From Roseobacter sp. (GTDB taxonomy: Bacteria; Pseudomonadota; Alphaproteobacteria; Rhodobacterales; Rhodobacteraceae), in NCBI RefSeq assembly GCF_024639605.1, contig NZ_JAHEHZ010000002.1:1-64000 (forward strand): DNA of 64,000 nucleotides, read 5' to 3'. Position 1 is the stretch's first letter, and every line of letters begins with the position of its first letter. Shown here piece after piece: positions 1 to 64,000 of this stretch. The notes beneath the pieces are model-generated. The model was not told the DNA's origin, ran no database searches, and saw only the letters and a list, made by a program, of their open reading frames with translations. A program made the position numbers and the translations under genes.

Positions 1-545
1 CGGACGGGCAGCGTATCGTCTTTTCGCTGAGCCAGGGCGGTAATACTGATATATATGCGCTCAACCTCAGCGGCGGCGCACCGGTGCGCCTGACCTCGGC
101 GCCCTCGATCGAGACCGCGCCAAGCTTCTCACCCGACGGCAGCCGGATCGTTTTTGAAAGCGACCGTTCCGGCTCCCAGCAGCTTTATATCATGCCGTCC
201 ACTGGTGGAGAGGCCACGCGCATTTCCTTCGGTCCCGGGCGATATGGCACACCGGTCTGGTCGCCGCGCGGCGATCTGATTGCCTTTACCAAACAGAACG
301 GCGGGCGGTTTCATATCGGGGTCATGCGCACGGATGGGGGAGAAGAGCGCCTTCTTACGGCGTCTTTCCTTGATGAGGGACCCACCTGGGCGCCCAATGG
401 CCGGGTGATCATGTTCACCCGTGAAACCCAGGGCGAGGGTGGGCGGTCCTCGCTTTATTCGGTTGATATCACCGGTCGGAACCTGCGTCCTGTACGCACC
501 CCGGAGGGCGGATCTGACCCGTCCTGGTCGCCGCTGCTGAAATAA
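1..545 (+). CDS. tolB: Tol-Pal system protein TolB, C-terminal part (gene starts before the window)
   Basis: The frame is open from the window edge (first complete codon at base 3) to the TAA at 543-545, so the ORF-track ATG at 84 is internal. The visible ~180 residues are the C-terminal part of the TolB beta-propeller. Blade repeats of the [10 protein letters not shown] / [10 protein letters not shown] / [10 protein letters not shown] type recur about every 43 residues, as in WD40-like PD40 repeats. TolB is a periplasmic protein that binds Pal and links the inner-membrane TolQRA motor to the outer membrane during cell constriction. pal follows after 91 nt on the same strand, the usual order. 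The N-terminal domain and signal peptide lie outside the window. Confidence 0.96.
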
Positions 546-551
546 AACGAG

Positions 552-587
552 GCACAGCTCCCCGTTCCCATGACGGTGGTGCTGTGC
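552..587 (+). promoter_or_regulatory. Hairpin in the tolB-pal intergenic space
   Basis: The inverted repeat GCACAGC (552-558) and GCTGTGC (581-587) encloses a second short pairing, CCGT with ACGG. No T-run follows, so it is not a classic terminator. It may stabilise the tolB 3' end or set the ratio of tolB to the abundant lipoprotein gene pal. The role is inference. Confidence 0.4.
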
Positions 588-636
588 TAGGAACTGAGAC
601 AATAATAAGAGCAATCAGAGCTGAGAGACACAGAGC

Positions 637-1149
637 ATGAAACTGACAACAAAAATCGTTCTTCTGGTGGCCGGCCTTGCGCTGGCAGCCTGTACAAATC
701 CTGACCGCTTCGGTGCAGACGGCGCCGGCGGAGCGGGCGGTATCGGTGGCCCGCTGGTGCCCGGCAGCGTCAATGACCCGACCTCTACGGCATACTTCAA
801 CCAGACCGTGGGTGACCGCGTCCTTTTTGCCGTGGACCAGTCTGACGTAACTTCCGAGGGTCAGGTCACTCTTGACGGACAGGCGCAATGGTTGCTGAGC
901 AACACTGATTACACCGCCGTCATCGAAGGCCACGCAGACGAGCAGGGCACCCGCGAATATAACGTGGCGCTGGGCGCGCGACGCGCCAATGCAGTACGTG
1001 AGTATCTGATCTCACGCGGGGTGGCCGGCAACCGTCTGCGTACCGTCAGCTATGGTAAAGAGCGTCCCATCGAGATTTGCAGCAACGAGGCCTGCTATGC
1101 CAAGAACCGCCGCGCGGTTACGGTGCTGGCCGCTGGTATGACGGGGTGA
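637..1149 (+). CDS. pal: Peptidoglycan-associated lipoprotein Pal
   Basis: The 170-residue product starts with a lipoprotein signal (hydrophobic stretch, then the lipobox LAAC, Cys about residue 19). A Gly/Ala-rich linker and an OmpA-type peptidoglycan-binding domain (about residues 60-168) follow. The segments VIEGHADEQGT and NVALGARRANAVREYL contain the Asp and Arg expected to hold diaminopimelate. Pal is anchored in the outer membrane, binds peptidoglycan and is moved by TolB during division. Length is normal for the family. It sits between tolB and cpoB, with only 4 nt before cpoB, so the three are probably co-transcribed. Confidence 0.97.
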   Translation: MKLTTKIVLLVAGLALAACTNPDRFGADGAGGAGGIGGPLVPGSVNDPTSTAYFNQTVGDRVLFAVDQSDVTSEGQVTLDGQAQWLLSNTDYTAVIEGHADEQGTREYNVALGARRANAVREYLISRGVAGNRLRTVSYGKERPIEICSNEACYAKNRRAVTVLAAGMTG

Positions 1150-1153
1150 TCTC

Positions 1154-2008
1154 ATGCGCCTGATCGCCGCCTTTTTCGTGTCAGTTGCTTTGCTGGTTCC
1201 GGCCGCAGAGGCGCAGGACCGCGAGCAGACCCTGGCGGATATCCGTCAGGAACTGAACGTTCTTTACGTGGACATGCAGAAACTGCGCCGTGAGCTATCG
1301 ACGACCGGCGCGCCCACCGTGCAGAGCGGCGGCGGAACGGTGCTTGAACGCGTGGCGGCTATCGAGGCGGAAATGCAGCGCCTGACCTCCAAAACCGAAG
1401 AGCTGGAATTCCGGATAAACCGGATTGTCGAGGATGGTACCAACCGGATCGGGGATCTTGAATTCCGTCTGGTGGAGCTTGAAGGCGGTGATATCGGCAG
1501 CCTTGGTGAAACCACAACTCTTGGCGGAGACAGTGGCGCGCCGCAGGGCGGCAGTTCAGCCGCAGCACCCGTCACCGGCGGGGGTTCAGCGCCGGTAGTT
1601 GATCCCGGCACGGGCATGCAGCTTGCCGTGGGTGAAGAAGACGACTTCAAGCGCGCGCAGCAGTCTCTGGCCAACGAAGACTACCGTACGGCGGCAGACC
1701 AGTTTGCCAGCTTCAAAGATACCTATCCGGGCAGCCCTCTGGCCGCCGGTGCCGGGCTCGGTCGCGGTGAAGCGCTCGAAAAAACCGGTGATGTGAAAGA
1801 AGCGGCCCGGGCCTATCTCGACGGCTTCAGCGCGGATCCCACCGGTCCGGTTGCGGCTGAGGCGCTCTTCCGGCTTGGCCGGTCGCTGGGTGCGCTGGGC
1901 CAGACCAACGAGGCCTGCCTGACGCTGCGCGAAGTCGAAGCCCGTTTTCCCGGAAACCCGTCTGTGTCTCAGGCGCAGGCTGAGATGGCTGCACTGAACT
2001 GCGGCTGA
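1154..2008 (+). CDS. cpoB: Tol-Pal system protein YbgF/CpoB
   Basis: This 284-residue protein has a Sec signal peptide ending near AEAQ (about residue 21). An N-terminal coiled coil rich in Leu/Glu/Arg (about 25-110) is followed by a Gly/Ser/Pro-rich linker and a C-terminal TPR domain (about 160-284) starting FKRAQQSLANEDYRTAADQF. This is the standard YbgF/CpoB layout: coiled-coil trimerisation plus TPR. In E. coli CpoB binds TolA and coordinates PBP1B activity with outer-membrane constriction. The start lies 4 nt after pal and the stop 3 nt before tilS, so translation is probably coupled. The ORFs on the other strand here are shadows. Confidence 0.95.
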   Translation: MRLIAAFFVSVALLVPAAEAQDREQTLADIRQELNVLYVDMQKLRRELSTTGAPTVQSGGGTVLERVAAIEAEMQRLTSKTEELEFRINRIVEDGTNRIGDLEFRLVELEGGDIGSLGETTTLGGDSGAPQGGSSAAAPVTGGGSAPVVDPGTGMQLAVGEEDDFKRAQQSLANEDYRTAADQFASFKDTYPGSPLAAGAGLGRGEALEKTGDVKEAARAYLDGFSADPTGPVAAEALFRLGRSLGALGQTNEACLTLREVEARFPGNPSVSQAQAEMAALNCG

Positions 2009-2011
2009 GCC

Positions 2012-3259
2012 ATGTCCGCTGAGCTTATCAGGGCGGTGCGGGATCACCTGCCGTCCGTTCTGCCCGGCAGGCTTGGGGTGGCAGTATCAGGCGGCAGCGA
2101 TTCACTGGCGTTGCTGTCCCTTTTGCAGGAAATATGTGCCGGTTCAGCCACCGCGCTTATGGCTGTGACTGTGGACCACGGGTTGCGGCCCGGGGCATCC
2201 CGCGAAGCCGCAGATGTGGCGGCGCATTGCGCGCGGCTCAATATTGCGCATGAAACCCTTGTCTGGTCCGGGTGGGATGGCCAGGGCAACACCCAGGATG
2301 CTGCCCGTCGCGCGCGCTACGGCCTGATTGCGGGATGGGCGCAGAGGGAAAGTATCCCTGCAGTGACCCTTGGGCATACGCGAAACGATCAGGCGGAAAC
2401 GGTCCTGATGCGGCTCGCACGGGGTGCCGGTGTCGACGGGCTGTCTGCGATGTCGGCGCGGCGTGAAGCACACGGGGTGGTCTGGCTGCGGCCGTTGCTC
2501 GGCACCGGGCGGGACAGGCTCAGAGAATATCTCTCAGGCAAGGGCATCGTCTGGTCAGAGGATCCCTCGAACGATGATGACAGCTATGACCGCATCCGGG
2601 CGCGTCGTGCGCTGGAGTTGCTGTCGCCGCTGGGACTTGATCCGCAGGTGCTCTGCGCTGTTGCGGATAACATGCGCAGCGCCCGTGATGCGCTGGACCG
2701 GCACCTGATCGACAAGGGGCGCGACATCGTGGCTGTATGCGCCGGGGCGGTCTGCATCGACCGGGCGGGGCTAAGTTCTTTGCCCGCAGAGTCGCGGCGG
2801 CGTCTGCTCTCAGGTGCGCTGCGCTGGATCAGCGGTGCGGCATATGCGCCGCGCGCGTCTGCCGTTACGGCCTTTGCGCAGGCGCTCGAAGAAGTCGGAA
2901 GTGCGACACTTGCGGGCTGTCATGCACGCCGGGTTAAAGACAGGTTGTGGATTTTCCGTGAATTCCGCGCTGTGGCCGGTCTGGAGACTTCGCATGATGC
3001 CTTATGGGATGGTCGCTGGCGGCTCAGCGGGCCGGTTCCGCCAGAGGGTGCAACACTCCGGGCGCTTGGCCATGCAGGGCTGAAAGACTGTCCCGCCCGG
3101 CGCACCGCCGGACTGCCGCGCGACCTGCTGCGTGCGTCGCCGGGGCTCTGGCTGGGCGAAAGGCTTCTTTGCGCCCCGCAGGCCGGTTTGCAGGCAGACT
3201 GGCAGATCAGCGCAGAAGGCGCGCGGGATGCCTTCTTTGCCGCACTTTTATCGCATTGA
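2012..3259 (+). CDS. tilS: tRNA(Ile)-lysidine synthetase TilS
   Basis: The 415-residue product carries the ATP-pyrophosphatase P-loop AVSGGSDSLALL (SGGxDS, residues ~26-37) and the N-type ATPase features VDHGLRPG and LGHTRNDQAETVLMRLARGAG. These are diagnostic of TilS. The enzyme attaches lysine to C34 of the CAU anticodon of a minor tRNA-Ile, changing reading from AUG to AUA, and is essential in most bacteria. The C-terminal part is more divergent and probably covers the tRNA-binding region. It begins 3 nt after cpoB and lies 81 nt before ftsH. tilS next to ftsH is a widely conserved pairing. Confidence 0.95.
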   Translation: MSAELIRAVRDHLPSVLPGRLGVAVSGGSDSLALLSLLQEICAGSATALMAVTVDHGLRPGASREAADVAAHCARLNIAHETLVWSGWDGQGNTQDAARRARYGLIAGWAQRESIPAVTLGHTRNDQAETVLMRLARGAGVDGLSAMSARREAHGVVWLRPLLGTGRDRLREYLSGKGIVWSEDPSNDDDSYDRIRARRALELLSPLGLDPQVLCAVADNMRSARDALDRHLIDKGRDIVAVCAGAVCIDRAGLSSLPAESRRRLLSGALRWISGAAYAPRASAVTAFAQALEEVGSATLAGCHARRVKDRLWIFREFRAVAGLETSHDALWDGRWRLSGPVPPEGATLRALGHAGLKDCPARRTAGLPRDLLRASPGLWLGERLLCAPQAGLQADWQISAEGARDAFFAALLSH

Positions 3260-3340
3260 AGATGTTGGATGAGTGTCTATCTTAACGACAACAAGATATG
3301 ATAGAGATGCGCCAACAGCGCAGTAATCAGGAGAATTTCC

Positions 3341-5266
3341 TTGGGTAACGCACGTAATATCGCCTTTTGGGTCGTATTGTTTCTGCTGATACTGGCATTG
3401 TTCAATCTGTTCAGTGGTTCAGGCAATACACTGCAAAGCCGCGAGATCAGCTATTCCGAATTCGTCGATGCCGTCGAATCGGGCCAGGTCAGCAATGTCA
3501 CCCTTGACGGAGAGCAGGTTCGCTTCCGCCAGGCGGATGGCACCGACTATGTGGCGATCCTGCCGTCTGATGCAGAGATCACGTCGCTTCTCATCGAAAA
3601 CGACGTGCCGTTGCGCGCGGAACAGCAACAGCAGTCGGGTTTCCAGACCTTCCTGATGTCGCTTCTGCCCTTCCTGCTGCTGATCGGTGTGTGGATATAC
3701 TTCATGAACCGCATGCAGGGCGGTGGCAAAGGCGGTGCGATGGGCTTTGGCAAATCCAAAGCCAAGATGCTCACTGAAAAACATGGCCGTGTGACATTTG
3801 ACGACGTGGCCGGCATCGATGAAGCAAAAGAAGAGCTTGAGGAAATCGTAGAATTCCTGCGCAATCCGCAGAAATTCAGCCGTCTGGGCGGCAAGATCCC
3901 CAAAGGTGCGTTGCTTGAGGGCCCTCCGGGTACCGGTAAAACACTGCTGGCGCGTGCGATTGCGGGCGAGGCGGGTGTGCCGTTCTTCACCATTTCCGGT
4001 TCAGATTTTGTCGAGATGTTCGTGGGTGTGGGTGCGTCCCGTGTGCGCGATATGTTTGAGCAGGCCAAGAAAAACGCACCGTGCATCGTGTTCATCGACG
4101 AAATCGACGCCGTCGGTCGTCACCGTGGCGCAGGCTACGGCGGCGGTAATGATGAGCGTGAACAGACGCTGAACCAGCTGCTTGTTGAGATGGACGGTTT
4201 TGAGGCCAATGAGGGCGTGATCATCATCGCCGCAACCAACCGTAAAGACGTGCTCGACCCCGCACTTCTCCGTCCGGGCCGCTTTGACCGTCAGGTCACG
4301 GTCGGTAATCCGGACATCAAAGGCCGCGAGAAAATCCTCGGCGTTCATGCCCGCAAAACACCGCTGGGTCCTGATGTCGATCTGCGGATCATTGCGCGGG
4401 GTACGCCCGGATTTTCTGGTGCGGATCTGGCCAACCTCGTGAATGAAGCCGCCCTTGGTGCGGCACGCGTCGGCCGGCGGTTTGTGTCGATGATCGATTT
4501 CGAGAACGCCAAGGACAAGATCATGATGGGGGCTGAACGCCGCTCTATGGTCATGACTGATGCACAAAAAGAGATGACTGCCTATCACGAGGCCGGCCAT
4601 GCTCTGGTGGGTATCAAGCTGCCGAAATGCGACCCGGTCTATAAAGCGACGATCATCCCGCGTGGTGGTGCGCTCGGTATGGTGATGAGCCTGCCGGAAA
4701 TGGACCGTCTGAACATGTTCAAAGATGAATGCCACCAGCGCCTGGCGATGACAATGGCCGGCAAGGCAGCGGAGATTCACAAGTACGGACCCGAAGCTGT
4801 GTCGAACGGGCCTGCGGGTGATATCATGCAGGCTTCGGGCCTTGCCCGTGCCATGGTGCTGCGCTGGGGCATGTCTGACAAGGTTGGCAATATCGACTAT
4901 TCCGAAGCGGCCGAAGGGTATTCCGGCAACACGGCCGGTTTCTCGGTCTCAGCAAATACCAAAGAGCTGATCGAGGAAGAAGTTCAGCGCTTTATCCAGG
5001 ACGGTTATGAGTGGGCGCTGAAGATCATTCAGGAGAACGAGAAAGAGTTCGAACGCCTGGCCCAGGGTCTGCTCGAATATGAGACTCTCACCGGAGAAGA
5101 GATTAAACGCGTGATGAACGGCGAGCCGCCCGTGCCGCCGTCTGACGAAGCCGACAAACCGGACAGCGGCTCAGCACCGAGCGTTACCGGTATTCCGAAA
5201 GCCAAGATCAAAGGCAAAAAGGCGCCACCCTCAGACGATGGAATGGAGCCTGAGCCGTCAGCCTGA
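3341..5266 (+). CDS. ftsH: ATP-dependent zinc metalloprotease FtsH
   Basis: This 641-residue membrane AAA+ protease has an N-terminal membrane helix (about 7-24), a periplasmic domain and a second helix (about 103-121). The AAA module follows, with Walker A GPPGTGKT (~residues 194-201), Walker [13 protein letters not shown] and second-region-of-homology arginines in LLRPGRFDR. The M41 protease domain carries the zinc motif HEAGH (416-420). FtsH extracts and degrades misfolded membrane proteins and short-lived regulators as a hexamer. I use the TTG at 3341 because AGGAG lies about 8 nt upstream and the N-terminus [10 protein letters not shown] fits the family. Length is typical. A strong terminator follows. 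Confidence 0.98.
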
Positions 5267-5298
5267 TCAACTGGTACGGCTGACAGGACAAAATCAAG

Positions 5299-5327
5299 GG
5301 CCCCGCTCCGGCGGGGTCTTTTCTTTT
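5299..5327 (+). terminator. Rho-independent terminator after ftsH
   Basis: A GC stem CCCCGC (5301-5306), loop TCCG and GCGGGG (5311-5316) are followed directly by TCTTTTCTTTT. This is a textbook intrinsic terminator 32 nt after the ftsH stop. It closes the tol-pal-tilS-ftsH unit and separates it from the MOSC gene. Confidence 0.9.
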
Positions 5328-5378
5328 GCGGCGGTTTCCCGGCAGAGTGAGCCAGACAGCTGACCCGGAGATGTGCCC

Positions 5379-5975
5379 ATGCCCGCCCTGAAACCTACCA
5401 GAATAACCGGTACCGTGACATGGCTTGGCCGCGTCACGGATCAGGAAACCGACCTGCGTTCTGAAATCCTGACCGAAGCCAGGCTCAGCTTCGCCGGCCT
5501 TGAGGGCGAGATGCACAGCGGAATGACGCGTCCCTCCTGTTCGCGCATGCTCCCACAATATCCGCGCGGTACCGAAATCCGGAATGTGCGGCAGCTGACA
5601 ATCCTGTCACGCGAAGAACTTGACCTGATCGCTGCGGATATGCAGACCGGCGCGCTTGATCCGATGCTGCTTGGTGCGTCAATGGTGATCGAGGGGATCC
5701 CGGATTTTACCCATGTCCCGCCGTCCTCGCGGTTGCAGCTGCCCGATGGTGCCTGTCTGACGGTGGATATGGAAAACCGGCCCTGCACCTATCTCGCGCG
5801 CGATATTTCCAAAGATCATCCTGATCTCGGACCGCGGTTCAAACCGGCGGCTAAAAACCGGCGCGGAGTGACGGCCTGGGTCGAGCGGGAGGGACGGGTC
5901 GCCGTGGGCGATACAATCACACTGCACATCCCCGATCAGCCGGTGTGGGCTCATCTGCAGGACGCGCGTAGCTGA
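5379..5975 (+). CDS. MOSC domain-containing protein
   Basis: The 198-residue protein resembles stand-alone MOSC (molybdenum cofactor sulfurase C-terminal) proteins. Matching features are the N-terminal TGTVTWLGRV strand, the segment GEMHSGMTRPSCSR, and LDPMLLGASMVIEGIPDFTHVPPSSRLQL with the conserved ENRPC motif whose Cys is the proposed sulfur carrier. The substrate is unknown, and binding a pterin cofactor is inference from the family. I prefer ATG 5379 over the GTG at 5373 in the ORF track because GGAG (5367-5370) is 8 nt from the ATG but only 2 nt from the GTG. It stands alone between the ftsH terminator and fhs. Confidence 0.85.
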   Translation: MPALKPTRITGTVTWLGRVTDQETDLRSEILTEARLSFAGLEGEMHSGMTRPSCSRMLPQYPRGTEIRNVRQLTILSREELDLIAADMQTGALDPMLLGASMVIEGIPDFTHVPPSSRLQLPDGACLTVDMENRPCTYLARDISKDHPDLGPRFKPAAKNRRGVTAWVEREGRVAVGDTITLHIPDQPVWAHLQDARS

Positions 5976-6122
5976 TATTCGTTTCCGAAAAAAACGCCCG
6001 AAGCCTTTCCCGCCGCTCACAGTGGCGGAAATGTCGGAATTGCTCTCACCAGAGCGGCCCCGTCCCCTGTATGCAGGAGCGGACAACATCGCCCGTTGCG
6101 GGCACTCTCAGGGGATTCTTTC

Positions 6123-7799
6123 ATGGCCTATAAATCCGACATTGAAATCGCACGTGCCGCGTCGAAAAAACCGATTCAGGAGATCGGGGCGAAGCTGGGG
6201 ATCTCCAGTGACGATCTGCTTCCCTACGGCCATGACAAAGCAAAGGTAAGCCAGAAGTTCATCAACTCGGTCCAGGGAAATGCTGACGGCAAGCTGATCC
6301 TGGTGACGGCGATCAACCCCACACCGGCCGGTGAGGGCAAGACCACAACTACCGTGGGGCTGGGTGACGGTCTCAACCGGATCGGCAAAAAAGCAGCCGT
6401 CTGTATCCGCGAAGCCTCGCTGGGCCCGAACTTCGGAATGAAGGGGGGCGCGGCCGGTGGCGGCTATGCCCAGATCGTGCCGATGGAAGAGATGAACCTG
6501 CATTTTACCGGCGATTTCCACGCGATCACCTCGGCCCATTCGCTGCTCTCGGCGATGATCGACAACCATATCTACTGGGGCAACGAGCTTGAGATCGACA
6601 CCCGTCGTGTCGTCTGGCGCCGCGTCGTGGATATGAACGACCGTGCGCTGCGCCAGATCACTACCTCGCTGGGTGGCGTGGCCAACGGCTTCCCGCGTGA
6701 GACGGGTTTTGACATCACCGTGGCCTCTGAGGTTATGGCGATCCTTTGCCTGTCCAAAGATCTTGCCGATCTGCAAAAGCGCCTGGGTGATATGATTGTG
6801 GCCTACCGCCGTGACCGCTCGCCGGTTTTTGCCCGCGATATCAAGGCGGATGGTGCGATGACCGTACTTTTGAAAGACGCGATGCAGCCAAACCTCGTGC
6901 AGACGCTCGAGAACAACCCGGCCTTTGTGCACGGCGGTCCTTTTGCGAATATCGCGCATGGCTGCAACTCGGTGATCGCGACGACCACGGCGCTGAAACT
7001 CGCAGACTATGTGGTGACAGAAGCAGGTTTCGGTGCGGACCTCGGCGCTGAGAAATTTCTGAACATCAAGTGCCGCAAGGCCGGTCTTTCGCCATCCTGC
7101 GTGGTTGTCGTGGCCACCGTGCGTGCGATGAAGATGAACGGCGGCGTGGCCAAAGCCGATCTGGGTGCGGAAAATGTCGATGCGGTGAAGAACGGCTGCG
7201 CCAACCTTGGCCGGCATATCGAGAACGTAAAATCCTTCGGCGTGCCGGTGGTTGTCGCTATCAACCACTTTGTCACCGACACCGATGCCGAAGTGCAGGC
7301 AGTCAAGGACTATGTCGCGAGCCAGGGATCTGAGGCCGTGCTCTCGCGCCACTGGGAACTGGGTTCGGAAGGCTCGGCAGATCTTGCAACCAAAGTCGTT
7401 GAAACCATTGAAAAGGGTGAGGCAAAATTCGCGCCGATCTATCCCGATGAGATGAGCCTTGCCGATAAGATCAATACGATCGCCACGAAAATTTACCGGG
7501 CGGATGAAGCCCAGATGGATCAGAAAATCCTCAGCCAGCTCAAAGACTGGGAAGACCAGGGCTACGGCAACCTGCCGGTTTGTATGGCGAAAACGCAGTA
7601 CAGCTTCACCACCGATCCCACACGACGCGGCGCGCCCGAAGGGTTCGACATTCCGGTGCGCGAAGTTCGCCTGAGTGCCGGTGCCGGTTTTGTCGTCGCG
7701 ATCTGCGGAGAAATAATGACGATGCCGGGTCTGCCACGCGTACCGTCGGCCGAGAGCATCTGTCTGAATGCTGATGGCGATGTCGAAGGTCTGTTCTGA
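6123..7799 (+). CDS. fhs: Formate-tetrahydrofolate ligase
   Basis: The 558-residue product ligates formate to tetrahydrofolate with ATP, giving 10-formyl-THF for purines, serine/glycine and one-carbon flow. The P-loop [18 protein letters not shown], the adjoining [20 protein letters not shown] and the C-terminal [13 protein letters not shown] segment are signatures of this enzyme. Length matches the family. The ORF track extends to a TTG at 6096, but ATG 6123 preceded by AGGGGATT is the better start. folD lies downstream on the same strand. In roseobacters this pair is thought to process formate and methyl-derived C1 units; that is known biology, not visible here. Confidence 0.97.
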
Positions 7800-7824
7800 T
7801 CGGTTTTCGTCACGAGACAGTGTT

Positions 7825-7850
7825 CGGAGGGCAGGGCTGCTTGCCCTCCG
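7825..7850 (+). promoter_or_regulatory. Hairpin after fhs
   Basis: CGGAGGGCA (7825-7833) and TGCCCTCCG (7842-7850) form a perfect 9-bp stem with an 8-nt loop, 25 nt after the fhs stop. No T-run follows, so it is more likely an mRNA-stabilising or partial-termination structure than a full terminator. Confidence 0.5.
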
Positions 7851-7898
7851 GCAGATCCACCCGCAAGCTGGCATTGTGATTTACCAAAGGATACCATC

Positions 7899-8369
7899 AT
7901 GACCAGACTGATCTCTTTCGTCGCCGCGCTGATCTTTGCCGGGATGGTTGCGGCCGAAGACAGATACGTGGGCTACTATTACCCTGACATCACGTCTGAG
8001 GAGACATTTGACAGGGTGATCCGCGCCAGCGAAGGCGCAGGCAAAGCGGTTCGTCTGGATTTCATCAACGTGCTGACCACAGCACAGCTCGAAGCGCCTG
8101 AAAGCCCGCGCTTTGTGTTCTTTGCCAAGGGCAGTGACGCCGGCACGCTGATCCTGACGGCCCTCGATGATGACATCTTTTCAAGCATTTACCGGGCCCG
8201 TGCCATCATGGCGCAGCTCACGGTGAGCGTGCGAAAAGGCGGATTTTTCCAACAGGAGGATCTGCAATATGTGGCGACATTCTATGATCTGCTGCAGCTG
8301 ATGCAGTTTGATGAGATGATCATCACGGACGGCGGGACCTGGTCCCACCGGGTCACTTTCACCAGATAA
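7899..8369 (+). CDS. Small secreted protein of unknown function between fhs and folD
   Basis: This 156-residue product has a clear signal peptide (MTRLISFVAALIFAGMVAAE, cleavage near residue 19-20), so the mature protein should be periplasmic. The rest is a mixed alpha/beta pattern with no cysteines or metal motif that I recognise (for example RFVFFAKGSDAGTLILTALDDD and LQYVATFYDLLQLMQF). I cannot assign a domain. It lies 99 nt after fhs and only 12 nt before folD, so it is probably co-expressed with cytoplasmic folate enzymes. That is odd for an exported protein. Confidence 0.8.
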   Translation: MTRLISFVAALIFAGMVAAEDRYVGYYYPDITSEETFDRVIRASEGAGKAVRLDFINVLTTAQLEAPESPRFVFFAKGSDAGTLILTALDDDIFSSIYRARAIMAQLTVSVRKGGFFQQEDLQYVATFYDLLQLMQFDEMIITDGGTWSHRVTFTR

Positions 8370-8381
8370 CAGGACAACACC

Positions 8382-9284
8382 ATGACCGCCAGGATCATCG
8401 ACGGAAAAGCCTTCGCTGCGCGCGTGCGCGAAAAGGTCAAAGACCATGTGACGCGACTCAAAGAGGATCACGGAATTACGCCGGGTCTTGCTGTGGTGCT
8501 CGTGGGCGAAGACCCGGCCAGCCAGGTTTACGTGCGCTCAAAAGGCAAGCAAACCGTTGAGGCAGGCATGAAATCGGTCGAGTACAAGCTTGATGCCGAC
8601 ACCTCGGAGGAAGATCTGTTGAAAGTAGTTCAGCAGTTAAACGATGATCCTGAGATCCACGGCATCCTCGTGCAGCTGCCCCTGCCAAAGCACCTGAACG
8701 AAGATCTTGTGATCGGATCCATAGATCCGGCCAAGGATGTCGACGGGTTTCACATCTCCAACGTCGGGCTCCTCGGCACGGGTCAGAAATCGATGGTACC
8801 CTGCACGCCGTTGGGTTGCCTGATGATGCTGCGTGATCACCACGGATCGATCTCGGGGATGGATGCGGTGGTCATCGGTCGATCGAACATCGTGGGCAAG
8901 CCGATGGCGCAGCTTTTGCTGGGTGACAGTTGCACGGTCACTATCGCGCACAGCCGGACCAGGGATCTGCCGGAAGTCGTGCGGCGCGCCGACATCGTTG
9001 TCGCCGCCGTCGGGCGGCCCGAGATGGTGCCGGGCGACTGGATCAAGCCGGGCGCGACGGTGATTGACGTCGGGATTAACCGGCTCGATGCGCCGGAAAA
9101 AGGCGAAGGCAAGACCCGGCTTGTGGGAGACGTGGAATACGAAAGCTGTGCCAAGGTGGCCGGTGCGATCACTCCTGTGCCGGGCGGTGTCGGGCCGATG
9201 ACCATTGCCTGCCTGCTGGCCAATACGGTTACCGCCTGTTGCCGCGCCAACGGGCTGCCCGAGCCGGAAGGTCTGACGGCGTAA
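8382..9284 (+). CDS. folD: Bifunctional methylene-THF dehydrogenase / methenyl-THF cyclohydrolase FolD
   Basis: The 300-residue enzyme interconverts 5,10-methylene-THF, 5,10-methenyl-THF and 10-formyl-THF using NADP. Visible family features are [16 protein letters not shown] (substrate-site Tyr and catalytic Lys), [21 protein letters not shown], the Rossmann segment [19 protein letters not shown] and [15 protein letters not shown]. It works directly downstream of Fhs in the pathway and follows the small secreted protein by 12 nt. The gene ends 11 nt from the convergent hotdog gene. Confidence 0.97.
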
Positions 9285-9295
9285 ACAGTTTCAGA

Positions 9296-9715
9296 TCAGC
9301 GCATTACCGGCACCATAGTGCCCTGAAGCACAGCAATGAGAACTTCCTCGTCCTGCGTGACCGAATGCACGTCTGCGGCAACCACAACCAGCCGGCGACC
9401 CGGTTTGATGACCCGTCCGGTGGCACGCAGAAAATCACCCCCGGCAGGTGCGAGCAGGTTGATCTTCATCTCAGCGGTGAGAACTTCCATGTCCTGCGGG
9501 ATCGTGGTGAGCGCGGCATAGCCCGCAGCACTGTCGCCGATGGAAAACGTCAATCCGGCGTGGCCGTATCCCTGCTGCTGACGGCTGCCAGGCAGTACCG
9601 GGGCTGTGATGATCACTTCGCCTGGTGCGATTCCGCTCAGCTGTGCGCCCAGAGTTGTCATCATCGACTGCGCGTGAAAACTCTCATGGATCCGCTGTTT
9701 TGCCTCATCCTTCAT
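9296..9715 (-). CDS. PaaI-type hotdog-fold thioesterase
   Basis: This 139-residue protein shows the PaaI-type pattern: an N-terminal helix (ESFHAQSMMTTLGAQL), GYGHAGLTFSIGDSAAGYAAL, and the central strand set EVLTAEMKINLLAPAGGDFLRATGRVIKPGRRLVVVAADV. Such proteins hydrolyse acyl-CoA thioesters; the substrate cannot be told. The ORF track runs upstream into pdeM. I place the start at ATG 9713-9715, which overlaps the pdeM stop in an ATGA arrangement that suggests translational coupling. The link to the helicase and PdeM may be only positional. Confidence 0.85.
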   Translation of the reverse strand: MKDEAKQRIHESFHAQSMMTTLGAQLSGIAPGEVIITAPVLPGSRQQQGYGHAGLTFSIGDSAAGYAALTTIPQDMEVLTAEMKINLLAPAGGDFLRATGRVIKPGRRLVVVAADVHSVTQDEEVLIAVLQGTMVPVMR

Positions 9716-10389
9716 CGGGTCATTTCCTGTCTTGGCATGGGAACACAGGTCGGTACCGGCCCGGTCAGAATGGCAAGCGCGCCAGGCTGCATCAGACGGC
9801 ACAGCGTGTCGCTGTAACTGCGCAGTCCGCCGGTATAAGTGCCATAGGCCGGCAGGATCAATCGCTGTGCGTCGCATAAAAAGGCAGGCCGTGTCACGCG
9901 GCGTCCGCGCGTCTGCACATGCGCCTTGGGGTGATAGTGGCCTGACACTTCGCCGGTGCCATGCGGTGCAGCGATATGCCGGAAGGTGAGCGGCCCGGTA
10001 ACGAACTCTGCCAGATGTGTGCCGCCAAAGCCCTGCGGGCCCGGGTCATGATTTCCCTCGATCCAGACCCATTCGCGCCCGGCCTGCAGAGTGGCAATCC
10101 ACAACTGTTCCTCTTCCGTCAGGGACGTGGCGGCGGTCAGATCGTCAAAACTGTCACCAAGGCAGATGACGCGCCGGGCACGTGTGGCCTCCAGATCGGC
10201 ACTCAGCCGCAGCAGCGTGTCGCGGGTTTCGTAGGGAGGCAGGTGCTGACCACTGCGCCGGGCCACCCGTTCGGATTTGCCGAAATGAAGATCAGACACA
10301 CAAAGCAGATCCTCATCCGGCCACCAGAGGGCGCCGGATCCGAGCGCGCGTAATGCAGCACCGGCAAAACGGAAATCGTGATAGTTCAT
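9712..10389 (-). CDS. pdeM: Ligase-associated DNA damage response endonuclease PdeM
   Basis: The product is a calcineurin-like metallophosphoesterase of about 225 residues. Metal-binding blocks appear in order: DLHFGKSE, GDSFDD, GNHD and GHYHPKA, with the PdeM-typical C-terminus RLILPAYGTYTGG. The family is named for clustering with a DEXH helicase, an exonuclease and an ATP-dependent DNA ligase. Here only the helicase is adjacent, immediately upstream on the same strand. Start choice is uncertain: ATG 10389 gives MNYHDFRFAG, which looks natural, while 10407 would add six residues; neither has a strong ribosome site. Its stop overlaps the hotdog start. Confidence 0.9.
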   Translation of the reverse strand: MNYHDFRFAGAALRALGSGALWWPDEDLLCVSDLHFGKSERVARRSGQHLPPYETRDTLLRLSADLEATRARRVICLGDSFDDLTAATSLTEEEQLWIATLQAGREWVWIEGNHDPGPQGFGGTHLAEFVTGPLTFRHIAAPHGTGEVSGHYHPKAHVQTRGRRVTRPAFLCDAQRLILPAYGTYTGGLRSYSDTLCRLMQPGALAILTGPVPTCVPMPRQEMTR

Positions 10390-10428
10390 GCTTTGTTCAT
10401 GGCGCATCTGCCGCCCGGGATCAAGCGG

Positions 10429-12882
10429 TCAGTAGCCCACGCGCCATTTCGGTTTATCAGAAGGGGGCGGGGTCAGCATGGCAAGTCCGGAGGTCTGCAT
10501 CAGCCTGGCGGCCTCCTCTGCCAGCAAACGTTCTTCAGCGGCGCCCTTCACCGGCACACGGCCCATTTCCAGCAGCATCGGGGCGGCGAGCGGACTGACG
10601 CGGGTGAGGATTTTATGATCGATACGGCCGGCCACGCGCTCTGCCATCTCTTCGATGCGCCCGAAATCCACGAGGCCTCGCAGGGCTTCTTCGCGGGTGA
10701 TGTCCAGCAAAAGGTGGTCCGGATCGTATTTCAGCAATGTGTCATAGAGAATATCCGAGCTGAAGGTTGCCTGGCGTCCGGTTTTGCGTGCCTGGGGCGT
10801 GTTGCGCTGAATAAGGCCCGCGATTGTAGCGCTGGCGCGAAAGGTGCGTTTCATCACGGCATTTCCGGCAAGCCAGGTGTCGAGGCCTTCCCGCAGAGCG
10901 TCGAGCTCAAAAAGTGGCGCAGGGTCAGTGAGCCGGTCCAGCCCCCAGATCAGCGTGGCGTAATCCGTAGCAACAAAGCCCAGCGGATTGAGGCCGAGTT
11001 CTTCCATGCGTTTTGTCAGCAAAAGCCCCAGCGTCTGCTGGCCGTTGCGCCCGGCAAAACCGTAAATCGCGGTCTGTTCGCGCCCGTCATGCGGAAAGCT
11101 TTCGATCAGAAGGCGTCCGGGGCGTGGCAGCTGACTGACCTCGCGCTGCAAAGACAACCAGGCGGCCGTGTGCGCTGGCAATCCGGGCCAGGTCTCCTGC
11201 TGGAACATGGCCACGACCCGCGCGCTGAGCTGGGTTGACGTGGCGAATTTCGTTCCGAGGAATGTCGCCACTTTTGGTTTTTTCGCGGCATTGCGGCTGA
11301 CTTCCACTGTCATTTCGCGCAGACCTTCGTAGCGGACAATCTGACCACCGATCAGAAAGGTATCGCCGGGGCTGAGCGTGGCGGCAAAGCCTTCTTCGAC
11401 CTCTCCCAGCGGCTTGCCGCCGCGACTGCGCTGAAGCCGGACTTTGAGCGTGTCGGTATCCTGGATCGTGCCGATGTTCATGCGGATCTTCTGCGCCGAA
11501 CGCGGGTCGCGCAGCTGCCAGAGCCCGTCAGCGGTCTGCATCAGTCGCTGCCACTGGTCGTAAGCGCGCAAGGCATATCCGCCGGTTGCGCAAAAATCGA
11601 GGCAGGCGTCAAATTCTGCGCGCGACAGGTCTTTGTAAGCGCCGACTGTGCTCACCTCGACATAAAGCGCGGTTGCATCGAACGGCCCGGCACAGGCGGT
11701 GATCAGGATGTGCTGGCATAACACATCGCGCGGGCCGCGGCCCTTTGGCTCCCCGTCCAGTGCACCCTCGCGGACCGCATCAAGTGCAGCAACGCATTCG
11801 ACAACTTCGAACCTGTTGGCCGGCACCAGCAACGCTTTGGAGGGCGCATTGTAGCGGTGATTGGCGCGCCCGATGCGCTGCACGAGGCGTTTGACGTTTT
11901 TCGGCGCACCGATCTGGATCACCAGATCCACGTCGCCCCAGTCGATGCCGAGATCGAGACTTCCGGTGCAGACGATGGCACGCAACTCTCCGCGTACCAT
12001 TGCCGCCTCGACACGTTCGCGCTGTTGTCGGTCCAGAGAGCCGTGGTGGATGCCGATGGGCAAGCCTTCTTCATTCGCAAGCCACAGATTATGGAAGAAA
12101 ATTTCTGCCTGTGCGCGCGTGTTATGAAAGACGAGCGTGGTGTTGTGCGCGCGGATCTGTTCAAGAACTGCCGGAATGGAATAGGCCGCATTTCCGCCCG
12201 ACCAGGGCGGTGCCTCTTTGGTGGTGAGCATCGTGATATCCGGTGCCGGACCGGGGTCCGCGAGCAGCACGGCACAGAGATCAGGATGCTTTGCCAGCAT
12301 GCGCGCGATGGCCTGCGGATCTTCGACGGTGGCCGAGAGCCCGACCCGGCGCAGATCGGGGCAGAGCCGCTGTAACCTGCCAAGCGCCAGCATCAGCTGA
12401 TCGCCGCGTTTGCTCTCCGCAAGCGCGTGGATCTCATCCACCACGACCCGCTTCAGACCGCGGAACATTCGCGGGGCATCCTCATAGCTCGTCAGAAGGG
12501 CAAGGCTCTCCGGCGTGGTCAGCAGAATATGGGGCGGATCGGCACGCTGACGTTTTTTGCGGCTGGCAGGTGTATCGCCCGTCCGGTCTTCAATGCGGAC
12601 AGGAAGGCCCATTTCGGTCACGGGCGTTGTGAGATTGCGCTTGATGTCGGCGGCCAGCGCTTTGAGCGGCGAGATATAAAGCGTGTGCAGCCCTTCGTGC
12701 GGCAGGTTCGCCAGATCGACGAGAGTGGGCAGAAATCCGGCCAGTGTTTTGCCGCCGCCGGTGGGTGCGATCAGCAGGAGAGCCGGGTCATCCGCACGCT
12801 TCAGCATTTCAGACTGGTGCGGGTGCACCGTCCATCCTTTGGACGCGAACCAGTCGGTGAAGGCGGGAGGCAGGGCTTGCAT
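10429..12882 (-). CDS. Ligase-associated DNA damage response DEXH-box helicase (Lhr-like)
   Basis: This 817-residue superfamily 2 helicase carries Walker A APTGGGKTLAGF (near residue 40), motif II DEIH in VVDEIHALAESKRGDQ, motif III-like GLSATVEDP, motif V-like IVCTGSLDLGIDWGDVD and motif VI QRIGRANHR. An Lhr-type C-terminal region with a winged helix follows. Length and the PdeM neighbour match the ligase-associated subfamily rather than full-length Lhr (about 1500 residues). It probably remodels damaged DNA. The usual ligase and metallo-beta-lactamase exonuclease partners are not in this window. It is transcribed first, ahead of pdeM and the hotdog gene. Confidence 0.92.
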   Translation of the reverse strand: MQALPPAFTDWFASKGWTVHPHQSEMLKRADDPALLLIAPTGGGKTLAGFLPTLVDLANLPHEGLHTLYISPLKALAADIKRNLTTPVTEMGLPVRIEDRTGDTPASRKKRQRADPPHILLTTPESLALLTSYEDAPRMFRGLKRVVVDEIHALAESKRGDQLMLALGRLQRLCPDLRRVGLSATVEDPQAIARMLAKHPDLCAVLLADPGPAPDITMLTTKEAPPWSGGNAAYSIPAVLEQIRAHNTTLVFHNTRAQAEIFFHNLWLANEEGLPIGIHHGSLDRQQRERVEAAMVRGELRAIVCTGSLDLGIDWGDVDLVIQIGAPKNVKRLVQRIGRANHRYNAPSKALLVPANRFEVVECVAALDAVREGALDGEPKGRGPRDVLCQHILITACAGPFDATALYVEVSTVGAYKDLSRAEFDACLDFCATGGYALRAYDQWQRLMQTADGLWQLRDPRSAQKIRMNIGTIQDTDTLKVRLQRSRGGKPLGEVEEGFAATLSPGDTFLIGGQIVRYEGLREMTVEVSRNAAKKPKVATFLGTKFATSTQLSARVVAMFQQETWPGLPAHTAAWLSLQREVSQLPRPGRLLIESFPHDGREQTAIYGFAGRNGQQTLGLLLTKRMEELGLNPLGFVATDYATLIWGLDRLTDPAPLFELDALREGLDTWLAGNAVMKRTFRASATIAGLIQRNTPQARKTGRQATFSSDILYDTLLKYDPDHLLLDITREEALRGLVDFGRIEEMAERVAGRIDHKILTRVSPLAAPMLLEMGRVPVKGAAEERLLAEEAARLMQTSGLAMLTPPPSDKPKWRVGY

Positions 12883-13539
12883 GATACTCAGTTTAGCGCG
12901 CCTGCCGCCCGGTGCCAGAGGCGGTGAAAAGACTTTGACCGGACTGGTCGGAGCCTGCCACCGGGATCGTGGTCGGCAAGACTCCGACCGTAAAGAATAT
13001 CCGTGATCTGTCGTTCATTCCCGGGGGTGATCCGGGCATGACCGGGGGCAGGAATGAAAAGACCCTGCGACGGTGCCGCCAGGTATCAGCAAACGCCGAG
13101 TGTGTAACCGGGTTGAGTATCGAAACCGTTTTGTTGGGTAAGGCAGGTGTTCCGGACGGGCGCGGAGAGACAACCAGCAAGCCAGATTTGACAAAGACGG
13201 TCCATCCCGGACCGGGGGCAGTGAGCCTAAGGCGCGGGATGGCTTGCGAACGGCAGGTTCATCACCTCTTTCTGCGTGTCAGCCGGGATGGAAATGCCGC
13301 TCACCTTTCTGGCGGACGTCTGTGGTCCGGATATGGCAGAGAGCCTGGCGCCGGGGTACCGGTGCAAATGGCACAAAGACGCCGGTTGTGATCCTCATGT
13401 CAGGCTGGCGGGGCTTGTCCGAAACGGCTTTCGGTCAGACGACGCGGTCTGTGACGTGCTGACAAGCGGGCTTCTGATGCGACCGGACGGGCTGCCGGGG
13501 ATGGTTTTGGTGAACCGGTCCCCGCGCAGAGTGTGCGGC
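12883..13539. other. Gene-poor interval with three long inverted repeats
   Basis: No convincing gene lies between the helicase start and the AAA ATPase stop. The short plus-strand ORFs (12969-13391, 13276-13926) are Arg/Gly-rich, lack a recognisable domain, and one runs into the ATPase gene. What the stretch does hold is GGTCGGAG/CTCCGACC (12946-12953 and 12982-12989), TTCATTCC/GGAATGAA (13014-13021 and 13051-13058) and CCATCCC/GGGATGG (13202-13208 and 13236-13242). A direct repeat GACCGGGGGCAG occurs at 13040 and 13210. It may be a decayed mobile or repeat element; function unknown. Confidence 0.6.
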
Positions 13540-14847
13540 TTATTTTACGATATGCTCGTCTTTGACGAACATGTTGGCCCAGGCCCGGTCTGCAAGATCG
13601 GGCGACATCTGATAGGGGATGCCTTCGAACTCGCAGATGGAGATCATCTGGTCGATCAGAAAGATCGGCTGGTAGTTGGCATAGATATTGTCAATCTCGG
13701 GGTATCTGACCTTCAGCAGATGAACCAGTGTCGCCTCATCCAGCGGCATTTTGCGTTTCTTGGCCACCATCGCGAAGATTTTCAGGAAGTTTTCCTGGTT
13801 CGGGCCGTCGATTTTGATTTTGAAGAAGATCCGGCGCAACGCGGCCTGGTCAAAGATTTCATTTGGGTGGAAGTTGGTGGAGAAGATAACGAGCGTGTCA
13901 AAGGGCACCTCGAACTTTTCACCTGATTGCAGCGCGAGAATGTCTTTGCTCTCTTCCAGCGGCACAATCCAGCGGTTCACGAGGCTCTGCGGGGGTTCGG
14001 CCTGACGGCCAAGGTCGTCCACGATGAAGATGCCACCGGTTGATTTGAGCTGCAACGGCGCCTGATAGGTCCGGGCTGTGGGGTTGTAGACAAGATCAAG
14101 CATGTCGAGCGAAAGCTCACCCCCGGTGATCACGGTGGGACGCTCGCATTTCACATAGCGCATGTCGAACCGCGTGGTGCGGCGCAGGGAATGGGGGTCA
14201 TCCGCTTCCTCTTCGGCGGCGGAATGTACGATGGGGTCATACACAGTGATCACCTGGCCAGCGTACTCGATGGCGCGGGGCACATAGACCATATCGCCCA
14301 GAGCGTCGCGGATGCCGTTGGAAATCGAGGATTTGCCGTTCCCGGGGGGGCCGTACATGAGAATGGACCGGCCTGCGGAAACCGCAGGTCCGAGATGATC
14401 AAGCAGGCTGTCGGGCAATACCAGATGGCCCATAGCGCCGGTCAGCTGATCGCGCGTGACCTGGATGTTACGTACCGACTGGCGCTTTACCTGTTCGCGA
14501 TAAACATCGAGCGGAACGGGCATGGCACCGAAATATTCGGACTGCGCCAGAGCGTCGAGCGCGCGTGCTTTGCCCTGTTCGGTAAGCTGGTATCCCATTT
14601 CGTTGCCGTTGTTGGCGTTTAGTGTGCCTGTCGCTTCGAGCAGACGCTGGGTGCGCGCAAGATCAACGAGTTCCTGAGTGACCGGGATCGGCAGGCAGAT
14701 CGCCTTGGACAGATCGCTGACCATATCCACGTTTTTGCGAAACATCGTTTTGAGTACGATATCGCGCATCATAACCGTTGGCAGCCGCATTTCCTCCAGC
14801 GTTTTCGGCGGAGGTGGGGCCATCACATTTGCGGTTTGCATATTCAT
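13540..14847 (-). CDS. AAA family ATPase with N-terminal winged-helix-like region, at the end of the Tad cluster
   Basis: The 435-residue protein begins with a helical region that reads like a winged helix (about residues 25-110, including GYQLTEQGKARALDAL). An AAA module follows, with Walker A MYGPPGNGKSS (~165-174), Walker B GIFIVDDLG (~272-280), sensor-1 asparagine in IFSTNFHP (~325) and arginines RR at ~338-339. No membrane segment or protease domain is seen. The substrate is unknown. It is the last gene of the minus-strand Tad run, 87 nt after the prepilin peptidase. A role in pilus assembly is inferred only from position. AAGGA lies about 10 nt upstream of the ATG. Confidence 0.85.
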   Translation of the reverse strand: MNMQTANVMAPPPPKTLEEMRLPTVMMRDIVLKTMFRKNVDMVSDLSKAICLPIPVTQELVDLARTQRLLEATGTLNANNGNEMGYQLTEQGKARALDALAQSEYFGAMPVPLDVYREQVKRQSVRNIQVTRDQLTGAMGHLVLPDSLLDHLGPAVSAGRSILMYGPPGNGKSSISNGIRDALGDMVYVPRAIEYAGQVITVYDPIVHSAAEEEADDPHSLRRTTRFDMRYVKCERPTVITGGELSLDMLDLVYNPTARTYQAPLQLKSTGGIFIVDDLGRQAEPPQSLVNRWIVPLEESKDILALQSGEKFEVPFDTLVIFSTNFHPNEIFDQAALRRIFFKIKIDGPNQENFLKIFAMVAKKRKMPLDEATLVHLLKVRYPEIDNIYANYQPIFLIDQMISICEFEGIPYQMSPDLADRAWANMFVKDEHIVK

Positions 14848-14934
14848 CTGATTTGGGTCCTTGCAGAACAGTCACGTCTCGATTGCGCTCATTTGCGCTT
14901 CAGAGTGAACGGTAGAAGGAAAAAATGGCTTAAT

Positions 14935-15432
14935 TCAGGCACCATTTAGTGCTGCAAGGCACAGATACAGGGCGAGTGTAGGGCCAAGCGCCAGCCCCAT
15001 CGGGAACTTGTTGCCGGCGTCCCAGCTTTTCCAGCCGGGTGCGAGATTTCTAAGCCGCGAGGCGCGCACGAGCCGGTGAGCGGCAAGGGCCGCGACCATC
15101 ATCACCGCAAAAATCACAGCGACGACAATCGCATCCTGCAGCACCACGTAAGGGGCTGCTGCGGCTGCGAATTTTGCGTCACCGGCGCCGAATGCCCCGA
15201 CAGCATTGAGCGCGATCCCGGCCAGCAGCACGATGACAAGCTGGGCAAGTTGCCAGAGATAAACGGTGAACCCGTCCAGCACAAAAGGTCCCAGAACAAC
15301 GAAGATCACCGCCAGGACGGTCACCGCCTTGTTGGTGATCTTCATATAAGCAAGATCCGTCCAGGAAACGTAAAAACAGACGGGCAGAACGAACGGCAAA
15401 AACCACAGCGCGGCAAAAGAAGACAGCGCCAT
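14935..15432 (-). CDS. cpaA: Type IV prepilin peptidase (CpaA/TadV, A24 family)
   Basis: This 165-residue polytopic membrane protein has the two catalytic aspartates of the A24 family: D26 in SWTDLAYMKI and D85 in the GxGD motif FGAGDAKF. Hydrophobic segments surround both. It lacks the N-methylation domain of larger PilD-type enzymes, as TadV proteins do. It should cleave the leader of the Flp prepilins encoded at the other end of this cluster. It lies 6 nt after the upstream TPR lipoprotein gene stop, consistent with one operon. Confidence 0.93.
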   Translation of the reverse strand: MALSSFAALWFLPFVLPVCFYVSWTDLAYMKITNKAVTVLAVIFVVLGPFVLDGFTVYLWQLAQLVIVLLAGIALNAVGAFGAGDAKFAAAAAPYVVLQDAIVVAVIFAVMMVAALAAHRLVRASRLRNLAPGWKSWDAGNKFPMGLALGPTLALYLCLAALNGA

Positions 15433-15438
15433 AAAAGA

Positions 15439-16299
15439 TCAACCGGTCGTCGTGGTCTGCTCGAGTGCTTCCAGCGCGCGAACGGCAGGCTCAAAATACT
15501 GCGGATGGGTGTCGATCGAGTCCTTCAGCAGTGCTTTACCCTGGCTCACGTCACCCTGTTTGATCGCCGCAAGGCCAAGCGTGTGCAGAAGCTGCGCCCG
15601 TTCGATCTGATCCATCGGGATAACAGGCAGCGTGTAATCGCGCTGTGTTCCGCGGGCGAGGACAAGGTTGTTCTTTGCGGTAAAGAGCGTCGGATCCTCA
15701 CGTATCGCTTCGCCAAAGAGGCGCTCGGCCTCTTTGATGTCACCGCGCGACAGTTTGGAATAGCCCCAGTTATTCATGACATTCGCGGGCTTGGTCGTGA
15801 GGCCCACAGCGATTTCATAAAAGCTGTCGGCTTTTTTCCACTCTTTGTTACTGTCAGCCACCATCGCTTCGAGCCGGTAGCGGTCAAAGGTCTCGAAGGT
15901 CGGCGGAATGGTGTCGAGCACCGTTTCGGCCGTCGCCCAGTCGCCGGAGCGGATCAGGTTGTCGGCATACTGGACGCTGTCGCCCGGGTTTGAGCCCGGG
16001 TGCTCGACGACCTTTTTCCAGGCGGGAACGGCTTCAGTGTAGCGTTTGCCACGGGTATAGGACACGGCGAGACCCCGGCGGACATCAATCCGGTCAGGGT
16101 TGGTTTTTATCGTGCGTTTGAAGTAATTCACCGCCTCGTCGGGGTCGGCTACAGTCAGCATGATGTCCGAAAGATCTGTTTCGTCGATCACGTTGACGTC
16201 CTGAAACGCCCGGTCCACGGTCTCGTCCGGTCCCGGCGCACAGCCTGCTACAATGAGGAGTCCTGCCATAGTGGCAGACAATACGATTGGTCGGCGCAT
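15439..16299 (-). CDS. tadD: TPR lipoprotein, TadD-like
   Basis: The 286-residue protein has a lipoprotein signal (lipobox VAGC, Cys near residue 19) followed by TPR-type repeats such as AVNYFKRTIKTNPDRIDVRRGLA and EAERLFGEAIREDPTLFTAKNNL. TadD lipoproteins are needed for Flp pilus assembly, probably helping the secretin. The ORF track starts at 16404, but the ATG at 16297-16299 has AAAGGA about 8 nt upstream and gives a proper signal sequence. It is followed at 6 nt by cpaA. A second TPR lipoprotein gene lies directly upstream. Confidence 0.88.
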   Translation of the reverse strand: MRRPIVLSATMAGLLIVAGCAPGPDETVDRAFQDVNVIDETDLSDIMLTVADPDEAVNYFKRTIKTNPDRIDVRRGLAVSYTRGKRYTEAVPAWKKVVEHPGSNPGDSVQYADNLIRSGDWATAETVLDTIPPTFETFDRYRLEAMVADSNKEWKKADSFYEIAVGLTTKPANVMNNWGYSKLSRGDIKEAERLFGEAIREDPTLFTAKNNLVLARGTQRDYTLPVIPMDQIERAQLLHTLGLAAIKQGDVSQGKALLKDSIDTHPQYFEPAVRALEALEQTTTTG

Positions 16300-16330
16300 T
16301 TTTGCGTCCTTTTTGCTGCTCTTGCCCGTT

Positions 16331-16915
16331 TCACGGTGACGGCCCGATCGTAAACTCGCTCCGACTGCGCCGCACCAGTGTGAAGTCAGTGGTCTTCTGT
16401 GCAACCTGTGTAGCAGAATTTTCGGATTTTGCGAGTGCTAAGCGCAGATTGTCACGGATTGCGATATCTTCGCCATTGCTGAGTGCAAAGGCGCGCTGAA
16501 AATACTGTGCGGCTTCGGCGCTGCGTCCGGTCTCCATCAGCACAACGCCGAGATTGTTGAGATCAGAGGGCTGTACATCGGGCTTTGCAATGGCCCGCCG
16601 CATCATCTTTTCCGCCTGGCCCAGTCTGCCAAGGCCAAGGTTGGCCGCACCAAGGCCGGACAGGATTTCGCCGTCAATCTCGCCCCGGTCCACAGCGGCG
16701 CGGTTAAAAGCTTTGATCGCGAGTTCATACTCGCCCGAAGCCAGCAAGCGGTGCCCCACCTCAACACCGTCTTCTGCTTCAGCGCGGTAATCTACTCCGG
16801 GAGCAAATACCCCGTCGCCGGATGCGGAAAGGCCGCCCGTGTCACAGGCGGCAAGTCCGAGTGTTATGGTGGCGATTGCGGCGGGCCCGGAGACCCGCCA
16901 TAGCCATTTCATCAT
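16331..16915 (-). CDS. Second TPR lipoprotein of the Tad cluster
   Basis: This 194-residue product has a signal with lipobox LAAC (Cys about residue 22) and a TPR region including LASGEYELAIKAFNRAAVD, LGAANLGLGRLGQAEKMMRRAI and LNNLGVVLMETGRSAEAAQYF. It is a shorter TadD relative. The ORF-track start (17176) lies inside tadC. The ATG at 16913-16915 overlaps the tadC stop (ATGA), which fixes the start and implies coupled translation. Having two TadD-like lipoproteins in tandem is common in roseobacter loci; their division of labour is not known to me. Confidence 0.87.
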   Translation of the reverse strand: MMKWLWRVSGPAAIATITLGLAACDTGGLSASGDGVFAPGVDYRAEAEDGVEVGHRLLASGEYELAIKAFNRAAVDRGEIDGEILSGLGAANLGLGRLGQAEKMMRRAIAKPDVQPSDLNNLGVVLMETGRSAEAAQYFQRAFALSNGEDIAIRDNLRLALAKSENSATQVAQKTTDFTLVRRSRSEFTIGPSP

Positions 16916-17898
16916 TGAGGGCCTGACATATTCCCGAGTTGTGTGATGCCATGTGCCGAAGGACCCACAAGAATGACCAGCAGCGGCGGCACGGTCAGCA
17001 TCATAGTGGCAAGGGTCATCTTGGTTGGCAACTTGTTTGCCGCCTCTTCGGCGCGCATCACACGTTTGTCCCGCATTTCTGCGGCATAAACCCGCAGCGC
17101 TTCGGCGATGGATGTACCGAACTGCGCCGACTGGTTCAGCACGGTCACAAAGGACGATACATCCTGCACTCCGCACCGCTCGCCCAGATCATTGAGAACT
17201 GTTGATTTGTCTTTACCCGCCTTCATTTCATAGGCGACCACGTCGAATTCCTGGGCCAGAGCGGGATAGGAGGCGTGCAGCTCGCGCGCCACACGGACGA
17301 TACACTGGTCAAGAGACTGACCGGCTTCAACACAGACAAGCATCATGTCGAGACAGTCAGGAAAGCCGCTGGTGATCTCTTCTTTGCGCATGGCGACACG
17401 GCGGGTAACCCAGTAGCTCGGCAGGTAATAGCCTGCAAGGCCCGGGACCAGCGTGTAGATCATCATTTTCTGGGTGCTGAAGCCTTCACCACCCTCAAGC
17501 ACGTTAAGCCAGACAAAGGCAAGGATCAGACCGGCGATGCCCAGAGCGAACTGAGCAAAGTGGAAGAAACGGACAGAGTCCTGGCTCTGATATCCGGCCT
17601 GGCGCAACTGCAGCTGTCGCTTGGTCAGCTCAGCTGCGTCCTTGGGCTCCAGAAAGGAGGCGAATTTCTGCAGCTGTTCGTTACGGCCGCCCTGGCGCAG
17701 ACGTTTCTGATCGGTTTTTCCGCCTTCCGGTGCCTGAACGGACTTCTTCAGTTTGTCCATCGGGTCTTCGGGCTGCGCCATCATCGCGACGATTGTCATG
17801 ATGATGATCACGAGGCCCACCGTGCCAAGAAGGATCATGGGACCGAGCGGGCCGAGCAGATCCGTGATCATCGCGTTGAGGTTATTGATCATTTCCAT
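16912..17898 (-). CDS. tadC: Tad inner-membrane platform protein TadC (type II secretion F family)
   Basis: The 328-residue protein has an N-terminal membrane helix (about 15-38), a cytoplasmic stretch, paired helices near residues 120-165, and a T2SS-F domain (QSLDQCIVRVARELHASYPALAQEF) followed by C-terminal membrane helices. With TadB it forms the inner-membrane platform that couples the CpaF ATPase to pilin insertion. It starts 12 nt after the tadB stop and overlaps the downstream TPR lipoprotein gene. Confidence 0.93.
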   Translation of the reverse strand: MEMINNLNAMITDLLGPLGPMILLGTVGLVIIIMTIVAMMAQPEDPMDKLKKSVQAPEGGKTDQKRLRQGGRNEQLQKFASFLEPKDAAELTKRQLQLRQAGYQSQDSVRFFHFAQFALGIAGLILAFVWLNVLEGGEGFSTQKMMIYTLVPGLAGYYLPSYWVTRRVAMRKEEITSGFPDCLDMMLVCVEAGQSLDQCIVRVARELHASYPALAQEFDVVAYEMKAGKDKSTVLNDLGERCGVQDVSSFVTVLNQSAQFGTSIAEALRVYAAEMRDKRVMRAEEAANKLPTKMTLATMMLTVPPLLVILVGPSAHGITQLGNMSGPQ

Positions 17899-17910
17899 GG
17901 AACTGGTTCC

Positions 17911-18873
17911 TTACACCTTAATATTGGTGAGCACGCGCATCACGACGAGGTTCACGGTGAGCATGATCCCGACGAAAAAGCAGGCGGGGATGAAATAGGG
18001 GTGGTCCCTTACGTTGTCATAGTAGCCGGGGTCGGTGACGTTGATGATGATCAGTGCGGCGACCGGGAATCCGGAAAGGAATTTGCCGGACCATTTGGCT
18101 TCGGCGGTGATCGCTTTCACCCGGCGGAAGAGCCGGAAGCGCGCACGGATTACTTTTGCCAGACCTGCGAGAATTTCGGCAAGGTTACCGCCCGAGGTTT
18201 GCTGAATGGTGACGGCAACGGCCAGAAAGCGAAGGTCCTGCATGTCGAGCCGTTCTGCCATTTCCTTGAGCGCGTCGCCGACGTCACGGCCATAGGCCGC
18301 CTCATCTGCGATCATGCCGAATTCAGAGGCCAGCGGATCCTGGATTTCCTTGGAGACGATCTGTACCGCGGAGGAGAAGGGATGACCCACACGCAGCGAG
18401 CGCACCATCAATTCCACCGCATCGGGCAGCTGTTCCTCGATCATCGACAGACGCTTGTTAGCCTTGCTGGAGACCCAGTAGTAGACGCCTCCGACACCGA
18501 AGCCGATTGCCATCACGATGCGGACCGGCAGGCCTGTGGCCGTGCCCACGGTCAGGCCCATGAAGGCGACGAAAGACAGGATGATCATCACAACGATCAG
18601 CTGCCTGGGCGTGAAAGCAATTGCGGCTTTCTGTGCCTTTTCACCCAGCATAGAATAGAGCGGGATGGATTTTGTTTTCATGTGCTGCTGCATTTCTTTG
18701 CGCAGTTTTTCCAGCACCTCTTCGCGGCCGGCACCCTTATCAAGCATTTCCAGCCGGCGGTTCACGCGGCTGTTCAGCGAGATCGATTTGCCGAATGTAA
18801 CGAGGTAGAGTCCTTCGACGAGCGCAAGCACGGCGACAAAAATCAACCCATAAATAATTGGTTCGATTGACAT
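17911..18873 (-). CDS. tadB: Tad inner-membrane platform protein TadB (type II secretion F family)
   Basis: This 320-residue protein has an N-terminal membrane helix (IIYGLIFVAVLALVEGLYLV), two central helices (about 97-135) and the T2SS-F domain with MVRSLRVGHPFSSAVQIVSKEI and TIQQTSGGNLAEILAGL. Membrane helices follow at the C-terminus. It pairs with TadC as the assembly platform. The start lies 11 nt after the cpaF stop. Confidence 0.93.
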   Translation of the reverse strand: MSIEPIIYGLIFVAVLALVEGLYLVTFGKSISLNSRVNRRLEMLDKGAGREEVLEKLRKEMQQHMKTKSIPLYSMLGEKAQKAAIAFTPRQLIVVMIILSFVAFMGLTVGTATGLPVRIVMAIGFGVGGVYYWVSSKANKRLSMIEEQLPDAVELMVRSLRVGHPFSSAVQIVSKEIQDPLASEFGMIADEAAYGRDVGDALKEMAERLDMQDLRFLAVAVTIQQTSGGNLAEILAGLAKVIRARFRLFRRVKAITAEAKWSGKFLSGFPVAALIIINVTDPGYYDNVRDHPYFIPACFFVGIMLTVNLVVMRVLTNIKV

Positions 18874-18884
18874 TTTACTGATCC

Positions 18885-20336
<1,452 letters not shown>

Positions 20337-20356
20337 GCAGGTATTCCTTCAAAGGA

Positions 20357-21592
20357 TCAGGCTGCTTTGGCATTGTCGGTGCCGAGCTCGTGAATGGACA
20401 GGGCCAGCTTTGCAATTTCCTTGCGCAGGGGGTTCTTGGGAGCGGAGATTGCCAGCGGCAGGCCGTGATCGGCACCCTGGGTTATGGGTTTGCCACCATC
20501 GGGCATCTGCAGATCGATAGAGATGCTGAGTGATTCGCCCATGCGCTTGACGCGGCTCTTGCCGGACAAATCAGTAAAGCCGGGCGCGCGGTTCATCACA
20601 TAGCGCAGCTTTTCCACTGGCAGCTCTTCGGACTGCAGCGCGCGTTTGAACCGCAGTGCGTTCTGAGCCGAGCGCATGTCCATCTCAAGCATGGCAAAAT
20701 AAACGTGTGCCTGGTTCAGGACCGCCTCGGACCATGACACCAGTGTCGACGGCATGTCGATCACAACATATTCAAAGTGCCGGCGGGCCATCGCCAGAAG
20801 ACGGTTGATGTCTTCCGAGGATACAAGATCAAGCGGCAGCATATCGGTAGGGGCGGTCAGAACCTGCATTTTGTCCTGAAAGGTCAGCAGCGACTGGCCG
20901 AATGTCTCGTCGTCCATCTTTTCGGTGTCAGAGAGCATGTCATAGACCACTTCGCGGCGCGGCAGGTCGAGATAGGTGGCAACTGAGCCATATTGCAGAT
21001 CGAGATCGAGCAGGCAGACGCTGGGCCCGCCTTCCTTCTTGGCAGTAGCAAGCTCCCAGGCCAGGTTCACTGCAAGTGTCGTAGAACCAGTACCGCCGGC
21101 GAGACCGTGAACAACAATGACAGCGCCTTCTTTATGGTTGCCGGATTGCAGGCCAGGACCGCTTGTGGTGGCGGGCAGAGCCGCTTCGGCCGCGCGGACA
21201 CGCTCGATGGCCTCGGACAGCTCATTTTCCGGCAGAGGGTAGGGGACGAACTCGTCCGCACCCTGGCGCAGCAGCGTGTGCAGCGATGCCGGCGTGACAT
21301 CTTCGGCAATCAGAATGACTTTGATCCTGCGGGACTTGGCCTGGGTGATGATTTCACCCATCAGAGAGAGGTTCTCCTCATCGGACTCGTCAATCGCAAG
21401 GGCAATGAACTCAAGGGCCTGCGCTTCGGGTTGCCCGAAAAAAGCGAGCGCCTCAGCAAATCCGAGATCGCCCCAGTTTTCGCCCAGTGCCAGCTCCATG
21501 TCTTCGATCAGGAGATCAAAGTTCTGCACATCGCGACTGACTGTGCAGGCTACGATCAGCGATGTATCGGGTTGTGGCATTGTACTGCTCAT
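20357..21592 (-). CDS. cpaE: Tad localisation ATPase CpaE/TadZ
   Basis: The 411-residue protein has an N-terminal receiver-like region (about 10-130) and a ParA/MinD-type ATPase domain. The deviant P-loop reads GLAGGTGSTTLAVNLAWEL, so the usual KGGxGKTT signature lysines are absent, as in many TadZ proteins. CLLDLDLQYGSVATYLDLP follows. TadZ places the Tad machine at the pole in characterised systems. I place the start at ATG 21590-21592, not at the ORF-track start 21730, because the added residues are unlike the family and the ATG has GAGG upstream. A 379-nt space containing a terminator separates it from the lipoprotein gene before it, so it probably has its own promoter. Confidence 0.92.
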   Translation of the reverse strand: MSSTMPQPDTSLIVACTVSRDVQNFDLLIEDMELALGENWGDLGFAEALAFFGQPEAQALEFIALAIDESDEENLSLMGEIITQAKSRRIKVILIAEDVTPASLHTLLRQGADEFVPYPLPENELSEAIERVRAAEAALPATTSGPGLQSGNHKEGAVIVVHGLAGGTGSTTLAVNLAWELATAKKEGGPSVCLLDLDLQYGSVATYLDLPRREVVYDMLSDTEKMDDETFGQSLLTFQDKMQVLTAPTDMLPLDLVSSEDINRLLAMARRHFEYVVIDMPSTLVSWSEAVLNQAHVYFAMLEMDMRSAQNALRFKRALQSEELPVEKLRYVMNRAPGFTDLSGKSRVKRMGESLSISIDLQMPDGGKPITQGADHGLPLAISAPKNPLRKEIAKLALSIHELGTDNAKAA

Positions 21593-21971
21593 TGCCTCGT
21601 CGTCCTCTTTGTTCAAAGGGTGGGCGAAGCGTAAACGGGCATATCTTAATTTTGCCCACCATACTCCGGCACAGCCCTCGCCCGGCATCGCCGGACATAC
21701 GTGTCCCATTGCAGGTAGAGTCGCAGTCAATCTGGGCGAGATTAGGGCTTAATCCGCCCAATTGTTGGGTATCTCGACACAATGATCCCCGGATGCATTG
21801 CTTTGTCTGACGGTCCCTCGCACCGCCCGCTCAGGGCGAGATGCTCGCCGGTTGATGCGGATCGCAGTAAGCGACAAGGCGTTGCCGGACAGTGGAGCAG
21901 GGGCGTCAGACGGAAAAAGGGCGGATCCGCCGGACCCGCCCTTTGATCTGGTAGCTGCGTCAGACGCTGGC
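21593..21971. other. Non-coding space within the Tad cluster, upstream of cpaE
   Basis: I find no gene here; the plus-strand ORF 21798-22379 is a shadow of the lipoprotein gene. The interval carries a minus-strand terminator at its high-coordinate end and should hold the cpaE promoter. I could not identify a confident -35/-10 pair by eye. Confidence 0.6.
21914..21944 (-). terminator. Rho-independent terminator after the Tad lipoprotein gene
   Basis: On the minus strand AAAGGGCGG, an 11-nt loop and CCGCCCTTT form a 9-bp stem that continues into a TTTTT run. It lies 27 nt after the lipoprotein stop and would end the cpaB-cpaC-lipoprotein transcript before cpaE. Confidence 0.85.
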
Positions 21972-22343
21972 TTAATCGTCGCCGCCGTCCGTTTCGCTGA
22001 CTGTGGGAGTCTGCGTCGCGCTGCCAACATACTCATTGTAGATGATGTTGGCGTATTTGCCGTCGAGGCGACCATCGCAGTGGACGCGGTAGATTTTGCG
22101 GCCCGGCGTGCTGGCCGGATCGAGAACCACAACCGGATCTGCAAGGTGGCTGCCGTATTTGCCGCCTTTGCCGGCACCCAGCCCGTTCGTCTTACAAGCC
22201 TGGACCATCATGTTATGCATTGTCGCATCGCCGAAGTTGCCGTTATCAAGCTGGCTGCCAGCAGGATAGGCACAGGCGGAAAGTGTTGCGAGACACAGTC
22301 CAAGGACCGTTATGCGGGTTTTGTTTATTGTCACGTGTTTCAT
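21972..22343 (-). CDS. Small lipoprotein of the Tad cluster
   Basis: This 123-residue product has a signal peptide with lipobox LSAC (Cys about residue 24) and a short mature part of mixed composition. Two further cysteines (VQACKTNG and RVHCDGR) could form a disulfide. It sits 4 nt after the cpaC stop, where many Tad clusters carry a CpaD/TadB-associated or other outer-membrane lipoprotein. I do not recognise CpaD motifs, so function is inferred only from position: possibly helping secretin insertion. Confidence 0.78.
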   Translation of the reverse strand: MKHVTINKTRITVLGLCLATLSACAYPAGSQLDNGNFGDATMHNMMVQACKTNGLGAGKGGKYGSHLADPVVVLDPASTPGRKIYRVHCDGRLDGKYANIIYNEYVGSATQTPTVSETDGGDD

Positions 22344-22347
22344 CTGA

Positions 22348-23715
22348 TCACTCCATCACGTAGCCGTAGGAACCGCTGAAGTCCTGCTTGGCAACTTCAC
22401 CTGCTGCGCCGGCATTGCGAATGACGCGGCCGTTGAGAAACAGGTCTGCTTCGCTGGGTGCACGGATCCGGTCAGTAGACAGTGCCAGTGCTTCACCACG
22501 TGTCGGCGACACAAGATGGGCTGTGATGATAATCACAAGCTCAGTCTGTGAGCGCTGATAGTCGGCGCTGCGGAACAGGGCACCAAGAACAGGCACATCG
22601 CCCAGCCACGGAACCTGTGTTGCAGAGTCGGTGAAGTCATCCTGCAGAAGGCCCGCAATCGCAAAGCTTTCCCCGTCATCCATCTCAACCGTGGTCGAGG
22701 TTTCGCGGCGGGTGAAGGCGTCGATCGAGATGCCGTTTGCCAGAGAGACGCCGTTTGCTGTATCGATCGAAGACACCGCAGCGGCAAGCTGGAGGTTGAT
22801 GGTATCGCCGTCCACGACACGGGGCACAAAGTTGAGCTCAATACCGAAGGGCTTGAATTCAACTGAGATTGTGTCGTTGTCCTGAGCGACCGGGACCGGA
22901 TATTCACCGCCGGCGAGGAAGTTGGCTTCCTGTCCGGAGAGTGCCACCAGGTTCGGCTCTGCGAGGGTGCGTACAGCACCTTTGCGTTCCAGAGCTTCGA
23001 GCAGAACGCCGACTTCGACGGATCCCAGGCTGAAGCCTACGTTAAGTGCGCCCGCCGGAGCACCGCCCGACACGCCACCCACACCGAGGAAGTTGCCGTC
23101 TGTGCCGTTGATACCGATCGATGCACCAAGAGATTTCGACACTGTGCGGTTCATTTCGGCAAAGCGGACCTTGAGCTGCACCTGCTGTACACCGCCAACC
23201 GTCATCAGGTTGGAGACGCGGTCAGGCGCGTAACGGTTCGCCAGTTCCAGGGCCCGCGAGAGCTTCTGGCTGCTGGACACAAGACCCGACAGCACGATGC
23301 CGTCGTTTGCCGTGCGTACTTCGATGCGCTCTCCGGGAAGAATCTGCTGGAGGCGCTCTTTAAACTCGGTCACATCCGGTGCGACCCGGACTTCAACATT
23401 GGTAATAAGCTGTCCCGCAGCGTCCAGAAGCGTCAGCGTTGTAATTCCGGGCGCTTTGCCCAGGACATAGATGCTGCGATCCGAAAGCGACGAGATGTCT
23501 GCGATACCCGGGTTTGCAATGCTGAGTTCAGCGAAAGGAATTTCGCTTTCAACAACAACCGCCCGGTTCATGGATACGTTAAGTGAAGAGTTAGTTTCCT
23601 TCGCAATCACGCGGAGAGTATCAGCGGTTGCTGATCCTGTTCCCGTGAAAGCAACCGGACTAACACTGATGGCCAGCCCGAGAAGGGCCGCTTTCAATAT
23701 TCCGTTGTTTTTCAT
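22348..23715 (-). CDS. cpaC: Tad outer-membrane secretin CpaC/RcpA
   Basis: The 455-residue protein has a signal peptide and an N-terminal pilus-assembly domain (about 45-115, including GKAPGITTLTLLDAAGQLI). A BON-like segment and the secretin domain follow (about 220-440: VRTLAEPNLVALSGQEANFLAGGEYPVPV and VPWLGDVPVLGALFRS). It forms the outer-membrane ring through which the Flp pilus leaves. The ORF track begins at 23823; ATG 23713-23715 with an AGGT site and an immediate signal sequence is preferred. It is 195 nt from cpaB, a space with a hairpin and an AT-rich block. Confidence 0.95.
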   Translation of the reverse strand: MKNNGILKAALLGLAISVSPVAFTGTGSATADTLRVIAKETNSSLNVSMNRAVVVESEIPFAELSIANPGIADISSLSDRSIYVLGKAPGITTLTLLDAAGQLITNVEVRVAPDVTEFKERLQQILPGERIEVRTANDGIVLSGLVSSSQKLSRALELANRYAPDRVSNLMTVGGVQQVQLKVRFAEMNRTVSKSLGASIGINGTDGNFLGVGGVSGGAPAGALNVGFSLGSVEVGVLLEALERKGAVRTLAEPNLVALSGQEANFLAGGEYPVPVAQDNDTISVEFKPFGIELNFVPRVVDGDTINLQLAAAVSSIDTANGVSLANGISIDAFTRRETSTTVEMDDGESFAIAGLLQDDFTDSATQVPWLGDVPVLGALFRSADYQRSQTELVIIITAHLVSPTRGEALALSTDRIRAPSEADLFLNGRVIRNAGAAGEVAKQDFSGSYGYVME

Positions 23716-23859
23716 GTGACCTGCCCTTTTTGTCACGCCTCGTTTCCGGGTCTTTAAGCCCGCATGTGGATTACTCTGCGTTGGTTTTAGTTTTTTTTCA
23801 ATAATCAATGGGTTCTGACACACAGCTTATGTGGGTAATTGGCAACAGACAGAACGAGG

Positions 23860-23890
23860 ACAGGCGCCACACCGGGGGTGCAGCGCCTGT
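23860..23890 (-). terminator. Hairpin between cpaB and cpaC, possible terminator
   Basis: ACAGGCGC (23860-23867) and GCGCCTGT (23883-23890) pair, with an inner CACC/GGTG. On the minus strand it is 20 nt after the cpaB stop and is followed by TCCTCGTTCTGTCTGTT, which is only moderately T-rich. It may reduce read-through into cpaC. An AT-rich block at about 23785-23815 could hold a cpaC promoter. Confidence 0.45.
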
Positions 23891-23909
23891 ATAAGGTCTT
23901 GTTTTCGTT

Positions 23910-24758
23910 TTAATTTGTGCAGGGAATCGGGACCGATACGATCTCTTCACCTTTGCGCTGGCGGATCGCACAGACGCGTTCCTTGGGCGCTGCAACCTTA
24001 GGTGCGGCCTTTGTCAGGCCGAGCAGGGAGACCTGATCCACCTCGATGCCACCGACTTCTGTGTCGTCACCGGCGCCGACCAGCGACAGGGAAAGTCGAC
24101 CTGTGGATTGTGCCTGCGCCAGTGCCGCGACCTGCTCAGGTGTTGCCTGGACGGTGACGGTGCGGGCGATGCGCGCGCCGTTTACTTTATCATCAGACTG
24201 GTCCACCGCAATAAGGCGCACGCTGGCTTCGATCAGTTTGGTAACGTCTTCACGACCCTCGCCCACGTTCACAGCACCGGTCCAGTAAACGTCCACGCGG
24301 TCACCCGGGCGCAGAAAGCCCGACACGCCGCTGGCCACGTCCACGCGTATGGCAAAGGCGCGCATGCCTTTGTCGAGGCGTGTGGTCAGGCCGATATCCT
24401 CACCCGGCTGGGTGATCTTAACCTGCATCAGCGGCTCGCCCGGCTCCATAGGGCGGACAACGAGGCGATGCTCGTCGACACCTTCCGGGAAGAGAACGGC
24501 CAGATCGCTGTAGGTGCCCTGAGGAACGGAATCCTGAGGCCAGTTCACAGCACGGATGTTTTCCTGTTTCAGGATGTCACCGTATTTCATCGGATTCTTC
24601 GCGACAAATACCGTTTGAGTAGGAACGATCGCCTGTTCCTTCTGTTTCGCAACTGCCAGCTGCTGCTGATACTGACCAATGTAATCCTTGGCCATGTAAA
24701 CGGCACCACCGGCCAGGGCCACGCCCGCCAAAAGCACCAAACCGAAAATCAATCGCAT
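23910..24758 (-). CDS. cpaB: Flp pilus assembly protein CpaB/RcpC
   Basis: This 282-residue protein has an N-terminal signal or anchor helix (MRLIFGLVLLAGVALAGGAVYMA) and a SAF domain (about 48-115, with NPMKYGDILKQENIRAVNWP). A second region follows, around RVDVASGVSGFLRPGDRVDVYWTG, typical of CpaB. It acts in the periplasm beside the secretin and may bind peptidoglycan. It follows the second pilin gene by 240 nt and precedes cpaC. Two C-terminal cysteines (RVCAIRQ and PIPCTN) could pair. Confidence 0.93.
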   Translation of the reverse strand: MRLIFGLVLLAGVALAGGAVYMAKDYIGQYQQQLAVAKQKEQAIVPTQTVFVAKNPMKYGDILKQENIRAVNWPQDSVPQGTYSDLAVLFPEGVDEHRLVVRPMEPGEPLMQVKITQPGEDIGLTTRLDKGMRAFAIRVDVASGVSGFLRPGDRVDVYWTGAVNVGEGREDVTKLIEASVRLIAVDQSDDKVNGARIARTVTVQATPEQVAALAQAQSTGRLSLSLVGAGDDTEVGGIEVDQVSLLGLTKAAPKVAAPKERVCAIRQRKGEEIVSVPIPCTN

Positions 24759-24998
24759 TGTCTTACCTCGTTCTACTACCCGTTTTGAGCCTGAAAGCGG
24801 GTCTGTTTATATCTGCTGTCTGACTGACATCCGATTGTGGCAATTTAAGGATCAACGCATGTCTCAACAGCGGCGTTTTGCGCGGTCCGGCAACAATCGC
24901 CGGATGTGCTGCCGGTGCTGTTCCGGGGTCGGATGCGGAAGCGGACACCGGCGCGGGGCATTCCGCCGCCGCTCCGGTTCCCGGTGTCACGTGCCGTT

Positions 24999-25178
24999 TC
25001 AGAATGGCTCGTAATTTGCAAGAAAGTCGCCGGTTTTCTGCGTAACCGCAGTAGATCCGCCGCGCAGTTCGACAACCAGGGTAACTGCAAGCCCCACGAC
25101 AGCAGCCGTCAGGACAACCCAGTCCACGGCTACAGCGCCGTCTTCGTTTTTTAATACCTGTCTTAACAGTCGTACCAT
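24999..25178 (-). CDS. Second Flp-type pilin (59 residues)
   Basis: The short product MVRLLRQVLKNEDG|AVAVDWVVLTAAV has a charged leader ending in Gly14, where the prepilin peptidase should cut, and then a hydrophobic helix. It is a paralog of the pilin at 25309-25530, with nearly identical residues 11-31. Its ribosome site is weak, whereas the other pilin has GGAGG, so it is probably a minor pilin. The ORF-track start at 25235 adds residues without a pilin leader; ATG 25176-25178 is chosen. A frame-shifted ORF (24763-25185) overlaps it and is rejected. Confidence 0.85.
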   Translation of the reverse strand: MVRLLRQVLKNEDGAVAVDWVVLTAAVVGLAVTLVVELRGGSTAVTQKTGDFLANYEPF

Positions 25179-25235
25179 ACACCACACTCTTTGTTTAAAT
25201 ATGTGAAACAGGCCGGCAGAAAATGACCGGCGCAA

Positions 25236-25287
25236 CAGAAAAGGGGGGCCGGTTCCGGATGTGGAACCGTGCCCCCCCGATTTTCTG
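25236..25287 (-). terminator. Strong terminator after the major Flp pilin gene
   Basis: On the minus strand a long GC stem (GGGGGG..ACGGTTCC pairing with GGAACCGG..CCCCCC) is closed by an ATC-containing loop and flanked by AAAA/TTTT. It starts 22 nt after the pilin stop. It should end most pilin transcripts and leave read-through for the second pilin and cpaB. Confidence 0.9.
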
Positions 25288-25308
25288 AGACTTCAGGTCC
25301 CGGAAGTA

Positions 25309-25530
25309 TTAGCCACCGGTGGTCAGGCCGGTGTTGTCGGTGCCTGCAGCGTTCGCCGGGTCAACACCTTCCATGAAGGTACCTGTGGATTCTGTCAGAG
25401 CAGTCGCACCATCTTCGATGGACTGGTAAGCAGCGATCGCCAGGCCAACAACAGCAGCTGTCAGAACAACCCAGTCAACTGTAACCGCACCATCTTCGTC
25501 GTTGCGGAAGTTTTCGATAAATTTCATCAT
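25309..25530 (-). CDS. flp: Major Flp/Fap-type pilin
   Basis: The 73-residue prepilin has a 14-residue leader ending in Gly, then AVTVDWVVLTAAVVGLAIAAYQ, one hydrophobic helix, and a Gly/Thr-rich tail. The classical Flp motif has Glu at +5 and Tyr at +6 of the mature protein; here these are Asp and Trp. The start is one of two adjacent ATGs (25530 or 25527), with GGAGGG 7 nt upstream, the strongest ribosome site I noticed in the window. With its own terminator it is probably the abundant pilus subunit. It is first in the Tad cluster. Confidence 0.92.
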   Translation of the reverse strand: MMKFIENFRNDEDGAVTVDWVVLTAAVVGLAIAAYQSIEDGATALTESTGTFMEGVDPANAAGTDNTGLTTGG

Positions 25531-25884
25531 AGTATGTCCCTCCAAAGGATCATTGAGATTTCACTTTTTAACCTTGCCGTCCTCGTGACCGTTACTCTCA
25601 TGTGGTCTGTCCGACTTGGTATGCCGCTATATAGACGCTGGATTGGGGCATGAATTTGACCGCAAATGTGACTTTTGCAGACTGCCGGGGAATATATCCG
25701 GAAAAATTTTCAAATCATTGTTTTTACAATAAAATAACCTTTATTCCGCGGGCGCCGGACGCAGTAAGGGGGCGGATTGTGGCGAAATCGCCGTCTTCAG
25801 GTGCTGGTTTGACTGGTCTGCGGGCTGTTTCTCTGCGAGACTGACACCAATAACGCGTGAAAAAATCAACGCCGGGCGGTACAT
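25531..25884. promoter_or_regulatory. Divergent promoter region between flp and the lytic transglycosylase
   Basis: About 350 nt without a gene; the ORF at 25650-25844 has no recognisable domain. The interval is clearly more AT-rich than its surroundings (around 25690-25745) and contains the palindrome ATTGT-TTTT-ACAAT (25717-25730) and TATATA elements near 25629 and 25692. It must hold the pilin promoter on the minus strand and probably the transglycosylase promoter on the plus strand; exact boxes cannot be fixed by eye. Confidence 0.55.
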
Positions 25885-26721
25885 ATGCGAAATATTCTGG
25901 CTTCAGGGCTCTGTGCGCTTCTGTTCACATCAGCCCCGGCACTGGCGGAGAGTCCGCCACCCTTCCCTGAATTCAAATCGAAACGGATCGGAGTGCCCCA
26001 GGCGGGCACAAAACGCATCAACGTGCAGATTGACCCGAATGATCAGTTCTTTGACCGGCCTGCTCCGCGCGCGGGGCGCACCAACCCCGAGCCTGTGCCC
26101 GAGGGCACTTTGCCGCCCGCACCCGCCGGGCCGGTAGTCGGTGCCTATGGCTGGTTCTGGGATCGTGTCTCGCCGAGTATGCTGGCCTCGGGGCCGGGGC
26201 GGCTGCAATCGGCGATGAATATCATCTCCGGGATCGGGCGCGTCCCGCAGCCCCGTTTGCAGCATCTGCAGAGCATCGCGCGCAGCAACGGGCGAGAGAT
26301 CCTGAAATCCACGATCGGCACCCGGGTGTCACCGGCTCTGGTGCTGGCGGTGATTTCAGTTGAATCGGCGGGCAGGAGTGACGCGGTCAGCCACGCCGGC
26401 GCGCAGGGTCTGATGCAGCTGATGCCCGCAACTGCCGCCCGCTTTGGCGTCAAGGACAGCCAGTCGCCCTCCGAGAACATCTCAGGCGGCGTGAAATACC
26501 TGGACTGGCTCATGGGCGAGTTCGACGGCGACCCCATCCTGGTGCTGGCCGGATATAACGCGGGCGAGGGGGCCGTGCGCAAACACGAAGGCGTGCCGCC
26601 CTATGCCGAGACGCGCGATTACGTGCCCAAGGTGCTGGCGGCTTTTCAGGTCGCGCGGGGGCTGTGCCTCACGCCGCCTGAGCTTGTCACTGACGGATGT
26701 GTTTTCGCCGGGCTGAACTGA
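25885..26721 (+). CDS. Lytic transglycosylase with SLT domain
   Basis: The 278-residue protein has a signal peptide ending near ALAE (residue ~22), a Pro-rich linker (about 25-85) and a C-terminal SLT domain (about 145-255). The catalytic Glu is in VISVESAGRSDAVSHAGAQG, followed by LMQLMPATAARFGV and LAGYNAGEGAV. Such enzymes cleave peptidoglycan glycan strands in the periplasm, giving anhydromuropeptides. Being divergent from the pilin gene, it could open the wall for the Tad machine, but it could equally be a general housekeeping enzyme. It ends 6 nt before the convergent GNAT stop. Confidence 0.93.
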   Translation: MRNILASGLCALLFTSAPALAESPPPFPEFKSKRIGVPQAGTKRINVQIDPNDQFFDRPAPRAGRTNPEPVPEGTLPPAPAGPVVGAYGWFWDRVSPSMLASGPGRLQSAMNIISGIGRVPQPRLQHLQSIARSNGREILKSTIGTRVSPALVLAVISVESAGRSDAVSHAGAQGLMQLMPATAARFGVKDSQSPSENISGGVKYLDWLMGEFDGDPILVLAGYNAGEGAVRKHEGVPPYAETRDYVPKVLAAFQVARGLCLTPPELVTDGCVFAGLN

Positions 26722-26727
26722 GCGGTC

Positions 26728-27010
26728 TCAGACCTTGAAGGCATCTGCCCAGTCGGGATGTTTGCGCCGCTGTGCGTTTACGAAAGGACAAAGCGGCACG
26801 ATCCTGAACCCTTCGGCGCGCGCGTCCGCCACCAGCCGGGTGACCAGAGCCAGTCCGGCACCGGTACCGCGCAGCGCATCCGGGACACCGGTGTGATCGG
26901 CAATGACAGCCTCTGGCGACAGAACCGAGTAGGTCAGATCGGCCTCATGCCCGTTCAGGATGAGGACATATCGCCCCTTGCTGCCGTTCTGTTCGCAGGT
27001 GATTTCAAAT

Positions 27011-27018
<8 letters not shown>
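26728..27018 (-). CDS. Small GNAT-family N-acetyltransferase (YjdJ type)
   Basis: This ~96-residue protein shows the single compact GNAT fold of the YjdJ type: [20 protein letters not shown] (acetyl-CoA pyrophosphate loop) and [21 protein letters not shown]. The track ORF begins inside scoB. I use a TTG at 27016-27018, which gives [19 protein letters not shown] and overlaps the scoB stop by 8 nt. No Shine-Dalgarno is visible, so expression would rely on coupling. The substrate is unknown. It is the last gene of the scoA-LOV-scoB run. Confidence 0.8.
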
Positions 27019-27637
<619 letters not shown>

Positions 27638-27644
27638 GAGGTTC

Positions 27645-28703
27645 CTATCCTGACAGGGACGCGCCGGCCGGCACGTCTATTGTGATAAAGCTGCCCGCCG
27701 CACCACGCCCGAGCTGCAGCGTGCCCTCCAGCCCTTCGATAAGGCCGTTGATGATGCGGCCACCGACGGTTTTGTCCGAAGGCCATTGCATATCCCGCGG
27801 AATACCGGTGCCGTCATCCGAGACGATCAGACGAAGACCACCAGCACTCAGCTGCGACATACGGAATTCCACCAGACCATTATCGAGCCGGTCAAAAGCG
27901 TGCTGAAACGCGTTCGTCAGCAATTCGGAGGCGACCAGCCCAACGCGGGTGGCCACTTCGATCGGCACCTCAGCGGGTTCGATCTGGATGCTCATGCGCA
28001 CGCCCGAGCGGCCTTCGATGTGGCAGATTGCACAGGCGAGCCGTGACATGAAGCTGCCCATGGGAATGGTACCCCGGTTGGACTGGTCATCCGAGAGCTT
28101 CATCTCTTCATACAGCAGCTGCAGGGTTTCGATCCGCCGGCTCAGGGCGGCAAAGTCATCAGGCACCGAGGTCGCCGACGACTGCTGCCGGATCATCGAG
28201 ATGATCATCGACAGATCAGTGTGCACGCGGTTCTGAACTTCCATAAGCTGTTCGTTGACCTTATCAGCCCCGGGCGCGCGCTCGCCCTTATTCAGCACTT
28301 TCTGGATGCCCATGAAGTACTGCACACGGCCCTTTGCATCCATGATCGGCGACACCACCAGCCGGTTCATAAAGGGCTCACCGTTCGAGCGGTAATTCAG
28401 GATATCAACTGCCACCGTCTCGTCGGCTTCGATATGTTTGCGCAATGCATCGACAGAGGCCTTCTCGGTGCTCTCGCCCTGGAGAAACCGGCAGTTGCGC
28501 CCGATGATCGCACTGCGCGGATAGCCGGTTGTCCGGGTAAAGGCCTGGTTGACGTAAACAATCGGGTTGTCTTCAAGATGCGGGTTGGTCAGAACCATCG
28601 ACACTTCAGCACGCGCAAAGCCGTCAAAGGCCCGGTCATCGAAAAAGAGCTCTTCTTCGCTGATGAGGTCGCTGTCGGCTGAGGTGTGATATGTATCTGC
28701 CAT
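27645..28703 (-). CDS. LOV-domain (blue-light) histidine-kinase-like protein inserted between scoA and scoB
   Basis: The 352-residue protein has an N-terminal LOV domain (about 30-135) with the flavin-adduct motif GRNCRFLQG; Cys71 is the predicted photoactive residue, and [13 protein letters not shown] and FMGIQ fit the LOV fold. A HisKA_2/HWE-like dimerisation region follows (about 148-205). Its H-box reads [12 protein letters not shown], where the family has HRVKNNL, so Asn158 replaces the phosphoacceptor His; another His sits at 161. The ATPase part is intact: [11 protein letters not shown] (N box), DDGTGIP and [16 protein letters not shown]. It may be a pseudokinase, or phosphorylate through another residue. 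Spacing of 14 nt from scoA and 7 nt to scoB indicates one operon. Confidence 0.88.
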
Positions 28704-28717
28704 CTGGTGATCCGGCC

Positions 28718-29413
28718 TCAGGCGGCCCGTGTTGTGCGCTGTTCAATGCGCTTTTCATGTGTGCCTTGAATCAGCCGGTGCACATAGATGCCCGGCAAGT
28801 GAATACTGTCTGCATCAAGACTGCCGGTTGGCACAATTTCTTCAACCTCGACCACACAGACCTTGCCGCACATCGCGGCAGGCGGGTTGAAATTGCGCGC
28901 GGTCTTGCGAAAGACGAGGTTGCCCGTCGGGTCGGCTTTCCAGGCTTTGACAATGCTGAGATCGGCGAAGATACCGCGCTCAAGGATATAGGTCTCGCCG
29001 TCGAAGTCTTTGTGCTCTTTGCCCTCTGCGATCACAGTGCCGACGCCTGTTTTCGTATAAAAGCCGGGGATGCCGCAGCCGGCCGCACGCATACGTTCGG
29101 CAAGTGTGCCCTGGGGGTTAAACTCAAGCTCAAGCTCACCGGACAGATACTGGCGCATGAATTCCGCGTTCTCTCCCACATAGGAGCTTATCATCTTTTT
29201 TACCTGTCGCGTCTGCAGCAGGATGCCGATGCCGAAATCATCCACGCCGGCGTTGTTGGACGCAAAGGTGAGGTCTTTGGTGCCGGCATCGCGGATTGCC
29301 GCAAGCAGCAGTTCAGGGATGCCACACAGGCCGAACCCGCCGGCGGCAATTGTCATACCGTCGTGCAGAACGCCATCAAGCGCCTCGGCGGCTGATCCGT
29401 AGACTTTCTTCAT
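28718..29413 (-). CDS. scoA: 3-oxoacid CoA-transferase subunit A
   Basis: The 231-residue alpha subunit shows the family motif IAAGGFGLCGIPELLLAAI near the N-terminus, followed by SNNAGVDDFGIGILL and ELEFNPQGTLAERMRAAG. It forms the heteromeric enzyme with ScoB. The start at ATG 29411-29413 has GGGGAT upstream; the ORF-track extension to 29473 is not supported. It is the first gene of the minus-strand run scoA, LOV protein, scoB, GNAT. Confidence 0.94.
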   Translation of the reverse strand: MKKVYGSAAEALDGVLHDGMTIAAGGFGLCGIPELLLAAIRDAGTKDLTFASNNAGVDDFGIGILLQTRQVKKMISSYVGENAEFMRQYLSGELELEFNPQGTLAERMRAAGCGIPGFYTKTGVGTVIAEGKEHKDFDGETYILERGIFADLSIVKAWKADPTGNLVFRKTARNFNPPAAMCGKVCVVEVEEIVPTGSLDADSIHLPGIYVHRLIQGTHEKRIEQRTTRAA

Positions 29414-29573
29414 TGTGCATCCCCAAAAACCGGTGGCTTGCCGGACTTTGCATCGCGTTGCCCGGGCTGTCAATCACGGCTGACAGCTACCTCGTGTTCC
29501 GTAGAATACCGTATCGCAGCCCGGGTCCGGGCGCAAAGGGTTTGCGGAAAGAGGACGGCAAACCGGGGCAGGT

Positions 29574-32153
29574 TCAGCTGCTTTTTGCTGTTTTCTTCGC
29601 TGCTGTTTTCTTGCGCGGTGCAGCTTTCTTTCTGCGGGTGCCCTTTTTCGCGGCCTTCTCTTCGATCAGCGCCACGGCGGCCTCGATGCTCAGATCATCA
29701 GGCGCTGTTTCTTTGGGGATCGTCGCGTTGATTTTGTCCCACTTAACATAGGGTCCGTATTTGCCTTCCATGATGGAAATCTGGCCACCCTCACCGGGAT
29801 GTTCGCCAAGATCGCGCAGGGTCTTTGCCGCCGCACCGCGTCCGCCCCGGCTCGCGACCTTTTCCGCCAGCAGTTGCACCGCACGGTTCATGCCCACGGT
29901 AAATACCTCGTCAATGCTCTCCAGGTTGGCGTTCGTGCCGCCTCGTTCGGAGGTCGATGCTGCATGCTTGAGGTAGGGCCCGTAACGCCCGATGTTTGAC
30001 CAGACCGGCACGCCGTCTTCAGGGTGGGGGCCGATCTCACGGGGCAGGGACAACAGCTTGAGCGCCTGCGGCAAACCGACGTCTTCGGGCGGCCAGTCTT
30101 TGGGGATCGACTGTCGTGGCGGTTTCTTATTGTCTTCGGTGACTTCGCCGCGCTGCACATAGGGGCCAAAGCGGCCCTTGAAAGCATAAATCTTGTCGCC
30201 GGCGTCCTCGCCCAGCAGTTTGCCCTCGGGCGGAATCCCGCTGTCGTCTTCTTCGCCCGGCGGGCCGAACGCACGGGTGTAGCGGCACTCGGGATAATTC
30301 GAGCAGCCGATGAACGCCCCGCCAGAGCGCGCCGTGCGCATGCTCAGCCGGCCCGCGCCGCAGTTGGGGCAGAGCCGCGGGTCGCTGCCGTCTTCGTTCG
30401 GCGGGAAGAGGTGCGGCTCCAGCACTTCGTTGATCTTTTCCAGCACCTCGGTGATGCGCAGATCGGCTGTTTCGGCAATGGCGGCGGAGAAATCCCGCCA
30501 GAAGCGGCGCAGCACTTCTTTATAATCGGCATCCCCCGCGCTCACATCGTCCAGCTGGTCTTCAAGATCGGCGGTGAAATCATATCCCACATAGCGGCGG
30601 AAATAGTTTTCCAGAAAGGCCGTCACCAGACGACCCTTGTCCTCTGGGATCAGGCGGTTTTTGTCTTTGCGCACATATTCGCGGTCCTGGATCGTCGTTA
30701 CGATCGACGCATAGGTCGAGGGGCGCCCGATGCCAAGCTCTTCCATACGCTTGACCAGCGTGGCCTCAGTATAGCGCGGCGGGGGCTGGGTGAAATGCTG
30801 CTCGGGCGTGATGGAGCGTTTCTCCATCGCATCGCCCTGATCGATCTGCGGCAGGCGCTTGTCATCGTCATCAGTGACAACATCATCGCGGCCCTCTTCA
30901 TAAACGCGCAGGAAGCCGTCAAAGAGCACGACCTGGCCCGTTGCGCGCAGTTCAATCTGACCGTCAGCGCTGGCCACATCTACCGTGGTGCGCTCCATGC
31001 GGGCAGCTTCCATCTGGCAGGCCAGGGTGCGTTTCCAGATCAGGTCGTAGAGTTTGCGCTGATCCGCGTCTGAGGTTTTCAGATCCTCCGGTTTGGTCAG
31101 CATCTCCGTGGGGCGCACACATTCATGCGCTTCCTGGGCGTTCTTGGCTTTGTTTTTGTAGATGCGCGGTTTGTCCGGCACATATTCGCCACCATAGAGG
31201 GTTTTGATCGCGTCCCGCGCCGCGGTGACCGCTTCGGGGGCCATGTCGATGCCGTCGGTCCGCATATACGTGATGTAGCCGGCCTCATAAAGCCGCTGCG
31301 CGGTGCTCATGGTCTGGCGCGCACCCATGCCGAACTTGCGACTGGCCTCCTGCTGCAGCGTGGAGGTCATAAAAGGGGCGGCGGGGTTACGGCTGGCGGG
31401 CTTTGCTTCGACCGATTGTACTTTGAGATCACGCGAAGTGATCGCCTGAACGGCCATCTCCGCCTGAGTCTGATCTGCAATGTCGAAGCGTTCAAGCTTC
31501 TTGCCGGCCAGAACGGTCAGGCGCGCCTCGAAATCCTGTCCGCGCGGCGTGCCAAGCATTGCTTTGACTGACCAGTACTCACGGTTGCGGAAGGCTTCGA
31601 TTTCCATCTCGCGCTCGACGATCAGGCGCAGGGTCACAGACTGTACGCGCCCTGCGGATTTGGCACCGGGCAATTTGCGCCACAGTACAGGCGAGAGGTT
31701 AAAGCCTACCAGATAATCCAGCGCGCGCCTCGCCAGATAGGCCTCAACGAGCGGCATATCGACCTGGCGCGGATTGGCCATCGCCTCGGTCACGGCCTTT
31801 TTGGTGATCTGGTTAAAGACCACCCGGCTGACGGGGGTGTCCTTTTTGATCGACTTGCGTTTGGTCAGGGCTTCCTGAAGGTGCCAGCTGATTGCCTCGC
31901 CTTCGCGGTCGGGGTCGGTGGCGAGAATGAGAGCGTTGTCTTCTTTGAGCGCATCGGCAATGGCTTTGACGTGTTTTTTACTGTCGGAGGCCACTTCCCA
32001 GAGCATGTCGAACTCGTTTTCCGGATCCACCGAGCCGTCTTTCGGGGGCAGGTCCCGCACATGTCCGTAAGAGGCCAGAACGGTGTAATCCTTACCCAGA
32101 TAAGAGTTGATCGTTTTTGCTTTGGCTGGGGATTCGACGACGACGACCGGCAT
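29574..32153 (-). CDS. topA: DNA topoisomerase I
   Basis: The 859-residue type IA enzyme relaxes negative supercoils. It begins with the Toprim motif VVVESPAKAKTI, has ATDPDREGEAISWHL with the metal-binding Asp residues, and the active-site Tyr in GYITYMRTD. One C4 zinc ribbon is seen (CPNCGAGRL...GCSNYPEC), then several topoisomerase C-terminal repeats (GRFGPYVQRG, GRYGPYLKHA, GKYGPYVKWD). A Lys-rich tail (KKAAPRKKTAAKKTAK) probably helps DNA binding. The start at ATG 32153 fits the family; the track's upstream extension does not. dprA lies upstream on the same strand, a usual alphaproteobacterial pairing. Confidence 0.97.
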   Translation of the reverse strand: MPVVVVESPAKAKTINSYLGKDYTVLASYGHVRDLPPKDGSVDPENEFDMLWEVASDSKKHVKAIADALKEDNALILATDPDREGEAISWHLQEALTKRKSIKKDTPVSRVVFNQITKKAVTEAMANPRQVDMPLVEAYLARRALDYLVGFNLSPVLWRKLPGAKSAGRVQSVTLRLIVEREMEIEAFRNREYWSVKAMLGTPRGQDFEARLTVLAGKKLERFDIADQTQAEMAVQAITSRDLKVQSVEAKPASRNPAAPFMTSTLQQEASRKFGMGARQTMSTAQRLYEAGYITYMRTDGIDMAPEAVTAARDAIKTLYGGEYVPDKPRIYKNKAKNAQEAHECVRPTEMLTKPEDLKTSDADQRKLYDLIWKRTLACQMEAARMERTTVDVASADGQIELRATGQVVLFDGFLRVYEEGRDDVVTDDDDKRLPQIDQGDAMEKRSITPEQHFTQPPPRYTEATLVKRMEELGIGRPSTYASIVTTIQDREYVRKDKNRLIPEDKGRLVTAFLENYFRRYVGYDFTADLEDQLDDVSAGDADYKEVLRRFWRDFSAAIAETADLRITEVLEKINEVLEPHLFPPNEDGSDPRLCPNCGAGRLSMRTARSGGAFIGCSNYPECRYTRAFGPPGEEDDSGIPPEGKLLGEDAGDKIYAFKGRFGPYVQRGEVTEDNKKPPRQSIPKDWPPEDVGLPQALKLLSLPREIGPHPEDGVPVWSNIGRYGPYLKHAASTSERGGTNANLESIDEVFTVGMNRAVQLLAEKVASRGGRGAAAKTLRDLGEHPGEGGQISIMEGKYGPYVKWDKINATIPKETAPDDLSIEAAVALIEEKAAKKGTRRKKAAPRKKTAAKKTAKSS

Positions 32154-32387
32154 ATTACGGGGTACCTCTGAGCGAAAATATCTGATGTCTATGGCCACGT
32201 CTGAGGTGGGGTGCAAGCGGATTTTGTCAATCGTGCCTCGTGCAGGCCGTGCCTCAGACGCCCTGGCAGAGCGGCACTGGAGTTGGGTCCTGATGGGTCA
32301 GGCGGCTGACCCGCTGGTGCGAAAATAGTGTTCCCGGAAGGCGTCCGGCGGAACCCTGAGCGCGTCGTTCAGTGCACCGTCGCCCGG

Positions 32388-33605
32388 TCAGCTTGTGCGC
32401 GAAACCAGCCCGCCTGCCTGTCGGATGATCTCACCTTTCAGTTCCAGTTCGAGCAGCGCAGGGGCCGCATCTGACGAACGCACTGCGAGATCACGGATGA
32501 GCTGGTCTTCAGCCAGCGGCGCCGGGCTCAGCCGGTCGAGGATGCGGCGGTGCAGTTCCGCTGCATGGGCGAGGGCTGCGTTTTTGACCCGGCGTGCGGG
32601 AGGGGTCAGTAAGGTCTGCCCTGAGGTCATTGCTTTTCTGCCGGGTGCAGCGGTTTCCCGGGGCATGGGCAGAGGCAGGGGCCGTTGATCAGTATGCGCT
32701 GCGATAGGGCCGATGGCTTCAAGAACGTCCCGGGCCGACCGCACCAGGACCGCGCCGTCGCGGATCAGCTTATTGCAGCCCGATGCACGCGCATCAAAGG
32801 GGCTGCCGGGTACGGCCAGAACTTCACGACCCTGATCGAGAGCATCACGCGCGGTGATCAGGCTGCCGGATTTTGCAGCAGCCTCCACAACGACCGTTGC
32901 CCGGCTCAGCCCGGAGATGATCCGGTTGCGGCCCGGAAAGTGCCGCGCTCTTGGTTGCAGCCCCGGCGGGTGCTCTGACAGACGCAATCCGTGGTCCGCA
33001 ATATCACGGGCCAGTCCGGTGTTCTCTGAGGGATAGATGATATCCACGCCGCCAGCCTGAACCGCGATTGTCCCGGTAGGCAGTGCTGCCAGATGCGCAG
33101 CCGTATCAACGCCGCGGGCCAGGCCCGAGACAATCACATAACCCGCCGCACCCAGATCCGCAGCAAGCGAGCGTGCCATTCTGGTGCCGAGCGAGGAGGC
33201 GTTCCGGGCGCCGACCAGAGAGATCATAGGTCTCAGCAGCAGTTCAGGATCGCCGATCACCCATAAAAACGGAGGCGCATCGCTGATTTCCTCAAGAGTG
33301 GCGGGATAGGCAGGCGTGCCGGACATTACCAGCCTGGCACCGGCCGCGCGGGCGGCGTTGAGTTCGGCCTGCACAACCTCTGGGGGGCAGACCTCATATT
33401 TCTCAACGCCGGCGGCGCGCGCCACCTCAGGCAGCGCGGCCAGCGCATTCTGCGCAGTGCCGTGTTCAGTCAGCAGTCGTTTATACGTCGTTATGCCAAC
33501 CCGGCGGGAGCGCAAGAGACGGAGCCGGGAGAACTGTTCGTCTTCCGGGGTGGGTGGGAGTGGGGGGTGAGTGGAAGAAGGATTGTGATCCTTTTCATCA
33601 GTCAT
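32388..33605 (-). CDS. dprA: DNA-processing protein DprA
   Basis: The 405-residue protein has the DprA Rossmann core: LVGARNASSLGTRMARSLA, VSGLARGVDTAAH, GGVDIIYPSEN and FPGRNRIISGLS. An N-terminal SAM-like region precedes it, and a C-terminal winged helix (about 340-405) follows a low-complexity linker. DprA loads RecA onto incoming single-stranded DNA in natural transformation. ATG 33603-33605 with AGGACGGAG upstream is the start; the track ORF is longer. About 230 nt without genes separate it from topA. Confidence 0.95.
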   Translation of the reverse strand: MTDEKDHNPSSTHPPLPPTPEDEQFSRLRLLRSRRVGITTYKRLLTEHGTAQNALAALPEVARAAGVEKYEVCPPEVVQAELNAARAAGARLVMSGTPAYPATLEEISDAPPFLWVIGDPELLLRPMISLVGARNASSLGTRMARSLAADLGAAGYVIVSGLARGVDTAAHLAALPTGTIAVQAGGVDIIYPSENTGLARDIADHGLRLSEHPPGLQPRARHFPGRNRIISGLSRATVVVEAAAKSGSLITARDALDQGREVLAVPGSPFDARASGCNKLIRDGAVLVRSARDVLEAIGPIAAHTDQRPLPLPMPRETAAPGRKAMTSGQTLLTPPARRVKNAALAHAAELHRRILDRLSPAPLAEDQLIRDLAVRSSDAAPALLELELKGEIIRQAGGLVSRTS

Positions 33606-33726
33606 CCGCGGCTCCGTCCTTTGCAGAATCAGGTTTAAGCCGTCTTGGTTAACAACGCGTGAAGAAACTCTGCCCCCGGGCATCGCTATTTATGGGGAGA
33701 CCAGCGGCGACCCGCAGCCGGGCGGG

Positions 33727-35148
33727 TCAGGAGGCCGATCCGCCCACCGTCAAACCGCCGATCATCAGCGTCGGCTGGCCCACCCCCACCGGCACCCATT
33801 GTCCCGCCTTGCCGCAATTGCCCATGCCCGGATCAAGCGCCATGTCGTTGCCGATGGCGCGGATGTGTTTCAGGGCGGTGGAGCCGTCTCCGATCAGGGT
33901 CGCACCGCGCACCGGTGCGCCGACTTTGCCATCCTGCACCCGGTAGGCTTCGGTGCAGGAAAACACGAATTTGCCGTTGGTGATATCGACCTGGCCACCG
34001 CCGAAACCGACCGCATAAATGCCGTCCTTGAGGCCGGCGACAATGTCATCGGGAGCCGTGTCGCCGCCCAGCATGTAAGTGTTGGTCATCCGCGGCATCG
34101 GCGCATGGGCATAGCTCTCGCGCCGCCCGTTGCCGGTGGGGGCGACCCCCATCAGGCGGGCATTCTGGCGGTCCTGCATATAGCCTACAAGTATGCCGTC
34201 CTCGATCAGGGTGTTTTTGCCCGAAGGCGTGCCCTCGTCGTCGACAGAGATTGAGCCGCGCCGGTCCGGGATCGTGCCGTCATCCAGCACCGTGACCCCG
34301 GAGCTGGCAATCTGCTGACCCATCAGTCCGGCGAAAGCCGAAGAGCCTTTGCGGTTAAAATCGCCTTCCAGCCCGTGCCCGATTGCCTCGTGCAGCAGAA
34401 TTCCGGGCCATCCCGGGCCAAGCACAACATCCATCACACCCGCCGGAGCAGGTACGGCACCAAGATTGACAACCGCGACCCGCAGGGCCTCGCGCGCTTT
34501 TGCCTGCCAGTCCTGCAGGGCCAGCAACCCGTCGAGCCCCACGCGTCCGCCGCCGCCTGCTGTGCCGGCTTCGCGCCGGCCGTTCTCCTCGACGATCACC
34601 GAGACATTCACCCGCGTCATGGGCCGGACATCGCGCACGGATTGCCCGTCCGGACGCAGAATTTCGACCTCTTGCAGGCTGGCGGCAATCGTGGCCGAGA
34701 CCTGCACAACCCGCGGGTCCAGATCACGGGCAAAGGCATCGATCTCGCGCAGGGTTTCGATTTTTACCGGGAAGGGTGCTCCGGCTATGGGGTCATCGTC
34801 GGTATAAAGCTTTGTATTGGTTGCGACTGGCGCATCCGCCCAGGTGCCGCCGCCGTCGCCCACGGCCAGACGTGTGGTTTCCGCCGCCCGCTTTAAAGCG
34901 CTTTCCGTTATTTCTGTGGAATGAGCGTACCCGGTGACTTCTCCGCGCACAGCGCGCAGACCGAACCCGGCGCCCGCATCATAACTCGCGGTTCTGAGCC
35001 GCCCGTCGTCAAAGACCAGTGCCTCGGAACGGCGACGCTCCAGAAACAGCTCTCCGTCATCGGCACCATCAGTGGCCGCGCGCAGAACCCTCAGAGCCGT
35101 TTCCCGGTCCAGCGAATCGTCAAAGGGTGAAAAAGGCGCGTCTGTCAT
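33727..35148 (-). CDS. tldD: Metalloprotease TldD
   Basis: This 473-residue protein has the conserved zinc-site segment LLHEAIGHGLEGDFNRKGSSAF (HExxxH) and the C-terminal GGGQVDITNGKFVFSC typical of TldD. With TldE/PmbA it forms a heterodimeric protease that degrades unfolded peptides and matures some peptide products. No tldE is in this window, which is normal since the two are often unlinked. ATG 35146-35148 with AAAGGA upstream is used, discarding a 43-residue extension. It is divergent from ctaC across about 190 nt. Confidence 0.95.
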   Translation of the reverse strand: MTDAPFSPFDDSLDRETALRVLRAATDGADDGELFLERRRSEALVFDDGRLRTASYDAGAGFGLRAVRGEVTGYAHSTEITESALKRAAETTRLAVGDGGGTWADAPVATNTKLYTDDDPIAGAPFPVKIETLREIDAFARDLDPRVVQVSATIAASLQEVEILRPDGQSVRDVRPMTRVNVSVIVEENGRREAGTAGGGGRVGLDGLLALQDWQAKAREALRVAVVNLGAVPAPAGVMDVVLGPGWPGILLHEAIGHGLEGDFNRKGSSAFAGLMGQQIASSGVTVLDDGTIPDRRGSISVDDEGTPSGKNTLIEDGILVGYMQDRQNARLMGVAPTGNGRRESYAHAPMPRMTNTYMLGGDTAPDDIVAGLKDGIYAVGFGGGQVDITNGKFVFSCTEAYRVQDGKVGAPVRGATLIGDGSTALKHIRAIGNDMALDPGMGNCGKAGQWVPVGVGQPTLMIGGLTVGGSAS

Positions 35149-35341
35149 TGGGCTGGTCCTTTGCAAAAAGCGGCTGATTTCCGGCTCAGCGTCTGTTTGA
35201 CGCAAGCTGAAGCCTTTATCTCGTACACAGAATATGATTGTAAGGATGGCGAATACAACGGGAGGGCTGATGCGCAACTCAGATCCTTACCCACAATGCG
35301 CAACAATGATCCAGCGATCACCAATCAGATCAGGACGACAC

Positions 35342-36223
35342 ATGAAAAGAATCACATCCCTCGCAGGCTTTATGGCCGGCCTGACAGCGACCGGTGCTTA
35401 TGCACAGGACAACCTCGAAATCATCGGGAAACCTGTGGACGGGCTGACCGGGTTTCAGCCCGCTGTTACCGAACTGGCGCGCGATATCCACAATCTGGAC
35501 TGGATGCTGCTGGTGATCATCACGATCATCTCGCTCTTTGTGACGGCGCTCATTGCCTGGGTCTGCATACGCTACAATGCAAAGCGCAACCCGGAGCCCG
35601 CGACCTTTACACACCACACACCCGTTGAAATTGCCTGGACGGTCATTCCGATTGTCATCCTCGTGTTCATCGGTGCCTATTCGCTGCCGGTTTTGTTCAA
35701 GCAGCAGGAAATTCCTGAGGGCGACATCACGATCAAAGTGACCGGATACCAGTGGTACTGGGATTACGAATATGTGGATGAGGGCTTTGAGTTTTCTTCC
35801 TACATGATCGGTGCACCGGCAACCGGTGGCAACAATGCCAAATCGCCCGAGGTGATTCAGCAGCTCGAAGAGGCCGGGTATTCGGAAGATGAGTTCCTGC
35901 TGGCAACCGATACATCTGTTGTTGTGCCTGTTGGCAAAACCATCGTGATGCAGGTCACGGCCGGCGATGTGATCCACTCCTGGACGATCCCTGCCTTTGG
36001 CGTGAAACAGGACGGTGTGCCCGGTCGTCTGGCGGAACTGTGGTTTAAGGCCGAGCAGGAGGGCATCTATTTCGGTCAGTGCTCCGAGCTTTGCGGTCTG
36101 AACCACGCATATATGCCGATCACGGTAAAAGTCGTATCGGAGGAAGCCTATGCCGAATGGCTGGCCGGTGCGAAAGAGGAATACGCCGGTATCCCGCAGA
36201 CCCGCGTACTGGCATCCAACTGA
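35342..36223 (+). CDS. ctaC: Cytochrome c oxidase subunit II (aa3 type)
   Basis: The 293-residue protein has a signal peptide ending near AYAQ, two membrane helices (about 53-75 and 95-115) and a periplasmic cupredoxin domain. The CuA ligands are visible: His in DVIHSWTIP and the set in [15 protein letters not shown]. The aromatic path YQWYWDYEY leads electrons from cytochrome c. The start is ATG 35342, as the longer ORF lacks a signal at its N-terminus. Subunit I (ctaD) is not in the window, which is usual for Rhodobacteraceae. It opens the cta cluster. Confidence 0.97.
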
Positions 36224-36281
36224 AGCGGGCCGGGCTGTGCGTGTCACAGCCCCTCGCGCTACCTGCGCCCGAGGCACATGA

Positions 36282-37220
36282 ATGTCTGATGTAAGCTACA
36301 ACACACCTACCGGGGAATATGATACGCAGCTCGGCGATTATTTCGCCCTGCTCAAGCCGCGCGTCATGTCACTCGTGGTGTTCACGGCGCTGGTGGGCCT
36401 GATCGCGGCGCCGGTGCCGGTGCATCCGGTCATTGCCTTTGCCTCGATCCTTTTTGTGGCCATCGGGGCGGGTGCCTCGGGTGCGCTCAATATGTGGTGG
36501 GACGCGGATATCGACGCCGTCATGCGGCGCACGGCAAAACGCCCCATTCCGTCAGGCCGGGTGCCTGCGGGCGAGGCGCTGAGCCTTGGGATGGCGCTTT
36601 CGGGTCTCTCGGTGATGATGCTGGGGCTTGCGGCAAATCTGCTGTCCGCGGCGCTGCTGGCATTTACCATCTTTTTCTACGCCGTTGTCTATTCCATGTG
36701 GCTTAAACGTGCGACGCCGCAGAACATCGTGATCGGCGGAGCCGCAGGGGCCTTCCCGCCGGTTATTGGCTGGGTGATCGCGACAGGCAGTTTCTCTGTC
36801 GAGGCCTGGCTGATGTTTGCGCTGATCTTCATGTGGACGCCGCCGCACTTCTGGGCGCTGGCACTCTTTATGAAGTCTGATTACGACGACGCGGATGTGC
36901 CGATGCTGACCGTGACCCACGGGCGCAAAGTGACGCGCGCACATATCATCGCCTATACCGTGCTGCTGGCCGTTCTGGCCGTTGGTACGGGCTTTACCGC
37001 CATCGGCGGGCCGCTTTATCTGGCGACGGCCGTAGTGCTGAACACGCTCTTTCTGAAAGGTGCTTACGACATCTGGCGCCGGCCTGAAGAGGCCGCGATC
37101 AAAGACGGATATATCGTGGAGAAGAAATTCTTCCGCCTGTCGCTCTGGTATCTGTTCGCCCATTTCGGCGCGATCCTGTTTGAAGCGGTGCTGCGCCCCT
37201 TCGGTCTGGGAGGCTGGTAA
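36282..37220 (+). CDS. ctaB: Protoheme IX farnesyltransferase CtaB/CyoE
   Basis: The 312-residue polytopic membrane enzyme makes heme O from heme B, the first step to the heme A of aa3 oxidase. The prenyltransferase Asp-rich motifs are present: NMWWDADIDAVMRRTAKRP and KSDYDDADVPML. About eight hydrophobic segments are seen. It lies 58 nt after ctaC and is followed 3 nt later by the small membrane protein gene. Confidence 0.96.
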   Translation: MSDVSYNTPTGEYDTQLGDYFALLKPRVMSLVVFTALVGLIAAPVPVHPVIAFASILFVAIGAGASGALNMWWDADIDAVMRRTAKRPIPSGRVPAGEALSLGMALSGLSVMMLGLAANLLSAALLAFTIFFYAVVYSMWLKRATPQNIVIGGAAGAFPPVIGWVIATGSFSVEAWLMFALIFMWTPPHFWALALFMKSDYDDADVPMLTVTHGRKVTRAHIIAYTVLLAVLAVGTGFTAIGGPLYLATAVVLNTLFLKGAYDIWRRPEEAAIKDGYIVEKKFFRLSLWYLFAHFGAILFEAVLRPFGLGGW

Positions 37221-37223
37221 ATA

Positions 37224-37388
37224 ATGGCACTGCGTCCTGAACACGAGATCCACACACGCCGCCGCGGACGTAACGTTGGCGTGGGTCTGATGCTTGCAGG
37301 ATTTGTGGTGCTGGTGCTGGCGCTGACCTTTACCAAGGTCACCAACGGTGCATTTGAGTTACCCCGTGCAGAGGAGCTCACACAGTAA
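37224..37388 (+). CDS. CoxF-like small membrane protein of the cta cluster (missed by the ORF track)
   Basis: ATG 37224 opens a 54-residue frame (MALRPEHEIHTRRRG...) with a basic N-terminus, one membrane helix (about 19-39, VGVGLMLAGFVVLVLALTF) and a short acidic tail. It begins 3 nt after ctaB, and its TAA overlaps the ctaG ATG (TAATG). The exact packing argues that it is translated. Many alphaproteobacterial cta clusters carry a protein of this size between ctaB and ctaG (called CoxF in some). Function is unproven; a role in oxidase assembly is inference. Confidence 0.82.
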   Translation: MALRPEHEIHTRRRGRNVGVGLMLAGFVVLVLALTFTKVTNGAFELPRAEELTQ

Positions 37389-37972
37389 TGGCGCTTTCCG
37401 GTCCGGCAAAAACAGTGGCACAGACCGTCAGCCTCGTGCTTGTGATGGGGGCGCTGGCCTGGGCATCAGTGCCGTTTTACGACTGGTTCTGCCGGGTGAC
37501 GGGTTTTGGGGGTGTCACGGGCGTCTCTGAAGTGGCCCCTGATGATGTGCTCGATCAGACGATCAAAATCCGTTTCGACGGCTCTCTGAACAACCGCATG
37601 TCCTGGGAATTCAAACCCGTTGTTCGCGAGATGGAAGTGAAGATCGGTGAAACCGGCCTTGCTTTTTATGAGGCCTATAACCCGACCGATCGCCCCATCG
37701 CGGGGTCTGCGAGCTATAACGTCACCCCCTATCAGGCGGGCGGCTTTTTCAACAAGATCCAGTGCTTTTGCTTTGAAGAGCAGGTGCTGGCGCCCGGAGA
37801 ACGGGTGCAGATGCCGGTCACCTTCTATGTCGATCCGGAAATTGTCGATGACCGCGACGGACAGTATATACACACCATCACACTGTCCTATACATTCTAC
37901 GAAATTGATCTGCCTGAAGGTTATGCCGCGGTAGACGATGCCAACACCAACTCAGACACAAGTCTGAACTGA
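37388..37972 (+). CDS. ctaG: Cytochrome c oxidase assembly protein CtaG (Cox11 family)
   Basis: This 194-residue copper chaperone has one N-terminal membrane anchor (about 10-30) and a periplasmic domain. The CxC-type copper motif lies in [15 protein letters not shown], followed by [11 protein letters not shown]. It delivers copper to CuB of subunit I. Its start overlaps the stop of the small upstream gene, and ctaE follows after 25 nt. Length and motif are typical. Confidence 0.96.
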
Positions 37973-37997
37973 CCAGGATAAGGTAAGGGACGCACAC

Positions 37998-38804
37998 ATG
38001 GCCCATGAAAAGAACCACGACTATCACATTCTGAACCCCTCGATCTGGCCGTTTCTGGGCGCGCTGGCGGGCTTTATCATGCTCTTTGGTGCGGTGCTCT
38101 GGATGCAGGATGTCACGCCTTTCATGTTCTGGATCGGATTTGTGGGCGTGCTTTATGTCATGTTCGCCTGGTGGTCCGAGGTGGTCACCGAAAGCAAGGT
38201 GGGCGATCACACGCCCGTCGTCCGGATCGGCCTGCGCTATGGCTTTATCCTCTTCATCATGTCCGAAGTGATGTTCTTTGCGGCCTGGTTCTGGAGCTTT
38301 TTCAAACACGCCATCTACCCGATGAACGAATACGTAGGCTCGGAATATATCCCGCCGGAGATTTATCAGGTGGATGCGCTGCACCTGCCGCTGATCAACA
38401 CGCTGGTGTTGCTGCTGTCGGGCTGTGCGGTGACATGGGCGCACCACGCTCTGGTGCATGAGAATAACCGCAAGGACCTGATCTGGGGTCTGGCGATCTC
38501 TATCATCCTTGGCGTGCTCTTCACGGCACTGCAGGCCTATGAGTATTCCTATCTGCTCTATCAGGGATGGGAGTTCGGCGGCGACAAGTTCTTCTCCAAC
38601 TTCTTCATGGCCACGGGTTTCCACGGCGCGCATGTGATCATCGGGACAATCTTTCTTACGGTCTGTCTGATACGTGCGATGAAAGGGCATTTCACGCCTG
38701 AAAAGCACGTCGGTTTCGAGGCAGCGGCCTGGTACTGGCACTTTGTGGATGTGGTCTGGCTCTTCCTCTTCTTCGCCGTTTACATGTGGGGTGTGCCGGG
38801 CTGA
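37998..38804 (+). CDS. ctaE: Cytochrome c oxidase subunit III
   Basis: The 268-residue protein has seven hydrophobic segments and conserved family stretches: [45 protein letters not shown] and [15 protein letters not shown] near the C-terminus. Subunit III stabilises the aa3 oxidase and supports proton uptake. A strong terminator lies 45 nt after its stop, marking the end of the core cta transcript. Confidence 0.97.
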
Positions 38805-38848
38805 ACCACACGCCTTGCAATCCCGCCAGGGGCACGTAAATAGCCAGC

Positions 38849-38880
38849 GGCGCGCGCAGCGATGCGCGCGCCTTGTTTTT
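38849..38880 (+). terminator. Rho-independent terminator between ctaE and surf1
   Basis: GGCGCGCGC (38849-38857), a 6-nt loop and GCGCGCGCC (38864-38872) form a perfect 9-bp stem followed by TTGTTTTT. The surf1 ribosome site begins within a few bases of it. surf1 and thrC therefore depend on read-through or a promoter inside ctaE. Confidence 0.88.
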
Positions 38881-38896
38881 GGGGAGCGGAGGATAA

Positions 38897-39577
38897 ATGC
38901 GACGACTTGCATTCCTGCTGATCTTTGGTCTGGGCGGGGCGGCTCTTCTGGGCGGTCTCGGCATCTGGCAGGTGCAGCGTCTTGCGTGGAAAGAGGCGAT
39001 CATCGATGAGATCGATGCCGCGATCCTGGCCGACCCGGTCGCTTTGCCCGAAACACCCGATCCGGCGCGCGACGCCTATCTTCCGGTACAGGTCACCGGC
39101 ACGCTGGGTGCCGGTTACCTTCGGGTACTGGTCTCGAAAAAGCAGGTGGGTGCAGGCTACCGTATCATCCGGCCGATGCTGCATGATACCGGGCCGTTGC
39201 TTGTGGATCTCGGCTTTGTCTCCGTGGCTGATGCCGGCGGGCTCAGCATAGAGGAAGGGCCGCCCGTCACCATCACCGGGAATCTGCAGTGGCCGCAGGA
39301 GACGGACAGCTTCACCCCGCCGCCTGACACTGATAAAAACATCTGGTTTGCGCGCGACGTCTCCGCCATGGCGGATGCCCTGAATACACGGCCCGTCCTG
39401 GTCGTAAGGCGTGACGTGCCGTTTCCGGACAGCCCGCTGACGGCAATGCCGGTGGACACCAGCGCGATTCCGAACGATCACTTGCAATACGCGATCACGT
39501 GGTTCTCTCTGGCCGCGATCTGGGTTGCGATGACTGCCTTCTTCCTGCGTCGCGGCTCCGCGGCCAACCGGATCTGA
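38897..39577 (+). CDS. SURF1 family cytochrome oxidase assembly protein
   Basis: The 226-residue protein has two membrane helices at the ends (about 5-22 and 200-217) around a periplasmic domain, the SURF1 layout. The segments LGIWQVQRLAWKEAII and QYAITWFSLAAIWVAM are characteristic. SURF1 proteins help heme A insertion into subunit I. GGAGG lies 5 nt before the ATG. It is 4 nt from thrC, so those two are probably transcribed together. Confidence 0.93.
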   Translation: MRRLAFLLIFGLGGAALLGGLGIWQVQRLAWKEAIIDEIDAAILADPVALPETPDPARDAYLPVQVTGTLGAGYLRVLVSKKQVGAGYRIIRPMLHDTGPLLVDLGFVSVADAGGLSIEEGPPVTITGNLQWPQETDSFTPPPDTDKNIWFARDVSAMADALNTRPVLVVRRDVPFPDSPLTAMPVDTSAIPNDHLQYAITWFSLAAIWVAMTAFFLRRGSAANRI

Positions 39578-39581
39578 CCCC

Positions 39582-40970
39582 ATGCGTTACATCTCGACCC
39601 GCGGCACAGCCCCCGTTCTGAATTTTGAAGAGGCAATGCTCACGGGCCTTGCCCGGGACGGCGGGCTTTATGTGCCGGAGACGATCCCGCAGATGACCGC
39701 CACCGAAATCGCCGCTCTTGAGGGGCTGAGCTATGAGGCAATCGCTTACCGGGTGATGCGGCCTTTTGTGGGTGATGTATTTACCGACGACGAATTCGAG
39801 GGGATCATCGACCGCGCTTATGCAGGTTTTGGTCATGCTGCCCGTGCACCGCTGAAACAACTCGACCAGGGGCATTTTCTGCTGGAGCTTTTCCACGGGC
39901 CGACGCTGGCGTTCAAAGACTTTGCCATGCAACTCATCGGCCAGATGTTCCAGACCGCTTTGGGGCGCAAGGGTGAGCGCGTCACGATTGTGGGGGCTAC
40001 ATCCGGCGATACCGGGTCGGCGGCGATTGAAGCGTTCCGCGGGCTCGACAATGTGGATGTGTTTATCATGTACCCGCACGGGCGCATCTCGGAAGTGCAG
40101 CGCCGCCAGATGACCACCCCGCAGGAAAGCAATGTGCACGCGCTAGCTATGGACGGGGATTTTGACGCCTGCCAGGCGCGGCTCAAAGATATGTTCAATG
40201 ACTTTGAGTTCCGCGACGGCGTACGGCTCGCCGGTGTGAATTCGATCAACTGGGGCCGTGTGCTGGCGCAGGTCGTGTATTACTTCTCCTCTGCTGTCGC
40301 TCTGGGTGCACCGCACCGATCCGTAAGCTTTACCGTGCCTACGGGTAACTTCGGTGACATCTTTGCCGGCTACATCGCCAAGCGGATGGGGCTGCCCGTC
40401 GATCGCCTGGTCGTGGCGACCAATCAGAACGACATTCTGCATCGCTGCCTGTCGGGGCAGGGCTATCACAAGGGCGAGACGGTGCCGTCGATCAGCCCGT
40501 CGATGGACATTCAGGTCAGCTCAAACTTTGAACGTGCGCTTTTTGATGCCTATGACCGGGAAGCGCCGGCCGTGGTGCAGCTGATGGACGAGCTGAAAGC
40601 AGGGGGCTTTGATGTAAGCCAGGGGGCGATGCAGGTTCTGCAGTCGCATTACAGCTCCGGGCGCGTCTCTGAGGCGGAAACCTCGGCCACGATCACCTCA
40701 GAGCTGAAAGCCAGCGGTGAGCTGCTTTGTCCGCACTCTGCGGTCGGTGTCCGCGTGGCTAAGGCGCAGCGCGAGACCGGCACGCCGATGATCACCCTGG
40801 CGACTGCGCACCCGGCGAAATTCCCCGATGCGGTTGAGCAGGCCTCGGGCATCCGCCCGCCCTTGCCCCCGCGCATGGCTGACCTGTATGAACGCAGCGA
40901 GAGGGTGAGCAGGGTGCCGGATGATCTGGAGGCTCTGAAGGGGTTTATCAGGGAGACTATCTCAGCGTGA
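39582..40970 (+). CDS. thrC: Threonine synthase
   Basis: This 462-residue PLP enzyme converts O-phosphohomoserine to threonine. The PLP-lysine motif is in GPTLAFKDFAMQL, and VGATSGDTGSAAIEAF and FTVPTGNFGDIFAGYIA bind the cofactor phosphate and substrate. Length fits the longer, fungal/proteobacterial form of the enzyme. It lies 4 nt after surf1 and overlaps the M16 protease start (GTGA). The surf1-thrC-M16 order is common in Rhodobacteraceae. Confidence 0.96.
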   Translation: MRYISTRGTAPVLNFEEAMLTGLARDGGLYVPETIPQMTATEIAALEGLSYEAIAYRVMRPFVGDVFTDDEFEGIIDRAYAGFGHAARAPLKQLDQGHFLLELFHGPTLAFKDFAMQLIGQMFQTALGRKGERVTIVGATSGDTGSAAIEAFRGLDNVDVFIMYPHGRISEVQRRQMTTPQESNVHALAMDGDFDACQARLKDMFNDFEFRDGVRLAGVNSINWGRVLAQVVYYFSSAVALGAPHRSVSFTVPTGNFGDIFAGYIAKRMGLPVDRLVVATNQNDILHRCLSGQGYHKGETVPSISPSMDIQVSSNFERALFDAYDREAPAVVQLMDELKAGGFDVSQGAMQVLQSHYSSGRVSEAETSATITSELKASGELLCPHSAVGVRVAKAQRETGTPMITLATAHPAKFPDAVEQASGIRPPLPPRMADLYERSERVSRVPDDLEALKGFIRETISA

Positions 40971-42229
40971 CATTAGAACAGCACCGTTTGGCCAACGGGT
41001 TTCGTATCGTGACCGAACATATGCCGGGTCTCGCCTCGGCCTCCGTCGGGGTCTGGGTAACCGCCGGCGCGCGTCATGAAAAGCCCGGACAGAACGGCAT
41101 CGCCCATTTCCTCGAGCATATGGCGTTCAAGGGCACCAAGCGGCGATCGGCGTTGCAGATTGCGGAAAGTATTGAGGATGTGGGAGGCTATATCAATGCC
41201 TACACGAGCCGTGAGGTAACGGCCTATTATGCACGTGTGCTGGAAAACGACGTGCCGCTGGCGCTGGATGTAATCTCGGATATTCTGCTGAACCCGACGC
41301 TCGAAAAGGCGGAGATTGAGGTTGAGCGCGGCGTAATTCTGCAGGAGATTGGTCAGGCTCTGGACACCCCCGATGACGTGATATTTGACTGGCTTCAGGA
41401 AGAGGCCTATCCCGATCATCCGATGGGCCGCACGATCCTGGGACCGGCGGAACGGGTTTCGGCCTTTACCCGGGCGGATCTGAAGAAATTCATCACCCAG
41501 CACTACGGGCCTGAGCAGATGATCCTGGCAGCGGCCGGTGCCGTTGATCACGAGGCGATTGTCCGGCTTGCCGAAGAGCTCTTCGGAGAGATGGAAGTGC
41601 GCCCTGCTGCCACAGTGAAGGCCGCGCAGTTTGCCGGTGGTGAGCGGCGGCAGGTCAAAGCGCTGGAGCAGGCTCATTTTGCGATGGCCTTTGAGAGCCC
41701 CGGATACCGGGACAATGCGATCTACACAGCTCAGATATATGCGTCCGCCCTTGGCGGGGGTATGTCCAGCCGGCTCTTTCAGGAGATCCGCGAAAACCGC
41801 GGGCTGTGTTATTCCATCTTTGCTCAGGCCGGGGCCTACGCGGATACCGGCATGACCACGATATATGCCGGCACCTCGGCGGCGCGGCTGTCGCAACTCG
41901 CGGAGATCACCATCGACGAGATGAAACGCGCGGCGAGTGACATGTCGCCGGCTGAGGTGGCCCGCGCGCGGGTGCAGATGAAAGCGGGTCTGCTGATGGG
42001 GCTGGAGAGCCCGTCCAACCGCGCCGAACGTCTGGCGCGGCTGGTGCAGATCTGGGACCGGGTGCCGCCACTTGAGGAAACCGTAGAGCTCATTGATGCG
42101 GTCACGACCGGGGATGTGCGCGAGTTTGCTGAAGGTATGGCCTCTGCTGCGCCTGCGGCCATGGCGCTTTATGGTCCGGTTGAAGACGCGCCGACGCTTG
42201 AGCGGTTGCAGGAGCGCCGGGCGGCCTGA
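40967..42229 (+). CDS. M16 family zinc peptidase
   Basis: The 420-residue protein resembles mitochondrial processing peptidase beta. It has the inverted zinc motif HFLEH in GIAHFLEHMAFKGT, the third ligand Glu in EVERGVILQEIGQ, and the second domain with GGGMSSRLFQEIRENRGLCYSI. Substrates are unknown. The GTG start at 40967 overlaps the thrC stop by 4 nt, and its own stop overlaps the next ATG (TGATG), so three genes are coupled. Confidence 0.95.
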   Translation: MTLEQHRLANGFRIVTEHMPGLASASVGVWVTAGARHEKPGQNGIAHFLEHMAFKGTKRRSALQIAESIEDVGGYINAYTSREVTAYYARVLENDVPLALDVISDILLNPTLEKAEIEVERGVILQEIGQALDTPDDVIFDWLQEEAYPDHPMGRTILGPAERVSAFTRADLKKFITQHYGPEQMILAAAGAVDHEAIVRLAEELFGEMEVRPAATVKAAQFAGGERRQVKALEQAHFAMAFESPGYRDNAIYTAQIYASALGGGMSSRLFQEIRENRGLCYSIFAQAGAYADTGMTTIYAGTSAARLSQLAEITIDEMKRAASDMSPAEVARARVQMKAGLLMGLESPSNRAERLARLVQIWDRVPPLEETVELIDAVTTGDVREFAEGMASAAPAAMALYGPVEDAPTLERLQERRAA

Positions 42230-42813
42230 TGCTGCGCGGCTTTCGCAAACTGAAGATAGAAACGGAGCGGATGACGCTGCGCCCGCCGGTGCACTCGGAT
42301 TTCCGGGCCTGGTCGGTGCTGCGCGCGCAAAGCGTTGACTACCTGCGGTCATGGGAGCCGAGCTGGGCGGATGATCATCTGACACGCAAGGCCTTTACCA
42401 ACCGGGTCTACTGGGCACAGAGGTCGGTCTCGGGTGGCACGGCCCTGCCGCTTTTCCTGATCCGACGCAGCGATTCTGTGCTGCTGGGTGCCATTACGCT
42501 CGACAATATCCGGCGCGGGCCTGCTCAGGCCGGCACGCTGGGATACTGGACCGGCGAGCCCTTTGCGCGCCAGGGCTATATGCGTGAAGCGATCACAGCA
42601 CTTGTACATCACGCTTTTACGCGGCTCGACCTGAGCCGGATCGAGGCGGCATGCCTGCCGGAGAACGCGGCCTCCCGCGGATTGCTGGAGACCTCCGGGT
42701 TCAAATATGAGGGTGTGGCGCAAAGCTATCTGCAGATTGACGGGCGCTGGCGTACGCATGTGCTTTATGCAGCCCTGCGCGGCGACAGGCGTGGCAAAGC
42801 CGCGGCCTCCTGA
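42229..42813 (+). CDS. GNAT family N-acetyltransferase, RimJ/RimL type
   Basis: This 194-residue protein fits the RimJ/RimL group, acetylating N-terminal residues of ribosomal or other proteins. Visible features are IETERMTLRPPVHSDFRAW, GYWTGEPFARQGYMREAI (acetyl-CoA loop) and RIEAACLPENAASRGLLETSGF. It overlaps the M16 stop by one base and is the last gene of the surf1-thrC run. The substrate cannot be told from sequence. Confidence 0.88.
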   Translation: MLRGFRKLKIETERMTLRPPVHSDFRAWSVLRAQSVDYLRSWEPSWADDHLTRKAFTNRVYWAQRSVSGGTALPLFLIRRSDSVLLGAITLDNIRRGPAQAGTLGYWTGEPFARQGYMREAITALVHHAFTRLDLSRIEAACLPENAASRGLLETSGFKYEGVAQSYLQIDGRWRTHVLYAALRGDRRGKAAAS

Positions 42814-42857
42814 GACCTTCGTGTTAAACTGAGCGGCTGCGCCGCGCGACAGGCCCC

Positions 42858-42912
42858 GGTCCCTTTCCTGCGGAACGGGACCAGGATGCGCCTTCGGCGC
42901 GCGCACTTTTGC
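42858..42912 (+). terminator. Tandem hairpins after the thrC-M16-GNAT run, weak terminator candidate
   Basis: GGTCCC (42858-42863) pairs with GGGACC (42877-42882). A second stem, GCGCC-TTC-GGCGC (42888-42900), is followed by GCGCACTTTT. The T-run is short and a few bases away, so termination may be partial. Confidence 0.4.
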
Positions 42913-43016
42913 CGTAAGATGAGGCAGTTGACCGCAGGATTTGTGCGGCGACGGGGTCAGGGTGCTGATTTTACTTCGGGGTGCGCTATTGTCTTTAACG
43001 ACAGGGGGAACTGACC

Positions 43017-43829
43017 ATGCTGATCCGCGCATTCATTTTGCTGTTGTTATCCGCCGCCGGCATTTCTGCGCAGGAGCGCACGCCGAGCCATTGTGTGGCG
43101 CTTGCACAGTCCGCGCCGGGACTGGAATATGTGCAGCCTGCAGCCCTCGGGCCCGTTCCGTCAGAGACGGTCAGATTGCATTATATCAATCACGCCAGTT
43201 TCCTCATCCGCAGCCATGGCGGGCTGAATATGGTGACCGATTACACCGGCTACACCGGCACGCTGCCCTGGATCCCGGATGTGGTGACGATGAACCATGC
43301 GCATGACACGCACTGGACGGCTTTTCCCGATCCTGCAATTCCGCATGTGCTGCCGGGCTGGGGTGAGTTTGGTGCGGGCATCGATCATCGTCTGGATCTG
43401 GGCGAGGTGCTGGTACGCAACGTCTCCACCGATATCCGCTCGCAGTTTTCAGATCTCGAGACCGAGGGCAATTCGATTTTCATTTTCGAGATGGCAGGGC
43501 TTTGCATCGGGCATCTGGGGCATCTGCATCACGAACCGGATGCAGAGCAATATGCCGCGATCGGGCGGCTCGATGTGGTGATGGCACCGGTGGACGGGGG
43601 CTATACACTGGATCTGCCGACGATGACGCGGGTGCTCAAGAGGTTGCGCTCCTCCGTTGTGATCCCGATGCACTGGTTCTCTCTTTATGCGCTGGATGAG
43701 TTTCTGGCCGGCATGTCGGATGAGTTCACCGTGATAGACACCGGCGCGCCGTCTCTGGAGATTTCGCTGGATAAACTGCCCTCGCGGCCCACAATCATGG
43801 TGTTGCGGCCGGAATACCTGAGCGAATAG
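43017..43829 (+). CDS. Exported metallo-beta-lactamase-fold hydrolase
   Basis: The 270-residue protein has a signal peptide (ending near ISAQ, residue ~19) and an UlaG-like MBL fold: INHASFLIRSHGGLNMVTDY near the N-terminus, GHLGHLHH and VIPMHWFSLYAL later. The usual HxHxDH metal motif is altered: VVTMNHAHDTHW gives HxHDxH, with the Asp one place early. It may still bind a metal but the chemistry is uncertain. No close functional partner is seen; the FAD oxidase gene follows 47 nt later. Confidence 0.8.
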   Translation: MLIRAFILLLLSAAGISAQERTPSHCVALAQSAPGLEYVQPAALGPVPSETVRLHYINHASFLIRSHGGLNMVTDYTGYTGTLPWIPDVVTMNHAHDTHWTAFPDPAIPHVLPGWGEFGAGIDHRLDLGEVLVRNVSTDIRSQFSDLETEGNSIFIFEMAGLCIGHLGHLHHEPDAEQYAAIGRLDVVMAPVDGGYTLDLPTMTRVLKRLRSSVVIPMHWFSLYALDEFLAGMSDEFTVIDTGAPSLEISLDKLPSRPTIMVLRPEYLSE

Positions 43830-43876
43830 GCAGGCTACCCGCTTGCATATCGCCACCGGAAAGGGGATCAGGTTTT

Positions 43877-45292
43877 ATGACCCTTATTTCAGCTGACACA
43901 GAGTTTGCGGCGCGGCTCAAGGCGCAGTTTTCCGATGATATCGTTGCGGATACCGAGCCGCGATACCTTGAAGAGCCGCGCGGCACCTGGCAGGGGCGGC
44001 CGACGCTGGTGGCAAAGCCGCGCAACGTTGAGGAGGTGGCCGGCCTCATCCGTGCAGCGTCTGAGGCGCGGGTTCCCGTCATTCCCTATGGCGGCGGCAC
44101 CGGTCTGGTGGGCGCGCAGATATCGCCTGAGGGGCCTTTGCCACTGATCCTATCGCTGGAGCGGATGACGGCAGTGCGCGCGGTCTGGCCCGAAGAGAAC
44201 GTCCTGATCGTTGAAGCCGGTGTGATCCTTGCCGACGTGCAGGCGGCCGCGCGTGACGCCGGCCGGCTTTTTCCATTGTCGCTGGCGGCGGAGGGGACCG
44301 CGCGCATCGGCGGCAACCTTGCCACGAACGCAGGCGGTACCGGGGTGCTGCGCTATGGCAATACCCGCGATCTTTGTCTGGGCCTCGAGGCGGTGCTGCC
44401 GGACGGGCAGATCTGGCACGGGTTGCGGCGCTTGCGAAAAGACAACACCGGTTATGACCTGCGTAATCTCCTGATCGGGTCTGAAGGAACGCTTGGTGTG
44501 ATTACGGCGGCGGCGATGAAGATGTTTCCGCAGCCTCACGACATCGGGACTGCAGTATTTTCTGTCGCCTCTCCGGCGGCGGCGCTCACGTTGCTCTCGA
44601 TGGCACGTGAGCGGCTCGGAGATATGGTCAGCGCGTTTGAGCTGATCAGCGGACAGGGGCTGGCCTTTCTCCGACAGGAGCTGCCTGAGATAAGGCAACC
44701 CTTTGAGGCGGCCCCGGACTGGTCTGTTCTTATCGAGGTAGGCGTAGCGGCCGGTATGAAAGCGCAGTCTGCACTTGAGGACCTCTTTGAGCACGGTCTT
44801 GAAAAGGATCTGGTCATCGACGGCGTGATTGCCCAGAGCGCGCAGCAAAGCGACGCTTTCTGGTCAGTGCGCGAGCATATCCCGGAGGCCAACAAACGCA
44901 TCGGTGCAGTGGTCTCCAGCGATGTTTCCCTGCCGCTCGGTGCACTGGCTGACTTCATCAAAGCCGGCCCGGCACGCATCGCGACGGTCGGGGAATTCCG
45001 GATCAACTGTTTCGGACACATGGGTGACGGCAACCTGCACTATAATATTTTCCCTGTGGAGGGGCGCAGCAAGAAGGATCATCTGGGTGACCGTGAAAAT
45101 GTGCAGCGGGCAATACATGATCTGGTGCATGAGTTTGACGGCTCCTTCAGCGCGGAACACGGAGTGGGGCGGCTGAAGGTAGGTGATCTGGAACGCTATG
45201 GCGATCCTGCGAAGCTCTGTGCGATGCGGGCGATCAAACATGCGCTTGATCCGCTGGGGATTATGAACCCGGGTGCCGTGCTGCGCGCATAA
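43877..45292 (+). CDS. FAD-linked oxidase of the D-lactate/glycolate/2-hydroxyglutarate dehydrogenase type
   Basis: This 471-residue protein has the PCMH-type FAD domain (VIPYGGGTGLVGAQ, RIGGNLATNAGGTGVLRYG, GSEGTLGVITAA) and the oxidase C-terminal domain with FGHMGDGNLHYNIF and SAEHGVGRLK. The enzyme group oxidises 2-hydroxyacids and passes electrons to a quinone or ETF. GlcE/GlcF partners are absent, which favours a single-subunit D-2-hydroxyacid dehydrogenase over glycolate oxidase GlcD; the exact substrate is open. It ends 3 nt from the convergent MFS gene. Confidence 0.9.
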   Translation: MTLISADTEFAARLKAQFSDDIVADTEPRYLEEPRGTWQGRPTLVAKPRNVEEVAGLIRAASEARVPVIPYGGGTGLVGAQISPEGPLPLILSLERMTAVRAVWPEENVLIVEAGVILADVQAAARDAGRLFPLSLAAEGTARIGGNLATNAGGTGVLRYGNTRDLCLGLEAVLPDGQIWHGLRRLRKDNTGYDLRNLLIGSEGTLGVITAAAMKMFPQPHDIGTAVFSVASPAAALTLLSMARERLGDMVSAFELISGQGLAFLRQELPEIRQPFEAAPDWSVLIEVGVAAGMKAQSALEDLFEHGLEKDLVIDGVIAQSAQQSDAFWSVREHIPEANKRIGAVVSSDVSLPLGALADFIKAGPARIATVGEFRINCFGHMGDGNLHYNIFPVEGRSKKDHLGDRENVQRAIHDLVHEFDGSFSAEHGVGRLKVGDLERYGDPAKLCAMRAIKHALDPLGIMNPGAVLRA

Positions 45293-45295
45293 GGC

Positions 45296-46462
45296 TCAGG
45301 CCGCAGATTGTGCCGGTACAGCGCTGCGCTGATATATGAGCAGACAGCCCAGTGCGCATGCAATCATCACGATACCGCAAAGAAAGGCGGCACCGGCATC
45401 GGCTGCCTTTTCCGCAAAATGGCCGCCGATGGCCGGCGCACTCATCATCGCGACATAGTATATGGTGAAAAAGACGCCCATTCCGAGCGCCCGGGCCGGC
45501 GGTGCAAGAACTTTTGAGGGCAGGGTCATCACGGGACCTGCCGCCAGGCCGGCGATCAGACCGGCAATACCATACGCGGGCAGCGCGAGGGCGGGGGGGA
45601 CGACGGGCAGGATAAGCAGACACAGAGCAAAGCTCAGCAGGCTGGCAAAGATGATGGCGACCGTGCGACCGGTCCTGTCGGCAAGAAGGCCGCCTGACGG
45701 AACGCCGATGGCCAGCGTGAACATGAAAAAGCTGATGACCGGGCCGGCGGTGGCCGCGGTCATGCCCCGTTCGGTCAGCAGCAGCGGTCCGAATGCAAAC
45801 ACCATCGCGCAGCCGGCGTTGTACAGGGCCCAGACGCCACCGGCGGCGAGCAGTGGCGTCACGGGCAACCGCCGCGAGGGCGCGCCGGCAGCCACAGCAG
45901 CAGACGCGCCGGCAGGCCGGTATATCACCGCCAGCGCCACGATTGCCACCGCGATGATCGTGATGACCCCGGTGTCAGCGAGTACGAGGCCGCCACCTGC
46001 CGCAAGCACCGGCAGAATGAGCAGCGCCAGCGCAATCCCCGCGGGCCATGAGCAGATAAAAATCCCCATCGCGGTGCCGATCTCCCGGCCCTCAAACCAG
46101 TCGACCAGCATCTTTGTCATGATTACGTTGATCACTACACCGCCGACGCCCGCCAGGACCCGACCGGCCGCGATCAGGTTCCAGTCGCGGGCAAAGGTGA
46201 TCATCACGGCACCGGCCAGCATCAGGCCGAGGCTGGCCATCGTGACTCGCTTATCTCCGAAACGGGCGGCAATCGTTCCACCGGGGATTGCCACAAAGAT
46301 GCCTGGCCCGAGATAAAGGCCGATCAGAATGCCCAGATCGGCAATGCTCAGCAGATAGCTGTCAACGAGCTGCGGCGAGAGTGCCGCGACAGACTGATAC
46401 TGAAACGCCATCGCCGTGCGGGCGAAAAACAGAACGGCAAGAATGTTCCAGCGCGATGTCAT
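45296..46462 (-). CDS. MFS transporter
   Basis: The 388-residue protein has about 12 hydrophobic segments and the loop 2-3 pattern GGTIAARFGDKRV, with its repeat GGLLADRTGRTV in the second half, both diagnostic of the major facilitator superfamily. The middle linker is Ala-rich. Substrate and direction cannot be read from the sequence. It lies 45 nt downstream of apt on the same strand and could be co-transcribed; a purine or nucleoside link would be speculation. Confidence 0.88.
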   Translation of the reverse strand: MTSRWNILAVLFFARTAMAFQYQSVAALSPQLVDSYLLSIADLGILIGLYLGPGIFVAIPGGTIAARFGDKRVTMASLGLMLAGAVMITFARDWNLIAAGRVLAGVGGVVINVIMTKMLVDWFEGREIGTAMGIFICSWPAGIALALLILPVLAAGGGLVLADTGVITIIAVAIVALAVIYRPAGASAAVAAGAPSRRLPVTPLLAAGGVWALYNAGCAMVFAFGPLLLTERGMTAATAGPVISFFMFTLAIGVPSGGLLADRTGRTVAIIFASLLSFALCLLILPVVPPALALPAYGIAGLIAGLAAGPVMTLPSKVLAPPARALGMGVFFTIYYVAMMSAPAIGGHFAEKAADAGAAFLCGIVMIACALGCLLIYQRSAVPAQSAA

Positions 46463-46507
46463 ATGGTGTATCTTCCGGATGAGGCAGGACTGGCAGGCGC
46501 GGCCATA

Positions 46508-47038
46508 TCACAGACCTTCAAAAGCGCAGAGCGCATGTACATCCATGCCCATCGCCTCAAGTCTCGCCCGTCCGCCAAGCTCCGGCAGATCGATGATAAA
46601 TGCGCAGGATACGATTTCTCCGCCCAGCCGTTCGATTAGTTTTATCCCCGCTTCGGCGGTGCCGCCCGTGGCCAGCAGATCATCTACCACCAGTATTTTC
46701 TCGCCGGCCTGGATTGCATCGTCGTGGATCTCGACAATCGCCTCTCCGTATTCAAGCTTGTATTCCTGACTGATGGTGGTGCCGGGGAGCTTGCCCTTCT
46801 TGCGGACCGGCACGAAACCGACGGAGAGCTGATGGGCGATTGCGCCGCCCAGAATGAACCCGCGCGCCTCCAGCCCCACGACCTTGTCGATGTCGATCCC
46901 GGCATAGGGGTGCAGCATCTGGTCGATGGCCATCCGGAACCCGCGCGGATCGGCAAAAAGCGTTGTCACGTCGCGGAACATGATCCCCTCATGGGGGAAA
47001 TCGACGATGGTGCGGATGTAGTCCTGAACGGTTTTCAT
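46508..47038 (-). CDS. apt: Adenine phosphoribosyltransferase
   Basis: The 176-residue enzyme makes AMP from adenine and PRPP. The PRPP-binding motif is [17 protein letters not shown], and the family start [21 protein letters not shown] and [16 protein letters not shown] are clear. It lies 17 nt after the LysE gene. mtnP, which produces adenine from methylthioadenosine, is on the same strand about 1 kb upstream, so adenine salvage is the likely use. Confidence 0.96.
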
Positions 47039-47055
47039 GAGGTGTTTATTCCTTT

Positions 47056-47676
47056 TCAGGCTGCGCGGCGCAGCGTTGCGGTGAGCGCGCCCATTGCAAT
47101 GAGTGTGGCCCCGCCGGCGCGGGTGACCCAGGTGATGACAGAAGGCCGCGCGATCAGGCCGCGCAGCCGGTCGGCCAGCAATGCATAAGCCAGCACGTTG
47201 AGTGCAGCGAGCCCCACGAAGGTGCTGATGAGAATGGCGAACTGCGGCAACAGCGGCGCATCAGGCCGGATAAACTGCGGCACGAAGGCGATGAAAAAAG
47301 CGATGGATTTGGGGTTCAGCGCTGTGACAGTCGCTGTGTGCCCGAAAACGCTGCGCGGGTTCACGTCCTTTGCCGGGGCGAGCCCGCCAGACGGGGCGGA
47401 CCGCATAAGCCGGATGCCCAGCCAGACCAGGTAGGCAGCGCCCGTCCATTTGAGCAGGCTAAAGGCTGTGGCGGAGGCCAGTACCAGCGCCCCCAGGCCG
47501 ACCAGCGAGGCGGTCATTGCGACAAGGTCCCCCAGCGCCACGCCAGCAGCAGAGGCAAGAGCCACACTGCGCCCTTTTGAAAGTGCATAGGACAGCACCA
47601 GCAGAACGGTCGGCCCGGGGATCAGCAAAAGGGCGCTCGAGGCGGCCACAAAGGTCAGCCATATATCGAGGGGCAT
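47056..47676 (-). CDS. LysE family amino-acid exporter
   Basis: This 206-residue protein has about six hydrophobic segments and the LysE/RhtB signature [19 protein letters not shown], then [20 protein letters not shown] and [16 protein letters not shown]. It should export an amino acid or derivative. It stands between mtnP and apt on the same strand. A link to methionine-salvage products is possible but not shown. Confidence 0.9.
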
Positions 47677-48083
47677 TATGTGCGTCTCCTGGTGTCAGGT
47701 CCGGGGCCAGTCTTGCGCAAGATCAGACCCTTTGACAATGTGAAGCGTGACCACCCGGTGCAGAAACGAATAAAAGAAGGCGGCATCGCCGCTGTGTGAA
47801 TTAATGTCATCGGACAGCGGGATAACCACCATTCAGAGCGCTACTGGTCTCACCTTGCGGGGCTCATGCCGGTATCTGAGAGCCATGGCAGCAAAATCCA
47901 TGCAACGACATCGGGTGAGAGATCAATGGCAGAGGGTATGTGTGCGTACCGGAAAATAGTAATGGCACAGTTTGCTGACCGCGCAGCCGCCGAAAGCCGG
48001 CTTGCGGTTTCAGAATACAACGTACTGTCGGCTCCCCGGCAGAGCGCGGCGCATTCCGACCTCGCCATTGTGGATGGCATCGT
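47677..48083. other. About 400 nt without a recognised gene between mtnP and lysE
   Basis: Both strands have ORFs of about 75 residues (plus 47866-48087, minus 47850-48080) that overlap each other and match nothing I know. The plus frame is open from about 47800 (…SERYWSHLAGLMPVSESHG…) and overlaps the mtnP stop by a few bases. Neither has a good ribosome site. It might be a decayed gene or the promoter region of lysE-apt. Confidence 0.5.
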
Positions 48084-48956
48084 CTAGAGCACACGCCCTG
48101 CAACAGCGTCGAGTTTTGAAACTACTGCGGGGTCACGCGCATCGGACTGCGTCAGGATCGCATACTCAAGGGCCCGGTCACAGCCGTGCGGGCAGGGCGC
48201 GCGGTCAGCCCCCAGCAGGCCCGGCAGGCGACGCACCAGATCCCGGGCTTTGCCCGCATTTCCCATCAGCGTTTTTATGATATCGCTCACATCAACCTCG
48301 CCGTGCTCAGGATGCCAGCTGTCGTAATCTGTGATCATAGCGACTGATGCATAGCAAAGTTCGGCCTCCCGGGCGAGTTTGGCCTCTGGCATATTGGTCA
48401 TACCAATTACGTCCGCGCCCCAGCTTTCGCGATACATTTTTGATTCCGCCAGGGTCGAGAACTGCGGGCCCTCCATCGCCAGATAGGTGCCGCCATTGTG
48501 CACAGTGATGCCGGCATCCTGCGCGGCCGTCAGGCAGGCCGCCCCCAGACGCGGGCATGTCGGGTGCGCGACCGACACATGGGCCACGCAGCCGGTGCCG
48601 AAGAATGATTTTTCCCGTGCGAAAGTGCGGTCAATGAACTGATCGACAATGACAAAATGCCCGGGGGCCATCTCTTCACGGAATGACCCGCAGGCGGAGA
48701 CCGAAATCACGTCGGTGACGCCGAGGCGTTTGAGGGCGTCGATGTTTGCGCGATAGGGCACAGTTGTCGGGCTGTGCACATGGCCCCGGCCGTGCCGCGG
48801 CAGAAAAGCCATTCCGACACCGCCCAGTGAACCGGTCAGCACCGCGTCGGACGGCGCGCCCCAGGGTGTGTCAACAGAAGTCCAGGCGGCGTCTTCAAGG
48901 CCCTCGATGTCATAAATGCCCGAGCCGCCGATCACGGCGATTTTTGTCTCTGTCAT
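48084..48956 (-). CDS. mtnP: S-methyl-5'-thioadenosine phosphorylase
   Basis: The 290-residue enzyme cleaves methylthioadenosine, a by-product of polyamine and homoserine-lactone synthesis, to adenine and methylthioribose-1-phosphate. The phosphate loop IGGSGIYDIEGL, FLPRHGRGHVHSP and VGMTNMPEAKLAREAELCYA-type substrate segment (here DVIGMTNMPEAKLAREAEL) are signatures. ATG 48954-48956 with AGGAG upstream is chosen over the longer ORF. apt downstream can recycle the adenine. The rest of the methionine-salvage genes are not in the window. Confidence 0.95.
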   Translation of the reverse strand: MTETKIAVIGGSGIYDIEGLEDAAWTSVDTPWGAPSDAVLTGSLGGVGMAFLPRHGRGHVHSPTTVPYRANIDALKRLGVTDVISVSACGSFREEMAPGHFVIVDQFIDRTFAREKSFFGTGCVAHVSVAHPTCPRLGAACLTAAQDAGITVHNGGTYLAMEGPQFSTLAESKMYRESWGADVIGMTNMPEAKLAREAELCYASVAMITDYDSWHPEHGEVDVSDIIKTLMGNAGKARDLVRRLPGLLGADRAPCPHGCDRALEYAILTQSDARDPAVVSKLDAVAGRVL

Positions 48957-49299
48957 AGTGGTCTCCTGATGGCCTGTCCGCAGATCGTGGCGCTGTTCCG
49001 GCGGGAATTCAACATGGTGAAGTATGAGAAATGTCACCCTGTCATCAAAGAGATGTGAAAGGTGCGCGCGGTGGCCCGGGGTGCGCCGGCCGGTGACAGA
49101 TTTTCAGGGCGACGTGTTTATTTGAAGAGAGTAACGATTGTCTCGCTGCGGGCAGTTTCACCGGATTTTTACCACGATGCATCATACCGGTACTGTGCCG
49201 CGGGGGTTTTCATTTCGCATCAAACAGTCTAGGCAGCGCGCAACGCAAGGCCTGAGTGCCTGACCCCCTCCCGCTCAACGACACCACGAGGAGCCATGC
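48957..49299. promoter_or_regulatory. Divergent intergenic region between mtnP and sulP
   Basis: About 340 nt with no gene. It must contain promoters for mtnP (minus) and the SulP gene (plus). I see no clear hairpin terminator or riboswitch core; a confident promoter pair could not be picked by eye. Confidence 0.5.
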
Positions 49300-50928
49300 A
49301 TGGCTAAGACGACGTTCCGTTCTTTTGCAAAAAATCTTGACGTTACGGATCTGCGGTGGGCGCCGAAAGAAGGACTTACGCCTGCTCGGCTGCGTATTGA
49401 ACTGCTCTCGGGACTGACCGTTGCGCTGGCGCTGGTGCCCGAAGCTGTGGCCTTTGCATTTGTTGCGGGTGTGCACCCGCTGGTCGGGCTTTACGCAGCG
49501 TTTCTTGTTGGTCTGATCACCGCGCTCATCGGGGGCCGCCCGGGCATGATTTCGGGGGCCACGGGTGCGCTTGCGGTTGTGATGGTGGCGCTGGTCGCAG
49601 AACACGGTGTGGAATATCTTTTCGCCACTGTGGTGCTGATGGGGCTTTTGCAGGTCTTCGCCGGGGTCATGCAGTGGGGAAAGTTCATTCGCCTGGTGCC
49701 GCATCCGGTGATGCTGGGTTTTGTGAACGGGCTCGCGATCGTTATTTTCCTGGCGCAGATGAGCCAGTTCAAAGTGCCGGGAACCATGGAAAACACAGGC
49801 CACGGCCTGGGGGGCGGTGAATGGCTTTCAGGCGGCCCGCTTGTTCTGATGCTGGTTCTGGTGGCCGCGACGATGGTGATCATCTGGATCATGCCGCGCA
49901 TCACCAAGGCAGTGCCTGCGCCGCTTGCGGGGATCGGTATTGTTGCAGCGGTGGTGATCGGTTTTGGTCTGGACGTTCCGCGGGTCGGCGATCTGGCATC
50001 CATTCAGGGTGGCTTGCCGCCGTTCCATATACCTATGGTGCCGCTGACTTTTGAGACCTTCGAAATCATTCTGCCCTATGCGGTGATCCTCGCCGCCATT
50101 GGTCTGATTGAGAGCCTTCTGACGCTGAACCTGGTGGGAGATATGACCAATCAGCGCGGTGGTGCCAGCCAGGAATGTATCGCTCAGGGTGTGGCCAATA
50201 CAGTGACTGGTTTCTTTGGTGGAATGGGTGGCTGTGCAATGATCGGCCAGTCGATGATCAACGTGAAATCGGGTGGCCGGACACGGGTCGCGGGTATTGC
50301 CGCGGCGGTGTTTCTGCTGCTCTTTATCCTCGTGGGCTCATCGGTGATCGAACTTATTCCCCTCGCGGCTCTGGTCGGTGTCATGTTTATGGTGGTCATC
50401 GGCACCTTTGCCTGGAACTCGCTGACCATCCTGCGCAAAGTTCCGCTGACGGATGCATTTGTGATCCTGCTGGTGACGGTGGTGACGGTGATGGAAGACC
50501 TCGCTGTCGCGGTGGTCGTCGGCGTGATCGTGAGCGCTCTGGCCTATGCCTGGAACAATGCGCGCCGGATTTATGCCAAGACCTATACAACCCCGGAAGG
50601 TGCCAGAGTTTATCAGGTGCAGGGGCCACTCTTTTTCGGATCCAGCGAAGGATTTTCGGAATTATTCGACGTTCAGGGTGACCCGTCAGAAGTAATCGTC
50701 GATTTCGCCGACAGCCGGGTGGTGGATCAGTCAGCACTGCAGGCGATCGAGGCGGTGGCCGGCAAGTATGAGGAGGTCGGCAAGCGGTTACAGCTGCGCC
50801 ATCTGAGCCGGGACTGCCACCGCTTGCTGGCCAAAGCAGGCCACCTGATGATCGACAGCGATGATGATCCCGACTATGCGCTGGCGGTTAATTATCAGGT
50901 GCGCACAGGCATTCTGGGCGGTCACTGA
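49300..50928 (+). CDS. SulP family anion transporter with STAS domain
   Basis: This 542-residue protein has 10 or more membrane segments (about residues 25-420) with SulP features LSGLTVALALVPEAVAFAFVAGVHP and NQRGGASQECIAQGVANTVTGFFGGMGGCAMIGQS. A C-terminal cytoplasmic STAS domain follows (about 440-530, VIVDFADSRVVDQSALQAIEAV). SulP proteins carry sulfate, bicarbonate or other anions; the substrate is undecided here. No carbonic anhydrase gene is adjacent. Confidence 0.93.
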   Translation: MAKTTFRSFAKNLDVTDLRWAPKEGLTPARLRIELLSGLTVALALVPEAVAFAFVAGVHPLVGLYAAFLVGLITALIGGRPGMISGATGALAVVMVALVAEHGVEYLFATVVLMGLLQVFAGVMQWGKFIRLVPHPVMLGFVNGLAIVIFLAQMSQFKVPGTMENTGHGLGGGEWLSGGPLVLMLVLVAATMVIIWIMPRITKAVPAPLAGIGIVAAVVIGFGLDVPRVGDLASIQGGLPPFHIPMVPLTFETFEIILPYAVILAAIGLIESLLTLNLVGDMTNQRGGASQECIAQGVANTVTGFFGGMGGCAMIGQSMINVKSGGRTRVAGIAAAVFLLLFILVGSSVIELIPLAALVGVMFMVVIGTFAWNSLTILRKVPLTDAFVILLVTVVTVMEDLAVAVVVGVIVSALAYAWNNARRIYAKTYTTPEGARVYQVQGPLFFGSSEGFSELFDVQGDPSEVIVDFADSRVVDQSALQAIEAVAGKYEEVGKRLQLRHLSRDCHRLLAKAGHLMIDSDDDPDYALAVNYQVRTGILGGH

Positions 50929-50941
50929 CGTCGCGCGTCGC

Positions 50942-50961
50942 TCTTGCGCTGCCGCGCAAGA
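50942..50961. terminator. Palindromic hairpin between convergent sulP and the acetyltransferase
   Basis: TCTTGCGC (50942-50949), loop TGCC and GCGCAAGA (50954-50961) form a perfect 8-bp stem 13 nt after the sulP stop and 22 nt from the convergent stop. No long T-run is present, but position and symmetry suit a bidirectional transcription barrier. Confidence 0.5.
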
Positions 50962-50983
50962 CGCCCCGCCCGCCGTCCCGTGG

Positions 50984-51628
50984 TCAGGTCGCGCTGCGCG
51001 GTGCCTGACGGGTCAATGCTTCGATGTCAGCTGACATAAGCGCGTCCTGTGACGCGGTAATCCGGTCTGCGGGCCAGTCCCACCAGGCCAGTGCGTTGAG
51101 ATGTGTTATCTCATCCGGCTCAAAGCGCATGCGGACCACTTCGGCAGGATTTCCTGTGGCGATGCAATAATCGGGCAGCGTCCCCCGCACGACAGAACCT
51201 GCGCCCACGATCACTCCGTTTCCGATGCGCGCGCCGGGCATCACCATCGCGCCATATCCCAGCCGGACATCATGGCCGATCACAGTGTCGCGCCGGTCCG
51301 GCTGATAGCCGTCGCGGCTGTCTGCGTCAAAGACAGGGAAGGGGAACGTGGTGATACCGCTGGCGTCATGGCTGGCGGATGCGGTGATAAAACGCACACC
51401 ATGGGCGATCTGGCAAAAGCGGCCGATTGTGAGTTTTTCGGTGGAGAACGCAAAGAGATAGGGGGCGAGATGCGTCGCCCAGTCGTCAGGTGGATCGAAA
51501 TCCGAGGCATAGGTGAAATCACCGACCTCAAACTGCGGATGGTCGATCACACGCGCCAGAAAGACGGTGCCTTTGTGTGGCGTGCCGTCAGGGAGCAGGA
51601 TGGGGTATGTTTCTGCGCGGTCAATCAT
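50984..51628 (-). CDS. CatB-related hexapeptide-repeat O-acetyltransferase
   Basis: The 214-residue protein has left-handed beta-helix hexapeptide repeats (LTIGRFCQIAHGVRFI, DTVIGHDVRLGYGAMVMPGARIGNGVIVGAGSVV). The CatB/Vat-type loop TASASHDASGITTFPF carries the likely catalytic His. Such enzymes acetylate antibiotics, sugars or unknown hydroxyl groups; resistance cannot be assumed. ATG 51626-51628 overlaps the flavin reductase stop by 8 nt, and the ORF-track extension is a shadow of that gene. Confidence 0.87.
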   Translation of the reverse strand: MIDRAETYPILLPDGTPHKGTVFLARVIDHPQFEVGDFTYASDFDPPDDWATHLAPYLFAFSTEKLTIGRFCQIAHGVRFITASASHDASGITTFPFPVFDADSRDGYQPDRRDTVIGHDVRLGYGAMVMPGARIGNGVIVGAGSVVRGTLPDYCIATGNPAEVVRMRFEPDEITHLNALAWWDWPADRITASQDALMSADIEALTRQAPRSAT

Positions 51629-52226
51629 CGGGCCTCGAGAGATTAAAGACCTCTCGGACAACTGTATAATCGCGGTAACCCATGCGGGACAGAGGCTGAT
51701 ATGTAGTGACGTCAAATCGCCCGTCGACGATCGCATCGTCGCGCATGTGCACGCCGACAACCTCGCCGAAGACCACGAAATTGCTCTCTCCTTCCATTTG
51801 TACGATCTGTGTCATCCGGCATTCAAGCGAGGCCGGTGCTGATGCCACCCGTGAGCAGGCAATTTCGGAGCATTCGGCCGGTGTGATGCCGGCGTGCTCA
51901 AACTCATCGGTTTCGCGCGGCAGCATTGCCGAGGAAAGGTTCATCACATCGCGCATCGCATATTCTACGATGTTGACGCAAAACACGCCCGTTTCGCGGA
52001 TGTTGCCGACGCTGTCTTTGGTGTCGCCACGGTCCTCTTTTGATGATGTAGACGCAAACATGACCTGCGGCGGGACATAGGCCACGGCATTAAAAAACGA
52101 ATAGGGCGCGAGGTTATTGCGGCCCTGTGCATCGCGCGTCGAGATCCATCCGATGGGACGTGGTGTCACGATGGCGTTGAACGGGTTGTGGGGCAGGCCG
52201 TGTCCGTCAGCGGGGCGGTAGAACAT
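51621..52226 (-). CDS. Flavin reductase family (FMN-binding split barrel) protein
   Basis: This 201-residue protein fits the DIM6/NTAB group of flavin reductases: HNPFNAIVTPRPIGWISTRDAQG, APYSFFNAVAYVPPQVMFAS and GVFCVNIVEYAMRDVMNLSS. It should bind FMN; the physiological partner is unknown. ATG 52224-52226 with AGGAG about 8 nt upstream is the start. It is translationally linked to the acetyltransferase after it. Confidence 0.9.
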   Translation of the reverse strand: MFYRPADGHGLPHNPFNAIVTPRPIGWISTRDAQGRNNLAPYSFFNAVAYVPPQVMFASTSSKEDRGDTKDSVGNIRETGVFCVNIVEYAMRDVMNLSSAMLPRETDEFEHAGITPAECSEIACSRVASAPASLECRMTQIVQMEGESNFVVFGEVVGVHMRDDAIVDGRFDVTTYQPLSRMGYRDYTVVREVFNLSRPDD

Positions 52227-52329
52227 TGTGGGCTCCTGATCGATTGCCCGCCGTGTAACGCACCTGTCTGACGGGGACCAGTTGAAAACCCGGGCCGGGC
52301 AAGGCATAGCGGCTCGCGTGTATGATGTG

Positions 52330-52809
52330 ATGACAGAGACCGCGCAGGACTGGCATGAGGTCGAAGCGCTTTTTGATCTGTGCTTTGCGCCCGGGCGCGA
52401 GGCGCTGTCGTCTTACCGTCTACGCGATGATATTCCCCCGGTTCCCGGGCTGAGTCTCGTGGCGCGCGACAAGGATGGTATCCTCGCCGGGGCAATCCGC
52501 TACTGGCCGGTCATGGTCGGAAAGGCGGAGACGCTGCTGCTTGGGCCGGTGGCCGTGCACCCGACCCGGCAGGGCGAAGGTCTGGCTGCGGTCCTCATCC
52601 GCGAGTCGCTGGGGCTGGCTGTACTGCGGGGCTGGTCGCGGGTGATGCTTGTGGGCGACGCTCCGTATTACAGCCGTTTCGGCTTTCACCAACTAGAGGG
52701 GGTGACGATGCCTCCGCCCACCAATCCGGAGCGGGTGCTGGGCCAGGCGCTGCTTACCGGTGCATGGGACGGGGTGCAGGGTGAGGTCGCGCGGTGGCCC
52801 GGCAATTGA
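52330..52809 (+). CDS. GNAT family N-acetyltransferase (YhbS type)
   Basis: The ~159-residue protein has the GNAT core: VARDKDGILAGAIRYWPV, LLGPVAVHPTRQGEGLAAVLI (acetyl-CoA loop) and VMLVGDAPYYSRFGFHQL, which is typical of the YhbS group. The substrate is unknown. The start is uncertain: the track ORF begins at 52282, but ATG 52330 (MTETAQDWHEVEALF) matches the natural beginning of the fold better. It is divergent from the flavin reductase. Confidence 0.85.
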   Translation: MTETAQDWHEVEALFDLCFAPGREALSSYRLRDDIPPVPGLSLVARDKDGILAGAIRYWPVMVGKAETLLLGPVAVHPTRQGEGLAAVLIRESLGLAVLRGWSRVMLVGDAPYYSRFGFHQLEGVTMPPPTNPERVLGQALLTGAWDGVQGEVARWPGN

Positions 52810-52854
52810 TTTTGAGGTAATGCTGCCCATCTTCTTTGTGTGAAGGAGAAAGTG

Positions 52855-53619
52855 ATGGATGTGACGGTGCACAGCGGGCCCCCGGTGGATGTGGAGGCTG
52901 AACTCGACGCGCTTGCCGCGCGATACAAGGGTGCCTCCGGTCTGGGGATCGAGTTGCTGAATATGATCGGTGGCAGTGCGGAAAACGTGCTTGACCGGCT
53001 GCCAAAGCCGGTGCGTGCTGGTCTTCAGGACGCGACAACCGCGGCTCTGACCCAGGCGATGAAGGCTGCAAATTCCAGCCGCGGTGTTGTCGCGGACCAG
53101 AAAAGCTGGCTCAATTCTGCGGTGGGTGCTGCGATGGGCGCGGTCGGCGGAATGGGCGGATTGCCCACAGCGCTGGCGGAGCTGCCGGTGACGACGACGT
53201 TGCTGCTGCGGGTCATTCAGGGAGTGGCTGCCGAAGAAGGCTTTGATCCTGAAAGTGAAAGTGTTCAGTTCGACTGTATCACCGTTTTCGCAAGCGCCGG
53301 ACCTCTGAAAGAAGATGACGGTGCGGACCTTGCCTTTCTGTCAACGCGTATCGCGCTATCGGGCCACGCGGTGCGCGGCATCGTTGCCAAAGTGGCGCCG
53401 CGTCTGGCGACCGTTCTGGGTCAGAAGCTGGCCGCACAGACGGTCCCGGTGCTGGGTGCAGTGGCCGGTGCGGCGACGAATTACGCCTATACCAGCTATT
53501 ATCAGGAGGTGGCGCACGTCCATTTCGGGTTGCGTCGACTTGCCATCGAGGCGGATGTGCCGCTGGAAGAACTGGCCGAAAAACTCCGGCGCAGAATAAG
53601 CAAAAGAGCGCTGGCCTGA
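52855..53619 (+). CDS. EcsC family protein
   Basis: The 254-residue protein matches the EcsC family in its layout: an N-terminal helix, a Gly/Ala-rich central region (SAVGAAMGAVGGMGGLPTALAELPVTTTLLLRVIQG), GFDPESESVQFDCITVFA, and a C-terminal hydrophobic VPVLGAVAGAATNYAYTSYY followed by HFGLRRLA. Function is unknown; it is probably membrane-associated. ATG 52855 with AAGGAG 6 nt upstream is preferred to the upstream GTG at 52840. It starts 45 nt after the GNAT gene and could be co-transcribed. Confidence 0.87.
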   Translation: MDVTVHSGPPVDVEAELDALAARYKGASGLGIELLNMIGGSAENVLDRLPKPVRAGLQDATTAALTQAMKAANSSRGVVADQKSWLNSAVGAAMGAVGGMGGLPTALAELPVTTTLLLRVIQGVAAEEGFDPESESVQFDCITVFASAGPLKEDDGADLAFLSTRIALSGHAVRGIVAKVAPRLATVLGQKLAAQTVPVLGAVAGAATNYAYTSYYQEVAHVHFGLRRLAIEADVPLEELAEKLRRRISKRALA

Positions 53620-53769
53620 CGCGCGTCGCGAACCTGCCCCTAGTGGCAATACGAGGCACGCAGGGTACATCTTGTGCCGGACGGTTGTATTACTTGGCAA
53701 TCTGACTAAGTTCTGGCATAGTTATCTGAAGCGGAGATAACAGAAAATTAACAGTTTTACAGACAGAGT

Positions 53770-53781
53770 TCGCTTAAGCGA
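53770..53781. promoter_or_regulatory. 12-bp perfect palindrome just before the Nudix start codon
   Basis: TCGCTTAAGCGA is a perfect palindrome 3 nt before the ATG at 53785, covering the place of the ribosome site. It could be an operator or a small translational hairpin; chance is also possible. Confidence 0.35.
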
Positions 53782-53784
53782 GAC

Positions 53785-54246
53785 ATGATCAAACAGCTCC
53801 CCATTTCCGTTTCAGGATCGCGCAAATATGACGTGCGGTCCCAGTTTGCTGCGTTGTGCTACCGCATCCGTAAAGACAAGATTCAGATTTTGCTGATCAC
53901 CTCGCGCGGCACCCGTCGCTGGATTGTTCCCAAGGGCTGGCCAATGCACGGGCTGACCCCGGCGCAGACCGCCGCTCAGGAAGCATGGGAAGAGGCCGGC
54001 GTGCGCGGTCAGTCGGACGGCCGGTGCCTCGGTATTTACTCCTACAGCAAGGAAACTGACGAAAATGGCCATTTTCCCTGTCTTGGGATGATCTTTGCCG
54101 TCGAGGTAAGCTCAATCGCTGATGAATACCCCGAAGCGGGCGAACGCGAGCGCCGCTGGGTGTCGCGCAAAAAGGCCGCCAAAATGGTGGATGAGCCTGA
54201 ACTGGCACGTATTTTGCTGGATTTTGATCCGCGGCGCCCGATCTGA
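53785..54246 (+). CDS. Nudix hydrolase
   Basis: This 153-residue protein has a Nudix fold with the box KGWPMHGLTPAQTAAQEAWEEAGV. Compared with the consensus GX5EX7REUXEEXGU, the first Glu is Leu and the Arg is Gln, while the metal-binding EEAG part is kept. Close relatives include diphosphoinositol-polyphosphate-type and diadenosine-type hydrolases; the substrate is unknown. IVPKGWPM is typical of this alphaproteobacterial group. It begins the plus-strand run Nudix, DUF1178, SDR. Confidence 0.88.
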   Translation: MIKQLPISVSGSRKYDVRSQFAALCYRIRKDKIQILLITSRGTRRWIVPKGWPMHGLTPAQTAAQEAWEEAGVRGQSDGRCLGIYSYSKETDENGHFPCLGMIFAVEVSSIADEYPEAGERERRWVSRKKAAKMVDEPELARILLDFDPRRPI

Positions 54247-54318
54247 GGCGACTTGACCCGGAGAGGTTTGCGCCCCATCTCTTCGGTAACTGCAACGTCC
54301 TTAGGAGACCGTTCTCGA

Positions 54319-54741
54319 ATGATCAGCTACACGCTGAAATGTGATCAGGGACACCGCTTTGACAGCTGGTTTCAGTCAGCGGGCGCTTATGAAACGCTGC
54401 GCGCGGCGGGGCATCTGTCCTGCGCGGAATGTGGCTCTCATGGCGTGGAAAAGGCAATGATGGCGCCCCGGGTTGCATCGGCCGATACGCCCGAGAAACC
54501 CGACCTGAATACCCCCGACAACGAGACAACCCTGAAAATCGCAAAACTGCGCCGCTATGTAGAGGAAAATGCAGATTACGTGGGCGCGGGTTTTGCCAGC
54601 GAGGCGCGGTCAATGTATCTTGGCGCAACGCCGGAGCGGGCGATTTACGGCGAAGCGAATGCTGCGGAAGCCAGACAGCTGATCGAGGATGGCGTGCCGG
54701 TGGCGCCACTGCCATTTCTTCCGGGTAAGAAGGCGAACTGA
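54319..54741 (+). CDS. DUF1178 family protein with cysteine motif
   Basis: The 140-residue protein begins ISYTLKCDQGHRFDSWFQS and continues LSCAECGSHGVEKAMMAPRV. A Cys-Gly-His and a CxxC pair suggest a small zinc ribbon. This N-terminus is the mark of DUF1178; the C-terminus (YGEANAAEARQLIEDGVPVAPLP) is also typical. Function is unknown. ATG 54319 with AGGAG 11 nt upstream is chosen; the ORF track is longer. The gene lies 72 nt after the Nudix stop and 3 nt before the SDR. Confidence 0.88.
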   Translation: MISYTLKCDQGHRFDSWFQSAGAYETLRAAGHLSCAECGSHGVEKAMMAPRVASADTPEKPDLNTPDNETTLKIAKLRRYVEENADYVGAGFASEARSMYLGATPERAIYGEANAAEARQLIEDGVPVAPLPFLPGKKAN

Positions 54742-54744
54742 GAA

Positions 54745-55383
54745 ATGACAGTAGTAATTACCGGCTCAAGCCGCGGGATCGGCGAAGGGCTGGCCCGGGC
54801 TTATGCCGCGCGCGGCACAGACGTGATCGGGACGACGCGCGATGGCGGCTGGCATCTGGATGTGACCGATGCAGCATCCGTTGAGCGCTTTGCCGGATCG
54901 CTGGGGGACCGGCCGGTTGATTTGCTGGTGTGCAATGCCGGGGTCTATCTTGATAAAGGCCATGTGATCGGCGAGGGGTACCAGCCGGAGATCTGGGCGC
55001 GCAGTTTTGCCGCGAATGTTACCGGCGTGTTTCTGACGATCGAAGCCTTGTTACCGGCATTGCGCCGCGCGAAAGCCGGAAAGATTGCGATCATATCGTC
55101 TCAGATGGCCTCGAGTGAACGCGCGCCCGGAGGCAGCTATGTGTACCGGGCCTCCAAGGCTGCCGTGCTCAATCTGGGACGGAACCTTGCGGCTGACCTC
55201 GCACCGGAAGGCATCGCTGTCGGTATTTATCATCCCGGCTGGGTGAAAACGGATATGGGCAGTATGTCGGCCGATATAACTGTCGAGACTGCCGTGGCCG
55301 GTCTGATGGCGCGGTTTGATGGGCTGAACATACAAACAACGGGATGTTTCGAGACCTGGGATGGTCGTGCGCATCCATACTAA
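54745..55383 (+). CDS. Short-chain dehydrogenase/reductase
   Basis: This 212-residue SDR has the NAD(P) motif VVITGSSRGIGEGLA, LVCNAGVY, the catalytic Ser in IAIISSQMASS and the YxxxK site in YVYRASKAAVLNL. It lacks any extra domain and is slightly shorter than the classical 250. The substrate is unknown. It starts 3 nt after the DUF1178 stop, so the two are probably coupled. Confidence 0.92.
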   Translation: MTVVITGSSRGIGEGLARAYAARGTDVIGTTRDGGWHLDVTDAASVERFAGSLGDRPVDLLVCNAGVYLDKGHVIGEGYQPEIWARSFAANVTGVFLTIEALLPALRRAKAGKIAIISSQMASSERAPGGSYVYRASKAAVLNLGRNLAADLAPEGIAVGIYHPGWVKTDMGSMSADITVETAVAGLMARFDGLNIQTTGCFETWDGRAHPY

Positions 55384-55552
55384 GCTTTCTGCACAGGTTT
55401 GAATGAGTGGCTGAACAAAAGGCCCGCAGCCGGCCCTGCCGGGGTGCCCCTATACTGCATCCTGAGAAATCACGCCTCCGGAAACGCGTGAGACTTGTGA
55501 TCTGCGCGGTCTGCGCGTAAACCGCGCCCGACTGGTCTGGGGGATGCGGGAT

Positions 55553-56791
55553 ATGCCTGTTCTTGTGATGAAATTCGGTGGCACTTCGGTGGCCACCCCG
55601 GACCGCATCAGGCGCGCGGCAAAGCGCGTGGGCGTCGAGGTTTCAAAAGGCTATGATGTCATCGTCATCGTTTCGGCCATGTCCGGCAAGACCAATGAGC
55701 TTGTGGGCTGGGTGAATGAAACCTCCCCTCTTTATGATGCGCGCGAATACGATGCGGTTGTCTCGTCAGGCGAGAATGTCACGGCCGGCCTGATGGCGCT
55801 GACACTGCAGGAGATGGACGTACCCGCGCGCAGCTGGCAGGGCTGGCAGGTGCCTGTCCGCACCACGTCCGCCCATTCCTCCGCGCGCATCGAAGAGATC
55901 CCCACAGACAACATCAACAGCAAATTTGCCGAAGGGATGCGGGTGGCCGTCGTCGCCGGTTTCCAGGGCGTGAGCCCGGAAGGACGTATCACCACCCTGG
56001 GGCGCGGCGGATCAGATACGACAGCAGTGGCCTTTGCTGCGTCCTTCGGAGCGGAGCGCTGTGATATTTATACGGATGTGGACGGTGTTTATACCACCGA
56101 CCCGCGGGTCAGCAGCAAGGCGCGTAAACTGGACCGCATCGCGTTTGAGGAAATGCTTGAGCTTGCCTCGCTGGGCGCGCGTGTGCTGCAGACCCGATCG
56201 GTTGAGCTTGCGATGCGCTACAAGGTAAAGCTGCGGGTGCTGAGCAGTTTCGAAGAACAGTCGGATGATGCGGGCACGCTCGTCTGTGATGAGGAGGAAA
56301 TTATGGAAAGCAATGTCGTTGCAGGTGTGGCGTTCAGCCGGGATGAGGCAAAGATGACGCTGGTGAGTGTTGCCGACCGCCCCGGGATCGCCGCCAGTAT
56401 TTTCACCGCCCTCAGCGACGGTGGCGTGAATGTCGATATGATCGTTCAGAACATCGCCGAAGAGGGGCGCACCGACATGACCTGGTCCTGCCCCACCGAT
56501 CAGGTGATGCGGGCACAAAAGGCGGTCGAGGCAGCCAAGGCCGATGCGGTGATCAACTATCAGGACGTGATAGCGGACACCGACGTGGCCAAAGTCAGCG
56601 TCGTCGGGATCGGCATGCGCAGCCACACGGGTGTTGCGGCTAAGATGTTTCAGGTGCTCAGTGCAGAGGGCATAAACATCAAGGTCATTACGACGTCAGA
56701 GATCAAGATTTCTGTGCTGATCGACCGGAAATACATGGAACTCGCCGTACAGGCACTGCATGATGCTTTTGAGCTGGATAAAGCGGCCTGA
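55553..56791 (+). CDS. lysC: Aspartate kinase
   Basis: The 412-residue enzyme phosphorylates aspartate, the first step to lysine, threonine, methionine and diaminopimelate. The kinase domain begins MPVLVMKFGGTSVA and contains VVSSGENVTAGLMAL and ITTLGRGGSDTTAVAFAA. Two C-terminal ACT domains (about 265-400, including VSVADRPGIAASIFTALS) bind the feedback effectors. ATG 55553 is preferred to 55544 for spacing from GGGGG. ptsP follows after 47 nt. Confidence 0.96.
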   Translation: MPVLVMKFGGTSVATPDRIRRAAKRVGVEVSKGYDVIVIVSAMSGKTNELVGWVNETSPLYDAREYDAVVSSGENVTAGLMALTLQEMDVPARSWQGWQVPVRTTSAHSSARIEEIPTDNINSKFAEGMRVAVVAGFQGVSPEGRITTLGRGGSDTTAVAFAASFGAERCDIYTDVDGVYTTDPRVSSKARKLDRIAFEEMLELASLGARVLQTRSVELAMRYKVKLRVLSSFEEQSDDAGTLVCDEEEIMESNVVAGVAFSRDEAKMTLVSVADRPGIAASIFTALSDGGVNVDMIVQNIAEEGRTDMTWSCPTDQVMRAQKAVEAAKADAVINYQDVIADTDVAKVSVVGIGMRSHTGVAAKMFQVLSAEGINIKVITTSEIKISVLIDRKYMELAVQALHDAFELDKAA

Positions 56792-56838
56792 GCCGGTTGG
56801 CTGAATCCGGAAACCGCTGAACCGGGAGGCAGTACCAG

Positions 56839-59082
56839 GTGGCAGAACGCCCCGAAACAGGGTCCCGCGTGTTGCTGGGCCGTTTGCGTGATGCAATGGC
56901 GGGTGATGTCGAAGGGCAGGCCCGGCTCAATAAAATAACGCATCTGATCGCCGACAGCATGGGGTGCGAAGTCTGCTCGATCTATCTGTTCCGGGATCAT
57001 GAGACACTGGAGCTTTGCGCTACAGAAGGTCTTAATCAGGACGCGGTGCACCAGACCCGGATGAAAGTCGGAGAGGGGCTTGTCGGCCTCGTGGCGCGGC
57101 GCCGGTCTGTGATCAACGAACCTGATGCGCCGCAGGCGCGCGGTTTTCGTTTTATGCCCGAAACAGGTGAAGAAATTTATTCCAGTTTTCTGGGTGTGCC
57201 GGTGCAGCGGCTGGGCGAGGCGCTCGGAGTTCTGGTGGTACAATCGCGGGCCGCGCGGGTCTATTCCGCCGACGAGGTCTATGCACTGGAAGTGGTCGCG
57301 ATGGTGCTTGCGGAAATGACCGAGCTTGGTGCCTTTGTCGGTGAAGGCGCTGCCATGTCTGCCCGCCATTCGCAGCCAGCGATGTTTCGCGGCACTGTCG
57401 GTCAGGAAGGGGCGGCAGAGGGCCATGTCTGGCTGCATGAACCCCGTGTTGTGGTCACCAACCCGATCGCCGATGATCCGGTGCGCGAAATAGAAAGGCT
57501 GCGCGAAGCCGTGGAGCAGCTGCGTGTTGGTGTCGATAAGATGCTCGAAATCGCCGGCTCCCAGGATAAAGACCAGGCCCAGGTTCTTGAAGCTTACCGG
57601 ATGTTCGCCAACTCCAAAGGCTGGATGCGCCGGATGGAAGACGACATCGGCGGTGGTCTGTCCGCTGAGGCAGCTGTTGAAAAAGAGCAGTCTCTCGCAC
57701 GGGCCCGGATGGGGCAGGTGACCGATAATTACCTGCGCGAACGCCTGAGTGATCTGGATGATCTTAGTAACCGGCTGTTACGGATATTGACCGGGCAGGG
57801 CAAGGATACGGGTGCAGAGATGCCTGCAAACCCGATCCTCGTTGCGCGCAATATCGGGCCTGCGGAACTGCTGGAATACGGGCGCAGCCTGCGCGGCATC
57901 GTACTTGAAGAAGGCTCGGTCGGCAGCCATGCGGCAATCGTCGCGCGCGCTCTGGCGATCCCGCTGGTGGTGCATGCAAGCCGCGTGACCACCGAAGCGC
58001 TGAACGGTGATCAGATTATGGTCGATGGTGAGCAGGGCATTGTGCATCTGCGCCCGGACGACACCGTTGTGACCGCATTTCGCGACAAAATTGCGATGCT
58101 GGCGGAAGCACAGGAGCGCTATGCTTCGATCCGGGACAAGCCCGCCACGACGCTTTGTGGCAACACGGTGGGGCTTTTTATGAACGCCGGGCTGATGGCT
58201 GATCTGCCCTCGCTGCCGTCCTCCGGGGCTGAAGGGGTCGGGCTCTTTCGCACCGAGCTGCAGTTTCTGGTGCGCAATCAGATGCCGCGACGGGGCGAGC
58301 TTGTCGCCCTTTACAAACGCGTTCTGGATGCCGCCGGTGGCAAGCCTGTGGTCTTCCGAACACTGGATATCGGGTCTGACAAAGTGCTGCCCTATATGAA
58401 ACCCAACGACGAGCCGAACCCGGCGCTGGGCTGGCGGGCGATCCGGGTGGGCCTCGACAAGCCGGGGATTATGCGGATGCAGCTTCAGGCGCTGATCCGG
58501 GCGGCCGAAGGGCGGCCGCTGACGGTGATGTTTCCGTTTGTCGCTCAGTTCGAGGAATATCGCGAAGCCCGCAGGCTCATGGACAAAACTCTGCAGGCCG
58601 AAGAGCGCCTCGGTCATCCGTTGCCCGAAACAGTTAAGATCGGTGCCATGCTCGAGACGCCGAGCCTGGGCTTTGCGCCGATGAAGTTTTTTGAGGAAGT
58701 CGATTTCCTGTCGATCGGCGGCAATGATCTGAAACAGTTTTTCTTTGCGGCTGACCGGGAAAACGAACGGGTACGGCGGCGCTATGACACGCTGAACGTG
58801 TCGTTTCTGAGTTTCATCGAGAATATCGTCGAGCGCTGCGAAAAGACCGGAACACCGCTGTCGTTTTGCGGTGAGGATGCTGGCCGGCCCGTCGAAGCGC
58901 TGTGTTTTGCAGCCATCGGGCTGCGGTCCTTGTCAATGCGGCCTGCGTCAATCGGCCCGGTCAAAAGTCTTCTGCGCCGGTCCGACCTGGGAGAAGTGCG
59001 CAAAGTCATCGCAGATGCGCGTCATCGTGGCGAGATGTCAGTGCGCCCGGCTGTGATGGAATGGCTGCGTAATCAGGGGTAG
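56839..59082 (+). CDS. ptsP: PTS-Ntr enzyme I (phosphoenolpyruvate-protein phosphotransferase PtsP)
   Basis: The 747-residue protein has an N-terminal GAF domain (about 15-165), then the enzyme I domains. The phosphohistidine is His364 in GSVGSHAAIVARALAIPL, and the PEP-binding barrel includes GAEGVGLFRTELQF, RTLDIGSDK, GGNDLKQFFFA and SFCGEDAG with the catalytic Cys. It passes phosphate from PEP to NPr in the nitrogen PTS, which regulates rather than transports. GTG 56839 with GGGAGG upstream is the start. It follows lysC, and its stop is 4 nt from the convergent LysR stop. Confidence 0.96.
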   Translation: MAERPETGSRVLLGRLRDAMAGDVEGQARLNKITHLIADSMGCEVCSIYLFRDHETLELCATEGLNQDAVHQTRMKVGEGLVGLVARRRSVINEPDAPQARGFRFMPETGEEIYSSFLGVPVQRLGEALGVLVVQSRAARVYSADEVYALEVVAMVLAEMTELGAFVGEGAAMSARHSQPAMFRGTVGQEGAAEGHVWLHEPRVVVTNPIADDPVREIERLREAVEQLRVGVDKMLEIAGSQDKDQAQVLEAYRMFANSKGWMRRMEDDIGGGLSAEAAVEKEQSLARARMGQVTDNYLRERLSDLDDLSNRLLRILTGQGKDTGAEMPANPILVARNIGPAELLEYGRSLRGIVLEEGSVGSHAAIVARALAIPLVVHASRVTTEALNGDQIMVDGEQGIVHLRPDDTVVTAFRDKIAMLAEAQERYASIRDKPATTLCGNTVGLFMNAGLMADLPSLPSSGAEGVGLFRTELQFLVRNQMPRRGELVALYKRVLDAAGGKPVVFRTLDIGSDKVLPYMKPNDEPNPALGWRAIRVGLDKPGIMRMQLQALIRAAEGRPLTVMFPFVAQFEEYREARRLMDKTLQAEERLGHPLPETVKIGAMLETPSLGFAPMKFFEEVDFLSIGGNDLKQFFFAADRENERVRRRYDTLNVSFLSFIENIVERCEKTGTPLSFCGEDAGRPVEALCFAAIGLRSLSMRPASIGPVKSLLRRSDLGEVRKVIADARHRGEMSVRPAVMEWLRNQG

Positions 59083-59086
59083 TGGT

Positions 59087-60007
59087 TCAGCCCGCTGCCG
59101 TATCGCCATAGGTCTGCCGGAACATCCGGTCTTCCAGAAACGCATTTGCCTCCCGCGTCACGCCTGCCATAAGGTCGCTCACCGGACTGCCTGTCACGTG
59201 GCTTGCTGTGAAGGCGATGGGCGGCAGATCGACATCCGTGGGCAGAACAACGAGCCGCCCGTCCGCCAGTTCTTCGCGGATGACAGCCGCCGGGATGGCG
59301 CAGATGCCAAAGCCCGCAACCGCCAGTCTGATCAGAGCGCCCAGCGATGATGAGGTCGACATATCCAGTGTCGGCCGTGCATGCGGTGCGAGCAATTCTC
59401 GCAAAAGCCGGCTGGGTTTGGTGTTGTTGGCAAAGGTCAGTACGGGCTGTGCTGCGAGCTCTTCCACACTCCATTTCCTTGGTTTCGCCGCCAGTGCCGG
59501 GGTCGCGGCGAAAATCATGTCAAAGCTGCACAGATCGCGATTTGTAATACTGGCCTCTGCGACCGGCCCCATCAGAAAGGCAAGATCGATCTCGCGCGAG
59601 ACCAGTGCATTGCGCAGACTGTCGGTGGAATCCACCATCAGATCAAACGAAAGGCCCTGACGGGTGTCACTGAGCTGGCTGAGAAAATCCGGCAGCCATG
59701 TTGCTACGATGGTCTCTGACGCTCCCAGCCGGATTGACTGTTTGACATTGGTCTGACCGCTGAATGCCTCCAGAATATCCTGCTCAAGCGCCATGTACCG
59801 CCGCGCCATCGGCAACAGACGCCGCCCCGACGGTGTCAGCCCGGCGTTACGGACACCACGCAGAAAAACCGTGGTCCCGAGGTCCTGCTCCAGCATCTGA
59901 ATGCGCGCACTCACAGCAGGCTGAGACAGATTGAGCTTCAGAGCCGCCGCGCGGAAACTGCGCAGGGTGGCAATCCAGTAAAAAGTGTCGAGATTCCTGA
60001 TCCGCAA
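59087..60007 (-). CDS. LysR family transcriptional regulator
   Basis: This 306-residue protein has the N-terminal winged HTH (about 1-60, MRIRNLDTFYWIATLRSFRAAALKLNLSQPAVSARIQMLE) and a periplasmic-binding-like effector domain (about 90-295). The start is a TTG at 60005-60007 with AGGGAG 6 nt upstream. It is divergent from the DUF1445-TRAP genes, with a T-N11-A palindrome between, so it probably regulates them and itself. The effector is unknown. Confidence 0.92.
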   Translation of the reverse strand: MRIRNLDTFYWIATLRSFRAAALKLNLSQPAVSARIQMLEQDLGTTVFLRGVRNAGLTPSGRRLLPMARRYMALEQDILEAFSGQTNVKQSIRLGASETIVATWLPDFLSQLSDTRQGLSFDLMVDSTDSLRNALVSREIDLAFLMGPVAEASITNRDLCSFDMIFAATPALAAKPRKWSVEELAAQPVLTFANNTKPSRLLRELLAPHARPTLDMSTSSSLGALIRLAVAGFGICAIPAAVIREELADGRLVVLPTDVDLPPIAFTASHVTGSPVSDLMAGVTREANAFLEDRMFRQTYGDTAAG

Positions 60008-60022
60008 CCTGATCTCCCTATA

Positions 60023-60041
60023 TGATAAATAATTTCTATCA
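60023..60041. promoter_or_regulatory. Candidate LysR operator (T-N11-A palindrome)
   Basis: TGATA-N9-TATCA is an inverted repeat with the exact T-N11-A core of LysR-type boxes, 16 nt upstream of the LysR start codon and 95 nt before the divergent GTG. The local AT-richness stands out from the surroundings. Confidence 0.65.
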
Positions 60042-60135
60042 AAATCCTTCTAAACATTCAATTTGACTGCACCAACCAGACGCGGGAGTGTTGTCCGGTG
60101 GAAATATTCCGCACAACCGACGCCGGGGGGCTCAC

Positions 60136-60954
60136 GTGTCTGTAAAGGAAAGCCTGAAAGATCTGGATGTCCATGCGCTGCGCCGGCTGATCCGTGCAGG
60201 CGGCTATGCCCGTCACACGGCGGGCCTTGCTGCGGGTAAGCTGCAGTGCAATCTGGCAATCCTTCCGGAGGCATATGCTGCTGATTTTATACGCTTTTGC
60301 GAGCTGAACCCCAAGCCCTGCCCGATTGTGGCTGTGGGTGAGCCCGGAAACCCGGCGCTGCCTGATCTTGGCGAAGACATCGACATACGAACGGATGTGC
60401 CGCGCTACCGACTGTTTCGAAACGGTGTCTTTGACGAGGAAGTGACAGATATTTCCGCCTGCTGGCAGGACGATTTCGTGACCGTGGCACTGGGATGTTC
60501 TTTTACCTTTGAAAATGCGCTCATGGCGCAGGGGATCGCTGTCAAACACATCGATCTCGATCAGACGGTGCCGATGTATCGCAGCAATATCGCTCTTGCT
60601 CCGGCCGGTCCTTTCGGTGGTGAGATGGTCGTGACCATGCGGCCGATCCCGGAGGCGCGGGTGCAGGATGCCTGGGAGATCAGCGCCCGGTATCCTCACG
60701 CGCACGGTGCACCCATTGGCAAGGGCCCGTCAGACAGCTTCGGCATCGCCGATCTTCAGACGCCTGACTGGGGAGACCCGGTTGAGGTTTCTGACGGTGA
60801 GGTTCCGGTCTACTGGGCCTGCGGTGTGACGCCGCAAAACGTTCTGATGAAAGCTCAAATTCCGTTCTGCATCACCCATGCACCGGGCCACATGCTGGTC
60901 GCGGATGTGGCGGAGGATGCGGATATCCCTGTCTTCAAAGCACACCAACACTGA
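60136..60954 (+). CDS. DUF1445 (YcsI / D-glutamate cyclase family) putative hydro-lyase
   Basis: The 272-residue protein has the family pattern RLIRAGGYARHTAGLAAGKL, QCNLAILPEAYAADF, FCELNPKPCPI, VALGCSFTFENALMAQGI and ITHAPGHMLVADVAED. The mammalian relative converts D-glutamate to 5-oxo-D-proline; bacterial members are mostly uncharacterised. GTG 60136 with GGGGGG upstream is preferred to the longer ORF. It is followed after 24 nt by a TRAP transporter operon, so it probably acts on the imported acid or a derivative. Confidence 0.9.
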   Translation: MSVKESLKDLDVHALRRLIRAGGYARHTAGLAAGKLQCNLAILPEAYAADFIRFCELNPKPCPIVAVGEPGNPALPDLGEDIDIRTDVPRYRLFRNGVFDEEVTDISACWQDDFVTVALGCSFTFENALMAQGIAVKHIDLDQTVPMYRSNIALAPAGPFGGEMVVTMRPIPEARVQDAWEISARYPHAHGAPIGKGPSDSFGIADLQTPDWGDPVEVSDGEVPVYWACGVTPQNVLMKAQIPFCITHAPGHMLVADVAEDADIPVFKAHQH

Positions 60955-60978
60955 ACAAAATCCAACAAGGAGTTAATT

Positions 60979-62010
60979 ATGCGCAAAACACTTACCCTTC
61001 TGGCCGCTACAACCGCGCTGGCCGCCCCGGCCACGGCCGAAACACTGTCTGTTGTGGGCAGCTGGTCCAGTCTGCCGCTGCACCAGCAATATGAGGCACC
61101 GTTCTGGAGTGAAACTCTGCCGGCGGCCTCGGATGGCGGCCTGACCGTTGAGCTGACCACGCATAACCAGATGGGTCTGGGCCTTGGCGACATTTACCCG
61201 CTCCTGGGTCAGGGCGTCTACGACGTCGCCATGACCGTTGCGGATTATGCCGTTGCCGATGCGCCCGAACTGGAAGGGCTGGATGTTCCGTTGCTGGCGC
61301 TGACCGCGGACGAAGCCCGCGCGATGGTTGATGCAGCCCGACCGATGGTCGCCGATATCTACCGCGACCGGTTCAATGCGCACGTACTGGCGATCGCGCC
61401 CTATCCGCCGCAGGTGGTCTTCTGCAATCATGAGATTGCCGGGCTTGACGATCTGCAGGGACTGAAAGTTCGTGCATCCGGCCGGATGACCGCAAAGCTG
61501 CTCGAAGCGCTGGGTGCGGAGGGCGTCAACGTGTCCTTCTCCGAAGTGCCGGGCGCCTTGCAGAACGGTGTGGTTGACTGCGCCGTCACGGGCGCGGGCT
61601 CGGGTTACAGCGCCGGCTGGTGGGAGGTCTCAACGCACCTCATGCCGTTGCCGCTGGGTGGCTGGGATTCGGTGGTCACAGCGATGAACCTCGACAAATG
61701 GAACGGTCTGGATGCTGCGACCCAGGAGCTGATTGCTTCCGAAGTCAAAACCAGCTTCGAAGATCCTGCATGGGCAAGCGCTCAGACAGCACTCGTTGAT
61801 GATATTTCCTGCCTGACCGGAAACGGCGACTGCCCCGCGGGCGAGAGCCGCTCGATGGTTCTGGTTGAGGCCTCGGATGCTGATTTTGCCAAAGCCCGTG
61901 AGATCCTGACCACTGAGGTACTGCCTGACTGGGCGGAACGTGCCGGTGGCGACTGGGCTCAGCGCTGGAACGCGTCCGTCGGTCAGGTTGTCGGCGTCGA
62001 AATCAAATAA
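60979..62010 (+). CDS. TRAP transporter substrate-binding protein (DctP family)
   Basis: This 343-residue protein has a signal peptide ending near ATAE (residue ~21). The DctP fold is visible: IYPLLGQGVYDVAMTVADYA, GLKVRASGRMTAKLLEALGA with the carboxylate-binding Arg, and EVPGALQNGVVDCAVTGAGSGYSAGWWEV. Three cysteines are present, with CLTGNGDC likely to form a disulfide. It captures an organic acid in the periplasm; the substrate is unknown. A Shine-Dalgarno AAGGAG precedes the ATG. Confidence 0.94.
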   Translation: MRKTLTLLAATTALAAPATAETLSVVGSWSSLPLHQQYEAPFWSETLPAASDGGLTVELTTHNQMGLGLGDIYPLLGQGVYDVAMTVADYAVADAPELEGLDVPLLALTADEARAMVDAARPMVADIYRDRFNAHVLAIAPYPPQVVFCNHEIAGLDDLQGLKVRASGRMTAKLLEALGAEGVNVSFSEVPGALQNGVVDCAVTGAGSGYSAGWWEVSTHLMPLPLGGWDSVVTAMNLDKWNGLDAATQELIASEVKTSFEDPAWASAQTALVDDISCLTGNGDCPAGESRSMVLVEASDADFAKAREILTTEVLPDWAERAGGDWAQRWNASVGQVVGVEIK

Positions 62011-62036
62011 GTCTCTCCCGGGGAGAAAGATCTCAG

Positions 62037-62585
62037 ATGGAACAGGATATTATCAACGCGTTGCGCCGGATCAACCGGGCTGTTGCCCTGATCGTGGGGA
62101 TCATGCTTTTTGCCTGCGCGGGCATTGTGTTGCTTGATATAATTCTGCGCCGTCTGGGGTCATCTCTGGGGGGAACAGACGAGATCAGCGGTTATGTTAT
62201 GGCCATTGCTACCTCATGGGGCATGGCCTTTACGCTCCTTGAACTGGGCCATGTGCGCATCGATTTGTTGCGATCGCGGGCGGGAGAGTTTGTCCGCTCG
62301 CTGTTTGACGTCTTCTCCATGATCGTGCTCAGCGCCGTTATTGTTATGATCGCCGTCAAAGCCTGGCCGGTGGTGGAGCGTTCGCTGACCAATGGATCGC
62401 GCGCGAACACGCCGCTCGAAACCCCGCTGATCTGGGTTCAGACACCGTGGTTTGCGGGCTGGGTGTGGTTTGCTGTGGTCTCCTGCGTAATGACTCTCGT
62501 CGCACTGTCGCTGACGCTCAAAGGGCGCCACGGCGAGGTTGAGACGGCGGTCGGTGCCTTTGCTGAACAGGATATGCTGCAATGA
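62037..62585 (+). CDS. TRAP transporter small permease (DctQ family)
   Basis: The 182-residue protein has four hydrophobic segments (about 15-37, 52-72, 90-112 and 134-156) and the DctQ-type motif GSSLGGTDEISGYVMAIATSWGMAF. It pairs with the large permease. Its stop overlaps the next start by 4 nt (ATGA), so the two membrane subunits are translated together. Confidence 0.93.
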   Translation: MEQDIINALRRINRAVALIVGIMLFACAGIVLLDIILRRLGSSLGGTDEISGYVMAIATSWGMAFTLLELGHVRIDLLRSRAGEFVRSLFDVFSMIVLSAVIVMIAVKAWPVVERSLTNGSRANTPLETPLIWVQTPWFAGWVWFAVVSCVMTLVALSLTLKGRHGEVETAVGAFAEQDMLQ

Positions 62586-63865
62586 TCGGATCTGTTGCCG
62601 CGGGGCTGCTTGGCCTGCTTACACTGTCAATTCCTGTCGGGATCGTGCTTTTTCTGCTCGGCTTCGGGGTGGATAGCTTCTTTTCGGCTTTCCCGTTGAC
62701 GCGCGGGCTCGGCAACATGGTCTGGTCGGCATCAAATTCAGCAACGCTGATCGCGATCCCCTTCTTTGTTCTGCTCGGCGAAATACTGGTGCGCAGCGGC
62801 GTGGCCACCCGCACCTATGCAGCGCTTGACCGCTGGGTGAGCTGGCTGCCCGGGGGACTGGTGCACGCCAATATTGCCACAGCCACCATGTTTTCCGCGA
62901 CTTCCGGATCATCCGTCGCAACAGCAGCAACCGTGGCGACCGTCGCGATGCCGCAGGCGGAAAAACTGGGTTATGATCCGCGGCTGTTTTCCGGCGCCAT
63001 TGCCGCAGGCGGCACGCTTGGGATTATGATCCCGCCGTCCATCAACCTCATCGTCTATGGTTTTCTGACGCAGTCCTCTATCCCGCAACTTTTCCTCGCG
63101 GGCTTGTTGCCGGGCCTCGGTCTTGCACTGGCGTTTATGGTGATCACTGTACTTCTGTGTATTCTCAGACCTTCTCTGGGCGGGGTTCGCCGTACCTTTC
63201 CGCTGGCGCAGATGATACGCGCGCTGGTGGACCTTATTCCGATCCTGCTGCTTTTTGGCCTGATTGTCGGGTCGATCTACAAAGGCTGGGCTACACCGAC
63301 CGAAGCGGCCTCCGTGGGAGTGGCCGGCGCGCTGCTGATCGCGTTCTTTTTTGGCGGTGTGTCGTTTGACATGCTGGGCCAGAGCGTGCTTGGGACCGTG
63401 AAAATTACCTCGATGATCATGCTGATCGTGATAGGCGCATCATTTCTTAATTTCACGCTGGCCTCCGCAGGCCTGGGGCGCGAGCTGACGGATTTCATGA
63501 ACGGTCTGGGTTTGACACCTCTGGGCACGATCATGGTGGTGGTGGTTCTTTATATCCTGCTTGGCTTCTTCATCGAAACCCTGTCACTCATGGTCGTGAC
63601 CATTCCGATTATAGTGCCGCTCGTGGTTGCACAGGGGTATGATCCGATCTGGTTCGGGATCCTGATGATTGTGCTCATCGAGATGGCACTGATCACGCCA
63701 CCGGTCGGGCTGAACCTTTATGTGGTCCAGGGGGCCCGTAAATCAGGCACGCTGTCCGAGGTCATGGTGGGCACAATTCCTTATGTGGTCGCCATGCTTG
63801 TGATGGTCTTTGCGCTGATCGCCTTTCCGTCAATCGCATTGTTTCTGCCGCAGGCCCTGCAGTAA
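62582..63865 (+). CDS. TRAP transporter large permease (DctM family)
   Basis: This 427-residue protein has about 12 membrane segments and the DctM signatures ATMFSATSGSSVATAATVATVAMPQ, IAAGGTLGIMIPPSINLIVYG and ITPPVGLNLYVVQGA. It forms the sodium-driven import channel with the small subunit. It is the last gene of the LysR-controlled unit; the stop is at 63863-63865. Confidence 0.95.
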   Translation: MIGSVAAGLLGLLTLSIPVGIVLFLLGFGVDSFFSAFPLTRGLGNMVWSASNSATLIAIPFFVLLGEILVRSGVATRTYAALDRWVSWLPGGLVHANIATATMFSATSGSSVATAATVATVAMPQAEKLGYDPRLFSGAIAAGGTLGIMIPPSINLIVYGFLTQSSIPQLFLAGLLPGLGLALAFMVITVLLCILRPSLGGVRRTFPLAQMIRALVDLIPILLLFGLIVGSIYKGWATPTEAASVGVAGALLIAFFFGGVSFDMLGQSVLGTVKITSMIMLIVIGASFLNFTLASAGLGRELTDFMNGLGLTPLGTIMVVVVLYILLGFFIETLSLMVVTIPIIVPLVVAQGYDPIWFGILMIVLIEMALITPPVGLNLYVVQGARKSGTLSEVMVGTIPYVVAMLVMVFALIAFPSIALFLPQALQ

Positions 63866-64000
63866 AGGCGTGGGTTTTCCGCGTATGAGCGTCGAGGTGC
63901 CTGTTTAGAGCGGCGAAGCATCGGACATTCGGGTCGTTCCGGATGCCGGTGCCCTGCGGCCCACGGGATTTGTCGGCGCTAGCATATCGGTGCCTTTCGC
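63866..64000. other. Tail of the window, no gene seen
   Basis: The last 135 nt contain no ORF worth calling. An imperfect inverted repeat GCATC…GATGC (about 63927-63955) could be part of a terminator for the TRAP operon, but no T-run is seen. Confidence 0.4.

Follow-up and report, generated by a model that had tools for sequence, protein, structure and literature searches.

The LOV histidine kinase-like protein encoded in the window, the 64,000-nucleotide stretch of Roseobacter DNA analysed here, genuinely lacks the phosphoacceptor histidine and belongs to a kind of protein, LdaP, that was described recently. With a probability of about 0.82, we regard it as the counterpart of LdaP in Roseobacter, orthologous to it: a blue-light receptor that is soluble, derives from an EL346-like LOV kinase and works by binding the repressor PpsR. 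Orthology to LdaP (Dshi_1135) of Dinoroseobacter shibae is established from the open reading frame, synteny, the tree and the identity of Dshi_1135.

The gene lies at 27645..28703 on the minus strand, as do all codons, domains and neighbouring genes given below, and encodes 352 amino acids arranged as LOV, DHp and CA. The LOV (PAS) domain (residues 28-136; 28296..28622) is matched by Pfam PAS_9 (69.5 bits) and by NCBIfam LOV models and is seen in the AF2 model, and the fold search returned LOV structures. Its motif GRNCRFLQ holds the photo-adduct cysteine, Cys71 (28491..28493), which equals Cys61 of Dshi_1135 (PMC10890935). A DHp-like helical hairpin follows (residues 146-205; 28089..28268), modelled by AF2 as helices 146-172 and 180-205, in which a Pfam HisKA_2 match begins at residue 155 with 21.0 bits, slightly under the 22.3-bit cut-off. 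The CA (HATPase) domain (residues 215-345; 27669..28061), also present in the AF2 model, matches Pfam HATPase_c (28.7 bits) and HATPase_c_2 (31.6 bits) at or above their cut-offs. Its ATPase boxes are intact, as the sequence-only reading had held: E260, N264 and H268 of the N-box (27894..27929), D296, D297, G298 and G300 of the G1 box DDGTG (residues 296-300; 27804..27818) and G314 and G315 of the G2 box (27759..27764) are all present. Glu replaces the first N-box Asn, as expected of functional HisKA_2/HWE kinases, and conservation across the boxes is 98-100%. The closest solved relative, by sequence and by fold, is EL346 (PDB 4R3A), the monomeric LOV histidine kinase of Erythrobacter litoralis (phmmer E 2.9e-87; Foldseek E 2.1e-34, 43% identity).

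Alignment and codons agree on the missing histidine. The phmmer alignment with EL346 runs without gaps across the H-box (residues 155-164; 28212..28241), which alignment and column conservation mark as degenerate in the window protein; the EL346 stretch aligned there is EVQHRVKNHLAMIVSMIR, and a shorter H-box segment in the same alignment is EVQHRVKNHLAMIV. Opposite His142 of EL346 stands Asn158 (AAC, 28230..28232), and a His occurs three residues on, His161 (CAC, 28221..28223); on both points the reading by eye was correct. In other words, the real kinase EL346 reads H-R-V-K-N-H at this site, whereas the window protein reads N-R-V-H-T-D and is without the phosphoacceptor His that the H-box (HRVKN) of a functional HisKA_2/HWE kinase contains. 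The change from His to Asn is not a sequencing error, because the histidine is replaced in 51 orthologue rows and the 93% identical orthologue of R. ponti (G155), the closest relative of the window genome, likewise has Asn158.

Loci for comparison came from family draws, a genome-contig scan and a genus set, and comprise 51 His-less rows and 25 His-bearing relatives. Residue 158 is N, D, S, R, A, E or G in the 51 His-less orthologues and H in the relatives outside their clade. In a careful tree built with the H-box columns removed, the 33 His-less rows included group into a single clade (bootstrap 99, SH-aLRT 94) with one change of state at 158, in which 98% of bootstrap trees concur. A larger quick tree also places all 51 His-less rows in one clade. 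The clade holds both Dshi_1135 and the window protein, separate from the His-bearing LOV histidine kinases. Given this single clade, the histidine was most likely lost a single time, in the common ancestor.

The residues around position 158 changed with it. The set H158-K161-N162-H163 is invariant in all 25 His-bearing relatives, whereas in the 51 His-less rows all four columns are released, save that 163 is Asp in 49. Asp163 (28215..28217 in the window protein) is thus a signature of the clade. Two loci without His158, L008 and L123, still keep His163, which suggests that D163 arose after the loss of His158. A second signature is residue 273 (27885-27887), which is Arg in 22/25 His-bearing relatives and Leu, Ile or Met in 49/51 His-less proteins. 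Over the same 51 rows Cys71, E260, D296, D297, G298, G300 and G315 are invariant, and N264, H268 and G314 stand at 98%. In the DHp and CA regions pN/pS is 0.02-0.25, and LOV, DHp and CA are all under purifying selection. Because the quartet was released while Cys71 and the ATP-box residues stayed fixed, we read the phosphate site as erased and the predicted light and nucleotide sites as retained. Of the three suggestions offered by the sequence-only reading, a light-gated pseudokinase therefore has good support: the protein has lost the acceptor His together with the adjacent Lys and Asn, it retains its LOV cysteine and ATP pocket, and no autophosphorylation was seen with the orthologue from D. 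shibae (PMC10890935).

One genome (G058) contains both forms, a His-less copy with Ser at the scoA-scoB locus (L008) and a His-bearing LOV kinase elsewhere (L152). In a His-bearing protein from another genome (L011, G062), Trp replaces the LOV cysteine (NWRFLLG). This protein has thus kept the kinase site and probably lost the light chemistry, a mirror image of the window protein.

What LdaP does is known from Pucelik et al. 2024 (PMC10890935), who found Dshi_1135 in a screen for colourless mutants of D. shibae and named it. Dshi_1135 has Arg148 at the position of EL346 His142, and its LOV domain undergoes a photocycle via Cys61. Autophosphorylation was not detected, with neither 32P incorporation nor a Phos-tag shift in the dark or under blue light. 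The protein binds PpsR and relieves PpsR repression of bchF in E. coli, in the dark only. In D. shibae the PpsR peptides per bait peptide were alike in dark and light (1/30, 7/229, 7/346), which leaves the Western blot and the E. coli reporter to carry the dark preference. Among the proteins that copurified with Dshi_1135 were RNA polymerase subunits and RpoD, but no response regulator (PMC10890935).

We identified our locus L005 as Dshi_1135 because the published mutagenesis primer sites flank its cysteine codon and its open reading frame has 338 residues, with Cys61 and Arg148. LdaP and the window protein share their architecture, the scoA-scoB locus, the clade, the missing acceptor His, the light cysteine and a host with bchF and ppsR. 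They differ in having Arg148 and Asn158, respectively, at the acceptor position, and they are 55% identical. From orthology we infer that the window protein acts likewise on its own PpsR, and with it a PpsR-binding surface and the polarity of the light response. An earlier sentence in Dikiy et al. 2023 (PMC10359499) mentions a subgroup of EL346-like LOV histidine kinases without the phosphoacceptor His; that sentence gives the subgroup no function, origin or partner. This subgroup is very probably the clade of the window protein.

The gene neighbourhood is also shared, with the order topA-scoA-LOV-scoB common to the window gene and Dshi_1135. The LOV gene lies between genes for the two subunits of a CoA-transferase (27011-29473): upstream scoA (subunit A; 28718..29413 with the start taken at MKK) and downstream scoB (subunit B; 27011..27637). 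Most His-less genera, and several His-bearing ones, retain this layout. We considered an obligatory link with ScoAB and rejected it, because the LOV gene stayed in many Roseobacter where scoA and scoB were lost: neither was found beside it at L037-L040, L042 and L044. At L046, L047 and L077 just a scoA remnant adjoins it. A TGT-N12-ACA motif of the PpsR type lies at 29468-29485, which is 55-72 bp before the probable start of scoA, and R. ponti has it as well. Control of a scoA-LOV-scoB operon by PpsR was nevertheless rejected, since the motif occurs at 9/76 loci and the window holds 10 such motifs against 8.3 expected by chance.

The partner of LdaP is present in the genome of the window. A ppsR gene scoring 404.6 bits (cut-off 275.4) lies on G000:C61, where it adjoins a ppaA-like frame and is divergent from bchF, with bchG-like, bchP and bchN frames around it; the ppaA-like frame has no NCBIfam match and takes its name solely from its position and sequence. 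Six TGT-N12-ACA motifs occur in the 11-kb stretch around ppsR, against 1.3 expected, and two of them fall in the gap between the ppaA-like frame and bchF. The genome thus contains both a cognate PpsR and its sites, and pufM is present as well.

Across one-per-genus draws, PpsR was found in 18/19 His-less genera, 12/22 His-bearing genera and 52/139 genomes without an orthologue. The difference is significant against the His-bearing genera (Fisher p 0.005) and against the genomes without an orthologue (1e-6), in tests that take no account of relatedness and, given one loss of the histidine, contain one independent pair. Within the genus the LOV gene is present in 18/19 genomes, and the sole member without it (G156) also lacks PpsR and PufM. 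The proteins of R. denitrificans OCh 114 (G151; locus L035, QNRVQSDL) and R. litoralis Och 149 (G154; L036) are of the LdaP type; these two genomes, like that of R. ponti, were recognised by replicons identical to plasmid records. Blue light was long ago observed to block bacteriochlorophyll synthesis in R. denitrificans (cited in PMC10890935). Since this species carries an LdaP-type protein, that protein is the leading candidate for the receptor behind the effect.

Some observations count against the LdaP reading, namely the presence of PpsR in those 12 His-bearing genera, the 55% identity to Dshi_1135, the like PpsR peptide counts of the D. shibae work in dark and light, and three exceptional genomes. 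G180 and G305 carry an LdaP-type protein and no detected PpsR; G180 has pufM, and G305 is 77% complete. The third, G158, is a single-contig genome of the Roseobacter group with an intact LdaP-type gene (L045) that has not accelerated, and neither PpsR nor PufM was found in it. Thus, photosynthesis may have been lost recently in this lineage, or the protein may have a second partner.

Taken as an orthologue of LdaP, the window protein would operate as an antirepressor that does not use phosphate. In the ancestor, the phosphotransfer site of an EL346-like LOV histidine kinase would have been erased once. In the dark, the kinase-like protein would bind PpsR, and the photosynthetic gene cluster would be derepressed. 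Blue light would form an adduct between the flavin and Cys71 and so change the arrangement of LOV, DHp and CA. The changed arrangement would release PpsR and turn the photosynthesis genes off in the light.

Alternatively, the protein could serve the general stress response as a ligand that needs no phosphate: it would bind PhyR or NepR, or titrate away a response regulator, and so act as a decoy under light control or a DivL-like sensor. Its kinase relatives EL346 and RT-HK act in that response (PMC10890935, PMC12148442), the window's genome encodes NepR, and DivL is a histidine pseudokinase able to sense a response regulator (PMC5361649). Counter to this, NepR was not found in the near-complete genomes G149, G140 and G158, which all have the His-less protein, and the first two have PpsR. 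A LOV kinase of the general stress response would be expected to keep its acceptor His and to have NepR/PhyR in every host; neither holds here. No response regulator was in the Dshi_1135 copurification, and no response regulator or partner-switch gene is an immediate neighbour of the LOV gene. We therefore consider this role improbable. Even less credit is due to an anti-sigma-like ATPase, as the sequence-only reading had also suggested, in the form of a light-controlled serine/threonine kinase or RsbW-type switch. The protein does match HATPase_c_2 above its cut-off, but so do 63/64 relatives, His-bearing ones included, so the match is not diagnostic of an anti-sigma role and lends the idea no specific support. 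The RsbW/SpoIIAB matches are weak, at 16-20 bits where curated cut-offs are 135-155, and the neighbourhood is without the partner-switch genes that such a system would bring. The polymerase subunits and RpoD that copurified with Dshi_1135 would suit an anti-sigma function, but they could also stem from crosslinked PpsR complexes at promoters.

Residual kinase activity is similarly hard to sustain. The intact ATP-binding residues, and the place of His161 about one helical turn past position 158, would allow autophosphorylation on His161 or on another residue. The sequence-only reading had asked whether N158 and H161 are conserved in orthologues: the absence of His at 158 extends to every His-less row, but His161 recurs in only 6/51. 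Its column takes E, R, H, Q, K, S, A, T, C, N or G within the clade and is Lys in 25/25 His-bearing relatives. Because His161 is not conserved, its use as a shifted acceptor is not supported, and given the negative 32P and Phos-tag results for the D. shibae orthologue in dark and blue light (PMC10890935), persisting autophosphorylation is very unlikely. Least probable of all is that we see a degenerating kinase heading for loss. Residue 158 and its neighbours do drift freely, as such decay would predict. Arguing against it are purifying selection on all three domains, the near fixation of D163 and the persistence of the gene through the genus, even where the adjoining scoA and scoB were lost.

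The LdaP reading has parallels in other systems. DivL of Caulobacter (PMC5361649) likewise uses the scaffold of a histidine kinase to signal with no phosphotransfer, but it reads a response regulator, whereas LdaP responds to light and binds a DNA-binding repressor. AppA, the BLUF antirepressor of Cereibacter sphaeroides (PMC10890935), resembles LdaP in that blue light controls PpsR binding; its photoreceptor is unrelated, a BLUF domain with FAD in place of LOV. The window's genome matches BLUF only in open frames that are short (150 and 218 residues).

With this finding LdaP, so far studied by experiment in one species, is extended to no fewer than 18 other genera of the family; its Roseobacter hosts include R. 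litoralis and strain OCh 114 of R. denitrificans. The most interesting remaining point is the conserved predicted ATP pocket of LdaP proteins. Tentatively, and with the odds against it, this pocket could be no relic but half of a two-input switch, in which the nucleotide state of CA together with light sets the affinity for PpsR and ties photosynthesis genes to energy charge. The loss of the H-K-N-H quartet, the near-fixed D163 and the replacement of R273 by a hydrophobic residue would then be steps by which a phosphotransfer site became a repressor-binding or nucleotide-coupled surface. The case as a whole shows how, in seemingly one evolutionary step, a kinase activated by light became a repressor trap that needs no phosphate in a mostly phototrophic clade of marine bacteria.
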